Source: Chloroflexota bacterium (GTDB taxonomy: Bacteria > Chloroflexota > Anaerolineae > Anaerolineales > Anaerolineaceae). From it: a stretch of DNA of 64,000 nt. The position numbers and the translations under genes were made by a program. The notes below the pieces were generated by a model, which saw nothing but the letters and a program-made list of their open reading frames with translations, was not told where the DNA came from and ran no database searches. How positions within the stretch are numbered: the stretch's first letter is position 1; every line of letters starts with the position of its first letter. Shown piece after piece: positions 1 through 64,000 of this stretch. The stretch lies in NCBI GenBank assembly GCA_004347695.1, contig SLTK01000010.1:1-64000 (forward strand). Reading direction: 5' to 3'.

Positions 1-40
1 ATCCCAATTACCTGTCTACCGCTTGACTTTCAAGACGGTA

Positions 41-90
41 TCTACAGGTAGGGGCGAGTTTCCACGCCCACCCGCTTTTGAGACAGCCTC
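41..90. repeat. Partial copy of a dispersed intergenic repeat (right end of the MITE-like element at 38448-38564)
   Basis: ctacaggtaggggcgagtttccacgcccacccgcttttgagacagcc closely matches ctacctgtaggggcgggtttccacgcccgcccgcttttgagacagcc at 38518-38563. Confidence 0.75.
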
Positions 91-165
91 AAGGTGAAAG
101 TTTAGAAATCTTGTTAGCCGCAGCAATCCGAGTTGCTTCAGACAGCTTCTAAATCCAATTATTTC

Positions 166-993
166 TTACGAAGCCGGAGCCTCGGGTTGCGACGGAGCAG
201 ACGCCTTTTTCTGATGGCGGAAAATTAACACGGCGGTTGCAGCGACGGCGATCACCGCCATGATGGTCTGGTTGATATTGATGCCTGCCACGGGAGACGG
301 ATCGAGCCGCAGAAACTCCAGAAAAAACCGGCCCACCGGGTAGATAACCAGGTAAGCCAGGAAGATGTCGCCGGTTTTCAAACGATCGCCAAATTTACGA
401 CCGATCCACAAGAGCACTGCCATATTGATCAGGTTGTAAATGGCCTCATAAGCAAAAAGTGGGTGGTAAGTGGCTTGATCGATGTATTCGGGCAGCCGGT
501 GGGCTTCATCAATGGTGAGCGCCCAGGGCAAATCCGTCGGCGCACCGTATAATTCCTGGTTTACATAATTACCAAGGCGTCCGATGGCCTGTGCCAGGGC
601 CAGCCCGGGAGCAATGATGTCCGTCCAGGCGCCGAAGTTCATTTTTCGCTTGCGCGCATAAAGCCACAAAGCCACCGCTCCGCCAATGACTGCGCCAGGG
701 ATGCCCAGGCCGCCTTTCCAGATGGCGATTGCGTCCAACGGATGAGTCAGGTAATACCAGGTAGTAATGCCTTGCGCCACCAGGGAAGCAGACGGGGTCA
801 GAATATGCCACAACCGCGCACCAATAATGCCGCCAATAATTAACCAGGGGAACATATCCCAAACAACATCTGAATTGATTCCACGGCGCTTGGCTTCCTT
901 TGTGGAGAGCCATGCGGCGGCCAACGCGCCGAGCATGATCAAAACACCATATAGCTGGATGGTCAACGGACCGATCTTGAAACTACTTGGCAT
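166..993 (-). CDS. lgt: Prolipoprotein diacylglyceryl transferase
   Basis: 275 aa multi-TM; Lgt signature region GRLGNYVNQELYGAPTDLPW. Confidence 0.95.
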   Translation of the reverse strand: MPSSFKIGPLTIQLYGVLIMLGALAAAWLSTKEAKRRGINSDVVWDMFPWLIIGGIIGARLWHILTPSASLVAQGITTWYYLTHPLDAIAIWKGGLGIPGAVIGGAVALWLYARKRKMNFGAWTDIIAPGLALAQAIGRLGNYVNQELYGAPTDLPWALTIDEAHRLPEYIDQATYHPLFAYEAIYNLINMAVLLWIGRKFGDRLKTGDIFLAYLVIYPVGRFFLEFLRLDPSPVAGININQTIMAVIAVAATAVLIFRHQKKASAPSQPEAPAS

Positions 994-1045
994 GGTAAGT
1001 TAAACCTTCCTCTGGAAAAATTCTCCAGCCCATAGGGGCTGGCTG

Positions 1046-1672
1046 CTAAATAAGATCGTTTTCTGCCGCAGCCTGTTTTCGCACCAGCCAGATCCGCTGC
1101 AGGGCAGTCAGATTGCCCAGAATAGCCAGGATCCACAGGGCAATAATTGGCCGGTTGAACAGTAGACTCAATACGATCACAATATAGCGTTCCACCCGGG
1201 TCATCAGGCCAGCGGTCACCTTGAAGTTTGCCGTCTCGCCGCGCGAACGCGTGTAGGACACCATCACCGACCCGGCAGCCGCAGCATAAACCAACATCAC
1301 CGGCAGCCAGAGCTGCTGATTTGAATAATAAATCAACAATCCGCCGAGCAGGAACAATTCGGCATAACGGTCAACCACCGAGTCCAGAAATCCCCCGAAA
1401 CGGGAGATCTTGCCGCGAAGCCGGGCCATGGTGCCATCCAGAGCGTCGAAGGGTCCCATGACCATAACCACCACCCCGCCCCACAGCATCTCGCCGCGAG
1501 CCAGCAGGTAGGCAGCCCCAATATGACCAGCCAAACCCAGCAGCGTCATGGCGTTGGGCGTTAGACCAATTTTGTTCAAAAAAGCCCCGATCGGATCGAG
1601 AACGCCTTTAAAACGAACGCGCAGAAGGTCTGAAAAGGTCTTCGGAGACTTTTGTGGAACGGGTTGATCCAT
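1046..1672 (-). CDS. CDP-alcohol phosphatidyltransferase family protein
   Basis: D-G-x2-A-R-x8-G-x3-D-x3-D motif: DALDGTMARLRGKISRFGGFLDSVVDR. Confidence 0.9.
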   Translation of the reverse strand: MDQPVPQKSPKTFSDLLRVRFKGVLDPIGAFLNKIGLTPNAMTLLGLAGHIGAAYLLARGEMLWGGVVVMVMGPFDALDGTMARLRGKISRFGGFLDSVVDRYAELFLLGGLLIYYSNQQLWLPVMLVYAAAAGSVMVSYTRSRGETANFKVTAGLMTRVERYIVIVLSLLFNRPIIALWILAILGNLTALQRIWLVRKQAAAENDLI

Positions 1673-1746
1673 CCGCTACCTGGCCGGGAAATGAAAGGGT
1701 AGAACCGCGCGCGGCTCGGAAGCAATCTTACCACATCTGGCGTGGC

Positions 1747-3909
1747 TTATTCTTCCGAATTTTCACTATCCGGATCGTCTTCCTCAGGAGGATCGACCAA
1801 TACTTCTCGATCCTTCCCGCCGCCCAGGGGAGGACCAACAATACCCATTTCTTCCAACTGGTCGAGCAGCCGTGCAGCCCGTGGGAAACCAATCCGTAAC
1901 CGGCGTTGCAGCAGAGAAGCGCTGGCACGCTGGGCCTTGGTCACCAGCTCAACTGCCATTTGTACCAGGTCGTCGCCACCTTCGCTCTCATCCTGTACCA
2001 TCCCCTCCCACGGCGGCGCTTCAGCGGGTTTGGCAGCCTGTTTTTTTTGCCAATATTCGATTACGCTATCGATTTCCTGGTCTTTGAGGAGCACACCCTG
2101 AGCGCGTTGCGGCGTTCCAACCTCGGGATTCAGAAACAACATATCACCGCGGCCAAGCAGCGATTCGGCGCCGTTGACATCTAGAATCACGCGGGAATCG
2201 ATGGATGAAGCTACTGAAAATGCAATGCGCGATGGAAAATTAGCTTTGATTAATCCGGTAACCACGTCTGTGCTTGGGCGCTGCGTCGCTACCACCAGGT
2301 GAATACCAACCGCGCGCGCCATTTGCGCCAACCGCACAACAGCATGCTCGGTCTGGTCGGGTGCGGACATCATCAAGTCTGCCAGTTCGTCCACCAGCAC
2401 TACAATCCGCGGCAGGGTAACCTGTTTGCGCCGTTCCTGTTTGCGGTTGAATGAATCCAGGTCGCGGGCGCGCGCCGACTCCAGCAGCCGATAGCGTTGA
2501 TCCATTTCAGCCAGCGCCCATTTCAAAACAGCCAGCATGCGCTCCAACTGAGTTTCGACTTTGCCCATGATGTGCGGCAGGCCATTAAAGCGCATCAATT
2601 CAACCATTTTTGGGTCAAGCACAGCCAGACGCAGGGTTTCAGGTGAATTGTTCATCACCAGGCAGGTGATGATGGAAGCCAGACAAACCGACTTTCCGGA
2701 TCCGGTAGTGCCTGCGACCAGCAAGTGCGGCATACGCGTCAGGTCAGCCACCACCGGCTGCCCGGATACATCCCGCCCGAGCGCCAGAGCCAACGGAGAG
2801 CTCAAGTTCTTAAACTCCTGGGCTTCGATGATCGTTCGCAGGCGCACCAGCGCCGTGGAAGTGTTGGGTACTTCGATACCGACATAGGAATGTCCCGGTA
2901 CAGGCGCCTCGATGCGCAGTCGTTCAGCAGCCAGTGAAAGCGCCAGGTCTTTGGAAAGTCCTGAAATTTGTGAAACGCGTACCTTTTGCTTTTGTGGTTG
3001 ACCATCCGGGCCTGCCCGTTCCACGAAACCGGGTTCAACCGCAAACTGAGTGACGGTAGGACCGACCCGGTAACCAATGACTCGCGAAGGCACACCGAAT
3101 TCAGCCAGGGTTTTTTCGATCTTCGTGGCCACCGCCAAAATCCGCTCTTCATCCAGCCCGTTCTTCTCGTCTTGCGCAAGCAGGCTGAGGGGCGGCAGTT
3201 CGGTCACGTGCTGTCGATCAACCACATTAAGTGGAATCCCGCCTGCTGGTTCAACCGCGGGCCCAGCCGGGTGGACCGCTGGCACCTCAATATCAGGTTC
3301 TTCAATAGGTTCCTGGTTGATCCAGGCTTCAACCTTGTGCAGCAGCCTGCGGCTTAACCCGCTGGTCACCATACCCAACCAGGCTAACAAAACCAGCAGC
3401 AGCAGGCTGCTCCAGGGTAATGGCAATAAAAAGGAGACCATCCGGGCCAGTCCCCAACCAATGATGCCGCCATCCAGCCCGGCTTCGGCGCGCTCAAGCG
3501 ACAGGCCGCCAAAGAACGCCAGCAGCGCCATAATGAAAAAGGTCATAAACTCAAGCGCCAGAACCCGACCCAGGTCCAGGCGGCTGGCTCGCTCAGGCTG
3601 ATGGCGCAGCGCGGCAATCCCCAAAAAAGCGGTTAAAAAAATAATTGCATAGCTACCTGCGCCGGTCCAATGTTTCAGAAACGCGCCCCAGGGTGAGATA
3701 AAAGTCCCCTGGCTCAAATTAAGCAGCGCCAATGCGGTCAGAGCGCTGAGCGCCAGCAGAACCACCCCCAGAACATCCCAGCTATACCGCTCAAAACGCA
3801 GCCAAATCCGGCCCAGGACCTCCATGAACGAAGGGGACACGGTGTCCGATTCTGGCGGGGGGGCTGAACTACTCCGGGAATTTTTTTTGCGAGGTGCTGC
3901 TCCGCTCAT
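1747..3909 (-). CDS. ftsK: FtsK/SpoIIIE DNA translocase
   Basis: N-terminal TM segments, Walker A HLLVAGTTGSGKSV, C-terminal gamma-like winged helix (SASLLQRRLRIGFPRAARLLDQLEEMGIVGP). Confidence 0.95.
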   Translation of the reverse strand: MSGAAPRKKNSRSSSAPPPESDTVSPSFMEVLGRIWLRFERYSWDVLGVVLLALSALTALALLNLSQGTFISPWGAFLKHWTGAGSYAIIFLTAFLGIAALRHQPERASRLDLGRVLALEFMTFFIMALLAFFGGLSLERAEAGLDGGIIGWGLARMVSFLLPLPWSSLLLLVLLAWLGMVTSGLSRRLLHKVEAWINQEPIEEPDIEVPAVHPAGPAVEPAGGIPLNVVDRQHVTELPPLSLLAQDEKNGLDEERILAVATKIEKTLAEFGVPSRVIGYRVGPTVTQFAVEPGFVERAGPDGQPQKQKVRVSQISGLSKDLALSLAAERLRIEAPVPGHSYVGIEVPNTSTALVRLRTIIEAQEFKNLSSPLALALGRDVSGQPVVADLTRMPHLLVAGTTGSGKSVCLASIITCLVMNNSPETLRLAVLDPKMVELMRFNGLPHIMGKVETQLERMLAVLKWALAEMDQRYRLLESARARDLDSFNRKQERRKQVTLPRIVVLVDELADLMMSAPDQTEHAVVRLAQMARAVGIHLVVATQRPSTDVVTGLIKANFPSRIAFSVASSIDSRVILDVNGAESLLGRGDMLFLNPEVGTPQRAQGVLLKDQEIDSVIEYWQKKQAAKPAEAPPWEGMVQDESEGGDDLVQMAVELVTKAQRASASLLQRRLRIGFPRAARLLDQLEEMGIVGPPLGGGKDREVLVDPPEEDDPDSENSEE

Positions 3910-4856
3910 TCGGTTTGAACCAAACCAAGTCCTAAACGCCGCCGCTCAGTATCGATATGCAAGATCCGAACGACCACATCCTGCCCGATCTCGATAAAAT
4001 CTGAAAACTGTGAATATTCCGTGGGCAACTTAATCGACGAAAGATGAATCAAGCCCTCCACCCCCTCTTCCAGGCGTGCAAACGCCCCAAAGCGAGTGGT
4101 GGATGTGATTGTGGCCGGGACAACGTCGCCGGGCTTGTAGCGTGCGTTCAATGTTTCCCATGGGTTGGGCGTCATGCGTTTCAGACTGAGTGCAATGCGT
4201 GAGTTCTCCTCACATACCTGCAGCACGATAACCTTTACTTCATCGCCCACCGAAAGAACGTCGCTGGGATGATGCACCCGTCCCCAGGAAAGCTCGGACA
4301 CATGGATCAAACCCTCGACGCCGCCTAAGTCAATGAATGCGCCAAAATCGGTGACGTTGGTCACCTGGCCGGTAAGGATGGCGCCTTCTTCCAGCGCATC
4401 GAAGATGACCCGGCGTTTGCCCTCGCCTGCGAGCGCAGCTCGTTCGGAAAGTACTATTCGTTCCTGGGCTTTTTCACACTCGATCACTTTCAGTTCAATA
4501 TCCCGCTCGACGTAAGCGGCTAAGACGCTTCTGCGCTCCTCTTCCCCCGCAGTATTGGGCATGTCAATCAGATGCGACACCGGTACAAATCCCTGTATTC
4601 CGCATCCCTGCACGAGCAATCCACCCCGGTTGAAACCATGCACCTTGAGGCAGACAATTTCATCCTGCTCGTAAACTCGCTGGACAAATGCCCAATCAAC
4701 TGCTGTAACCGATGGTTGCGCCGCTGCCCGGCTGCCAGCCTCCTTTCGAGGCGTTTGGTAAGATTCTTCATCCGAAAGAACTGCAGACCACCAGCTTTCA
4801 TCCGGAAGTTCTGGAATTTCCCCTTCCGGAATTGATGCCTCTCGTTTGATCAACAT
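3906..4856 (-). CDS. S1 RNA-binding domain protein (ribosomal protein S1-like)
   Basis: Multiple S1 domains (GAFIDLGGVEGLIHVSELSW; GAFARLEEGVEGLIHLSSI). Confidence 0.9.
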   Translation of the reverse strand: MLIKREASIPEGEIPELPDESWWSAVLSDEESYQTPRKEAGSRAAAQPSVTAVDWAFVQRVYEQDEIVCLKVHGFNRGGLLVQGCGIQGFVPVSHLIDMPNTAGEEERRSVLAAYVERDIELKVIECEKAQERIVLSERAALAGEGKRRVIFDALEEGAILTGQVTNVTDFGAFIDLGGVEGLIHVSELSWGRVHHPSDVLSVGDEVKVIVLQVCEENSRIALSLKRMTPNPWETLNARYKPGDVVPATITSTTRFGAFARLEEGVEGLIHLSSIKLPTEYSQFSDFIEIGQDVVVRILHIDTERRRLGLGLVQTE

Positions 4857-4924
4857 TAATTCACCTCCCCAAGTGCCTTACAAATAATACCCTACAGACA
4901 ATTGTATAGGCAGCGTGAAATTTA

Positions 4925-6808
4925 TTACAACTCGATTTGACTGCCATTTTGGTTTTCCATCTCCTTGATTTCTTTGGCAACCGCTTCGATGGCTACCCGC
5001 TGCTTGCGGTACAGGTCAGCTTCGGACATGGCCAACCGCATTGCAATCTCGCGAACTTTCTTTCCTTCTAAAAATTTTAACTCGAGAATATTATACAAAA
5101 TCCACTCGCCGGTAAAACGCCGTTCACCCTCAGGTTTTACCCGTTCGATCCCTTCACGCAGGATAGCGCGCAGAGCATTGGACGAATTTCCTTCTTGGGT
5201 TTCAGCCTTGTCCTTGACCACCTGCAGGTTCATCAAAGGACTATCGGTTAATTTTGGCCCGCCCCAGTAATGGGTCAGGGCATCCTTGACCCATTGGGTA
5301 AACTCGCTATTTGCTTCCTGGGCTTCAGCCGTTAATACTTTCGATTGGTCAAAGCGGCCGGCCGCCCGCAGTTGTTGGATGAAAGCTGCCTTGGTGGACA
5401 GCTCGCCCAACGAGTGGAACACCTGCTCCTGCAGACGACGGTCGTTGAGCGCCAGTGCAATCCGTTCGGAAAATGCGTTCAAATCGTCCAACTGCTCTTC
5501 GTCCAGCGCTTCGATCGCGCCCTCTGAGATGCCCAAAATCCCGAGCATACTCACATCGCCATCCACATTTTGGTCATACAAAGGAACCAGGATGTCGCTG
5601 CCCCACTGAAAAAGCTGATAAAAATCGCTGGTGTCCGGGAAAAAGCGAGACAGGTCTGTATTAACCTTTTCCCGGTCAAAGAATGTTTTGCCAACCTTTA
5701 CCGCCAGCTCAAGGCCATCCGGGTTTAACGCGGCAACATACGCGCCTGGCGCCTGAAGCCGGTCGCATAAGCCGGAAAGGATCATTTCGATAAACTGGCG
5801 CAAGTCGTTACGGGTGACTAATCGATCTTCCAGGCCGACCAACACTTCGATTTCGGCCTTGTCATTGCCATAAAACAACCAGCGCTCCAGGTACGGGAAA
5901 ATCAAGGTGACCAGGTACTCGCCAACCAATATCGTGGCGACCATGACGATGGGTACAAAAGTGTTATAAGCCAATCCAAGTGGTTCACCCGCGCGACGGA
6001 CAACCGTGGCAAAGGTCAGCGTAAAGCTGGCGACCACCGGTCCGCGCAAAATCCATTTGAAAAGACGGCTCTTGACCCGCCGGTCTGGCAGCGATACGCC
6101 AAAAAACGCCACCGAATAGGACATGATGATCACCAGGCCGCCCACGAATATATTTGAAACGACTGCCACCAGCCAGAAAATAATCGAATGACGGGCTGCA
6201 AAACCCGAACTGAACAACAAGAAAGGAAACGAACCCAAAGTTGGGGCAATAGCGCCGATCAATAGATAAACCATGCGCCGCTTTCCGGATGCCGTGGCCG
6301 AACGCCGGTATGCCCGGATAAAGTTGTACCAGGACATGACCATCGCCAACAGGTAGAACAGGATGAAGACGTCCGTGAGCCAGGTCGGTTCTAAAAACGG
6401 TGCTGTTTTCTCCGACTGTTCCAAGGGCCCAACCAGCCATCCCAGCGCCAGCGCGACCAGGAAAAACAGCGAAATAAGGTAGAAAAAGCGGATAGCCCAG
6501 CGGCGTTTGCCTTTACTCGGTTTTCCGGTAGTTGCCAGAACCCCATCCGAGAAATGCAAATAGGAGGATGGCAGAAAAACGATGCCTATCCACTGCACCT
6601 GCAACCAAAATTCCAGGCGCGCCGGTGACTCCGCCACACTGGCGAGCGCTTCAGCGGCATAAATGATTACCAGACAAGCCAAAATAATCGAAAATGAACG
6701 AGCGACTCTCACCCGCAGATTGAAGGTCAACGAATATAACAGCAGAGAGAAGGCGGTGATGGCAATGCCTGCCATCAAAATTTGGTTTATCGGTATCAGT
6801 ACGTTCAA
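4925..6808 (-). CDS. Membrane sensor: histidine-kinase-type 7TM N-terminus plus GAF-like region plus C-terminal HTH-like region, no kinase domain
   Basis: N-terminal hydrophobic segments; C-terminal LKFLEGKKVREIAMRLAMSEADLYRKQRVAIEAVAKEI resembles HTH; no HATPase motifs found. Confidence 0.65.
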   Translation of the reverse strand: MNVLIPINQILMAGIAITAFSLLLYSLTFNLRVRVARSFSIILACLVIIYAAEALASVAESPARLEFWLQVQWIGIVFLPSSYLHFSDGVLATTGKPSKGKRRWAIRFFYLISLFFLVALALGWLVGPLEQSEKTAPFLEPTWLTDVFILFYLLAMVMSWYNFIRAYRRSATASGKRRMVYLLIGAIAPTLGSFPFLLFSSGFAARHSIIFWLVAVVSNIFVGGLVIIMSYSVAFFGVSLPDRRVKSRLFKWILRGPVVASFTLTFATVVRRAGEPLGLAYNTFVPIVMVATILVGEYLVTLIFPYLERWLFYGNDKAEIEVLVGLEDRLVTRNDLRQFIEMILSGLCDRLQAPGAYVAALNPDGLELAVKVGKTFFDREKVNTDLSRFFPDTSDFYQLFQWGSDILVPLYDQNVDGDVSMLGILGISEGAIEALDEEQLDDLNAFSERIALALNDRRLQEQVFHSLGELSTKAAFIQQLRAAGRFDQSKVLTAEAQEANSEFTQWVKDALTHYWGGPKLTDSPLMNLQVVKDKAETQEGNSSNALRAILREGIERVKPEGERRFTGEWILYNILELKFLEGKKVREIAMRLAMSEADLYRKQRVAIEAVAKEIKEMENQNGSQIEL

Positions 6809-6848
6809 GGGGGCTGACTTTCTACAGCAAGAACCTCATTGGGTTCTT

Positions 6849-7388
6849 TCAGCGCATCAGGCGCGAGAAAAACAACGCAATGTCTTGATTGGCATAATAC
6901 TGGTCGTTGTAACCGCAGAACTCATAGCCCAGCTTAAAGGCCAGGCGTACCGCAGCTACATTTTTAGACGACATTTCCAAAACGATGCGGCGGAACCGGC
7001 GTTGGCTGGCCCAATTTTGGGTCGAAAGCAGCAGCGCACTGGCAATCCCTTCGCGGCGGTTATGCTCCGCTACCGCCAGGTCGGTTATCCAGGCGGTACC
7101 TTGTGTTTGCCGATCCTGAATGCTGGCATACCCTACCGGTTGATTCCCCAGGACAGCCATTAGGATAACGGCGGCTTTTTTCCATGTTTCGACAATTTGG
7201 TCGTGGTTGTGCGGGTATTCGATACGGATGGAACGCGGCAGGCGGATCTCTCGAAAGCTGATAGACATTTGCCCGGTATCGAAGGAGCGGTCCATTTGCC
7301 AGACGTAATCCGTTTTACTGGAATGTTCGATGCCAGCCAGGACAGCTAAATCGGTGGTCAATGCAGGGCGGATTTCGATTTCAGGCAT
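6849..7388 (-). CDS. GNAT family N-acetyltransferase
   Basis: ITDLAVAEHNRREGIASALLLS and ANQDIALFFSRLMR match GNAT motif A/B style. Confidence 0.85.
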   Translation of the reverse strand: MPEIEIRPALTTDLAVLAGIEHSSKTDYVWQMDRSFDTGQMSISFREIRLPRSIRIEYPHNHDQIVETWKKAAVILMAVLGNQPVGYASIQDRQTQGTAWITDLAVAEHNRREGIASALLLSTQNWASQRRFRRIVLEMSSKNVAAVRLAFKLGYEFCGYNDQYYANQDIALFFSRLMR

Positions 7389-7397
7389 GGAGTTCCC

Positions 7398-8099
7398 TCA
7401 GGGTGCAATGATGCGTGTGTTGACGATACAGGCCGGGAAGACGTTGTTGGCATTATCGCGCACGACCAGCCGCAACAGGTAGTCTCCCGGGGTAAGCAGG
7501 GTGGTGTCCCAGCGTCCGCTGCCCTCGCCGCCCATCGGCTGATCGATGATGGGCGTTTCGCCGGCCGCAATAGTCGTCCAGGTGGTGGAGCCGGGTTGGG
7601 TGTATTCGAACTGGTAAAACCCGAGATTCGGCACACTGACCGTCCCGCGCAGAATTACCTCTCCTTGTAGCACCTCGCCGGCTACCGGATAAGTCCATTC
7701 AACCTGGCCGGGCACACACCCATCTTCATCCGTGATATCAACCGTCGGAACCAGATCATCGATTGTCGGGGTTATCTCCACGGAGACCGGCTGAAGCGTT
7801 ATGGTGGGGCTTGCCAGAATCTGCAAAGTTGCCGTAGGCAGCGTTTGCGTGTTTGGAAAATCAGGGTACACGATTGATACCATTATAAATTCAGTAATCG
7901 TAAACAGTACCAAAAAGGCGAATCCGGTCAGGCCGCTGCTGAACCGGCGCTGGGCATTCTCGCGCTCCAAACCAAATTGCGAACTGCGCAGCTCCCGCCA
8001 GGCGATCGCCATCTTGTGCAATGTCCAAAGCACCACCAACCCTATTCCAATGTAAATGACGTACTCGTAGGTTTTAAGGAAGCGCAGGACTTCTTCCAT
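7398..8099 (-). CDS. Membrane-anchored hypothetical protein with extracellular Ig-like region
   Basis: Two N-terminal hydrophobic segments, then a Ser/Thr-rich beta-type region (YPVAGEVLQGEVILRGTVSVPNLGFYQFEYTQPG). Confidence 0.6.
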   Translation of the reverse strand: MEEVLRFLKTYEYVIYIGIGLVVLWTLHKMAIAWRELRSSQFGLERENAQRRFSSGLTGFAFLVLFTITEFIMVSIVYPDFPNTQTLPTATLQILASPTITLQPVSVEITPTIDDLVPTVDITDEDGCVPGQVEWTYPVAGEVLQGEVILRGTVSVPNLGFYQFEYTQPGSTTWTTIAAGETPIIDQPMGGEGSGRWDTTLLTPGDYLLRLVVRDNANNVFPACIVNTRIIAP

Positions 8100-8131
8100 G
8101 ATCCATCATCAAACTCAAAATGAATAATTCT

Positions 8132-8980
8132 TTAAAGAGAACGCAGGACGCCACGAATGAGCGTAGTCAATTTTGGAACCAGTATTTTTCCAGCTTCCAA
8201 AACCTCTGCATGTGTGGTGACGGTGCTGCCATCTAAGTTGGCCTTGTTGCTGATGCCGGAAAGTCCAAGCACACGGGTTTTTCCATGCCGGGCAACAATT
8301 ACCTCCGGGACGGTAGACATACCCACCGCGTCCGCACCGCCAGCTCGCAGGAAGCGCAAGTCAGCCGGAGATTCGAACGAGGGACCTGACAACCAGGCGT
8401 ACACGCCCTCGCGCAGCGTCATTCCAGCCGATTTAGCGACATCGCGGCATTTCTGCTGCAGTTCACGATCATAAGGTTGGCTCATATCCGGAAAGCGCTC
8501 GCCAAAAACATCCAGATTAGGCCCACGCAGGGGGTTAAGACCCGTCATCCCGACCAGGTTAATGTGGTCAGTCAACAACATCACATCCCCAGGGACATAT
8601 TCCGGGTTAATGGCGCCAGCTGCATTGGTAAGTATTAGAATCTTAATCCCAAGCCGCTGCATCACCCGGATGGGAAAGGTCACTTGCCCCATGGTAGGGC
8701 CTTCGTAATAGTGCGTGCGGCCCTGCATCACCAGAACAGTCTGGTTGTCGAGGGTACCCACAACCAGACGCCCCTTATGCCCCTGAATGGTCGGCAGCGG
8801 CCAATCAGGCAGGTCGTTGTACGGGATCACGTCTGCATTTTCGACCAGATCGGCCAAATCGCCTAACCCGGAGCCAAGAACCAGGCCTATTTCAGGTTTG
8901 GTATGGATTTTACTTGCAATGACGTTGCGGGTATGGTCGATCTGCTCGAGGGTGATCCACTCGCTCATGCGTTCCTCCAA
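8132..8980 (-). CDS. punA: Purine-nucleoside phosphorylase
   Basis: GLVLGSGLGDLAD, VLVMQGRTHYYEG and GADAVGMSTVPEVIVARH motifs. Confidence 0.93.
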   Translation of the reverse strand: MEERMSEWITLEQIDHTRNVIASKIHTKPEIGLVLGSGLGDLADLVENADVIPYNDLPDWPLPTIQGHKGRLVVGTLDNQTVLVMQGRTHYYEGPTMGQVTFPIRVMQRLGIKILILTNAAGAINPEYVPGDVMLLTDHINLVGMTGLNPLRGPNLDVFGERFPDMSQPYDRELQQKCRDVAKSAGMTLREGVYAWLSGPSFESPADLRFLRAGGADAVGMSTVPEVIVARHGKTRVLGLSGISNKANLDGSTVTTHAEVLEAGKILVPKLTTLIRGVLRSL

Positions 8981-9232
8981 AAATCATTGTCTTGTATTCC
9001 ACGAAAATTTTTCAACCGGGGGGTGACATTCCATCTGCCCGCGTAAATTATAACAGAATACCCGACGCGGAATTTCGTCACCGGTCGCTGGTGAAATCAA
9101 CGGCCAGTAGCATTTCTTTAGAAAATGCAAAGATTTTTATGCAACGGATTTTACAACTTGTTAGTATAATAAATCAGGGGATAAAAATTTTAGATAAACA
9201 GTTTATCCACCTTCACTGAATCCCGGTTCAGG

Positions 9233-10924
9233 TTGATCAATTTTTTCAAGATAATTCTATCAGCAGCCTACAGCAGCTTTGCTCTGTATTTCCTGCATAC
9301 ATATAAAGATATTTTATCAAGGTTTGTATACATGAAGCGGCACACTCTCCAACCCCCGAATCTAACCACTGCCAAACAGCTTACGTTGGTCCTCCCGGCT
9401 GTTACGATAGGCGGGTTGGTATTTCTTTCTTTGATCGTCAATGGTTTTCGGGTAAATCCATCCACTCAGGCGGGTAGAATCAGCCTGATTTTTGGCGCTG
9501 CCGGTTTGCTATACATGATATTTATTTCCATCTGGGGAATTCCCCTTCTGCGCAAGCAGCCCTTTTTTAGCTGGTCACTTGCAATTGTGAGTGGACTGGG
9601 CGTTGGCGTCGTCGATCTTTTTCAACCAGAATTGATGCCCGGCATACCCCTGCCGTTGTCCATCACCATCGTTGTTATCCTTGCTCTTCTTGCCGGACGT
9701 TGGCCAACCTATTTATTTGCGCTGATGGTGATAATTGCTAATGTTTTGATCTATATATTTGCTTTTACAGGCCAGACGGAGATGTTCATCCTGGAAGCAG
9801 TCCTCATTCCGGCTTTTGCTATCGTGATTACCGAAACCATTATTGGGCTGCGCAATACATTGCTGGTTGAAATGACGCGTCTGCAGACCCTGAATCGAGT
9901 TGCCCGCAGCCTAGCCAGTTCGCTCGAAATGCACCAGGTGGTATCCCTGGTAAGCAGCGCTATTCAGAATGCCTTCGCTGCGGACACATATTATGTCGGT
10001 ATGCTGCAAGGCGAATCTCTTCATATGGAATTGTTTTTCGATGACGGCGAATTCTTTCCAGCTACGGATATCGAAATCAAAGGTACTCTGGCAGGCAGGG
10101 TGGTGGAATCTCGGCAGTCACTTTTAATCCGCAACCTGGTGGCCGAACGCCAGAAACGCGATTTGCCATTCAAAATTGTCGGGAGGCAGCGAGTCAGCAG
10201 TTCATGGATGGGAACACCACTAAAGATGAACGGGTATATTGCCGGGATCATCGGCGTGGCTTCGTATCAAAAAGAAGTGTTCGATGAAGGCGACCTGGAA
10301 TTACTCGAAAATATCGCCCAGCAGGCCGCCCTGGCGCTCGATAATGCCGGACATCATGCGGAAGTTGAAACAAGATCCCAGCAGGACAGCCTTACCGGCG
10401 TGCTCAACCACAATGCTTTCCTGACGCGCTTGGAGCGGCAAGCGCGCGAAGCAGTCGGTTCGAAAAAACCCCTGGCGTTGATCATGCTGGATATCGATCA
10501 TTTCAAACTGTACAACGACCAATTTGGCCACCTGACCGGCGACGAGGTCCTAACCAATCTGTGCCAGGTTATCCGGCGACATGTCAAAAAGGCCGACCTG
10601 GTAGGCCGGTGGGGCGGCGAAGAATTCGTGATCTCGCTGCCCAATGCCAACGGTCCGCAAGCCTTTCATGTAGCTGAACGGATTCGCACGACAGTGGAAA
10701 ATTTGGCAATTAAAGACCGCGTGGGTCAATTGATTCCGGCGCCAACAGTCAGTCAGGGGATCGCATTGCTGGTGGATGAGACTATGGATTTTATCCAGTT
10801 GGTCGATCTGGCAGACCAGCGGCTGTATGTTGCCAAAGACCACGGGGGAAACGGAATCGAGCCCTCGCTGTTCGCGTTGGAAGAAAATCTACAACAACCC
10901 GAAATTCAGGATACTGAAGTCTGA
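9233..10924 (+). CDS. Diguanylate cyclase with membrane region and GAF domain
   Basis: GGEEF active site (VGRWGGEEFVISLPNA); upstream GAF-like region. Start could be further downstream. Confidence 0.9.
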   Translation: MINFFKIILSAAYSSFALYFLHTYKDILSRFVYMKRHTLQPPNLTTAKQLTLVLPAVTIGGLVFLSLIVNGFRVNPSTQAGRISLIFGAAGLLYMIFISIWGIPLLRKQPFFSWSLAIVSGLGVGVVDLFQPELMPGIPLPLSITIVVILALLAGRWPTYLFALMVIIANVLIYIFAFTGQTEMFILEAVLIPAFAIVITETIIGLRNTLLVEMTRLQTLNRVARSLASSLEMHQVVSLVSSAIQNAFAADTYYVGMLQGESLHMELFFDDGEFFPATDIEIKGTLAGRVVESRQSLLIRNLVAERQKRDLPFKIVGRQRVSSSWMGTPLKMNGYIAGIIGVASYQKEVFDEGDLELLENIAQQAALALDNAGHHAEVETRSQQDSLTGVLNHNAFLTRLERQAREAVGSKKPLALIMLDIDHFKLYNDQFGHLTGDEVLTNLCQVIRRHVKKADLVGRWGGEEFVISLPNANGPQAFHVAERIRTTVENLAIKDRVGQLIPAPTVSQGIALLVDETMDFIQLVDLADQRLYVAKDHGGNGIEPSLFALEENLQQPEIQDTEV

Positions 10925-11964
10925 ACCCGGAGAACTTCCTGGAAAGCTTTCAGCGTCCGATCGATACCGCTGTCTCCCACCCAGTAATGCAGTACCATCC
11001 GGAACATGCGCGGGCCGGTCACGCCTACTTTTATGCCGTGGCTGACGAGTCTGGCAGCAACTTCGCTGGCGGTCAACGGCAAACTCTGGTTCAACTGCAC
11101 AAACACCATATTGGACTGCGGTTTGCCGAGTGGGAATTCAATACCTGCGATACCCGCCAGGCCATCTGCTAATCGTTTAGCGCGAGCGTGATCTTGCGGC
11201 AGTCGCTCTATCATCTGTTCCAGGGCGACAATGCCGGCTGCCGCCAGGACGCCCGCCTGCCGCATGCCGCCGCCTAATTGTTTTCGAATGCGCCGCGCAC
11301 TGGCAATAAATTCAGTACTGCCGCACAGCACCGAACCAACGGGGGCGCACAACCCCTTACTCAAACAAAACGTGACTGAATCGGCGGGTGCAGCCAGGTC
11401 GGCTGCTTTCACGCCCAAAGCGGCTGCGGCATTAAAAATTCGCGCTCCGTCCAGATGTAATTTAAGCCCCTTGGAATGCATCAATTCACCCGCTGCCTGC
11501 ATATACGCGGTGGGCAAAACCACCCCACCGCAGCGGTTATGCGTATTTTCCAGAATAAGCAGGCGGGTCACCGGCTGGTGAATATCCCGCCCACGGATGG
11601 CGCCGTGCACTTCGTCCAGGTTGAGCGTGCCATCGGGCTGATTCGGCAGGGTATTCGCAAATACGCCGCCCAATGCTGAAATGCCGCCGGCCTCGAACAG
11701 GTAGGTGTGTCCCAGGTTGCCCATGATGGCTTCTTCGCCGCGTTGGCAGTGCGCCAGCACCGCTGCCAGATTGCCCATCGTCCCGGAGGGTACGAACAGC
11801 CCGGCCGATTTGCCCATTTTTTCTGCTGCCATCGCCTCCAGGCGATTGACAGTTGGGTCTTCCCCCAGGACGTCGTCGCCGACTTCCGCACGCGCCATAG
11901 CCTCGCGCATTGCCGGAGTGGGGTGGCTGACAGTGTCGGAGCGCAAATCAACAATGGATTCCAT
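10906..11964 (-). CDS. ltaE: Low-specificity L-threonine aldolase
   Basis: DLRSDTVSHPTPAMREAMARAEVGDDVLGEDPTVNRLE; HLDGARIFNAAAALGV. 19-bp convergent overlap with the GGDEF gene. Confidence 0.93.
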   Translation of the reverse strand: MESIVDLRSDTVSHPTPAMREAMARAEVGDDVLGEDPTVNRLEAMAAEKMGKSAGLFVPSGTMGNLAAVLAHCQRGEEAIMGNLGHTYLFEAGGISALGGVFANTLPNQPDGTLNLDEVHGAIRGRDIHQPVTRLLILENTHNRCGGVVLPTAYMQAAGELMHSKGLKLHLDGARIFNAAAALGVKAADLAAPADSVTFCLSKGLCAPVGSVLCGSTEFIASARRIRKQLGGGMRQAGVLAAAGIVALEQMIERLPQDHARAKRLADGLAGIAGIEFPLGKPQSNMVFVQLNQSLPLTASEVAARLVSHGIKVGVTGPRMFRMVLHYWVGDSGIDRTLKAFQEVLRVQTSVS

Positions 11965-11991
11965 GAAGAATCTCCTTCTATAGGGAAAAAA

Positions 11992-12915
11992 TTAGCGGTG
12001 GCGCAGATCTTCGAGGACTCGACTCAATTCCGGGGGTAATGGGGCTACAAAAGTGCGCGCAGAGTCCTCGCCAGGTAGTTTAATGGTCAGGCGGGCTGCG
12101 TGCAAGAAGTGCCGCTCAAGGGGTAAGGTTGACTTTCGATGCCCATAAACCAGGTCGCCGACGATTGGCGTACCAAGGAATGCCAGATGCAGGCGAATTT
12201 GATGCGTCCTTCCGGTCAGCGGATGAGCCTCCAGTAAGGTATGGGCGGGAAACGTTTCCAGCGTCTGATACTCGGTGATCGATTCGCGTCCACGGTCATG
12301 GGAAACGATGGCCATACGCTTGCGGTGTGACGGGTCGCGGGCAATGGCCGCTTCGATGCGGCCTTCCGGGGTCGGGGGCAGCCCGTCCACCAGCGCCAGG
12401 TAAATTTTCTTTACGCTGCGCAGGCGGAATTGGTCTTGCAGCCAGCGGTGCGTTGCGTCATTCTTAGCAATCAGGATCAATCCCGAGGTATCTTTGTCCA
12501 GCCGGTGGACGATCCCTGGCCGCTGCTCGCCGCCCACTCCCTCCAGGTCGGGTGCATGCGCCAGAGCCGCATGCACCAGCGTGCCGCTTGCATGTCCTAT
12601 GGAGGGATGCACCACCATACCGGCTGGTTTATTGATCACCATCAGGTCAGCATTTTCAAACACAACGTCCAGCGGAATGGACTCTGGCTGGAGGGTGGTT
12701 GGAACGGACGGCGGGACTTCCACGCGCACCTGCTGGCCAGCTTCGACCTGATAACCGGCTTTACCAACGACAATTTCGCCAACCGTAACCATGCCATCTT
12801 TGATCAATGCCTGCAGACGCGAGCGGGAAAAATCCGGCATGCGGGCAACCAGAATTTTATCCAATCGCTCTGCGCCAGGGCCGGGCTGAACAAACTCCAC
12901 CACCTGACGGGTCAT
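11992..12915 (-). CDS. RluA-family pseudouridine synthase
   Basis: S4 domain plus HRLDKDTSGLILIAKN. Confidence 0.93.
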   Translation of the reverse strand: MTRQVVEFVQPGPGAERLDKILVARMPDFSRSRLQALIKDGMVTVGEIVVGKAGYQVEAGQQVRVEVPPSVPTTLQPESIPLDVVFENADLMVINKPAGMVVHPSIGHASGTLVHAALAHAPDLEGVGGEQRPGIVHRLDKDTSGLILIAKNDATHRWLQDQFRLRSVKKIYLALVDGLPPTPEGRIEAAIARDPSHRKRMAIVSHDRGRESITEYQTLETFPAHTLLEAHPLTGRTHQIRLHLAFLGTPIVGDLVYGHRKSTLPLERHFLHAARLTIKLPGEDSARTFVAPLPPELSRVLEDLRHR

Positions 12916-13460
12916 GGAAGCTCGTGAAACTCCGAAAACAGTTCGGCAGGGTTAGCGTTCGCCTGCGCGGTCTTTTCGCGTTCGGCTTTCTCGCGCCTCT
13001 CCTGCAGCCAGACTCCTAACAGCAGGACGGCTGTACCAACCGTTATGGCAGAATCGGCCACATTAAAGACCGCGAACGACCCGATCGATATAAAATCGGT
13101 GACATGACCAATGGTGATGCGGTCGATCAGATTGCCAACGGCGCCGCCCAATTGCATGCTGAGCGCCAGCCGCAATGACCAATCCTGACTGGGAATGCGT
13201 GGAAAATAAACGATAATTCCGACAACGATAACAATTGGAAGAAGAATAAAAATGATGCCGCCTTCCTGGAACATGCCAAAAGCGACACCTTTGTTGTACC
13301 AGTGCAGGATGCGCGCATAAGGCGCCAGGTCTTGCCAGGGCATCCAACTCTCCCCCAAAGCCAAATTTTGCCTTACGAGCGCCTTGGTATACTGGTCGAG
13401 CGCGATAATAAGCCCGGGAATGATGAGTAAAAAGAAGAAATACCGAAGAAATTTTTTCAA
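12912..13460 (-). CDS. lspA: Lipoprotein signal peptidase (signal peptidase II)
   Basis: DQYTKALV; GAVGNLIDRITIGHVTDFI; FNVADSAITVG catalytic Asp motifs. Confidence 0.95.
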   Translation of the reverse strand: MKKFLRYFFFLLIIPGLIIALDQYTKALVRQNLALGESWMPWQDLAPYARILHWYNKGVAFGMFQEGGIIFILLPIVIVVGIIVYFPRIPSQDWSLRLALSMQLGGAVGNLIDRITIGHVTDFISIGSFAVFNVADSAITVGTAVLLLGVWLQERREKAEREKTAQANANPAELFSEFHELP

Positions 13461-13540
13461 AAAAAGAGCCCTCCAACCGATTGTGGGCTAATTGTACCTC
13501 AATTCATCCATGAAGCCCCGACCAGGCCGGTTAAAGGGGC

Positions 13541-14476
13541 TTACCCGGGCAAATGGGAGTCATCCGGCGACCAGCAGGCCAGGTAATCCAACTGATGGAC
13601 AACCAGGAACAGGCTGGCGTCATTGATCTGACGGCGGCGGGCGGTGAGCCAACCTTGAAATGCAGCGGGTTCCAACTCAGCGTGCCCGGTAAGCGTTTCT
13701 TCGAAAAAATGCAGCAGGTGGTTCAAAAAATAGGCTTCATCCGCCCGATAACTGCCATTAACCGGATGCACCACCCAATCCGATGCCCCGGCAGCCAGCA
13801 CTTTCCAACCTGCATCGCGGAGTTGATGGTATAAACGCCTCCCAGTCCGGCTGCCCCCGGTAGCCTGTCCACCCGCCTGCCGGTCGTCCATTGACCGGTG
13901 GTACAGTTCGATGATTTTTTCGTCCAAAGCCGGATCTAACTGCGGCTCGAACACGGTCACACCGTCGAAATTGATCGTAAAGTAGCCCAATCCTCCTGGT
14001 TGCATCATTTTCCCCCAGTGCGGCAGGAGCGATGCTGGATTTACCAAATCCAAAAATGCGTTCGCGACCAGCAGGTCATAACCCGGCTCGACCGGATTTG
14101 CCGCCGCCTCGCTTACCTCTCTGGCTTGGAAGATCGCACGCAGTTGGATTCCTCTCCCGGATAGTTCAAAACCGTCTGGAACGGGAATACAAGTCAATCC
14201 TTGGCCATCAGCCCACGCCGGTAAATTTTGCAGCGCAGCTTGAATACTCTCTGCGTCTGAATCAATTCCCAGGTACATCCCACCTTTGAGCGCGCCCCAC
14301 TCGACCAAACGGTGCAGCATCGTACCTGTGCCGGCACCAACCTCCAGTACCCGCAGTGTTTGAGTCGAAGCGCGATTTTTGATCAATTCAGCCATAGTCA
14401 GCCAGACGGAACCGTTCAAGGCGCGGTCATCGACCGTGCGTTTGGCATTCAGGTAGTGTTGAAACGTAAAGTCCAC
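13541..14476 (-). CDS. Class I SAM-dependent methyltransferase
   Basis: LRVLEVGAGTGTMLHRLVE motif I. Confidence 0.85.
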   Translation of the reverse strand: MDFTFQHYLNAKRTVDDRALNGSVWLTMAELIKNRASTQTLRVLEVGAGTGTMLHRLVEWGALKGGMYLGIDSDAESIQAALQNLPAWADGQGLTCIPVPDGFELSGRGIQLRAIFQAREVSEAAANPVEPGYDLLVANAFLDLVNPASLLPHWGKMMQPGGLGYFTINFDGVTVFEPQLDPALDEKIIELYHRSMDDRQAGGQATGGSRTGRRLYHQLRDAGWKVLAAGASDWVVHPVNGSYRADEAYFLNHLLHFFEETLTGHAELEPAAFQGWLTARRRQINDASLFLVVHQLDYLACWSPDDSHLPG

Positions 14477-14489
14477 TGTGTACCTCGCA

Positions 14490-15584
14490 TCAAAGCCGGG
14501 CGAGCATAAATTGACGAATGTTTTCCGTAGTTTGCCGCCAGGTCGGAAATTCTGCGTAGCGTTGGCGGGCAGCCAGGCTCATGGACTGGAGAATTTCCGG
14601 GTTTCGGCTGATGGTTTCGATTACCGCCGCCAGAACGGCTTCATCTCCAGGTGGGACCAACCAGCCGTTAATGCCGTGTTGAATGATCTCCCCCGAGCCG
14701 CCGGCATTACCAGCGATCGGTACCACGCCCCAACGCATGGCTTCCAGATAGACAATGCCAAAACCCTCGAACGTGGATGGCACAGCCAGCAGTTGGCTGG
14801 TACGGTATGCTTGCACGAGGTCGCCATCCTTTAACGCCCCCAGGAATTCCACCTGGTTTTCCAGATCGGCAGAAGAGACGAGTTTCCGGCAACTACGCGC
14901 GTAAGCCGGTTCCATATCGCCGCGGCCAACCACCCGCAAACGCCAGTTTTCAGAACGCACCCTTGCCAGCGCTGCAAGCAAAGAATGCAGCCCTTTCCGC
15001 TCGATCAAATTGCCGACGAACAGGATTTCCACCCTCTTACGTTGACTATCTGACTGAATTATCTGGCTATGCGCAATAGATTTGAAGCTAGAAGCGGGTT
15101 CTTCCAGCGCATCCCCGCCGGGTGTTGCCACCGTGAAGGGTTTTTGGTGCGGCGCAAGGGAATTCACTGCCAGCCGGCTGGAATGGCTGTTAAATACATA
15201 TCCATCCAGCGATTCCAGGTATTGACGTTCGATGGCGCGGTAGAGCGCTCGCAGCAGCCGGTTGTGTGGTTCGCTGCAACGCAGGTGGTGGACGATGCCG
15301 ATAAACGGCGCCCTCACCGCTTGCCGCAGCCAGCGGTTGAGCGCAAACAACGATGGGTGATTCAATTCATCCTGCAACAACAGGTCAACTTCTAACTCTG
15401 CCAGCCGGTTTCGGATCGATCGTGAATAATTCTGACCAAGCGCCTGTCCGTAACTCACTACCGGCAGCCCGACCACTTCGACGGTTTCCCCGGAAGACCG
15501 CAAGTGTTCAACCAGCATACGGTCATACAAATAACCGCCGGAAAGCGTATCCAGGCTGCCGTAGATGATCAGCCCGACCCGCAC
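14490..15584 (-). CDS. Glycosyltransferase family 4-type (GT-B)
   Basis: FVGNLIERKGLHSLLAAL; AVPSTFEGFGIVYLEAMRWGVVPIAGNAGGSGEII. Confidence 0.9.
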   Translation of the reverse strand: MRVGLIIYGSLDTLSGGYLYDRMLVEHLRSSGETVEVVGLPVVSYGQALGQNYSRSIRNRLAELEVDLLLQDELNHPSLFALNRWLRQAVRAPFIGIVHHLRCSEPHNRLLRALYRAIERQYLESLDGYVFNSHSSRLAVNSLAPHQKPFTVATPGGDALEEPASSFKSIAHSQIIQSDSQRKRVEILFVGNLIERKGLHSLLAALARVRSENWRLRVVGRGDMEPAYARSCRKLVSSADLENQVEFLGALKDGDLVQAYRTSQLLAVPSTFEGFGIVYLEAMRWGVVPIAGNAGGSGEIIQHGINGWLVPPGDEAVLAAVIETISRNPEILQSMSLAARQRYAEFPTWRQTTENIRQFMLARL

Positions 15585-15974
15585 TTAGCGCTCCAGCTCG
15601 TACCCGGCCCAGGCGGTTTCACTTTCCCACAGCCGCACTGTCACCCGCTGGATATTGCTCGCATCAATTTTGGCAGAGAGCGCCTCGCATAACCAACGCG
15701 CAAAATATTCCAGCGAGGGGTTTACGCCCGTGAAACCAGGTAAGTCATTCAAGGTTTTGTCCCGCGCCAGCTCGATTATTTGATCCAGCACATTTTCGAC
15801 AGCCACAATATCGACCAGGTATTGGTGATGATCCAAATCGTAACCCCCGAGTTCAAGATCAAGGCGGTATGGATGGCTATGCAGCTCGTTTTCCACACCC
15901 CAGTCACCGCCAACCAGGTAATGCTGTGCTGTGAAAGTCTTTTGAACGGAAACATGATACATATTACCCTCCAA
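15585..15974 (-). CDS. 6-pyruvoyl-tetrahydropterin synthase/QueD family protein with Glu at the catalytic Cys position
   Basis: FTAQH and ENELHSHPY zinc-ligand arrangement; the usual C-x3-H-G-H is E-x3-H-S-H. Confidence 0.85.
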   Translation of the reverse strand: MEGNMYHVSVQKTFTAQHYLVGGDWGVENELHSHPYRLDLELGGYDLDHHQYLVDIVAVENVLDQIIELARDKTLNDLPGFTGVNPSLEYFARWLCEALSAKIDASNIQRVTVRLWESETAWAGYELER

Positions 15975-15999
15975 CTGGCTTGGATACTATAATCATAGC

Positions 16000-16893
16000 A
16001 TGCAGCCGGACGAATATCGCAAAAGCGAACAAGCACTGATCCGCATCAACATCGATGATATGTTGATTTCGCTCGGCTGGCAGAATCATTCCTTTGCACG
16101 CAGTTTGCTGGGTCCAATCTTTCGCTACCCGGCGCGGCAGTTTGCCCGCCAGGTGCTGGATTACGATCGGGGAGTACAGGACCTGGGACTGGCTGGCGGA
16201 GCCCGCCGCTTGCTGGCTGCTTACGTCAAAGGCTTTGAAGTCCACGGCGCGGAAAACCTGCCCCTCAGCGGACCGCTGTTGATTCTTTCCAACCATCCCG
16301 GCATGGTCGATACGGTCGCTTTGTTTGCCGCACTTCCGCGCCCTGACCTGCGGGTACTGGCGGCTGAACGGCCGTTCCTGGCTGCGCTGCCGGCGACCCG
16401 TCCTTACTTGTTTTTTGTCCCCGAAAATGATGGGCGCAGCGAGGTAATCCGCCAGACCGCGCGCTACCTGCGTGCCGGCGGCGCGGTGCTCACCTTCCCC
16501 GGGGGGCACATCGATCCTGACCCGCGCGTCATGCCGGGTGCCGCGGCTGCGCTGGAGAACTGGTCGCCCAGTACGGGCATCTTTGTCCGTCTGGCGCCAG
16601 ATCTGCAGGTTTTGCCGGTCATCGTCTCGGGGGTGATTGCAGCACCTTCGCTGCGGCATCCATTGACCAGATTGCGCCGGCAGTCCGATGATCGCCAACG
16701 CCTGGCAGCCACGCTGCAAATTCTGGCGAAAGTATTTCGGCCCAACCTTTGGCCGGTCCACGTTCAGGTGGATATTCTGCCGCCAATTCCAGGTCGCGAG
16801 CTGATGGCAGACCCCGACCCGCAGGCCATTACCCGGGCAGCTATCGAACGCATTCGGCCGTACTATCAGCGTTCTGATTTCGTAGTCCCTTAA
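16000..16893 (+). CDS. Lysophospholipid acyltransferase (PlsC-like)
   Basis: ILSNHPGMVDTVALF (NHxxxxD-like) and FPGGHIDPDP. Confidence 0.85.
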   Translation: MQPDEYRKSEQALIRINIDDMLISLGWQNHSFARSLLGPIFRYPARQFARQVLDYDRGVQDLGLAGGARRLLAAYVKGFEVHGAENLPLSGPLLILSNHPGMVDTVALFAALPRPDLRVLAAERPFLAALPATRPYLFFVPENDGRSEVIRQTARYLRAGGAVLTFPGGHIDPDPRVMPGAAAALENWSPSTGIFVRLAPDLQVLPVIVSGVIAAPSLRHPLTRLRRQSDDRQRLAATLQILAKVFRPNLWPVHVQVDILPPIPGRELMADPDPQAITRAAIERIRPYYQRSDFVVP

Positions 16894-17921
16894 TACGTCA
16901 GAACGATTTGAAACGATTCTTCCGGCCGCAACACCAGTTGCTGGTAAGCCTGGTCAGCCTGGGTAAAAGGGAACCGGTGAGTAATCCACTCGCCTGGGTG
17001 CAAGTCGTGAAGCGCCTGGAGCGCCAACGCCAACCGCCGCTCCTTGGTCCAGCGTCCGCTGATTTCCGGCGCGAGACTACTTACCTGGCTGCTGACCAGT
17101 TGGATGCGGTTGCGATGAAAAGCGCCGCCCAGATCGAGCACCGACTTCTTTCGTCCGTACCAGGAGCCTATCACCACGCGGCCGTTGTAACCCGCGGCAT
17201 TGATGGCCAGGTTAAGCGCATCCGGCGAGCCGCTGATCTCGTACACCAGGTCTGCCCCTCGGCTGGCAAATCCATGCGCCGCCAACGCGTTGTGCAAATC
17301 CGAAAGAATTGCCGGATCCTCAGCATCCAATACCTGCACATTCCCTAACCTGGAAGCAATTTCCCGGCGCAAGGGATAACGATCCAGCGCAAAGAGATGG
17401 GTCAGCGGAAAGCGGGCCAACTGAGCCAGGGTCAACATGCCAACCACCCCCAGGCCCAAAACCAGCACGGATTCGCCGATCAGCGGCGCGCCATCGTGAG
17501 TGAAGTTGATGGCAGTCTCCATATTGGCAAGAAAAGCAGCATCCTCATCCGTCAGGTCGGCGGGCAACGGAATCAAGGCGTCCAGGCTGGCAATAAAATG
17601 ACTTTCATGCGGATTAAAGGCAAACACACGGCGTCCTTGCCATTCATTGTCCACCCCCGGGCCAAGCATGGTAACCTGCCCGACGCAGGCATATCCATAC
17701 TTGAAGGGGTAACGAAAATTACCGCGCAGACTGTTGATGTTGGCGTCAAGCTGCATGTTTTCCGGCGCCAGACCTTGAAACACGAGCGATTCAGTGCCGG
17801 AACTCACTGCGCTAAGCGTTGTTTGTACCAGCACTTCGCGCACGCCTGGCGGCGCCAACATCTCGGAGCGAATTGTTACCCGGCCGGGTGCGGTGAAATA
17901 AATCGATTGCCCGGAAATCAT
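16890..17921 (-). CDS. Zinc-binding/MDR-type alcohol dehydrogenase
   Basis: VLVLGLGVVGMLTLAQLARF Rossmann motif; ATG at 17921 chosen over the ORF start at 17960. Confidence 0.85.
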   Translation of the reverse strand: MISGQSIYFTAPGRVTIRSEMLAPPGVREVLVQTTLSAVSSGTESLVFQGLAPENMQLDANINSLRGNFRYPFKYGYACVGQVTMLGPGVDNEWQGRRVFAFNPHESHFIASLDALIPLPADLTDEDAAFLANMETAINFTHDGAPLIGESVLVLGLGVVGMLTLAQLARFPLTHLFALDRYPLRREIASRLGNVQVLDAEDPAILSDLHNALAAHGFASRGADLVYEISGSPDALNLAINAAGYNGRVVIGSWYGRKKSVLDLGGAFHRNRIQLVSSQVSSLAPEISGRWTKERRLALALQALHDLHPGEWITHRFPFTQADQAYQQLVLRPEESFQIVLTY

Positions 17922-18679
17922 AATGATACTCTCCCGGAAACAACCAGGTCCGGCCCGCACTGTTGATAATCAGGATCGATGAGATATGGCAGTTCACGTG
18001 GCGATCCTGCCTCACGGTCGAGCGCCGGCAGCCCACCTGCCCAGCGCGGTGAAATGGTGATGACGGCCCAGTCCACCAAACCCGCCTGCAGAAATGATGA
18101 AATGACCCGAGACCCTCCTTCGACCATTATTGAAGCAATTCCGAGGCTTTTTAAGCATTCGAGCATCCGGGGCAGGGACAAACCCCCATCAGGTCCCGGT
18201 TCTACCTGCAGCAGGCGTGCTCCGGCTGCGGCCAAAGCTGCGTCCCGGGCTTTTTCGGAAGCCGGTGCGCAAACGATCCAGGGATGCAGGTCAGAACGTC
18301 GGATAAGCCGGCTATCCAGCGGAGTGCGCAGGCGTGAATCTAAAATGATGGGCTGCGGATCTTTTCCCTCCACCAGACGCACATTCAACACTGGATCATC
18401 TGCCAGAACGGTGCCGCTCCCAACCAGGATGGCATCATGCCAGGCGCGCAACCGGTGGGTCATTTGCATGGTTTCGGGCGAACTGATTTCGAGGGGCTTG
18501 CCAGGCTCAGCCGCGATGCAGCCGTCCAGCGTCTGGGCATAGCTCAATGTTACCCACGGCCAGGGACGCATGGAGACCTCAGTTTTAGCCGCATCGAGCC
18601 GTGCAAAGGTCGTGGCGGTATCAATGATGTCCATGGCCATTGGAAGAGAGCGATTCGACTGAAAAGAACAGGTTTGCAT
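17918..18679 (-). CDS. RibD C-terminal/dihydrofolate-reductase-like reductase
   Basis: RPWPWVTLSYAQTLDGCIA; WHDAILVGSGTVLADDPVLNVR; IMVEGGSRVISSFL. Confidence 0.92.
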   Translation of the reverse strand: MQTCSFQSNRSLPMAMDIIDTATTFARLDAAKTEVSMRPWPWVTLSYAQTLDGCIAAEPGKPLEISSPETMQMTHRLRAWHDAILVGSGTVLADDPVLNVRLVEGKDPQPIILDSRLRTPLDSRLIRRSDLHPWIVCAPASEKARDAALAAAGARLLQVEPGPDGGLSLPRMLECLKSLGIASIMVEGGSRVISSFLQAGLVDWAVITISPRWAGGLPALDREAGSPRELPYLIDPDYQQCGPDLVVSGRVSL

Positions 18680-19322
18680 CCAGCAAGTGGTTCATCCGCC
18701 GCGCCTTGGTAAGCAGATAAGCAGCATTATCTTCGGTCACGGTTGCCACCAGCGGAACGCGCCCCGTCACCTGCACACCAAGCGATTCGAGCCCGCTAAT
18801 CTTGTCCGGATTATTGGTCAGCAGGAACACCGACTGAATCCCTAAATCCTGCAGGATGGCTGCTGCCATACTGTATTCGCGCTCGTCCTCAGAATGTCCC
18901 AGCGCCAGATTGGCCTCGACAGTGTCATAACCGCTGTCCTGCAGATTATAAGCGCGCAGCTTTTCCAGCAGGCCGATCCCACGACCTTCCTGACGCAAAT
19001 AAACGATCACGCCCATTGGCTGCCCGGCGACATAATTCATCGCCAATTGAAGCTGCTCGCCACAGTCGCAGCGCCGTGAGCCAAGCACATCGCCGGTAAA
19101 ACATTCTGAATGGATACGTACCGGTACATGATTTTGTTGATCGACGCGCCCATGGACCAACGCCAGATGCTCTTTATCGTCTCGATTATTGGCGTACAGG
19201 CACAATTGAAATTCACCCGCGTCGGTGGGAACACGCGCCTGGACAATGCGTTTGATTTTTAGGGTTTCGACCATGAATAATCCTTTTTGCACTCGATCAG
19301 CACAGCAATGATGATGCCACAA
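18621..19322 (-). CDS. ribA: GTP cyclohydrolase II
   Basis: HSECFTGDVLGSRRCDCGEQL zinc motif; YLRQEGRGIGLLEKLRAYNLQD. A start at MVETLKIKR is likelier. Confidence 0.93.
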   Translation of the reverse strand: MWHHHCCADRVQKGLFMVETLKIKRIVQARVPTDAGEFQLCLYANNRDDKEHLALVHGRVDQQNHVPVRIHSECFTGDVLGSRRCDCGEQLQLAMNYVAGQPMGVIVYLRQEGRGIGLLEKLRAYNLQDSGYDTVEANLALGHSEDEREYSMAAAILQDLGIQSVFLLTNNPDKISGLESLGVQVTGRVPLVATVTEDNAAYLLTKARRMNHLLDANLFFSVESLSSNGHGHH

Positions 19323-19325
19323 CGC

Positions 19326-19658
19326 TTAAGGGCGTTGAAAAAGAAGCAAAACGATTAACAGCAATTCGACAGCGGCAGTAAAAATACCCAGCGGGGTCTG
19401 TTCCCCGATAGCCAGCCATAAAATCAAAGTCAAAGCGGTATAACCGATCAAGGCAAAGCGCACCAACCGTTTGCGGTCCTGCAGAAAAGGGATGGGTAAC
19501 TGCAAGAAATAAGCGGCGGTCAAACCAAGGTAGCCCAGACCGTTGAGAATGAAGATCACGTCCGGGAATAAGAGCGACAGGTGAATGCCAGCAGCAATCA
19601 GCGCCAGAAGAATGATCACTGCTTGCATCACACCAATCCGAATCCGGGTTGTTTCCAT
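19326..19658 (-). CDS. Small multi-TM hypothetical protein
   Basis: METTRIRIGVMQAVIILLALIAAG...; the upstream part of the ORF overlaps the next gene. Confidence 0.6.
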   Translation of the reverse strand: METTRIRIGVMQAVIILLALIAAGIHLSLLFPDVIFILNGLGYLGLTAAYFLQLPIPFLQDRKRLVRFALIGYTALTLILWLAIGEQTPLGIFTAAVELLLIVLLLFQRP

Positions 19659-19668
19659 TGTTTCCTCC

Positions 19669-20805
19669 TTATTCCTCAAGACCAATGATGTTTTTTTCAA
19701 AAGAGTTGATCGTTGATTCAGTTCCCGCTGACTGGGCTGCGCGCGCGTCCGGTCTTCGAAGTTCGTTGCCTGCCAGGACCAGGCCAGGCAATCCAAAAAC
19801 CAAATCGCGAACGCGCATAACCAGACTGGCGCTCAAACCTACAGCGGCAGCCGCGCCAATGGAACTGAAGGCCAGTACCTGGCCTGCCTCCAATGCACCC
19901 AGGCCGCCCGGCATGGGGGTCAAAAAAGCCAGTTGTGAAGCAAGAAATGCAGTCATAAGCTGTACCAGGTTTATGGACTGGCCAAGGAAGCGCAGCATCA
20001 GCGCGTATTCTACGAACATGGCCAGCCAACCGCCAGCCGAGATCGCTGCTGTGACCAAAATCACTGCCGGTCTGGTGCGCAATAAGGTGGAAATTTGCTC
20101 CTCAGATTGACCTATCAGCTTCGCTGCGCGCAGCAACCAGGCTGGGATTTTAGAGTGAGCCATCAACGCAGTGATCGGGAATTTTCCACGGCTCAGTGCC
20201 AATAAATACAGCAGCGGCAGGGCTAACAAAGCGGCCGCAACAACCCACCAAACGCCGCCCGGCCAATTACCAGTCGCGCCGCTGGCAAGGATCAACAGAC
20301 TGCCAACCATCAAAAAAGTAAAATTGGTCAACAGTTCGAAGACTTTGTCCAGAAACACACTGGACACTGCGGCTGGCAAAGTGACAGACGGGTTCCGGGA
20401 AACCAGAAGCACCTGCAGCGGTTCACCGCCGACTTGAGGGCCGACCGTAAAATAAGAGACGCCAAAGCCGATCAGGTGGTAACCTACGGCACGGGAAAAA
20501 GGGATGCGCCCGCCCATTACCCGCAGGATAAACCACCAGCGCAGGCTGAAAATGGCCAGCACCCCGACGTTCACTGCAGCCAGCGCCAGCAGTTGCCAGC
20601 CGCGCAAAGATGCAAGGGTATCCACGATTTGTGGAAGCGGAACTTCCCGCAACGCCCACCACAAGGCAGGGATGACCAGCAGCCAGAAGAGCCAGGCCAA
20701 ACGGAATTTTACAAAACCTGGACGCGCCCGGCTTACAATGCCCGGGTCGTTTGGCAGCTTCGAAGCGTGCTCCTCTTCTTCTGATCGTTCGTGCGTTCGT
20801 CTCAT
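19669..20805 (-). CDS. Lysylphosphatidylglycerol synthase TM/UPF0104-like flippase-domain membrane protein
   Basis: PMPGGLGALEAGQVLAF and QVGGEPLQVLLVSR motifs typical of the family. Confidence 0.85.
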   Translation of the reverse strand: MRRTHERSEEEEHASKLPNDPGIVSRARPGFVKFRLAWLFWLLVIPALWWALREVPLPQIVDTLASLRGWQLLALAAVNVGVLAIFSLRWWFILRVMGGRIPFSRAVGYHLIGFGVSYFTVGPQVGGEPLQVLLVSRNPSVTLPAAVSSVFLDKVFELLTNFTFLMVGSLLILASGATGNWPGGVWWVVAAALLALPLLYLLALSRGKFPITALMAHSKIPAWLLRAAKLIGQSEEQISTLLRTRPAVILVTAAISAGGWLAMFVEYALMLRFLGQSINLVQLMTAFLASQLAFLTPMPGGLGALEAGQVLAFSSIGAAAAVGLSASLVMRVRDLVFGLPGLVLAGNELRRPDARAAQSAGTESTINSFEKNIIGLEE

Positions 20806-20941
20806 GGTGTAATTGTACCAATCAGGTAAACATTATCAAAGTTAATAGGATTTACGCGGTTTTATTCACACCGGATTTATCGATTAATGCAAAAACAGGC
20901 CTCATCCAGTCAGGAGAGGCCTGTTTGCAGTCTAAAATAGG

Positions 20942-23900
20942 TCAGCGAGCGACTTCCACGCCGACGGTCAACTGCTCGCCGTCGAATTCAGCCTGGCTGG
21001 CTGCCGCGCTATCCGGCGGCGCCGATGCAACCAGGTCAACGGTCAGGGTCTCCGCCATGATGTAATCCTTGAAATCGGCTACGGCTTCTGTCAAACCCGG
21101 AGTAGCTTGATAGTACAACCGAATGCGATCGGAGATTTGCAGATCGGCCGTTTTGCGCAAATCCTGCACGCGGCGCACAAACTCGCGCGCCAGACCCTCA
21201 CGCACCAACGCCGGGGTCAGCTCAGTGATCAACGCCGCCAGGTAAGCGCCCTCGGATGCCACCGCGTAGCCTTCGCGCGCCTGCACGCGAACTTCGACTT
21301 CTTCCGGTAGCACTGAAACCGTCTCGCCATCCACCTGCAGCTCGACCGGCTGACCGTCGAGCAGGCGGCGTGCGGCCGGTTCTGGATCGATCGCCAGCAG
21401 CGTCTTACGGATGGCCGGGAAGCGGCTGCCATATTTTTGGCCCAACTGCTTGGGTAACGGATTCAGGCTATAAGCTACCGCTTCACCTGCGGTATCCAAC
21501 GCCCGCACGTGTTTAACGTTCAGCTCATCTTCCAACAGATCGGCATAGACTTGCACCACGCGGGCTTCTTCAGCGTTGCCGACCGAGAAAGCCGCTTCCG
21601 CCAACGGCTGGCGCACCTTGCGGTTGGCCTTATTCCGTGCGGCGTGTCCCACCGATGCCAGCTTCATCACCAGCGCCATGTCGCGGTTGAGTTTATCATC
21701 CACCAGCGCCGCGTCAAAGACCGGCCAGGCTGCCAGATGTACCGATTCAGGCGCGCTCGGGTTCATTTGCACCACCAGATTCTGGTATAACTCCTCCGCC
21801 ATGAACGGCATACTGGGCGCCAGCAGTTTACTGACAGTCACCAGTGCTTCATAGAGCGTCGCATAGGCAGCCTGCTTATCTCCGTCCGATTCAGACTTCC
21901 AGAAGCGGCGACGCGAGCGGCGCAGATACCAGTTGGACAGTTGATCGACGAAGACTTCAACCGGGCGCGTGGCGCCCAGCACATCATAATTTTCCATCGC
22001 GGTTGTCACGTCCCGCACCAGCGCATGCAAGGTGGAACGCAACCACTGGTCAAGGTCGCTGTATTGCGGCTGCTGTCCTTCACCGGGTTGCCAGCCGTCC
22101 AGGTTGGCATAGGTGACGAAGAAAGAATAGGTATTCCACAGGGTCAATGTAAAGTTACGCAGAACCTCACTCACCAGGTCGCTGGAGAACCGACGTTCCT
22201 GTCCCGGAGGGCCGGCAGTGTAGAGATACCAGCGCATGGCATCCGCGCCGTTTGAATTCAGGACTTGCCAGGGATCGGCAACATTGCCGCGCGACTTGGA
22301 CATCTTCTGTGCATTGCCGTCCAGGATCAGTCCCAGGCAGACCACATTCTTGAAACTGACCTGGTCATTGAGCAGGGTGCTGATGGCATGCAAGGAATAG
22401 AACCAGCCGCGCGTTTGATCGACTGCCTCGCAGATGTAATCCGCCGGATATTGCTGGTGAAACTGCTCGACATTTTCGAAGGGGTAATGCCACTGGGCAT
22501 AAGGCATCGAGCCGGAGTCGAACCAGACATCGATCAATTCGGGCACGCGTTTCATTTTGCCGCTGCATTCCGGGCAGCTCAACGTAACTTCATCGACGTA
22601 TGGCCGGTGCAGATCGAGCCCGGTCAGGTCGCGCCCCGCCAATGTGGACAGTTCAGCTACCGAACCGATAGCATGTTGGTGATGGCAGTCAACGCACTCC
22701 CAGACTGGCAGCGGAGTGCCCCAGTAACGTTCACGCCCAAGCGCCCAGTCGACATTGTTTGCCAGCCAGTTGCCAAAGCGCCCGGTTTTGATGTGTCCGG
22801 GATACCAGTTGATGGTGTTGTTGAGTTCCACCATGCGGTCTTTGAACTGGCTGGTGCGGATGTACCAGGTTGGCCGGGCATAATACAGCAACGGGGTGCC
22901 GCAGCGCCAGCAGAACGGATAGGTGTGGGTATAGTTCTCGCTGCGAAAAAGCAGCCCGCGTGTATGCAATTCATCGATGATCAACGGATCGGCTTTTTTG
23001 ACGAAAATACCTGCCCACGGCCGGACGGCCGGGATGAACGTTCCGTCATCTGCCACCGTCATCAGCAGCGGCAGATCGTGTTCCAACCCAACCGCCATAT
23101 CTTCGGCGCCAAACGCCGGGGCGATATGCACAAAACCGGTCCCGTCTTCCGTAGTCACATAATCGGCTAAAACCACATAGTACGCCTGCTTTTGCACCGG
23201 CAGGAAGGTGTAGAGCGGTTGATACCTTTTACCTTTAAGGGCCTTGCCTTTCAGCCGGTTGACCACTTTAACGGCTTCACCGTGGAAGACTTTTTCCACC
23301 AGGGCTTCCGCCAGGATCAGCTTTTCCACGCCGCCTTCCGGCAATGGATGCTCGACTACCACATAGTCGACATCCGGGTGCGCTGCAACGGCAACGTTGC
23401 CGGGCAGCGTCCAGGGCGTCGTTGTCCAGACCAATAACGAGGTGCCGGGTTCATCCACCAGCGGCAAACGCACAAAGACGGACGGATCCACCGTTTCTTC
23501 ATAGCCCTGGGCCACCTCGTGATCCGAAAGCGGCGTTCCGCAGCGCGGGCAGTACGGCACGACCTTAAACCCCTGGTAAAGCAGGTCCTTTTCCCAGAAG
23601 TTTTTCAGGATCGACCAGACCGATTCGATATATTCGTTCTTGTAGGTGACGTAAGCGGTTTCCAGATCGACCCAGTAACCAATGCGGTCGGTTAGTCGTT
23701 CCCACTCCTGGATATAGGCAAACGCCGACTCGCGGCATAATGCATTGAATTTATCGATGCCATAGGCTTCGATGTCTTGTTTAACTTTGAATCCCAGCTT
23801 TTTCTCGACCTCGATCTCAACCGGCAGTCCGTGGGTATCCCACCCGCCGCGGCGACTGACATGGAAGCCCTGCATGGTTTTATACCGCGGGAAGATGTCC

Positions 23901-24094
23901 TTGAAGACGCGCGCCAGGACATGATGCACGCCCGGTTTGCCATTAGCGGTTGGAGGACCTTCATAAAAGATATACTCCGGGCCGCCTTTACGCTGATCCA
24001 TGGTCTTGTGGAAGACGTCGTGTGACTTCCAAAACCGCTGAACCGCTTCTTCTACCAGGGTAACGTTGAATTTAGATGAAACAGGTCGGAACAT
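20942..24094 (-). CDS. ileS: Isoleucyl-tRNA synthetase
   Basis: YEGPPTANGKPGVHHVLARVFKD (HIGH region) and KMSKSRGN (KMSKS). Start set at MFRPVSSKFN because the ORF 5' extension is T-box sequence. Confidence 0.97.
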   Translation of the reverse strand: MFRPVSSKFNVTLVEEAVQRFWKSHDVFHKTMDQRKGGPEYIFYEGPPTANGKPGVHHVLARVFKDIFPRYKTMQGFHVSRRGGWDTHGLPVEIEVEKKLGFKVKQDIEAYGIDKFNALCRESAFAYIQEWERLTDRIGYWVDLETAYVTYKNEYIESVWSILKNFWEKDLLYQGFKVVPYCPRCGTPLSDHEVAQGYEETVDPSVFVRLPLVDEPGTSLLVWTTTPWTLPGNVAVAAHPDVDYVVVEHPLPEGGVEKLILAEALVEKVFHGEAVKVVNRLKGKALKGKRYQPLYTFLPVQKQAYYVVLADYVTTEDGTGFVHIAPAFGAEDMAVGLEHDLPLLMTVADDGTFIPAVRPWAGIFVKKADPLIIDELHTRGLLFRSENYTHTYPFCWRCGTPLLYYARPTWYIRTSQFKDRMVELNNTINWYPGHIKTGRFGNWLANNVDWALGRERYWGTPLPVWECVDCHHQHAIGSVAELSTLAGRDLTGLDLHRPYVDEVTLSCPECSGKMKRVPELIDVWFDSGSMPYAQWHYPFENVEQFHQQYPADYICEAVDQTRGWFYSLHAISTLLNDQVSFKNVVCLGLILDGNAQKMSKSRGNVADPWQVLNSNGADAMRWYLYTAGPPGQERRFSSDLVSEVLRNFTLTLWNTYSFFVTYANLDGWQPGEGQQPQYSDLDQWLRSTLHALVRDVTTAMENYDVLGATRPVEVFVDQLSNWYLRRSRRRFWKSESDGDKQAAYATLYEALVTVSKLLAPSMPFMAEELYQNLVVQMNPSAPESVHLAAWPVFDAALVDDKLNRDMALVMKLASVGHAARNKANRKVRQPLAEAAFSVGNAEEARVVQVYADLLEDELNVKHVRALDTAGEAVAYSLNPLPKQLGQKYGSRFPAIRKTLLAIDPEPAARRLLDGQPVELQVDGETVSVLPEEVEVRVQAREGYAVASEGAYLAALITELTPALVREGLAREFVRRVQDLRKTADLQISDRIRLYYQATPGLTEAVADFKDYIMAETLTVDLVASAPPDSAAASQAEFDGEQLTVGVEVAR

Positions 24095-24138
24095 GCAGGC
24101 TCCTAGAAAAAGGTTGTCGTAATCCGTTATTAATATCA

Positions 24139-24412
24139 AAACCCCTTCGTCCACCAGGGACGAGAGGGGTTCTCGCGGTACCACCCTGTTTCCTGCCAGT
24201 CGGCAGGCTCTTTGTCAGATACTTCCGGATCGGTCGGTCATACCTGCGCCGGGAATAACGGTCGGCAGCACCGGCTCCCCTACTGACGAAGGATTACTTC
24301 GGGTTCAGTTCGCAGCTCCGGAAGGATTTTCCGCTCCAGTTTTTGCCCCGGCTCACACCAATTCCGGGTTCGCTGCCAAACAACCAGAACGTACTCTTTT
24401 CCATCATCGCTA
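24139..24412 (-). promoter_or_regulatory. T-box leader upstream of ileS
   Basis: Minus strand has AGGGTGGTACCGCGAGAACCCCTCTCGTCCC, the conserved T-box/antiterminator sequence, with competing terminator CCCCTCTCGTCC..GGACGAAGGGGTTTTGAT. The 5' limit is approximate. Confidence 0.92.
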
Positions 24413-24461
24413 TTAAAGTTATGCCGATATTACCATTAATAGCCACAAATGGCAACGTGCA

Positions 24462-24483
24462 GGGGCGGCTCGCGAGCCGCCCC
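24462..24483. repeat. 22-bp perfect palindrome GGGGCGGCTCGCGAGCCGCCCC
   Basis: Self-complementary by inspection; near copy at 24780-24811. Confidence 0.9.
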
Positions 24484-24608
24484 TACACACGAGCCCCTAC
24501 ACACGAGCCGCCCCTGCGACACGCGTGCAATTCATGTGCATTTTTCGTGGGCAAATTATGTGCCATTGGTATGGATTGCCTAAAAATGTCTATTTGACCC
24601 TCGCCCCG

Positions 24609-24670
24609 ACTCCGCTCCCCGGTTCGCGACTTGATTTTCGCAGACGGTTCACCTCTCGGGGAGCGGGAGT
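24609..24670. repeat. Inverted repeat ACTCCGCTCCCCG / CGGGGAGCGGGAGT
   Basis: Arms at 24609-24621 and 24657-24670, one-base indel. Confidence 0.8.
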
Positions 24671-24680
24671 AAATGGATTT

Positions 24681-24720
24681 CGAGTGTTTTTGCACCGCCA
24701 TGGCGGTGCAAAAACACTCG
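24681..24720. repeat. 40-bp perfect palindrome
   Basis: CGAGTGTTTTTGCACCGCCATGGCGGTGCAAAAACACTCG is identical to its reverse complement. Confidence 0.95.
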
Positions 24721-24724
24721 TGCA

Positions 24725-24756
24725 GAAAAAACCCGCCCCAAAGAATGGGGCGGGTT
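24725..24756 (-). terminator. Rho-independent terminator for the pyrimidine phosphorylase operon
   Basis: Minus strand AACCCGCCCCA TTCTT TGGGGCGGGTT TTTTCTG. Confidence 0.8.
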
Positions 24757-24779
24757 AAGTGGGGTTGATAACCTTAAGA

Positions 24780-24811
24780 TACAAGGGGCGGCTCGCGAGC
24801 CACCCCTTGTA
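24780..24811. repeat. 32-bp near-perfect palindrome
   Basis: TACAAGGGGCGGCTCGCGAGCCACCCCTTGTA; one mismatched pair. Confidence 0.85.
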
Positions 24812-24877
24812 CTAAACCAAAATCATTAGTTTGATAATAAAACGATGGCCTTCGACCTGGCCAATGGGGATTTTCGG

Positions 24878-26266
24878 TTAATCGCCTATCACATCGTAGA
24901 ACAACGGCAGGCGCGGGCACGGCTGGTCGCTCCAGGTGTGGGCAGCCAGCAAGCGTTCTTTGGCCTGCCGCAGCTTTTCCTTGCTGTTGGCGTGTATGGT
25001 GAACAACGGGTCGCCAATCCCCACCCGGTCCCCTACTTTGTGATGAATAATAAACCCGACTGCCGGGTCGATTGGATCTCCTTTACGAACACGCCCGGCC
25101 CCCAGATCAACCGACGCCTCGCCAATTTCCCGAGCATTGATCCCTTGCAGCCAGCCATACCTTGGCGCACCAATCACTTCGACCAGCGGCGCAGTGGGTA
25201 ACAAACGCGGATCATCGACCTGCTTCACATCACCGCCCTGGATCTCCACCAACCGCCGGAATTTTTGCCAGGCCTGCCCATCTTTCAAAACCGATTCCGC
25301 CAGGTAACGCGCTTCATCCAGGGAGGCGGCCTTGCCTCCCAGCAGCAGCATTTGACCGGCAACCTCCATGCAATGTTCGTGAAAATCGCGCGGGCCGTGC
25401 AAATGCAGTGTGTCGATTGCCTCGCGCACTTCCAAAGCATTACCTACTGCATGACCGAGCGGTTGGTTCATGTCAGAAAGCAGACAAACTGCCCGCCGCC
25501 CGCTCAACCGGGCAATATCGACCATGATATGCGCCAGTTCACGTCCCCCTTCCAGCGTTTCCATGAACGCGCCGTTGCCCACTTTAACGTCCAACACCAT
25601 TGCCTGGGCACCCCCGGCGATTTTCTTACTCATAATCGAGGAAGCGATCAATGGCATGGAAGGAACGGTTCCGGTCACATCACGCAGCGCATACAATTTG
25701 CCGTCTGCCGGCGCAAGGTCAGCGCTTTGACCGGTGAGAACCAGTCCTTCGGTGCGCAGTTGGTTGATAAATTCTTCTGTGCTCAGGTCGGTGCGGTACC
25801 CGCTGATGGATTCCATTTTGTCCAGCGTGCCGCCGCTAAACCCCAGACCGCGCCCGGACATTTTCCCAACGGGCAAGCCGCAAGCAGCCACAGTCGGTTC
25901 GACAACCAGTGTGGTCTTATCCCCTACCCCGCCGGTCGAATGTTTATCCACCGCCAGCGCCACCACGCCATCCAGGTTGATCGTCTCGCCGGAGTGCGCC
26001 ATTGCCAGGGTCAGGTCGGTGGTCTCCTCCCGCGTCATTCCGTTGAGGGTAACCGCCATTGCCCAGGCAGCTGCCTGGTAATCCGGGATTTCACCGTGGG
26101 TATAACCCTGTACAAAAAAATCGATTTCATCATGCGAAAGGGCTTTTTTATCGCGCTTGTTGATGATGACATCCACTGCTTTCATGATCGATTCCTCCGT
26201 GGAAGACCTTTTCGCTGGAAATACAAAGGCATTGCGCAGGAGCTTCCCGGGCAATGCCTTTGTCAT
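24878..26266 (-). CDS. Pyrimidine-nucleoside/thymidine phosphorylase
   Basis: DKHSTGGVGDKTTLVVEPTVAACGLPVGKMSGRGLGFSGGTLDKMESI signature. Start likely at MKAVDVIINKRDK. Confidence 0.95.
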   Translation of the reverse strand: MTKALPGKLLRNAFVFPAKRSSTEESIMKAVDVIINKRDKKALSHDEIDFFVQGYTHGEIPDYQAAAWAMAVTLNGMTREETTDLTLAMAHSGETINLDGVVALAVDKHSTGGVGDKTTLVVEPTVAACGLPVGKMSGRGLGFSGGTLDKMESISGYRTDLSTEEFINQLRTEGLVLTGQSADLAPADGKLYALRDVTGTVPSMPLIASSIMSKKIAGGAQAMVLDVKVGNGAFMETLEGGRELAHIMVDIARLSGRRAVCLLSDMNQPLGHAVGNALEVREAIDTLHLHGPRDFHEHCMEVAGQMLLLGGKAASLDEARYLAESVLKDGQAWQKFRRLVEIQGGDVKQVDDPRLLPTAPLVEVIGAPRYGWLQGINAREIGEASVDLGAGRVRKGDPIDPAVGFIIHHKVGDRVGIGDPLFTIHANSKEKLRQAKERLLAAHTWSDQPCPRLPLFYDVIGD

Positions 26267-26274
26267 TTGCAGAT

Positions 26275-27069
26275 TTACTGAGCTTGTTTTTTGGGAACGA
26301 TGGTAACCTTGCGATTCGGTTCCTCGCCAATGCTCTCGGTAGTGACGTCCGGGTGTTCGCGCAGTTCCAGGTGGATGATGCGCCGTTCATTGGCGGGCAT
26401 GGGTTCGAGCGCCATGCGCCGGCCGGTATGGTTAACCTGCTCAGCCATGCGGCGAGCCAGGACGCGCAACTGGCGTTCGCGACGGGCGCGGTAACCTTGC
26501 ACATCGATCAACAGTGGTACCCATTGACCGGCTTCCTTCGACACAATCAGGCTGCTGATGTACTGCAACGCATTCAATGTCTCTGACCGGCGGCCGATGA
26601 GGATGGATAGATCATCTCCCTGGACTTCCACCAGAATCAGGTTCTGGTCATTTTCGTCCGCGGGCGGCACAATTTGCGCTTTCAGGCGGGCGCGAACGCG
26701 CATTTTCTCCAAAAGCTCACCCACTACCTGTTCAGCGATTTTCAACACCGGTTCCAGACTGGCCGCATCAATCGTGGGAACGGGTTCTTTCTTCACCGGA
26801 GCTTCCACAACGCGGGGAGCCGGTTTTTGGCGGGTTGCGCTCTTGCGCGGAGCGGGTTGCGCATCAACCTCTTTGCTGCCGGACTGGTCTTTGATCTTCA
26901 ACCGGACGCGCGCCAGACGCGTGCCAAGTCCGAGGAAACCCTTGCTCCCCTGATCAAGCACTTCAACCTCTACGGCATCCTCCGGTAAACCAAGCTGGCG
27001 AATACCTTTGGCAACTGCTTCTTCGATGGATGGTGCAATGATTTCCAATGTTGTTTTTTCTTGACTCAT
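26275..27069 (-). CDS. jag: Jag/KhpB RNA-binding protein
   Basis: Jag-N domain, KH region and R3H region (RPVWL..NERRIIHLELREHPDVTTESIGEEPNRKVTI); adjacent to yidC. Confidence 0.93.
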   Translation of the reverse strand: MSQEKTTLEIIAPSIEEAVAKGIRQLGLPEDAVEVEVLDQGSKGFLGLGTRLARVRLKIKDQSGSKEVDAQPAPRKSATRQKPAPRVVEAPVKKEPVPTIDAASLEPVLKIAEQVVGELLEKMRVRARLKAQIVPPADENDQNLILVEVQGDDLSILIGRRSETLNALQYISSLIVSKEAGQWVPLLIDVQGYRARRERQLRVLARRMAEQVNHTGRRMALEPMPANERRIIHLELREHPDVTTESIGEEPNRKVTIVPKKQAQ

Positions 27070-27136
27070 CTCAGCCTCAATGATTGCTTCCTACTGCATC
27101 CTAAGGGTGAGAGGCTTGTTCAGCCTTCACCGGTTT

Positions 27137-27940
27137 TTATTTTTTCCCCTTGCCGGCTTTTACGTCCTTTTTTTTCAAGAACGGAAAAACATTTGCCCAG
27201 TTCACTTTGCCGAGCATGGCATACTGCGCGATACCCACGAGGTTCGAAGCCACAAAGTACAACGCCAGGCCGGAAGCCAGGGTGTACGCCAGGTAGCCCA
27301 TGAACAAAGGCATGTACAGGTTCATCATGCTGCCCATGGCGGCGGTTTGATCCTTCGGGTTAGGGTTGGCTGGCTGTGTTAACTTGCCCTGGATGTAGGT
27401 GGTCAACACAACGATGATCACCATTACCGGGATGCCAAACTCGAGTCCCGGGATGTTCAACCGCTCCGGTTGCGAGAGGTCCATCCACAGAAAGCGGTTG
27501 TTGAGCGGGATAAGGGTTTCAACCTTCAGCAGAGCAGGGTAAATATGCCGGATCAGGTTCAGCAGATCGATTGGTGTGGTCGCCATGGCGTAGATTACCG
27601 CCTGGTAAAGGCCAAAAATGATCGGCAGTTGTATCAGGGTCGGAAGGCAGGATGAGAATGGGTTTATTCCCAGTTCTTTATATAATGCCATCTGCTCCTG
27701 GGCCAGCTTTTCTTTATCGCCCTTGTATTTCTCTTGAACTTTGAGCCACTTTTCGTTCTTCTGCAAATCCTGCATGGCCTGTGCGCCCTTGATCTGTTTT
27801 ACCATCAAGGGGTGGGTAATCAGCCGGATCAACAGGGTAAACAGGATTATCGCAACGCCAAAGTTCTGTCCGATCAGGTTATAGATGAACAGCAGCGTAT
27901 TGATAAACGGGGTGATGATTAATGAATCCCAGATATTCAC
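27137..27940 (-). CDS. yidC: YidC/Oxa1 membrane insertase
   Basis: LIRLITHPLMVKQIKGAQAMQDLQ; NPFSSCLPTLIQLPIIFGLYQAV. Confidence 0.95.
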   Translation of the reverse strand: MNIWDSLIITPFINTLLFIYNLIGQNFGVAIILFTLLIRLITHPLMVKQIKGAQAMQDLQKNEKWLKVQEKYKGDKEKLAQEQMALYKELGINPFSSCLPTLIQLPIIFGLYQAVIYAMATTPIDLLNLIRHIYPALLKVETLIPLNNRFLWMDLSQPERLNIPGLEFGIPVMVIIVVLTTYIQGKLTQPANPNPKDQTAAMGSMMNLYMPLFMGYLAYTLASGLALYFVASNLVGIAQYAMLGKVNWANVFPFLKKKDVKAGKGKK

Positions 27941-27949
27941 GATTCGCTC

Positions 27950-29002
27950 CTACTTCGGCGGGATGAAGGTCCAAACATCCTGACCGGCGGTGGTTACCAG
28001 CTTGAGCGGGCTGTCGCCCAGCGCAATGCCGATCAGCAGTTTGTCATCGAATTGAACGGGGCCATTGTATAACTTGCCTTCGATCGTCTTGGACCACAAC
28101 CGTTCGCCCGTAAAACTCAAGGCAACAAGGTTGCCATTTTCTGTCGCAAATACAACTGACTCTTCGGTCACAGTGGGGCGCCCGGTTACCGGCTCCGTCA
28201 GTGACTGCGTCCAGATATCGGCGCCGTCTGTGCGGGAGACGCCGTAAGCTTTGCCGCTCAGATCGCCAAAAAACAGCGTATCTTCATGGATGGCTGGCTG
28301 GCTCCACAGACTTTCGGTAAATTTGCGCCGCCAGAGGATTTCACCGTCCGCAGTGTTAACGGCAATCAGCTCGCGCGCCAGAGTGGCGACGTATAATGTG
28401 CCGTCGGTGCTTAATGTGGGCGAGTAAATCACGGCCCCGCCTAAATCCTTCGACCATTTCAGTTCGCCGGTTGCCATATCGACAGCATAAATGGTTTTGT
28501 CCATCGATGCCTGGTATACCGTGTCGCCGTTGCCGACCGGTTGCGACCAGAGGGCGCGAGTGGCCGCGAATTTCCATTTAAGGTTGCCGTTCAGGTCAAG
28601 GGCATATAAAGAGCCGTCGCCGTTGGGGGCAAAAATGGTATCGTTGGCTACCAGTGGACTGGCAATCCAGGGACCGTTCGCCTGGAACGACCAGTTCTCG
28701 GCGCCTGTTGTCGGGTTTAGCGAATGCAGGATTTTCTGATAGTCACCGGCAATCAATTGGTTTTCCACTAATACCGGCGCTGCAAAGTACATTGTCCGGG
28801 ATGCTTTTTCCGGATAACGCCAGATCATGGAACCGTCGGTTGCGCGAATGGCATAAACATGCGCCAGATTGGCAACATAAAATGTATCCCCGTTAGTGGA
28901 GATCCCCGGCCAACTGCTCCCGGAAAGTCCGGCCGAGCAAGACGTGAGCAAAACGGTTGCCAGGATCAGGGTAAAGATGAGGGTGGTTTTTCTTTTGTTC
29001 AT
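27950..29002 (-). CDS. PQQ-like beta-propeller lipoprotein
   Basis: Lipobox LLTSC near the N-terminus; repeated YALDLNGNLKWKF/YAVDMATGELKWSK propeller motifs. Confidence 0.88.
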   Translation of the reverse strand: MNKRKTTLIFTLILATVLLTSCSAGLSGSSWPGISTNGDTFYVANLAHVYAIRATDGSMIWRYPEKASRTMYFAAPVLVENQLIAGDYQKILHSLNPTTGAENWSFQANGPWIASPLVANDTIFAPNGDGSLYALDLNGNLKWKFAATRALWSQPVGNGDTVYQASMDKTIYAVDMATGELKWSKDLGGAVIYSPTLSTDGTLYVATLARELIAVNTADGEILWRRKFTESLWSQPAIHEDTLFFGDLSGKAYGVSRTDGADIWTQSLTEPVTGRPTVTEESVVFATENGNLVALSFTGERLWSKTIEGKLYNGPVQFDDKLLIGIALGDSPLKLVTTAGQDVWTFIPPK

Positions 29003-29057
29003 TCTGTGTGATTGTTATGCAAAAGGTTGAATCCCGGAGCTCAATCGATTTAGCGGA

Positions 29058-29336
29058 TCAAGGTACCGGGTCATAACCGCCTGGATTCCAGGGGTTGCAG
29101 CGCAAGACGCGCCAGGTAGCCATAACCACGCCCCGCCAGGCACCATGTTTGTAGATCGCCTGATAGCCGTAGTGGGAGCACGAAGGGTAAAAGCGGCAGG
29201 TATTGGAAGGCAGCGAGGGAGAAACTAATTTTTGATAAAGACGAATCAACCCCAGCAAAGGCCAGCGTAACAGAGTTTGCAGATTAAACGGCAAATCCCG
29301 CAAACGCGGCTCAGTGGAGTAATCGTGCTCGATCAT
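29058..29336 (-). CDS. yidD: Membrane protein insertion efficiency factor YidD
   Basis: [34 protein letters not shown]...[17 protein letters not shown]. Confidence 0.95.
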
Positions 29337-29736
29337 TCAATTCAACGCTTTCTCGCTGGAGCAGCCCTGCCCTTTTCAGGACCGAGCGCACGCCAGTCGA
29401 AATTTGATCAAAATCAGCATCCCGAATGGGTCCGCGCGCCAGAAAAATCAAATCCCAGCCAGACGACAGAGACGGCAGCAACAGGTCGATGATGGCGCGC
29501 AGCTGGCGTTTGGCACGGTTGCGAACCACTGCTGTCCCAACCGCTTTTCCGGCTGAAATCCCAATCCGCAGCATTCCTTCCGCGTTGGGCAATGCTACCA
29601 ATACGACCAACGGGTGCGGAAAGGATTTCCCATTTCGCCGCACCCGCGAAAAGTCGGTAGCTTGCCTTAGCCGAAATGCGCGTTTCACCCATATACCTGT
29701 CCGTTTAGTTGTCCCTCCAGCGAGATGGATGAACAA
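29311..29736 (-). CDS. rnpA: Ribonuclease P protein component
   Basis: [17 protein letters not shown] motif; between rpmH and yidD. Confidence 0.93.
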
Positions 29737-29751
29737 AGACAGGTTCGCCGT

Positions 29752-29928
29752 TTACCAGCGTACGTTTTTCTTGACGTGGTTGTTTTTCGACACCGTCAGC
29801 CGGACACGCCCGCGTAAACGGCGGCGCTTCAGCACTTCGCGACCATCGGCAGTTGCCATACGGGCGCGGAAACCATGGACCCGAACACGGCGACGGATTT
29901 TAGGTTGATAAGTCCGTTTGGTACTCAT
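29752..29928 (-). CDS. rpmH: 50S ribosomal protein L34
   Basis: Own translation (below the ORF-track cutoff): [58 protein letters not shown]. Confidence 0.95.
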
Positions 29929-30100
29929 TAAACGATCCTTTCAAAAGGAGGTTATGGCACCACTGTGTTCTGCGCAAATCGCCAAACATGGAATAAACTG
30001 CGTTGTTTAGCCATTTCCGCAACCCACAATGCCATCATGCCATTAGACAAGCTGCAATTATACCTTAAGCCCGTCTTATGGTCAAAGAAAAACGGGATTT

Positions 30101-30784
30101 CTAGCGGCCGTTCTGCCTGCGCACGCCGGTGAAAAATTTTGCCAGTTGTCGCGCCCCTTCGACATCAGTAACCGCCAGAACCTCATCACCGGCCTTGAAT
30201 ACAGTTGCCCCGCGCGGAACCACCACCTCGCCGCTGCGGATGATGGCAGCAATGACGCATTGATCTGGCAGAGCGATATCTTTTATTTGCTGGCCAATTG
30301 CCGGTGCGCCTTCCGGAATTTTCTCCTCGACCAGCGAGTAATTCCCACGCCGCAGTTTGAGCAAAGTCATCATGTCGCCCATCGACATCTCTTCTTCGAT
30401 AATTGATGCCATGATAGACGCCTGGTTGACTGCCACATCCACATTGAAGGTCTCATCGAAAAGCCAGGCATTGCGTGGATTGTTGATGCGCGCAATGATG
30501 CGCGGAATCTTGAATTTTTTTCGAGCCAGGAAGCAAATGATCAAATTAGCTTCGTCCTCGGTGGTGCAGGCCGCCAGAACATCTGCATTGGCGGCGCCAG
30601 CGCCTTCCAGAACGGTTGGGTCGATCGGGTTGCCCTCATAAATGACTTCGGTCGGCAATTCCCGATGGATGTGCTCAAGAACCGTTTGGCGGTCATCAAT
30701 CAACCGGACCTGGTGATTCTCTGCGATTAAAATTCGCGCCAATTGCGCGCCCGTACGCCCGCCGCCAGCGATGATCACATACAT
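30101..30784 (-). CDS. TrkA-type K+ channel/transport regulatory subunit
   Basis: MYVIIAGGGRTGAQLARILIAENHQVRLIDD Rossmann (RCK-N) plus RCK-C region. Confidence 0.9.
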   Translation of the reverse strand: MYVIIAGGGRTGAQLARILIAENHQVRLIDDRQTVLEHIHRELPTEVIYEGNPIDPTVLEGAGAANADVLAACTTEDEANLIICFLARKKFKIPRIIARINNPRNAWLFDETFNVDVAVNQASIMASIIEEEMSMGDMMTLLKLRRGNYSLVEEKIPEGAPAIGQQIKDIALPDQCVIAAIIRSGEVVVPRGATVFKAGDEVLAVTDVEGARQLAKFFTGVRRQNGR

Positions 30785-30785
30785 A

Positions 30786-31445
30786 TCAGGCCTCCTCTTT
30801 GCCTTCCAGCCTGGCGCGCAGGCGGTTGATACCTTCGAAAGTCGCGCTGAAATGAACCACATCCTCTACGGCCAATACCATTTGAGCATCTGGCAATTGG
30901 GCTTTTCCGGCGCGGGTCACCGCAATCGGGACGCACTCCTGGCCTTTTAAGAGCTCGCCAAGTGTTTTTCCGTCAAACGACTGCGGAATCTTGAATTCGT
31001 AGATCTCGACTTCGCCGTTCCCGGCGGAAAAAACGGAATAGAAATCAGAGTCATACAACAATTCTTCCACTCGCTGTGCGCCCCAACTGGTCGAAGATAT
31101 CACCTGCAGTCCCAGGTCTTCGTACAGGGAGCGCATTGTGGGGTCATAATTGCGGGCAACCACATTGGCCACATTATATTTTTGACGGGCAACCCGCGCT
31201 ACAACCGCATTAATAGCATCCGAATCGGTCACAGCTGCCAACCCATCGGCCGTCTCGATGCCGGCTCGAACAAGCACATCCTGCTGCAACCCATTGCCCT
31301 CATGGATGCGCCCGATAAAATCAGACGGCAACTTATTGAAGGCAGTCTCTTGAGTATCAATAACCGCAACGCTGTTACCGGCCTTGGAGAGCCGATATGC
31401 CAGGTCCGCGCCAAGTCTGCCGCACCCTACAACAAGAATTTTCAT
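30786..31445 (-). CDS. TrkA-type K+ transport regulatory subunit (second copy)
   Basis: MKILVVGCGRLGADLAYRLSKAGNSVAVIDTQ; paralogous to the neighbour. Confidence 0.9.
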   Translation of the reverse strand: MKILVVGCGRLGADLAYRLSKAGNSVAVIDTQETAFNKLPSDFIGRIHEGNGLQQDVLVRAGIETADGLAAVTDSDAINAVVARVARQKYNVANVVARNYDPTMRSLYEDLGLQVISSTSWGAQRVEELLYDSDFYSVFSAGNGEVEIYEFKIPQSFDGKTLGELLKGQECVPIAVTRAGKAQLPDAQMVLAVEDVVHFSATFEGINRLRARLEGKEEA

Positions 31446-31472
31446 GTTCGATCCTTCTATCAATCCTGATTC

Positions 31473-33413
31473 CTAGTCCACCTGGTACGGGACGTTGGTG
31501 ATAATAATGTCTTTCCGAAAATGGAGCGCAGCGCTCAGCGTCGCGGCCGTTTTGGTATGCAGCATGTTGGACCACCAGTGGCGCGGAACAAATTCGGGCA
31601 CGACGATGGTAATGACTTCCTTGGGTTGTTTAAGGTTATCAATTTCATCGATATATTCCAGCAACGGCTCGATAAAAGTGCGATATTGCGATTCAAGGAT
31701 CACCAACCGGTGCCCGTCGCCCCAGGTTTCCCACTTTTGTTGCAGCCGGGCGGTTTCCTCCGGGTCGATGGAAACATGTACAGCAGTAATGTCATCGCTC
31801 AAGGTCCGCGCGTAGCGCAAAGCCGCCAGCGTCCCGCGATGGACGCCGCTGAGCGGCAGGATCACTCTTTGACGGCTTACCTGCGACGGTGTGCCCTGGT
31901 TTTCGAGCGACAGATCGCTTGCCAGGTTGCTGTAATGGCGGCGAATTCCGGAAAATAAAATGACCATCAGCGGGATAATGATAATAACCAGCCAGGCGCC
32001 CTGAGCAAATTTGGTAACGGCAAAAACCAGCATGACCATTCCGGTCAGCACGGCGCCAATGCCGTTGATGATCATTTTAAATTGCCAGCCTTTTTCATAC
32101 CGTAAAGTCGATCCGCGTTCCTTGAGTTCCGCTCCCTCTTTCAAGCTCCCGATTTTCTTCCAGCGCCGCGCCATGCCAAACTGCGACAGGGTGAAAGAGA
32201 GAAATACACCAATCGCATACAAAGGTATCAAGCGTGTAACGCTGGCATTGAACGCCAGTATTAATACGGCTGCAATAATTGCCAGCAGAACAATGCCGTT
32301 GGAATAAACCAGCCGGCTGCCGCGATAGGCCAGTTGACGCGGTAGGAACCCGTCGATTGCAACGATCGCACTCAGCCGTGGGAACCCTGCGAATGAGGTA
32401 TTAGCGGCCAAAATCAAGATAATCATGGTGGAAACCACGGTCGCCAGGTAGAGCAAGCCGCGGTTGCCGTAGGCGGTGCGAACGATTTGCGAAATGACAG
32501 TTTCTTCTTCAGAGGGAACCGCGTGAATCTGCGAGGTCAGGAACGAAATCCCGAGGGTCATCGCCGCCAAAATAATCGACATGATGATCAAAGTGATGCC
32601 GGCGTTCTTGGAGCGCGGCTCTTTGAAAGCGGGAATGCCGTTCGAAACAGCTTCGACCCCCGTCAGCGCCGAGGTACCGGATGAAAAAGCGCGCAACAAT
32701 AAAAATGCGATCGCACCCTGGGTAACATGAACGGTTTCCAATAAGGGTGGATCGACCACTTTACCAAGGCTGCCGGTGAGATATTTGAATAAGCCCACCC
32801 CAAGCGCCACCAGAGTCGCAACGATGAAGAAATATGTCGGGACGGCGATGGCATTGCCGGATTCTCTCACGCCGCGCAGGTTCACCAGCATGATGAATAC
32901 CACCATAGAAATTGCCAGCCAGACACGATAATCCAACAAGGATGGCACTGCGGAAACCAGGTTGGCAACCCCAGATGAAATAGAAACCGCAACTGTCAGA
33001 ATGTAATCCGTCAGCAACGCGGCGGCGGCAATTTTGGCGGGCAGTTCTCCCAAATTATCGCGGGAAACAATATATGAACCGCCTCCATTAGGATAGGCAT
33101 GGATGGTTTGTTCATAAGAAATGACAACGATCGCCAGCAGGACGATAATGGCGAGCGATAATGGAAAAACATACTGATAGGCTCCGGAACCCAGCGCAGC
33201 CAGGATCACCAACATTTCCTGCGTGCCGTAGGCGGATGATGACAACGCGTCCGAAGCAAAAACAGCCAGACCAATCATGATCCCGATGGTTTGATGCGGT
33301 GCATCGGCTGTAGGTAAAGGCCTCCCAATTAACCAGGTCCGCCAGGATACTTTGGGCTTAAACTGGGTATCTCGATGGAGAACCGTTGTGCCGCTCTTAT
33401 CTTCGATATTCAT
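31473..33413 (-). CDS. APC-superfamily permease, KimA-like potassium/amino-acid transporter
   Basis: VFASDALSSSAYGTQEMLVILAALGS, ~12 hydrophobic segments; adjacent to two TrkA genes. Confidence 0.85.
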   Translation of the reverse strand: MNIEDKSGTTVLHRDTQFKPKVSWRTWLIGRPLPTADAPHQTIGIMIGLAVFASDALSSSAYGTQEMLVILAALGSGAYQYVFPLSLAIIVLLAIVVISYEQTIHAYPNGGGSYIVSRDNLGELPAKIAAAALLTDYILTVAVSISSGVANLVSAVPSLLDYRVWLAISMVVFIMLVNLRGVRESGNAIAVPTYFFIVATLVALGVGLFKYLTGSLGKVVDPPLLETVHVTQGAIAFLLLRAFSSGTSALTGVEAVSNGIPAFKEPRSKNAGITLIIMSIILAAMTLGISFLTSQIHAVPSEEETVISQIVRTAYGNRGLLYLATVVSTMIILILAANTSFAGFPRLSAIVAIDGFLPRQLAYRGSRLVYSNGIVLLAIIAAVLILAFNASVTRLIPLYAIGVFLSFTLSQFGMARRWKKIGSLKEGAELKERGSTLRYEKGWQFKMIINGIGAVLTGMVMLVFAVTKFAQGAWLVIIIIPLMVILFSGIRRHYSNLASDLSLENQGTPSQVSRQRVILPLSGVHRGTLAALRYARTLSDDITAVHVSIDPEETARLQQKWETWGDGHRLVILESQYRTFIEPLLEYIDEIDNLKQPKEVITIVVPEFVPRHWWSNMLHTKTAATLSAALHFRKDIIITNVPYQVD

Positions 33414-33777
33414 ATTTTATTGGCCGTTTCTACCTTGACCGAAAATTGACGACAAAGGGAACGATTATAATGACAATTTAATCCGGCGTCAATTATAATA
33501 TTAAGACGTTCTGGTTTCGCATGCCATTGCCATGCTTTCCAAGCCGGGTCATGTATGCGTGTGTTTGGAACCAACATCGGGGTTATCACATTTCCATCCG
33601 AAACCAGATCACATGCCGTTCACATTAATGCTGATGCATGAATTTCATCATTATGGCATGAATTCTATGCAGGCTGGTGCGTAAACCGCACATATTCGCC
33701 CGTTAAATCATTAACAAAGGCTGGTGATTAGTTGACCCTAACCTGGTCTGTCAGATCCGCCGTGACCGACATACTTT

Positions 33778-36700
33778 ATGACGAAACCACTCACCCAGGG
33801 TAACGCTTTTGTCAGTCTTCGAAAGTACTGGCTGTATAGCCTTGGAATTTTGAGTGGGCTGGCTTTGCCTGTCATTTCGACACTGGTGGAAGTTTCTGGC
33901 AGAAATTATCCATTAAACCTGCGCAGCCTTCTTCAGGTTCAGGTTCAAAATCAACTGCTATGGATTATTGACCTGGCAGCATGGGTATGGATAATCTTTA
34001 TGATTGGCAGTATTCTACGCGAGAGCGCGCATCAACAGCAGAGCGAGGAACTCCAGGAACAGTTGGCGCAGCGCATTGCCGAACTTTACAACCTGAATGA
34101 AATTTCGCAGCGCGAGATCAGCGTCCGCCACCACGCCGAAGCCAAAATCACGCGCGCTAAAAGGGAATGGGAAGCCACTTTTGACGCCATATCAGATTTG
34201 ATCATCCTGGTGGATGCTTCAGGATTAATCATCCGTTGTAACCAGGCAACCATTCAAAAATTGGAAACCACTTACCAGGATATTCTGAACCGTTCGATCG
34301 AAGAGGTGTTTCCGGGAGTGGTCGAGCCAATCCAGAAGCGGGTTATCAATCAAAACCAGGTCATTCCAATGCCGTCGCAATTCGGCTGGTTTGAAGTAAG
34401 CGGCTTTCCTTTCCCGCTCACCGGCCAACAGCAAGGCACTATCTATATTTTCCATGACATCAATCAACGCAAACGCGACGAAGCCGAGATCCAGCGCCAG
34501 AAACAATATTTCGAGGCGATTTTTCAGAACAGCCCTGTCGCCATTGTCACGCTGGATTTGAGCGGCGGCATGGTCACCTGCAACCCGGCTTTCGAGCGAT
34601 TATTCGGCTATTCCCCGGTAGAGGTAGCCGGTCGAAAACTGGACGATTTAATTACTCCGCCGGAATTCAAGGACACAACCCAGGATTACACCCGGCGTAT
34701 CCGTCGCAGCAATGTCCCATACCAGATTGCCCAGCGGGTGACCCGCCTGGGCGAAACGATCGAAGTGGAAATTTACAACGTCCCTGTCGTAGTCAACCAT
34801 GAGCAGTTAGGCACTTTCGTCCTGTTCCACAATATTACCGAACTGGTGCAGGCGCGGCGCAAGGCTGAAGAAGCTGATCTGGCAAAGAGCGAATACCTGG
34901 CAAATATCTCGCATGAAATTCGCACCCCGCTCAATGGTTTGATTGGTATGTTGAACCTGGCACTGGATACCGAATTGTCATCCGGCCAGGCCGAGTACCT
35001 CAAAACCGCTTCCGATGAGACAGAGGCGCTGCTTGGCTTACTCAATGACGTCCTCGACCTGTCGAAGATCGAAGCCCGGCGCATGACGCTGGAAGAAACG
35101 AATTTCGATCTGCGGACAGTCATGGAAAATGTCGCCTTGACCATGGCGCAGCGCGCCAGCGATAAAGGCCTGGAATTGGTTTGCATTATCCCGCCTGCAG
35201 TTCCAACCGCTTTGCGCGGTGACCCAAACCGATTGCGGCAGGTGTTGACCAACCTGGTCGCAAATGCGGTCAAATTCACAGACAAAGGTGAAGTTGTTCT
35301 CGGCGTTCACCAGGAATCGCAAGCCGGTTCGAAGGTTACGCTCGGTTTCTCCGTTCAGGATACCGGCATTGGGATACCGGCCGAACGCCAGGCTGCCATT
35401 TTCGACCGATTTGCACAGGCATCCGTTTCGACCACGCGCAAGTATGGTGGGACAGGCCTGGGCCTGTCCATCTCGGCCCAACTGGTTGAATTGATGGGCG
35501 GCAAGATTTCTCTCAAGAGCGAGCCCAATCAAGGCAGTATCTTTTCTTTTAATGCTGTCTTCGATCAGACCGCTGAAAACGAACCCCTCCCCGCTGATTT
35601 GAAACGGCGAGCGAAAGATTTACGAGTTTTGATCGCCGATTCGAATAGCAGCAGTCGATCCAACTTGACCTCATTGCTGGAAAGTGTAGGCTGCAAAACC
35701 ATCGGCGTTGCCACCCAGGCCACTGCGCTGACCCGATTGGAAAAAGCCAATAATGCCGGCAAAGGGTATCAGCTTTTAATTCTCGATAACCGCCTTTCCG
35801 GGGTCCTGGGTTATCCCCTGGTCGAAAGCATACGCAACGACCCACGCTACAGTCACCTGATCATCATCATGCTTGCACGGTTGGGGGATACGATATCCGA
35901 AGCAAAATTCAAAGAACTGGATATCAGCGCGGTGGTTTTGAAACCAGTGCGCTGGCAGCCTTTACAACTTATTCTGTTGGAATTGTTGACCCCGCCCAAG
36001 AAACGAACCGGCCAATTACCGGCCTTGCCGCCCGACAATCGCGCCAGCCAGGCCATGCAGACCATTCACCCGCAAAACGTGCTGCTGGTCGAGGACAACC
36101 CGGTCAACCGTAAGGTGGTCATCAATTTGCTCGAAAAGTTTGGTCACACCGTTTCGGCGGTGGAGGATGGCCGCAGAGCGTTGGATGCCCTGGCGGAACG
36201 CGGCTTTAATGTGATCCTGATGGATGTGCAAATGCCGGTGATGGACGGGCATGAGTCTACCCAGCGTATCCGATCCATGGAGGGCAGCGAGCACCATACG
36301 CCCATTATTGCCATGACTGCTCATACCTTCACCAGTGAAATCCAGCGGTGCTTCTCCAGCGGAATGGACGCATACCTTTCCAAACCGCTGAGACCGCAGG
36401 AATTGTTTGATGCCATCGAACAGTGGTCGCTGCCTGTGCCTGATAAACGCCCCTGGCTGGACCGCGCCCCAGGCCAGCAAACCGGCTCATCGCCCGCAGT
36501 TGACGCGCCAGCAGCGGAAAAGGCAACCGGTGAGATCACGGACCTGGATTTTGCGGAATTTTCTTCCGCATTTGACCAACTGGTGCTCTCCACCACCGAA
36601 CCCGCAGATTTAACGCCACCTGAGGAGTCTACAACTCAGGATAGGCTGTTGGCTCGCGCGATCTCAGGACCGCAGTCGATCCCACTGGGCGAACCGCAGT

Positions 36701-37029
36701 ACTTGCAGAGCATCCTGCCGCGCTTTGGCAATGATTTATCCTTTTTCGTCGTTACCTTCGAGGAGTTTGTGCAGCAATGCCGATCTCACCTCCCTGAAAT
36801 TCAGGTAGCCATTCAGAAAAACGATGCGGCGGCAGTTAAATTGCTGGCGCACAACCTGAAAGGCGTGGCAGCCAATTTTGAGGCTGAAAAAATGACCGCC
36901 TTGGCCCACGAATTGGATATGCTTGCCGGACGGGGCGATCTCAGCCGGGCGTCCGAAGTGGCGCTTGCGCTCGAAAAAGAAATTCCCGCGCTTGAAAAAA
37001 ATCTTGACGACATCCGTACGCAGCATTAA
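33778..37029 (+). CDS. Hybrid sensor histidine kinase (TM-PAS-PAS-HisKA-HATPase-REC-REC-Hpt)
   Basis: LANISHEIRTPLNGLIGM; GTGLGLSISAQLVELMGG; LLVEDNPVNRKVVINLL; LAHNLKGVAANF. Confidence 0.93.
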   Translation: MTKPLTQGNAFVSLRKYWLYSLGILSGLALPVISTLVEVSGRNYPLNLRSLLQVQVQNQLLWIIDLAAWVWIIFMIGSILRESAHQQQSEELQEQLAQRIAELYNLNEISQREISVRHHAEAKITRAKREWEATFDAISDLIILVDASGLIIRCNQATIQKLETTYQDILNRSIEEVFPGVVEPIQKRVINQNQVIPMPSQFGWFEVSGFPFPLTGQQQGTIYIFHDINQRKRDEAEIQRQKQYFEAIFQNSPVAIVTLDLSGGMVTCNPAFERLFGYSPVEVAGRKLDDLITPPEFKDTTQDYTRRIRRSNVPYQIAQRVTRLGETIEVEIYNVPVVVNHEQLGTFVLFHNITELVQARRKAEEADLAKSEYLANISHEIRTPLNGLIGMLNLALDTELSSGQAEYLKTASDETEALLGLLNDVLDLSKIEARRMTLEETNFDLRTVMENVALTMAQRASDKGLELVCIIPPAVPTALRGDPNRLRQVLTNLVANAVKFTDKGEVVLGVHQESQAGSKVTLGFSVQDTGIGIPAERQAAIFDRFAQASVSTTRKYGGTGLGLSISAQLVELMGGKISLKSEPNQGSIFSFNAVFDQTAENEPLPADLKRRAKDLRVLIADSNSSSRSNLTSLLESVGCKTIGVATQATALTRLEKANNAGKGYQLLILDNRLSGVLGYPLVESIRNDPRYSHLIIIMLARLGDTISEAKFKELDISAVVLKPVRWQPLQLILLELLTPPKKRTGQLPALPPDNRASQAMQTIHPQNVLLVEDNPVNRKVVINLLEKFGHTVSAVEDGRRALDALAERGFNVILMDVQMPVMDGHESTQRIRSMEGSEHHTPIIAMTAHTFTSEIQRCFSSGMDAYLSKPLRPQELFDAIEQWSLPVPDKRPWLDRAPGQQTGSSPAVDAPAAEKATGEITDLDFAEFSSAFDQLVLSTTEPADLTPPEESTTQDRLLARAISGPQSIPLGEPQYLQSILPRFGNDLSFFVVTFEEFVQQCRSHLPEIQVAIQKNDAAAVKLLAHNLKGVAANFEAEKMTALAHELDMLAGRGDLSRASEVALALEKEIPALEKNLDDIRTQH

Positions 37030-37052
37030 TCACGGCTTCAATAAGGATACTC

Positions 37053-38297
37053 ATGGCAACCATTTTACTGATTGACGACGAAGTGATCTTTCATCGCATG
37101 ATCGAACACAGCCTGCAGCCGCTTGGGCATTCGGTTCACAGTGAATTAACCGGTATTGCCGGCCTGGCAGCTGCCGCCCAATACCATCCGGATGTCATTA
37201 TCACCGACCTCAACTTGCCCGATGTTTCCGGGTATGAGGTTACCCGCCGGTTGCGGCGCGATCCGGCATTTGCTCAAACGCCTATTCTGGTTTTGACCAG
37301 TCAATCCGGATTGCAGGATAAGCTCGCCTCGTTCGAAGCCGGCGCTGACGACCATATCACCAAACCGTTCGAGCCGGTTGAGTTGATCGCCCGCATGAAT
37401 GTGCTCCTACGGCGGGTCGAAATGATTCGGCAGGCAGCGCCCGCCGGCACACCCGACCGGCAGCAAAAAACCGCCCGTATGATTGCCGTGCATACCCTGC
37501 GCGGCGGGGTTGGTAGTTCATTGCTGGCAGTCAATCTGGCGCTGGGGCTGAATGCGCTCTGGATGGCCCCAACCGCGCTGCTCGACCTGGTTCTGACCGC
37601 CGGTCAGGTCGCACTGCTGCTCAACATGCCGCTCAAACGCACATGGGCCGATTTGGCGGACTACAAACCGCAGGAATTGGAATTCGAGATTTTACAATCC
37701 ATCATTGCCCACCACAACTCAGGATTGGATTTCATCGCAGCGCCAACTTACCCCACTGATGCGGAAGGGTTGACCAATGATGCCTTTACGACTTCGCTGC
37801 AATTATTGCGACCGGAATATGATTATCTGATTGCTGACCTGCCGCACGACTTCTCGGAAGTTTCGCTGCTCACCCTGGATGCAGCAGATGTAATTTTATT
37901 GGTCATTGCCCCGGAATTATCCTCCATCCGGGCAGCGGCAGCCGCGTTGGATACCTACAACCGACTCGGTTATCCTCCTGAAAAAGTGCGTCTGGTGCTC
38001 AATAATATTTTCCCGCGCGGCGGCCTGCCGCAGGAACGGATCGAACAGGCGCTGAACAAACAGGTCACCGTTTCTTTTCCGTACGCACCTGACATCCTGA
38101 TCCAGGCCATCAATCTTGGGCACCCGATTATCCAGGAGGAACCTGGCGAACCGTTATCGATCCTTCTGGAAGATTTCGCGTTTTATCTGAGCCAGGATCA
38201 GCACAAAAAAACCCGGCCCGAAAAACCTACGCACGCCTGGAAGCGGGTGTATGATCGCTTTATCCAGGCGCGGAACAAGCGGGAAAAGGCTAAATAG
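37053..38297 (+). CDS. Response regulator receiver fused to a CpaE/MinD-like ATPase domain
   Basis: N-terminal REC (ILLIDDEVIFHRMIEHSL...DVIITDLNLPDVSG); C-terminal VHTLRGGVGSSLLAVNLALGL. Confidence 0.85.
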   Translation: MATILLIDDEVIFHRMIEHSLQPLGHSVHSELTGIAGLAAAAQYHPDVIITDLNLPDVSGYEVTRRLRRDPAFAQTPILVLTSQSGLQDKLASFEAGADDHITKPFEPVELIARMNVLLRRVEMIRQAAPAGTPDRQQKTARMIAVHTLRGGVGSSLLAVNLALGLNALWMAPTALLDLVLTAGQVALLLNMPLKRTWADLADYKPQELEFEILQSIIAHHNSGLDFIAAPTYPTDAEGLTNDAFTTSLQLLRPEYDYLIADLPHDFSEVSLLTLDAADVILLVIAPELSSIRAAAAALDTYNRLGYPPEKVRLVLNNIFPRGGLPQERIEQALNKQVTVSFPYAPDILIQAINLGHPIIQEEPGEPLSILLEDFAFYLSQDQHKKTRPEKPTHAWKRVYDRFIQARNKREKAK

Positions 38298-38447
38298 CGG
38301 TGGTTTAAAAAAGGTGGGTACAATCCCATTCTTCTCTCTCGTTAAGAAATCAACTTCCAGGCAAGACGCCAGTTGCGCGAAAATCTCCGCCGGTTCCTCA
38401 ATATTCTAGAACTCTGCAAGCACAGGAAATTTATCAACCCCGCCCAA

Positions 38448-38564
38448 GGGCTGTCTCAAAAGAATAAATTTGTCATTTATTCCACCACATATGCGGGATG
38501 GGATGGAACCCATCCCCTACCTGTAGGGGCGGGTTTCCACGCCCGCCCGCTTTTGAGACAGCCC
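38448..38564. mobile_element. MITE-like ~117-bp element with 15-bp perfect terminal inverted repeats
   Basis: GGGCTGTCTCAAAAG (38448-38462) and CTTTTGAGACAGCCC (38550-38564); no ORF; partial copy at 41-90. Confidence 0.75.
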
Positions 38565-38575
38565 CTTATTCTTAA

Positions 38576-38615
38576 TTGAATGATTTGCGCCGCTAAGGCG
38601 GCGCAAATCATTCAA
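38576..38615. repeat. Perfect hairpin, 18-bp arms, 4-nt loop
   Basis: TTGAATGATTTGCGCCGC-taag-GCGGCGCAAATCATTCAA. Confidence 0.93.
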
Positions 38616-38626
38616 AAGTTAGTAAA

Positions 38627-38685
38627 CCCCCGCTCCCCGATGGATTCATTGTGAATCCGACCAGCTAATTTTCCGGGAGCGGGGG
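38627..38685. repeat. Long-loop inverted repeat CCCCCGCTCCC / GGGAGCGGGGG with nested GGATTCA-ttg-TGAATCC
   Basis: Arms 38627-38637 and 38675-38685; nested hairpin around 38642-38658. Confidence 0.85.
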
Positions 38686-38764
38686 CAGGGGATGGCTCAA
38701 ATTTATTGCGGATCACTTAAATAAACGAACACAGACAATATAACTTGAAAGATAATGACATCGG

Positions 38765-40042
38765 TTATTCAATCAGGCTGCCAGTCAGGCCCTGATCAGT
38801 CAACCGGTCCAGGCGAACCCGGCTGATTTGATTCCACAAGCGGCGCGGCGAATGAACCTCGACCTTGAGGTAATTGTCGGTTAAACCGTGCAGTTTCCAT
38901 CCGGCCGGACCATAAGTATTGGTTGCCTCCCACAGGACGGAAGCTTCACTGCCAAGATGCTGCTCGCGGAAAAGGGTTGAAGACACTGCCAGCACCTGGC
39001 GCACTTGTTCGCTGCGGCGGTGAGCGACCGTACTGGATACCGGGTTATTCAACCGGGCGGCCGGTGTGCCGGGGCGCGCGGAATAGCTGAAAACGTGCCC
39101 GCCGGCAAATTCCATCTCCTCCACAAATGCCAGACTCTCAGCAAACTCGCGGTCATCCTCGCCGGGGAAACCGACAATCAAGTCGGTGGTCACAGCCATA
39201 CCAGGAGCTGCCTCTCGGGCAGACGCAATCAACTGACGGAAGGCCGACGGGTTTGTATGCCGCGCCATGCGATGCAGCGTTTGTCCGCAGCCTGACTGCA
39301 GTGGCAAATGCAGATGGCGGCACAAGCGCTGATTTTCCCATAACTGAAAGAAATCCTCGTCCAGGTCCCATGGTTCGAGTGAGGAAAGGCGCAGGCGTTC
39401 CACATCCGTGTCCTGCAAAATTACCTGAATCAAATCACGTAAATGCATGCGCGGTGATAAGTCATACCCCCACGAACCCAAATGAACTCCCGAAAGCACA
39501 ACTTCGCGGGTGCCGCCGGATTGAGCATGCTGGATGTCGCTCAAAACCGCCTGAATCGTCTCGCTGCGGCCCGGCCCCCGGGCAATGCGGGTGATGCAAA
39601 AAGTACAATGATTGTCGCAACCATCCTGGGTCTTGATAAATGCACGGGTGCGCAAATGGATACCCGGTAATGGCTCACGCGCCACCGGCTCCAGGTCAAA
39701 ATCCTCTACCGGCACGCCAAGCACATCAGCCACCAAATGATCTTTATCCAGGTTGGACACCACCCGCCGGACGTTAGGTAAAACAGCAGCGCTATCCGGC
39801 TCGAGGGTGGACCAGCAGCCGGTTACGACGATCTCTGCTGCACCCAGACGAGCTGCCTGACGGATCTTTTGGCGTGAATCGGCAGACGCAGCGCTGGTAA
39901 CCGTGCAGGTATTAACCACAACCAGCTCGGCCTCACCCGCAGAGTCTACAATGGTGTGGCCTGCTGCTCTAAATTGGGTTGCAAATCGTTCAATTTCGCT
40001 CTGGTTTAACCGGCAGCCAATTGAATCGAGAAAAATTTTCAT
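38765..40042 (-). CDS. mtaB: tRNA (t6A37)-methylthiotransferase MtaB-like radical SAM protein
   Basis: VVNTCTVTSAASADSRQKIRQAAR; KTQDGCDNHCTFCITRIARGPGRS. Confidence 0.93.
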   Translation of the reverse strand: MKIFLDSIGCRLNQSEIERFATQFRAAGHTIVDSAGEAELVVVNTCTVTSAASADSRQKIRQAARLGAAEIVVTGCWSTLEPDSAAVLPNVRRVVSNLDKDHLVADVLGVPVEDFDLEPVAREPLPGIHLRTRAFIKTQDGCDNHCTFCITRIARGPGRSETIQAVLSDIQHAQSGGTREVVLSGVHLGSWGYDLSPRMHLRDLIQVILQDTDVERLRLSSLEPWDLDEDFFQLWENQRLCRHLHLPLQSGCGQTLHRMARHTNPSAFRQLIASAREAAPGMAVTTDLIVGFPGEDDREFAESLAFVEEMEFAGGHVFSYSARPGTPAARLNNPVSSTVAHRRSEQVRQVLAVSSTLFREQHLGSEASVLWEATNTYGPAGWKLHGLTDNYLKVEVHSPRRLWNQISRVRLDRLTDQGLTGSLIE

Positions 40043-40046
40043 ACCG

Positions 40047-40712
40047 CTAAGGCTTCAGGACAAAGAAGTTGTCAAACAGAATATCCACTCCGGGTTGACT
40101 GTATGAGCCAGCGATTAAGCCCACATCGCCCACAGTAAAATCCATGTCTTCGACCTCCAGGAATTTCTCCTGGTTTACGTATAAAGTCAACCGGGAACCG
40201 ACGCAGTCAGCACGAATCTGATTGGTGGTTTGCCCCTGCTGGATCATTGCGCCGTACTCCAATCCATCGGGGCTGTTTAAAGTCTGGTACAGACCGTCCT
40301 TTACCTTGATGATGCCGCCATAGCCATCACTGCTGACCAGAAATGCATAGAAATTATACTCGTTCTGGAAACGGCAGAGTAGACCAAAATCATTGTCCGT
40401 CGGCCCTTCGATTAAGGTGGCATCCACCGCCAGCGTCGAATCGCTGAAACGCTGCCCGGGCAGCGACCAGTAATCATAATTTGCTTCGTTAATGTGGAAA
40501 CTTAAACCATCGGAGGCATAGGCGATGGTGGCGCTTTCAGATGACCAAACCTGCCAACCCGATTCGGGATTATCGAAATTGTCAAAATAAACCACGCTGC
40601 CCGGGTCGATTTCTGCAAGCGCAGAACTCGTAATGCGATCCTCCAGATTGCATCCGCTCAAGACCAGGGTTGTCAGTGCAAAGAAAAGCACCAGCATGGT
40701 TTTTTGGTTCAT
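40047..40712 (-). CDS. Lipoprotein with LamG/concanavalin-like (DUF1080-like) domain
   Basis: Lipobox TLVLSGCN; VVYFDNFDNPESGWQVWSSESATIAYASDGLSFHI. Confidence 0.7.
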   Translation of the reverse strand: MNQKTMLVLFFALTTLVLSGCNLEDRITSSALAEIDPGSVVYFDNFDNPESGWQVWSSESATIAYASDGLSFHINEANYDYWSLPGQRFSDSTLAVDATLIEGPTDNDFGLLCRFQNEYNFYAFLVSSDGYGGIIKVKDGLYQTLNSPDGLEYGAMIQQGQTTNQIRADCVGSRLTLYVNQEKFLEVEDMDFTVGDVGLIAGSYSQPGVDILFDNFFVLKP

Positions 40713-40809
40713 TCCGCAACTCCTTCGAACCCGTAAAGGTTTTGTGTCGATGGTGTGGGTTCGATGCCGTCTCAGTGACTGTTTTTGGAGGATATTGCGG
40801 TGAACGGAT

Positions 40810-42237
40810 TTATTGGCCGGGAAAATGCTTGTCAAGCAACCGCTGTGCCTGGGAGGCAACAGCGGGATCGGTGTTCTGGGCTGCTGCTGTTTTTAACAAG
40901 GGGAAAGCCAGTGGAAAGCGGTTCCCGGCGATGTAAACCTGCGCCAGATGGAACCGGGCGGCCTCGTACTCACCATCCTCTGCCAGTGCTAGTTGCAAGA
41001 ATTGTTCCGCCTTTTCCAGGTCGCCATTCGTCAGGAATACCCACCCGGCGGCATCCAATACCTGTAGATCTTTCGACGCAAGAATCAGCGCTCGTTCGAT
41101 TGCGGGTAGCGTAAAGGTTGAAAAGTCAAAACCGTATGTGGCCGAAAATACCGCCAGAGCCCGCCAGAATTGCGCGTTTATCGGTTCGATCTCGACCGCG
41201 CGTTGATAGGCTGCCATGGCGCTCACCAGGTCGCCGGCCAGTGCATATGTACCGCCAATTTCCACCTGCCAGCGGCCCTGGTCGGGATGGTTGGCGGCTA
41301 ATTTCTGAAGATACGCCAGCGCGACCATCGGTTTGTTCTGGCGGCTCCAATACAAGGTCAAAGCGGATAATACGATGTCTGAATTGGGCGCGATGCTTTT
41401 GGCGCGCAGCAGGTCTGTCCAGCCATCCTTGCCCTGTTGTTGACGGGATTCACCCAGAAAAGCCCACGCCTCAGCGTAACCAGGCGCGAAGTTTAGCGCA
41501 GCCTGAAATGCCGTTTCGGCTACATCCCACTGCCCCAGGTCTCCCAACCGCTGACCAATCAACACCAGTTGGTAAGCCCGGTCATTCTGCAGCGCTGCCT
41601 GTCCGAGCACTTCCAATAAACGGCGCGATTGTTCGGCCTCAATCCCCTCACAGTTACCGGCGCTGGCTAAGGGATGCGCGGCATCAGCGATGCTGCGTGG
41701 GGAAAGCAGCAACCCGGTCAGCCAGGCTGCCTGAACTGAATCCGGGTCGAATTCCAACCAGCGCTGTGCAGCCAGCAGCGTGCCATCCAGATCACCGGCG
41801 GCGCGCAAACGATCAGCCGCCTGAGCGATTTGGCTCACATCGACAGCCGGTAGACTCGCCAATTTACGCCAGGTTTCGCTGGCCCTGGCCGAATCTCCCG
41901 TTTGCAGATAGGCTTCCCCCAGATTCAAAAGCCCGCCTGCCGAAATTTCCACATGCTCCGTCACGGCGCTGTAACTGGCAATTGCCTGCGCGAAATCACC
42001 CGCCAAAAATTCGAGCCCGGCAATTTTTTCGAGCAGATCCGTGCGTTCCGGTTGATATTCCAAAACCTGGCGGTAATACCGGGCAGCCTCCGCTGGCATC
42101 CCAATGGTCTCCGAAATATGCGCGCGCTGCCAGGCGACCGTCAAGCGAACCGGGCGTGGTGCAAGCGTGACCAGCCCCGATACCAGCACCGGCGCAGCCA
42201 CCAGCACTGACAGCAGCAACCGCTCAAGCAATTTCAT
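40810..42237 (-). CDS. TPR-repeat protein
   Basis: Repeated TPR-like helices (AEAWAFLGESRQQQGKDGWTDLLRAK; ISAMAAYQRAVEIEPINAQFWRALA-type). Confidence 0.85.
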   Translation of the reverse strand: MKLLERLLLSVLVAAPVLVSGLVTLAPRPVRLTVAWQRAHISETIGMPAEAARYYRQVLEYQPERTDLLEKIAGLEFLAGDFAQAIASYSAVTEHVEISAGGLLNLGEAYLQTGDSARASETWRKLASLPAVDVSQIAQAADRLRAAGDLDGTLLAAQRWLEFDPDSVQAAWLTGLLLSPRSIADAAHPLASAGNCEGIEAEQSRRLLEVLGQAALQNDRAYQLVLIGQRLGDLGQWDVAETAFQAALNFAPGYAEAWAFLGESRQQQGKDGWTDLLRAKSIAPNSDIVLSALTLYWSRQNKPMVALAYLQKLAANHPDQGRWQVEIGGTYALAGDLVSAMAAYQRAVEIEPINAQFWRALAVFSATYGFDFSTFTLPAIERALILASKDLQVLDAAGWVFLTNGDLEKAEQFLQLALAEDGEYEAARFHLAQVYIAGNRFPLAFPLLKTAAAQNTDPAVASQAQRLLDKHFPGQ

Positions 42238-42255
42238 CTTGCCAATTATAAGCGC

Positions 42256-43074
42256 TCACCAGGCCAGCACCGCCCCGCTGGCTTTATGGATCGTAAAGCC
42301 ACCGTTCGTTTGTATTTCTGCATTAACCCAGGCCGTGATTTCCTCTTGGGCGCCGGGTGGGAAATCCCAGATGCCGACCATCGAGCGAATGTAGTCCAGC
42401 AGCGCGCGGGTTTCCGTGACGAACAGGCTGTCGATAAAGGGAATCACCTCGACATGTTCGAAAGACTCGCCCAGAATTGCAGGAGCATTCTCCAACCCAT
42501 AGCGCGCAGCAAAATCATGCAGCTCAGAACGCATGAGACCAAAACGATTCATCAAATCACCTAGTTCCTGCATATGGCCGGCACTGTTGGTGGCAGCGCA
42601 CAACCGGCCGCCAGGAGCGAGCACGCGCCGCAGTTCGCGCACGGCCAGTGAAATATCCGGCACATGGTAGAGCATATAATTGGCAAGCACCCGCTCGAAT
42701 TGGCCGGTGGAAAACGGCAGGCGTTGAACGTCCGCAGCGGCAAAGTCGAAGCGGGCATCGCTGTTCAACACTGCCCGGGCCGAACCCGCCATTCCCGTAG
42801 AGAGATCCAGCATGGTTACCTGCAGCTCCGCCGGCAGCCGCCGCTGATTGGTATGCCAGATTTCTCCCGTGCCGCAGCCGACCTCCATCACGGGCATGCC
42901 GGCTCGCAGGTCGAGCAAATCGTACATCCATTCGAAATAATTGGATGGATTGACACTGAACCGTCGGTGCAGTTGGATGCGTGCATCCAGGTGATCCCCC
43001 TGGCGGTATTGTTCCTTCTTCAAATATTCCTGATCTGAAATCGGGTCCATGCCATTCTTCCCTATTTTAGTCAT
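42256..43074 (-). CDS. Class I SAM-dependent methyltransferase (UbiE-type)
   Basis: PVMEVGCGTGEIW; RVLAPGGRLCAATNS. Confidence 0.88.
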   Translation of the reverse strand: MTKIGKNGMDPISDQEYLKKEQYRQGDHLDARIQLHRRFSVNPSNYFEWMYDLLDLRAGMPVMEVGCGTGEIWHTNQRRLPAELQVTMLDLSTGMAGSARAVLNSDARFDFAAADVQRLPFSTGQFERVLANYMLYHVPDISLAVRELRRVLAPGGRLCAATNSAGHMQELGDLMNRFGLMRSELHDFAARYGLENAPAILGESFEHVEVIPFIDSLFVTETRALLDYIRSMVGIWDFPPGAQEEITAWVNAEIQTNGGFTIHKASGAVLAW

Positions 43075-43093
43075 AATTGTCAGGTGAAATTCT

Positions 43094-43122
43094 TGACATG
43101 TATATTAAAACATGATATTCTT
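43094..43122 (+). promoter_or_regulatory. Sigma70-type promoter upstream of csp
   Basis: TTGACA-17 nt-TATTCT: ttgacatgtatattaaaacatgatattct. Confidence 0.65.
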
Positions 43123-43182
43123 GCGCCCGATGGATTTGGCTGAAATGCCAGATAATTTCTACTTAGTTAGATGGAGTAAAGC

Positions 43183-43395
43183 ATGTCAGAACGTTTTGTT
43201 GGAACTGTGAAGTGGTTCAACCCCGCCAAGGGATACGGTTTTATCGGCCGTGAAGATGGGGAAGATGTCTTCGTGCACTTTTCCGCTATCGATATGGATG
43301 GCTACAAACAGCTCAAGGAAGGCCAGAAAGTAGAGTTTTCAATTGAGACCGGCAATAAGGGCTTACAGGCTGCAGCCGTAACGGCCGTAGAGTAA
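43183..43395 (+). CDS. Cold-shock domain protein
   Basis: [30 protein letters not shown]. Confidence 0.97.
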
Positions 43396-43420
43396 GCCTT
43401 CACAGAAAATTAAATATCAA

Positions 43421-43450
43421 CTGCGCCACGCTGTGGCGCAGTCTTTTTTT
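43421..43450 (+). terminator. Rho-independent terminator of csp
   Basis: CTGCGCCAC-gct-GTGGCGCAG followed by tcttttttt. Confidence 0.92.
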
Positions 43451-44066
43451 AACCACCGCGCATTCCCAAAATAATACCGCCAATTTTAGCCAGCTCGGTC
43501 AGCGTGACCCGCCAGCCTTCCCGGCTGAACATCCAGTTGATGGGTTGGTACCAGTGACCGCTGGCAGCAGCCACCCGCACTTTTACACCTTCGGTTCCCA
43601 GTTCACCGGCGAACAATATTCGCGCACGCAAGGTATGGTATGGATCAGTCACAACCAGTACGGAATCGAACCCCGCGCTCTTAGCCAGCTTTGCCACCTG
43701 GCGCGCTTCGTCATAGGTACTGGTGGCAGTCCCGTAGGCGGTCTGGATTTGATACGAAGGCACACCCGCCTTTATCAGTTGACTGCGCGTCTCGCCCATC
43801 GTCGAAACGCTGCCGCGTCCTGAAGTTTGGGTTAATACGATTGTATTTGCCGCGCCATCATTGAATAACCGGGCGGCCTCGGCGTTACGCACCTTACCGC
43901 CTCCGCTCAAAAGCACGATGGCATCGGCATTTTTATTCGTATCGGATGTGACCAGCAGCATCCCGATAAAAACCAGGAACAAATATGTCCCGGCAACCAG
44001 TAATAATGAACCGCTCACAAATTTTGCAAAACAACCCCCTGGGGTTCTTTCAGGTTGGTTTGTCAA
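43449..44066 (-). CDS. YdcF/DUF218 family protein
   Basis: NADAIVLLSGGGKVRNAEAARLFNDG; VLVVTDPYHTLRARILF. Confidence 0.88.
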   Translation of the reverse strand: MTNQPERTPGGCFAKFVSGSLLLVAGTYLFLVFIGMLLVTSDTNKNADAIVLLSGGGKVRNAEAARLFNDGAANTIVLTQTSGRGSVSTMGETRSQLIKAGVPSYQIQTAYGTATSTYDEARQVAKLAKSAGFDSVLVVTDPYHTLRARILFAGELGTEGVKVRVAAASGHWYQPINWMFSREGWRVTLTELAKIGGIILGMRGG

Positions 44067-44086
44067 TTACAGAAATTAACCTTTCA

Positions 44087-45250
44087 CTATTTCGCCGGAA
44101 CATTTCCCAGCGCTTGTCGGATACGCTCCAGCCCCTCGAGTAACACGCTGCGGGGGCAGGCAAAATTCAAACGCACATATCCGATTCCGCCATTACCAAA
44201 TTCCTTGCCGTCGTTCAGCCCTACCCTGGCGTGTTTGATCAGGTATTCGCAGGGCGCAAGTTCCAGATTGTAAGCCGATAAATCGATCCAGGCAAGATAA
44301 GTACCTTCCGGGACAGTCATGCGCGCCCGGGGCAATTGGGTTTTGATAAATTCGACCACTGTATCCCGGTTGCTTTCCAGGTATATCAGCAGCTCGGCCA
44401 ACCACTCTTGACCCTCGGCATAGGCAGCGCGAGCAGCAATCATGCCCATCAGGTTGGCGCCATGGACCAGGCCGCGGCGTGCTTTTTTGAAAGCCGCAAG
44501 CAGATCCGGGTTGGAGATTATGGCATAGGCGCAGCCCAACCCAGGCAGGTTGAAGGTCTTGCTGGGCGCCATGAGGGTGATGGTGTTTGCAGCGATTTCC
44601 GGGGATAGCGAGGCAATCGGCGTGTGATGGTGACCTGTGTAGATCAGGTCGGAGTGAATTTCATCCGAGCAAATCGGAACATCGTAGCGCAGGCAAATCT
44701 CTGCCATGCGTTCAAGTTCTGGGCGGGTAAAGACCCGTCCGACCGGGTTGTGGGGGTTGCACAGCAGAAACAGGTTCGGGCGCTGTGCAATTGCCGTTTC
44801 GAACCTTTCCCAATCAACGCTGAAACTGCCATTTTCGTCCCGCAACAGGTCAACCGTCACCTGGGTCAAACCGGCATTCTTTGCGACCTCAAAGAACGGC
44901 ATATAGACCGGGGTCATAAAAACCAGACTGCCGCCTGGCCGTGCCAATGCCTGCGCCGCCAGGTTGAACGCAATCACCACACCGGGCATGAAGACGATTT
45001 GCTCGCTCTCGACCCGCCAACCATAAAGTCGGTTCAGGTGGGCTTGAATGACTTCAACCAGGCCTGACTCGGTTTTTGCATAGCCATAAATGGGGTGCTC
45101 CACTCGTGTTTTGAGCGCCCGGGTAACGGCGGGCGGGACATGAAAATCCATATCCGCCACCCACATGGGTAGCACATCCGCAGGGAACAGATTCCATTTA
45201 ATGCTTTCGGTTGCGCGGCGATTGTAAAGTTGGTCGAATTGAAAGGTCAT
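44087..45250 (-). CDS. PatB/MalY-type PLP-dependent C-S lyase/aminotransferase
   Basis: RRATESIKWNLFPADVLPMWVADMDFHVPPAV; LMAPSKTFNLPGLGCAYAI. Confidence 0.92.
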   Translation of the reverse strand: MTFQFDQLYNRRATESIKWNLFPADVLPMWVADMDFHVPPAVTRALKTRVEHPIYGYAKTESGLVEVIQAHLNRLYGWRVESEQIVFMPGVVIAFNLAAQALARPGGSLVFMTPVYMPFFEVAKNAGLTQVTVDLLRDENGSFSVDWERFETAIAQRPNLFLLCNPHNPVGRVFTRPELERMAEICLRYDVPICSDEIHSDLIYTGHHHTPIASLSPEIAANTITLMAPSKTFNLPGLGCAYAIISNPDLLAAFKKARRGLVHGANLMGMIAARAAYAEGQEWLAELLIYLESNRDTVVEFIKTQLPRARMTVPEGTYLAWIDLSAYNLELAPCEYLIKHARVGLNDGKEFGNGGIGYVRLNFACPRSVLLEGLERIRQALGNVPAK

Positions 45251-45381
45251 GGTTCCCTCGGTTGATGAGATACATAGCAGCGCAATGATTATATACCTGC
45301 TGGTAAGCGGCTGTCGAGACACGCAAAACACGCGCGAAAACTGGTATACTGATGGTCATCATTTTCTCCCAACTGTAACCA

Positions 45382-46287
45382 ATGGCCACCCACATTCCAA
45401 AGCCCCCTTCCCTTCAGGTTCTAACCTCGCCCGATTGGCAGGATTACGAGTTGCTGGACAGCGGCGACGGGCAAAAACTGGAACGCTACGGCGCTTATAT
45501 TTTGCTGCGCCCCGAACCTGAAGCTGTCTGGCGGCGTAGCCTGCCGGAACGCGAGTGGAGCAAGGCGCACGCGGTCTTCAAACCGGCGCCTGAGGAAAAT
45601 GGCGGTCACTGGCAGCCGCTGAAAAAATTGCCGGAACGCTGGACCATGCAGTATAAGCAGCTGCGCTTTTATGTCCAGACTACCGCCTCGCGCCACCTGG
45701 GGGTCTTCCCCGAACAGGCCGCGCAGTGGGATTGGATTACGCAACAGATAGAGTCCAGCCGCCGGCCGCTGCGCGTGCTCAACCTGTTTGGCTATACCGG
45801 CCTGGCATCACTGGCAGCCGCGCAGGCAGGCGCAGCCGTCACCCACCTGGATGCTTCGCGGAAGGTCGTTCAATGGGCTAACGACAACCTGACCTTTTCT
45901 AATCTGGGCGACCGGGGCGTGCGCTGGATTGTGGACGACGCCCTCAAATTTGTCCAGCGCGAAGCCCGGCGCAATTCCACTTATGACGGCATCATCCTCG
46001 ACCCACCCAAATTTGGCCGCGGGCCGAAGGGGGAGGTGTGGGAGTTCTACAAGCTGCTGCCCACCCTGCTGGACGCCTGCCGCCAGATCCTATCGCAGCA
46101 GTCGGTATTCGTTGCCCTGACCGCTTATGCTGTGAAAGCCTCACCGCTGACGTTGTACTACGCCTTGCAGGAAATGCTGGCCGGTAAAACCGGGACATTG
46201 ACAGCCGGTGAAATTGCCCTGACCGAGAAAAGCGCGGGAAGATTGTTATCCACCGCCATATTCGCCCGTTGGACCCATGTAGAATAA
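45382..46287 (+). CDS. Class I SAM-dependent (RlmI-like) rRNA methyltransferase
   Basis: RVLNLFGYTGLASLAAAQAGAAVTHLDAS; GIILDPPKFGRG. Confidence 0.88.
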   Translation: MATHIPKPPSLQVLTSPDWQDYELLDSGDGQKLERYGAYILLRPEPEAVWRRSLPEREWSKAHAVFKPAPEENGGHWQPLKKLPERWTMQYKQLRFYVQTTASRHLGVFPEQAAQWDWITQQIESSRRPLRVLNLFGYTGLASLAAAQAGAAVTHLDASRKVVQWANDNLTFSNLGDRGVRWIVDDALKFVQREARRNSTYDGIILDPPKFGRGPKGEVWEFYKLLPTLLDACRQILSQQSVFVALTAYAVKASPLTLYYALQEMLAGKTGTLTAGEIALTEKSAGRLLSTAIFARWTHVE

Positions 46288-46309
46288 ATTAATTCTGGAG
46301 CTAAGCCAA

Positions 46310-47158
46310 ATGTCAAATACCCCCACTATTACCTTGATTGGCCCCGGCGTAATGGCCGAAGCAGTTATCGGCGGGTTAATCCGCAATCAGGTCACCGAAC
46401 CCTCCAAAATTATGGCTGCGGGTCCACGCATCGAGCGCGGTGAGGAATTGATCGAACGCTACGGCATCCACTTTACGACCGATAATAAAGCAGCGGCGAA
46501 AGGGGCTGAAATCGTCATTCTGTCCGTCAAACCTCAGCGGTTGCAGGGTGTGTTGGCCGGGCTGCGCGGCAGCATCGACCCTCAGGCCCTGGTTTTGTCG
46601 ATTGTTGCCGGCGCTGCCATTCAAACGATTTCGCAGGCACTCTCGCACCCGGTGGTGGTGCGCGTCATGCCCAATACTCCGGCGCAAATTGGGCAGGGGA
46701 TTTCAGTCTGGACGGCGTCGTCCGTGGTTACAACTGCCCAACGGGAACTGGCTCAGTGCATTCTGGCCGCACTCGGGCAGGAAATTTTTGTCGAGGATGA
46801 AAATTTACTGGACATGGCAACCGCATTATCCGGTTCCGGCCCAGCTTATGTGTTTTTGTTTATGGAAGCGCTGGTCGATGCCGGTGTGCACCTTGGTTTC
46901 CCGCGCCGCATCTCCGAAGCGCTGGTGCTGCAAACTTTACGCGGCTCGGTTGAATATTACGCCCAGAAGAAGGATCACCCGGCGCACTTACGCAATGAAG
47001 TCACTTCTCCAGGCGGCACCTCGGCTGCGGCACTTTATTATCTGGAAAAAGCCGGATTTCGCACTGCCATCAGCCGTGCAATTTGGGCAGCTTACGAGCG
47101 CTCGCAGGAGCTGGGGCGCGGCAAAACCAGCGCCCCGCCGGAGAAGCAGGGCAATTAA
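46310..47158 (+). CDS. proC: Pyrroline-5-carboxylate reductase
   Basis: LIGPGVMAEAVIGGLI; LSGSGPAYVFLFMEALVDAGVHLGFPR; VTSPGGTSAAAL. Confidence 0.96.
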   Translation: MSNTPTITLIGPGVMAEAVIGGLIRNQVTEPSKIMAAGPRIERGEELIERYGIHFTTDNKAAAKGAEIVILSVKPQRLQGVLAGLRGSIDPQALVLSIVAGAAIQTISQALSHPVVVRVMPNTPAQIGQGISVWTASSVVTTAQRELAQCILAALGQEIFVEDENLLDMATALSGSGPAYVFLFMEALVDAGVHLGFPRRISEALVLQTLRGSVEYYAQKKDHPAHLRNEVTSPGGTSAAALYYLEKAGFRTAISRAIWAAYERSQELGRGKTSAPPEKQGN

Positions 47159-47172
47159 TCCAGGAGGTGAAT

Positions 47173-47406
47173 ATGGGACTTTACCTTTTAGATGATACCC
47201 TGAGCGTCGAGGTATTTTACGAGCCGTCCGACGGCCAGTTCCCGGATAATGTTTGCCTGCGCCTGTGGGAATCTTGCCCTGCCGAGGAAAAGATTTTAAT
47301 AGCCGACGAAACCAATGTCTTCTTAACCCCCGACCAGGCGCGTGAATTGGCCAGATTGCTGCTGGCTGCCGTGGCTGCCAGTGAGCAGAATAACTCAAAA
47401 TCTTAA
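47173..47406 (+). CDS. Hypothetical protein
   Basis: ATG at 47173 after aggaggtgaat RBS; 77 aa. Confidence 0.7.
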   Translation: MGLYLLDDTLSVEVFYEPSDGQFPDNVCLRLWESCPAEEKILIADETNVFLTPDQARELARLLLAAVAASEQNNSKS

Positions 47407-47494
47407 TCTATTTAATCCCAATTTAATGTTTACACAACCCGAAAACTTCCTATAATTAAGGTTAGTCGAATTCGCATTGCCAGAGGAGGGCACC

Positions 47495-47938
47495 ATGGAC
47501 AGCACCGTTCGGCAAATATTAAAAGAAAAAGGCAGCGAAGTCTGGTCGGTTGCGCCAACTACTACAATTTTCGATACCCTGCATTTGCTGTCGGACAAGG
47601 ATATTGGCGCTGTGGTCGTTGTGGATAAAGGCAAGCTGGTGGGGATTTTTTCAGAGCGCGACTACGTTCGTCAAGCAGAGAAGGATGTGAGCACGATCAA
47701 ATATCATCCGGTGTCAGATTATATGACCCGCGAGGTGGTCACCATCACGCCCGAAGAGACAGTCCAGGATTGCATGCTGTACATGACCGCCCACCACATT
47801 CGCCACCTGCCCGTGGTCGACGATGAGAAACTGGTCGGTATCATCACCATTGGCGACGTGGTCAAAACTGTCATCTCCGACCAGTCGCAACTGCTGGAAG
47901 AGATGGAAAACTTCATCAGCGGGCGTTACGGCCGGTAA
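47495..47938 (+). CDS. CBS-domain pair protein
   Basis: DKDIGAVVVVDKGKLVGIFSERDYVRQ; HIRHLPVVDDEKLVGIITIGDVVK. Confidence 0.93.
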   Translation: MDSTVRQILKEKGSEVWSVAPTTTIFDTLHLLSDKDIGAVVVVDKGKLVGIFSERDYVRQAEKDVSTIKYHPVSDYMTREVVTITPEETVQDCMLYMTAHHIRHLPVVDDEKLVGIITIGDVVKTVISDQSQLLEEMENFISGRYGR

Positions 47939-47973
47939 GACTAAGTCCCTCATATTCGAAAATTTTACAGGAT

Positions 47974-49218
47974 CTACAAGCCAACCTGACGTATTAATGC
48001 GGCATAAAATCGGCAAGCTTCGATAATCTGGCTCACCTTGGAGCGTTCGTTGATCATGTGAGCCAGTTTATATTCTCCGGGCCCAAAGCCAATGGTTGGG
48101 ATGCCCATGCTGACGGTGGTTACCGCGTTGGTGCTGAAATCCCAAAAGTCAAATGCCGCTGGATTGCTGCCAAAGACGTCGCGGTAGGCGCGGATGCAGC
48201 TTTTGGTCAGGTCATGATCCAGATCAATTTTCCAGGCCGAGTGAAACGGCTCATATTGGATATCCATTCCGGTCCAGCTTTTCCGATAAAGCGTACCCAC
48301 CTCCCAGGCGGCATTTTTCCCCTGGATGATCGCGTCCATTTCCTTGACGATTGATTCTTTGGTTTCTCCGGGCGCCATTCTGCGATCCAGATACACCTCG
48401 CATTCAGACGGCACGGCATTCAGGGAGGCACTGGTACTGGAAATCCGTGACATTACCAGCGTACCGCGGGGTGCTGCTTGTTTCATCAGTTCAGCGTTTG
48501 TCTTTTCCACGCGCTGGATGATCTCAGCCATTTCGTAAATGGCATTGACTCCTTTTTCCGGGGCTGAACCGTGGGCGGATACCCCTTTGGTCTTGATTAT
48601 GATTTGAGCTTTGCCCTTATGCCCCAGAGCAATCAAGTTATCCGATGGTTCACAAATAACCATGTAATCTGGCTTGATCTGGCATTCCTTGAAGAGGTGT
48701 TTTAAATTTTCCCCATCACAATCTTCTTCGAAAACGGTGCAGGAAACATAAATGGTCTTGCCAGCATCAAAACCCATTCTGTGGGCAATTGCGCCGGCAT
48801 AGATCGATGCTGCTGCCCCGGATTTCATATCGACCGAACCGCGCCCATGCAGGTTGCCATCGACAATTTCCCCGCTGAAGGGAGGAATGTCCCATTTTTC
48901 CTCGTCATTGGCCGCAACCGTGTCGACATGCGAGTCAAACATAATGGATTTTGCGCCATTGCCAATTCGGCCAAGTACATTGCCCATCGCATCGATGCGG
49001 ACCTCATCATAGCCAAGCGATTTCAATTTCTGCGCGATAACCCGAATGATTTGCTCTTCCTGCCCGGAATAGCTTTTGATTCGCACCAGTTCCTGCGTGA
49101 AAGCGATCAAGTCTTGCTGGTCTGCTGGCGTCAGCCAATCGGAATGATTCAAGCCACACCTCGATAAATTTATGAGTAACAAGAAGCGTCCAACCTTAAA
49201 ATATATCCTGCTCGACAA
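47974..49218 (-). CDS. M20-family peptidase, YgeY-like
   Basis: FDSHVDTVAANDEEKWDIPPFSGEIVDGNLHGRGSVDMKSG; FEEDCDGENL. Confidence 0.88.
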   Translation of the reverse strand: MSSRIYFKVGRFLLLINLSRCGLNHSDWLTPADQQDLIAFTQELVRIKSYSGQEEQIIRVIAQKLKSLGYDEVRIDAMGNVLGRIGNGAKSIMFDSHVDTVAANDEEKWDIPPFSGEIVDGNLHGRGSVDMKSGAAASIYAGAIAHRMGFDAGKTIYVSCTVFEEDCDGENLKHLFKECQIKPDYMVICEPSDNLIALGHKGKAQIIIKTKGVSAHGSAPEKGVNAIYEMAEIIQRVEKTNAELMKQAAPRGTLVMSRISSTSASLNAVPSECEVYLDRRMAPGETKESIVKEMDAIIQGKNAAWEVGTLYRKSWTGMDIQYEPFHSAWKIDLDHDLTKSCIRAYRDVFGSNPAAFDFWDFSTNAVTTVSMGIPTIGFGPGEYKLAHMINERSKVSQIIEACRFYAALIRQVGL

Positions 49219-49352
49219 TATAAATCAGGAAAGGTTGATTATATAAGGTATTCGCAAACGGGTAAATTCGATTTTTCTACCCACTCCTAAAAAGGAAATT
49301 TTCCGCCATTATCTGGTTTGACATTTTCCACAACCGCCCCTAAACTAACCCC

Positions 49353-50009
49353 ATGCTTGCCCGAGTTTACTCCTGCGCGGTCGTTGGCCTGGAAGGCGTC
49401 ATTGTCGAAGTCGAGGTTGACTTTGGCCAGGGTATACCTAAAATCACTGTCGTCGGGCTGCCGGATGCCGCCGTACAGGAAAGCAAAGAACGCGTTTATT
49501 CAGCCATCAAAAACGCCGGACTGATGTATCCGCGCCGCGCGCTGACCGTCAACCTGGCGCCGGCATCGGTGCGCAAAGAAGGGCCGGCGTACGACCTGCC
49601 GATTGCTCTCGGTGTGCTGGTGACTACCGAGCAATTAGCGCCTGAAAAGCTGGACAAAACCCTGGTTTTAGGCGAGCTATCGCTGGACGGCACGGTACGT
49701 CATGTGCGCGGCGTGCTGCCCATGGCCGCCACGGCCCGGCGGGAAGGGTTTACCCGCCTTTTCTGCCCGGAAGTCGATGCGGCTGAAGCCGCTCTCATCC
49801 CCGGGTTGGAGGTGATCCCGGTCCGTTCGCTCACTGATCTGACTGCCCACCTTTCCGGTTACGCCCCCATTCCGCCCCATCCGCCGGTCGAGGTGGACGA
49901 CGTCGAAATAGCAGTCCAGACCGATTTCCGTGACATTAAGGGGCAGGAACATGTCAAACGGGCGCTGGAGGTAGCAGCAGCCGGCGGGCACAACTTGATT
50001 ATGCTATGA
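49353..50009 (+). pseudogene. comM: ComM/YifB Mg-chelatase-like ATPase, 5' fragment, interrupted by the element
   Basis: MLARVYSCAVVGLEGVIVEVEVDFGQGIPKITVVGLPDAAVQESKERV... through AAAGGHNLIM, then stop 6 bp past the junction; Walker A and the rest are at 58507. Confidence 0.95.
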
Positions 50010-50075
50010 ACAAAAAACAGGTGCTTTTTCTATCCCATTTGTTTTATGCTAAGATAGTTTGTGGGAGGTGATTCC

Positions 50076-50537
50076 ATGGAAAAATACGAATATCTTAACC
50101 CGACTGGCGGAACCGCGGTAGTTTATTACGATAATGAACGGCGCGAGATCGTCAATATTTTATTGAATTTGAATGCTGGCGGCGCGGCTGATTTTATTAA
50201 TTGGACCGCAAAAAAGACTGAATTACCGGTTTTGAAAGTTACCCAGGAACTTGAAAAATACGCGCAGGTTTTACCCATTGCGGTATCAATCCAAAACGAC
50301 CCCCACAGCGATATACCGCCCTGGGATGAAATCGTGCCGGACATTGGATATGACAGGCAATTATTACAGATGTTATGGGATGGTATGCAGTATAAAGAAA
50401 TAGCTGACAGATTATTTATTGATTCCGAGAGGTTACAAAATAGAGTTACCGAACTTCGTAAAAAATACGGCGAAAAAGTAATCCCCAAACAAAAGACAAT
50501 CCGAATGAGGTTTATAAAAAGTCGTTATAAAAAGTGA
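50076..50537 (+). CDS. Element protein with C-terminal HTH-like region (putative regulator)
   Basis: RBS gggaggtgattcc before ATG 50076; LLQMLWDGMQYKEIADRLFIDSERLQNRVTELRKKYG. Confidence 0.6.
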   Translation: MEKYEYLNPTGGTAVVYYDNERREIVNILLNLNAGGAADFINWTAKKTELPVLKVTQELEKYAQVLPIAVSIQNDPHSDIPPWDEIVPDIGYDRQLLQMLWDGMQYKEIADRLFIDSERLQNRVTELRKKYGEKVIPKQKTIRMRFIKSRYKK

Positions 50538-50576
50538 TATTGCGTGATATAGGCTAGGATATCCGTTCTAGGTAAG

Positions 50577-50609
50577 ATGAGTATGGTAACAACCCATACT
50601 CATTTTTTT
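50577..50609 (+). terminator. Rho-independent terminator after the HTH gene
   Basis: ATGAGTATGG-taacaac-CCATACTCAT followed by TTTTTT. Confidence 0.88.
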
Positions 50610-50632
50610 GTTAAACAAGAAAGAGGTGACAA

Positions 50633-64000: not shown

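Follow-up and report, generated by a model that had tools for sequence, protein, structure and literature searches.

A Chloroflexota bacterium with no apparent ability to synthesise vitamin B2 has nonetheless retained the enzymes for the first two steps of that pathway. It encodes them in a conserved gene cluster, found across bacteria and archaea that are only distantly related, and this cluster most likely initiates a so far unidentified pathway leading to a pterin-like molecule that carries a sugar, although the product is inferred. The cluster lies in a 64,000-nucleotide stretch of DNA (hereafter the window) and very likely represents a dedicated pathway that serves neither riboflavin nor F420 synthesis. 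Its branch substrate is likely to be 2,5-diamino-6-ribitylaminopyrimidinone 5'-phosphate. The fuller proposal, that the first two riboflavin reactions are diverted to a decorated pterin, remains tentative, with the balance of evidence falling just short of favouring it.

Gene content and protein families

A first-pass annotation, made from sequence alone, listed seven genes between positions 13541 and 19322, and all seven are where it placed them. Six lie on the minus strand: a class I SAM methyltransferase (MT; 13541..14476, PF08242), a GT4 glycosyltransferase (14490..15584, PF00534), a PTPS-fold protein of a WGxEN/HSH subfamily (15585..15974, with a conserved start Met at 15962; PF01242), an MDR-family dehydrogenase (16890..17960, PF00107, with distant similarity to BchC), a stand-alone RibD_C reductase (17918..18679, PF01872, 144 bits) and the GTP cyclohydrolase II RibA (18621..19322, likely start at about 19274; PF00925, 226 bits). 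A PlsC-like acyltransferase (16000..16893, PF01553) lies on the plus strand, opposite to the others. The extent given by the annotation was too short. Upstream of 13541-19322, the conserved context continues on the minus strand to a small hydrophobic ORF beside RibA (19326..19796, no Pfam match) and a flippase-like membrane protein, LPG_synthase_TM (19669..20805, PF03706, 123 bits).

RibA passes the NCBIfam equivalog-domain model for GTP cyclohydrolase II (TIGR00505; 242 bits against a cut-off of 206), has an intact three-Cys zinc motif (CFTGDVLGSRRCDCG) and is the sole copy in the assembly. In work on SCO6655, the RibA residue at the position of E. coli Tyr105 is reported to decide whether the formyl group is retained. 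This residue is Tyr in the window and Leu, Met or Phe in other cluster copies; it was rejected as a diagnostic of the cluster because Leu, Met and Phe also occur in rib-operon copies. A RibA-like ORF in Cohnella has only a partial PF00925 match. A Pfam search of the RibD_C protein matched only PF01872 and found no deaminase domain; the solved structures closest to it are those of RibD and of 2,5-diamino-6-ribosylaminopyrimidinone-phosphate reductases. RibA and RibD_C share one reading frame, as a fusion, in four relatives (G067, G244, G206 and G236).

The AlphaFold model of the PTPS-fold protein (pLDDT 92.7) has SCO6650 (PDB 3d7j) as its best fold match, with a TMq of 0.88. Its ExxxHSH motif meets neither the CxxxHGH of PTPS-I (QueD) nor the CxxxxxHGH of PTPS-II, and it departs from the ExxHGH of PTPS-III in having Glu four rather than three residues before His, and HSH rather than HGH. 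The FGPAQ signature of the SCO6650-type PTPS-IV proteins, present in Streptomyces, Agrobacterium and Methylosinus copies, is replaced by WGVEN. The window protein belongs to a different subfamily from its known relative. The pterin-anchor residue Glu89 and His18 are kept in every copy aligned, and the Asp-His dyad of QueD is replaced in cluster copies by R/K-D/E. Because His34 and Glu28 are missing from the Proteobacteria and Streptomyces proteins, the PTPS step may be a different reaction across lineages. Cluster copies are named 6-carboxytetrahydropterin synthase in public records.

Alignment of the MDR protein reveals SAISAGTE where zinc-dependent members have a CGxCGTD-type motif, so that the catalytic zinc Cys is absent, and an NAD-type Asp after strand beta2. 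Many of its solved relatives are polyol dehydrogenases, including sorbitol, xylitol, arabinitol and galactitol-1-phosphate dehydrogenases. In a tree it falls, with haloarchaeal and deltaproteobacterial copies, in a well-supported half separate from the MDR copies of the SCO6650-type clusters. The MDR gene adjoins PTPS and does not always adjoin RibD_C. The PDB relatives of GT4 include UDP-glucose:tetrahydrobiopterin glucosyltransferase, which is not the top match and is only remotely similar. MT has a conserved N-terminal motif, YLxAKxxVDDRALN, and a fold search retrieved only generic methyltransferases.

Conservation of the cluster and missing riboflavin genes

Conservation was assessed in a deduplicated set of 60 PTPS loci, each flanked by 5 kb or more on either side, and in another count over 80 PTPS loci. 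RibA, RibD_C, MDR, PTPS and GT4 are all present in 36 of the 60 loci, and where all six genes including MT occur, the order RibA-RibD_C-MDR-PTPS-GT4-MT is kept on a single strand in 40/42. The grouping is far beyond chance, and the co-occurrence raised as a check by the first-pass annotation is strong. GT4 and MT occur in 76 and 63 of the 80 loci, respectively. Membrane-type partners are more variable within the 60: the small hydrophobic ORF has a homologue in 17, the PlsC-like acyltransferase is found in 13 and never together with a CDP-alcohol phosphatidyltransferase (17/60), and the flippase-like gene is found in 23, including all 17 with the phosphatidyltransferase. Rhizobial and Streptomyces clusters carry the flippase-like gene as well.

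Further copies of the MDR-PTPS-GT4-MT quartet were found in haloarchaea, Streptomyces, rhizobia, Methylosinus and Thiodictyon. Genomes with neither RibA nor RibD_C next to the quartet have both elsewhere. The first enzyme is swapped while the quartet is unchanged: Chloroflexota and rhizobia have RibA, haloarchaea the archaeal GTP cyclohydrolase IIa, and Streptomyces clusters RibA plus a creatininase. A linked cyclohydrolase is missing in Smithella, Desulfomonile and most haloarchaeal loci, which we merely assume to borrow from riboflavin synthesis. RibD_C is linked in 11/13 bacterial outgroup loci (none was found within the stretch examined in the other two, from Neorhizobium and Streptomyces) compared to 0/6 haloarchaeal loci (Fisher p 0.001). 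In archaeal riboflavin synthesis the reductase acts before the deaminase (Graupner 2002, cited in PMC8305020), so an unlinked RibD_C in haloarchaea is expected if the substrate is an intermediate that this pathway already makes. The description of the neighbourhood as uncharacterised held only in part. In 2017, PTPS-IV was already linked to a neighbourhood containing PF00925 and PF01872, with no function assigned (PMC5445326), and no paper on the whole cluster was found in the full-text literature searched.

Gene absences in the assembly rest on profile searches, which found neither RibB (PF00926) nor the lumazine synthase RibH (PF00885). RibH is also absent from 33/33 genomes of a mostly cluster-bearing set that includes single-contig genomes. 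Of 41 relatives, only four have either gene; these four have both, and all four have a RibB-RibA fusion. RibA is present in 18/18 relatives with the PTPS gene and in 3/23 without it; in G111, G164 and G282, RibA is present while RibH and the searched cluster gene are absent. No CofH/FO synthase (TIGR03551) scored above cut-off in the assembly, and nearly all relatives likewise lack it. FolE is present in the assembly and in 32/41 relatives, and its presence or loss does not track the cluster; three cluster-positive relatives (G255, G279 and G285) lack it by PF01227, a search that does not cover FolE2. HPPK is found in most relatives.

Proposed pathway and rival explanations

The product is inferred, as are all the steps that follow RibD_C. 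In the proposed pathway, RibA would convert GTP to 2,5-diamino-6-(5-phosphoribosylamino)pyrimidinone, which the deaminase-free RibD_C would reduce to the 6-ribitylamino compound, the intermediate of archaeal and fungal reaction order. The zinc-less, NAD-type MDR would then oxidise the 2'-hydroxyl of the ribityl chain to a ketone. Since this ketone is of the same 1-deoxyribulosylamine type as the Amadori-shift product of GTP cyclohydrolase I, ring closure onto the 5-amino group would yield 7,8-dihydroneopterin 3'-phosphate without that enzyme. We regard formation of the pterin ring through MDR oxidation as plausible, if slightly harder to believe than to doubt. The PTPS-fold protein may bind the pterin via Glu89 and cleave or rearrange its side chain, after which GT4 would glycosylate it and MT would methylate it. 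Attachment of the product to the membrane would fall, in the window, to the PlsC-like acyltransferase and the flippase-like protein, with a CDP-alcohol phosphatidyltransferase replacing the acyltransferase in other lineages. Confidence in this membrane link is also limited, and the two alternative genes are found in no more than 13 and 17, respectively, of the 60 loci, which counts against the proposal. A second dihydroneopterin route also looks redundant because the genome has FolE. The loci without a linked cyclohydrolase, the two bacterial outgroup loci without a linked RibD_C, the variation in PTPS residues, and the three relatives that have RibA but neither RibH nor the searched cluster gene weigh against the proposal as well. 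A bolder reading is possible, though less likely than not, in which RibA, the RibD reductase and MDR mimic the Amadori step by reduction then oxidation, forming a second biological dihydropterin route independent of GTP cyclohydrolase I and leading to a membrane-linked, glycosylated, methylated pterin in bacteria and archaea.

Results shown here exclude riboflavin and F420 as the purpose of the cluster, with little doubt remaining. The first-pass annotation held that these would be ordinary riboflavin genes if no other ribA or ribD copies existed and the other members did not co-occur. RibA is indeed the only copy, as expected for riboflavin genes lying beside unrelated enzymes by chance. However, because RibB and RibH are missing too, the window genes cannot be ordinary riboflavin genes unless unrelated replacements for both exist; their absence from almost all relatives, the lack of a deaminase domain in the RibD_C protein and the gene order kept in 40/42 loci also oppose this reading. 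Supply of an FO/F420 precursor would fit RibA and RibD_C heading towards 5-amino-6-ribitylaminouracil, and an F420 role for PTPS-IV has been suggested, as unpublished, in PMC5041015. It is very unlikely, given that CofH is absent from the assembly and nearly all relatives, the RibD_C protein has no deaminase domain, and the conserved GT4, MT and MDR partners are not F420 enzymes. A folate bypass via 6-hydroxymethyl-dihydropterin is likewise very improbable. Glu at the catalytic position, as in PTPS-III, and the prevalence of HPPK favour it, but the genome has FolE, the cluster is not associated with FolE loss, the Glu sits one position away from its place in the PTPS-III motif (ExxxH rather than ExxHGH), and GT4 and MT are left without explanation.

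The PTPS-fold protein could instead use FolE-derived dihydroneopterin triphosphate, the usual substrate of its family. RibA and RibD_C would then supply a second, distinct substrate, a ribityl-pyrimidine, with MDR serving as a late side-chain oxidoreductase. The frequency of FolE among relatives and the position of MDR next to PTPS rather than always next to RibD_C support this two-substrate reading. It is nevertheless unlikely, as FolE lies outside the cluster and, within the limits of the PF01227 search, is missing from three cluster-positive relatives, and the PTPS motif is unlike those of known triphosphate-processing subfamilies. A non-pterin product is rather unlikely but remains possible: MDR and PTPS could convert the ribityl-pyrimidine to a glycosidic pyrimidine or to some other heterocycle, much as toxoflavin synthesis employs RibA/RibD-type enzymes. 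The missing QueD dyad, and in SCO6650-type copies also Glu28 and His34, favour this alternative; the invariant Glu89 and the simple chemistry by which C2' oxidation would give a pterin count against it. Overall, the earlier reading of a GTP-derived, non-riboflavin product is supported, although the chemistry itself stays inferred; of the pterin or flavin that was suggested, a flavin is unlikely and a pterin fits better.

Occurrence of the cluster in Chloroflexota, haloarchaea, rhizobia, Methylosinus and Streptomyces suggests a widespread small molecule of unknown structure. The orphan PTPS-IV family would gain a testable substrate, and annotation as RibA, RibD or "6-carboxytetrahydropterin synthase" would not prove riboflavin or queuosine synthesis.

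Relation to known systems

Cyanobacterial pterin glycosides, such as cyanopterin made with the glucosyltransferase BGluT, have a GT4-glycosylated pterin-type core and represent the proposed product class. They start from GTP cyclohydrolase I, unlike the proposed pathway, the GT4 match is remote, and they are not known to have lipid-linked partners. The riboflavin pathway shares the RibA and RibD reductase families, and presumably their reactions, whereas the assembly lacks RibB and RibH, the RibD_C protein lacks the deaminase domain, and the partners are MDR, PTPS, GT4 and MT. PTPS-III (6-hydroxymethyl-dihydropterin synthase) has the same fold, with Glu replacing Cys near the zinc site, but the window protein has ExxxHSH rather than ExxHGH, and R/K-D/E in place of the Asp-His dyad. 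The closest system is PTPS-IV (COG0720; SCO6650 of Streptomyces coelicolor), for which a structure has been available since 2008 and the reaction is not known; SCO6650 reportedly lacks PTPS activity, which we do not count as evidence. The two are alike in fold and in their PF00925/PF01872 neighbourhood, and MDR, GT4, MT and CDP-alcohol partners are common to both. They differ in that FGPAQ is replaced by WGVEN in the window protein, which has HSH with Glu at the catalytic position, and in that their MDR proteins fall in separate halves of the tree.

Gene content and conservation

The first-pass annotation named genes for GTP cyclohydrolase II (RibA), a stand-alone reductase (RibD_C), an MDR-family dehydrogenase (MDR), a PTPS-family enzyme, a glycosyltransferase (GT4), a SAM methyltransferase (MT) and a PlsC-like acyltransferase, and every one was verified by open reading frames and Pfam/NCBIfam searches. 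Minus-strand transcription begins with an LPG_synthase_TM flippase-like gene (20805-19669), followed by a small hydrophobic ORF, RibA, RibD_C, MDR, PTPS, GT4 and MT, which ends at 13541. The acyltransferase (16000-16893, plus strand) sits between MDR and PTPS; PTPS-GT4-MT therefore probably has its own promoter, divergent from it. Signal peptidase II and isoleucyl-tRNA synthetase genes (12912-13460 and 20942-24184) flank the cluster and recur at several related loci (LspA 13/80, IleS 9/80).

Of 249 genomes from the class, roughly 45 encode an MDR of this clade (~46-55% identity), and the neighbourhoods of these genes show the cluster again. Scanning GTDB genomes with a PTPS alignment gave 512 relatives, whose best 80 loci, many on short contigs, have GT4 (76), MT (63), MDR (62), RibD_C (54) and RibA (46) nearby. 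After deduplication, 60 loci had ≥5 kb of sequence to either side, and 36 of them contain the five core genes. Gene order is colinear in 40 of 42 loci with all six; loci include Bellilinea caldifistulae (same genus as the window genome) and Anaerolinea thermolimosa. RibA and RibD_C form a single protein in several genomes and are encoded elsewhere where MDR-PTPS-GT4 stands alone.

The flippase-like gene is present in 17/17 loci with a CDP-alcohol phosphatidyltransferase, an enzyme found in 0/13 loci with the PlsC-like acyltransferase (p 0.012). This pattern emerged after many features were inspected and is only a lead; the two enzymes might substitute for each other in linking the product to lipid.

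Riboflavin and folate genes

A non-riboflavin product had been inferred, and the rival reading of the cluster as riboflavin genes is rejected, barring unrelated replacements for RibB and RibH: the window assembly (3.3 Mb, 14 contigs, completeness 91%) has a single RibA, and profile searches found no RibB, RibH or CofH (an FO/F420 enzyme) in it. Incompleteness does not explain these absences because RibH is missing from all 33 genomes searched, most of them cluster-bearing, including single-contig genomes at 99% completeness. RibB and RibH share an identical distribution among 41 relatives: both are present in just four genomes, each with RibA as part of a RibB-RibA fusion. In this set RibA is present in 18/18 PTPS-positive versus 3/23 PTPS-negative genomes (Fisher p about 7e-9; relatives are not independent). 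FolE and two HPPK genes lie away from the cluster, so folate synthesis appears to be ordinary and separate.

Other copies were also observed. Contigs C3 and C11 of the window assembly encode six more, weaker RibD_C/DHFR-like proteins. One related family (nine loci, eight genomes) has a separate RibD_C-RibA pair away from the MDR-PTPS-GT4-MT quartet, with RibD_C first and of a different subtype; two of these genomes (G111, G164) lack an MDR match and RibH. Another relative encodes RibA (locus L193, G282:C13:5548-6033) and has no RibH, RibB or PTPS gene.

Distribution and inferred branch intermediate

The quartet occurs in haloarchaea, and archaeal GTP cyclohydrolase IIa adjoins MDR at two additional haloarchaeal loci, one without a PTPS match and one with PTPS and MT. 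It accompanies RibA, creatininase and CDP-alcohol phosphatidyltransferase in Streptomyces fungicidicus; RibA, RibD_C, CDP-alcohol phosphatidyltransferase and flippase in Agrobacterium, Rhizobium and Peteryoungia; and RibD_C in Methylosinus, Thiodictyon, Desulfomonile and one deltaproteobacterial MAG. Smithella has MDR-PTPS-GT4 with RibD_C, and MT was not found at that locus. One Cohnella isolate carries RibD_C-MDR-PTPS-RibA alone and lacks GT4 and MT, which suggests that the four genes present are the core and the remaining genes tailoring. The MDR tree separates a Proteobacteria/Streptomyces half from a Chloroflexota/haloarchaea/Desulfomonile/Cohnella half (each 100/100), and PTPS sequences divide likewise (FGPAQ...HGA versus GxExxxHSH). 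The S. fungicidicus plasmid carries an unannotated flippase-like gene (L207, 10686-11537) between methyltransferase and creatininase, and the three rhizobial clusters, on large plasmids, add cytochrome b561 and a sulfatase-annotated protein in conserved order.

RibD_C is linked in 11/13 bacterial outgroup loci versus 0/6 haloarchaeal loci. In bacterial riboflavin synthesis deamination precedes reduction, so the 2,5-diamino-6-ribitylamino compound is not formed, whereas archaeal synthesis reduces first, according to the literature and established knowledge. The linkage pattern fits a single branch substrate, probably 2,5-diamino-6-ribitylaminopyrimidinone 5'-phosphate, assuming riboflavin synthesis in outgroup bacteria and haloarchaea. 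On this reading, RibA and RibD_C are both necessary to Chloroflexota lacking riboflavin synthesis.

Proposed chemistry and known systems

By alignment, MDR has a Rossmann motif with an Asp favouring NAD+ and lacks the zinc Cys; its solved relatives include polyol dehydrogenases. MDR might oxidize C2' to a ketone that would close to a dihydropterin, an inferred chemistry that we consider slightly more likely wrong than right. All aligned PTPS-fold copies retain His18 and the pterin-anchor Glu89; in the window protein Glu28 occupies QueD's Cys position and the Asp-His dyad is lost. Archaeal PTPS-III may use a monophosphate (PMC5041015), so by analogy such a substrate is plausible here. PTPS copies at five loci of one related family carry Asn in place of the zinc-site His32 (NSH).

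None of four features (this PTPS subfamily, the MDR-GT4-MT quartet, riboflavin-synthesis loss, and spread over both domains) was found described in the literature searched. The window protein matches no published motif (CxxxHGH, CxxxxxHGH, ExxHGH, FGPAQ), and its structural model (pLDDT 92.7) best matches SCO6650, then PTPS and QueD. SCO6650 typifies PTPS-IV, a COG0720 subfamily for which a cluster of 561 sequences neighbouring PF00925 and PF01872 has been reported without a product (PMC5445326); PF00925 is named FolE2 there, whereas Pfam names it GTP cyclohydrolase II.
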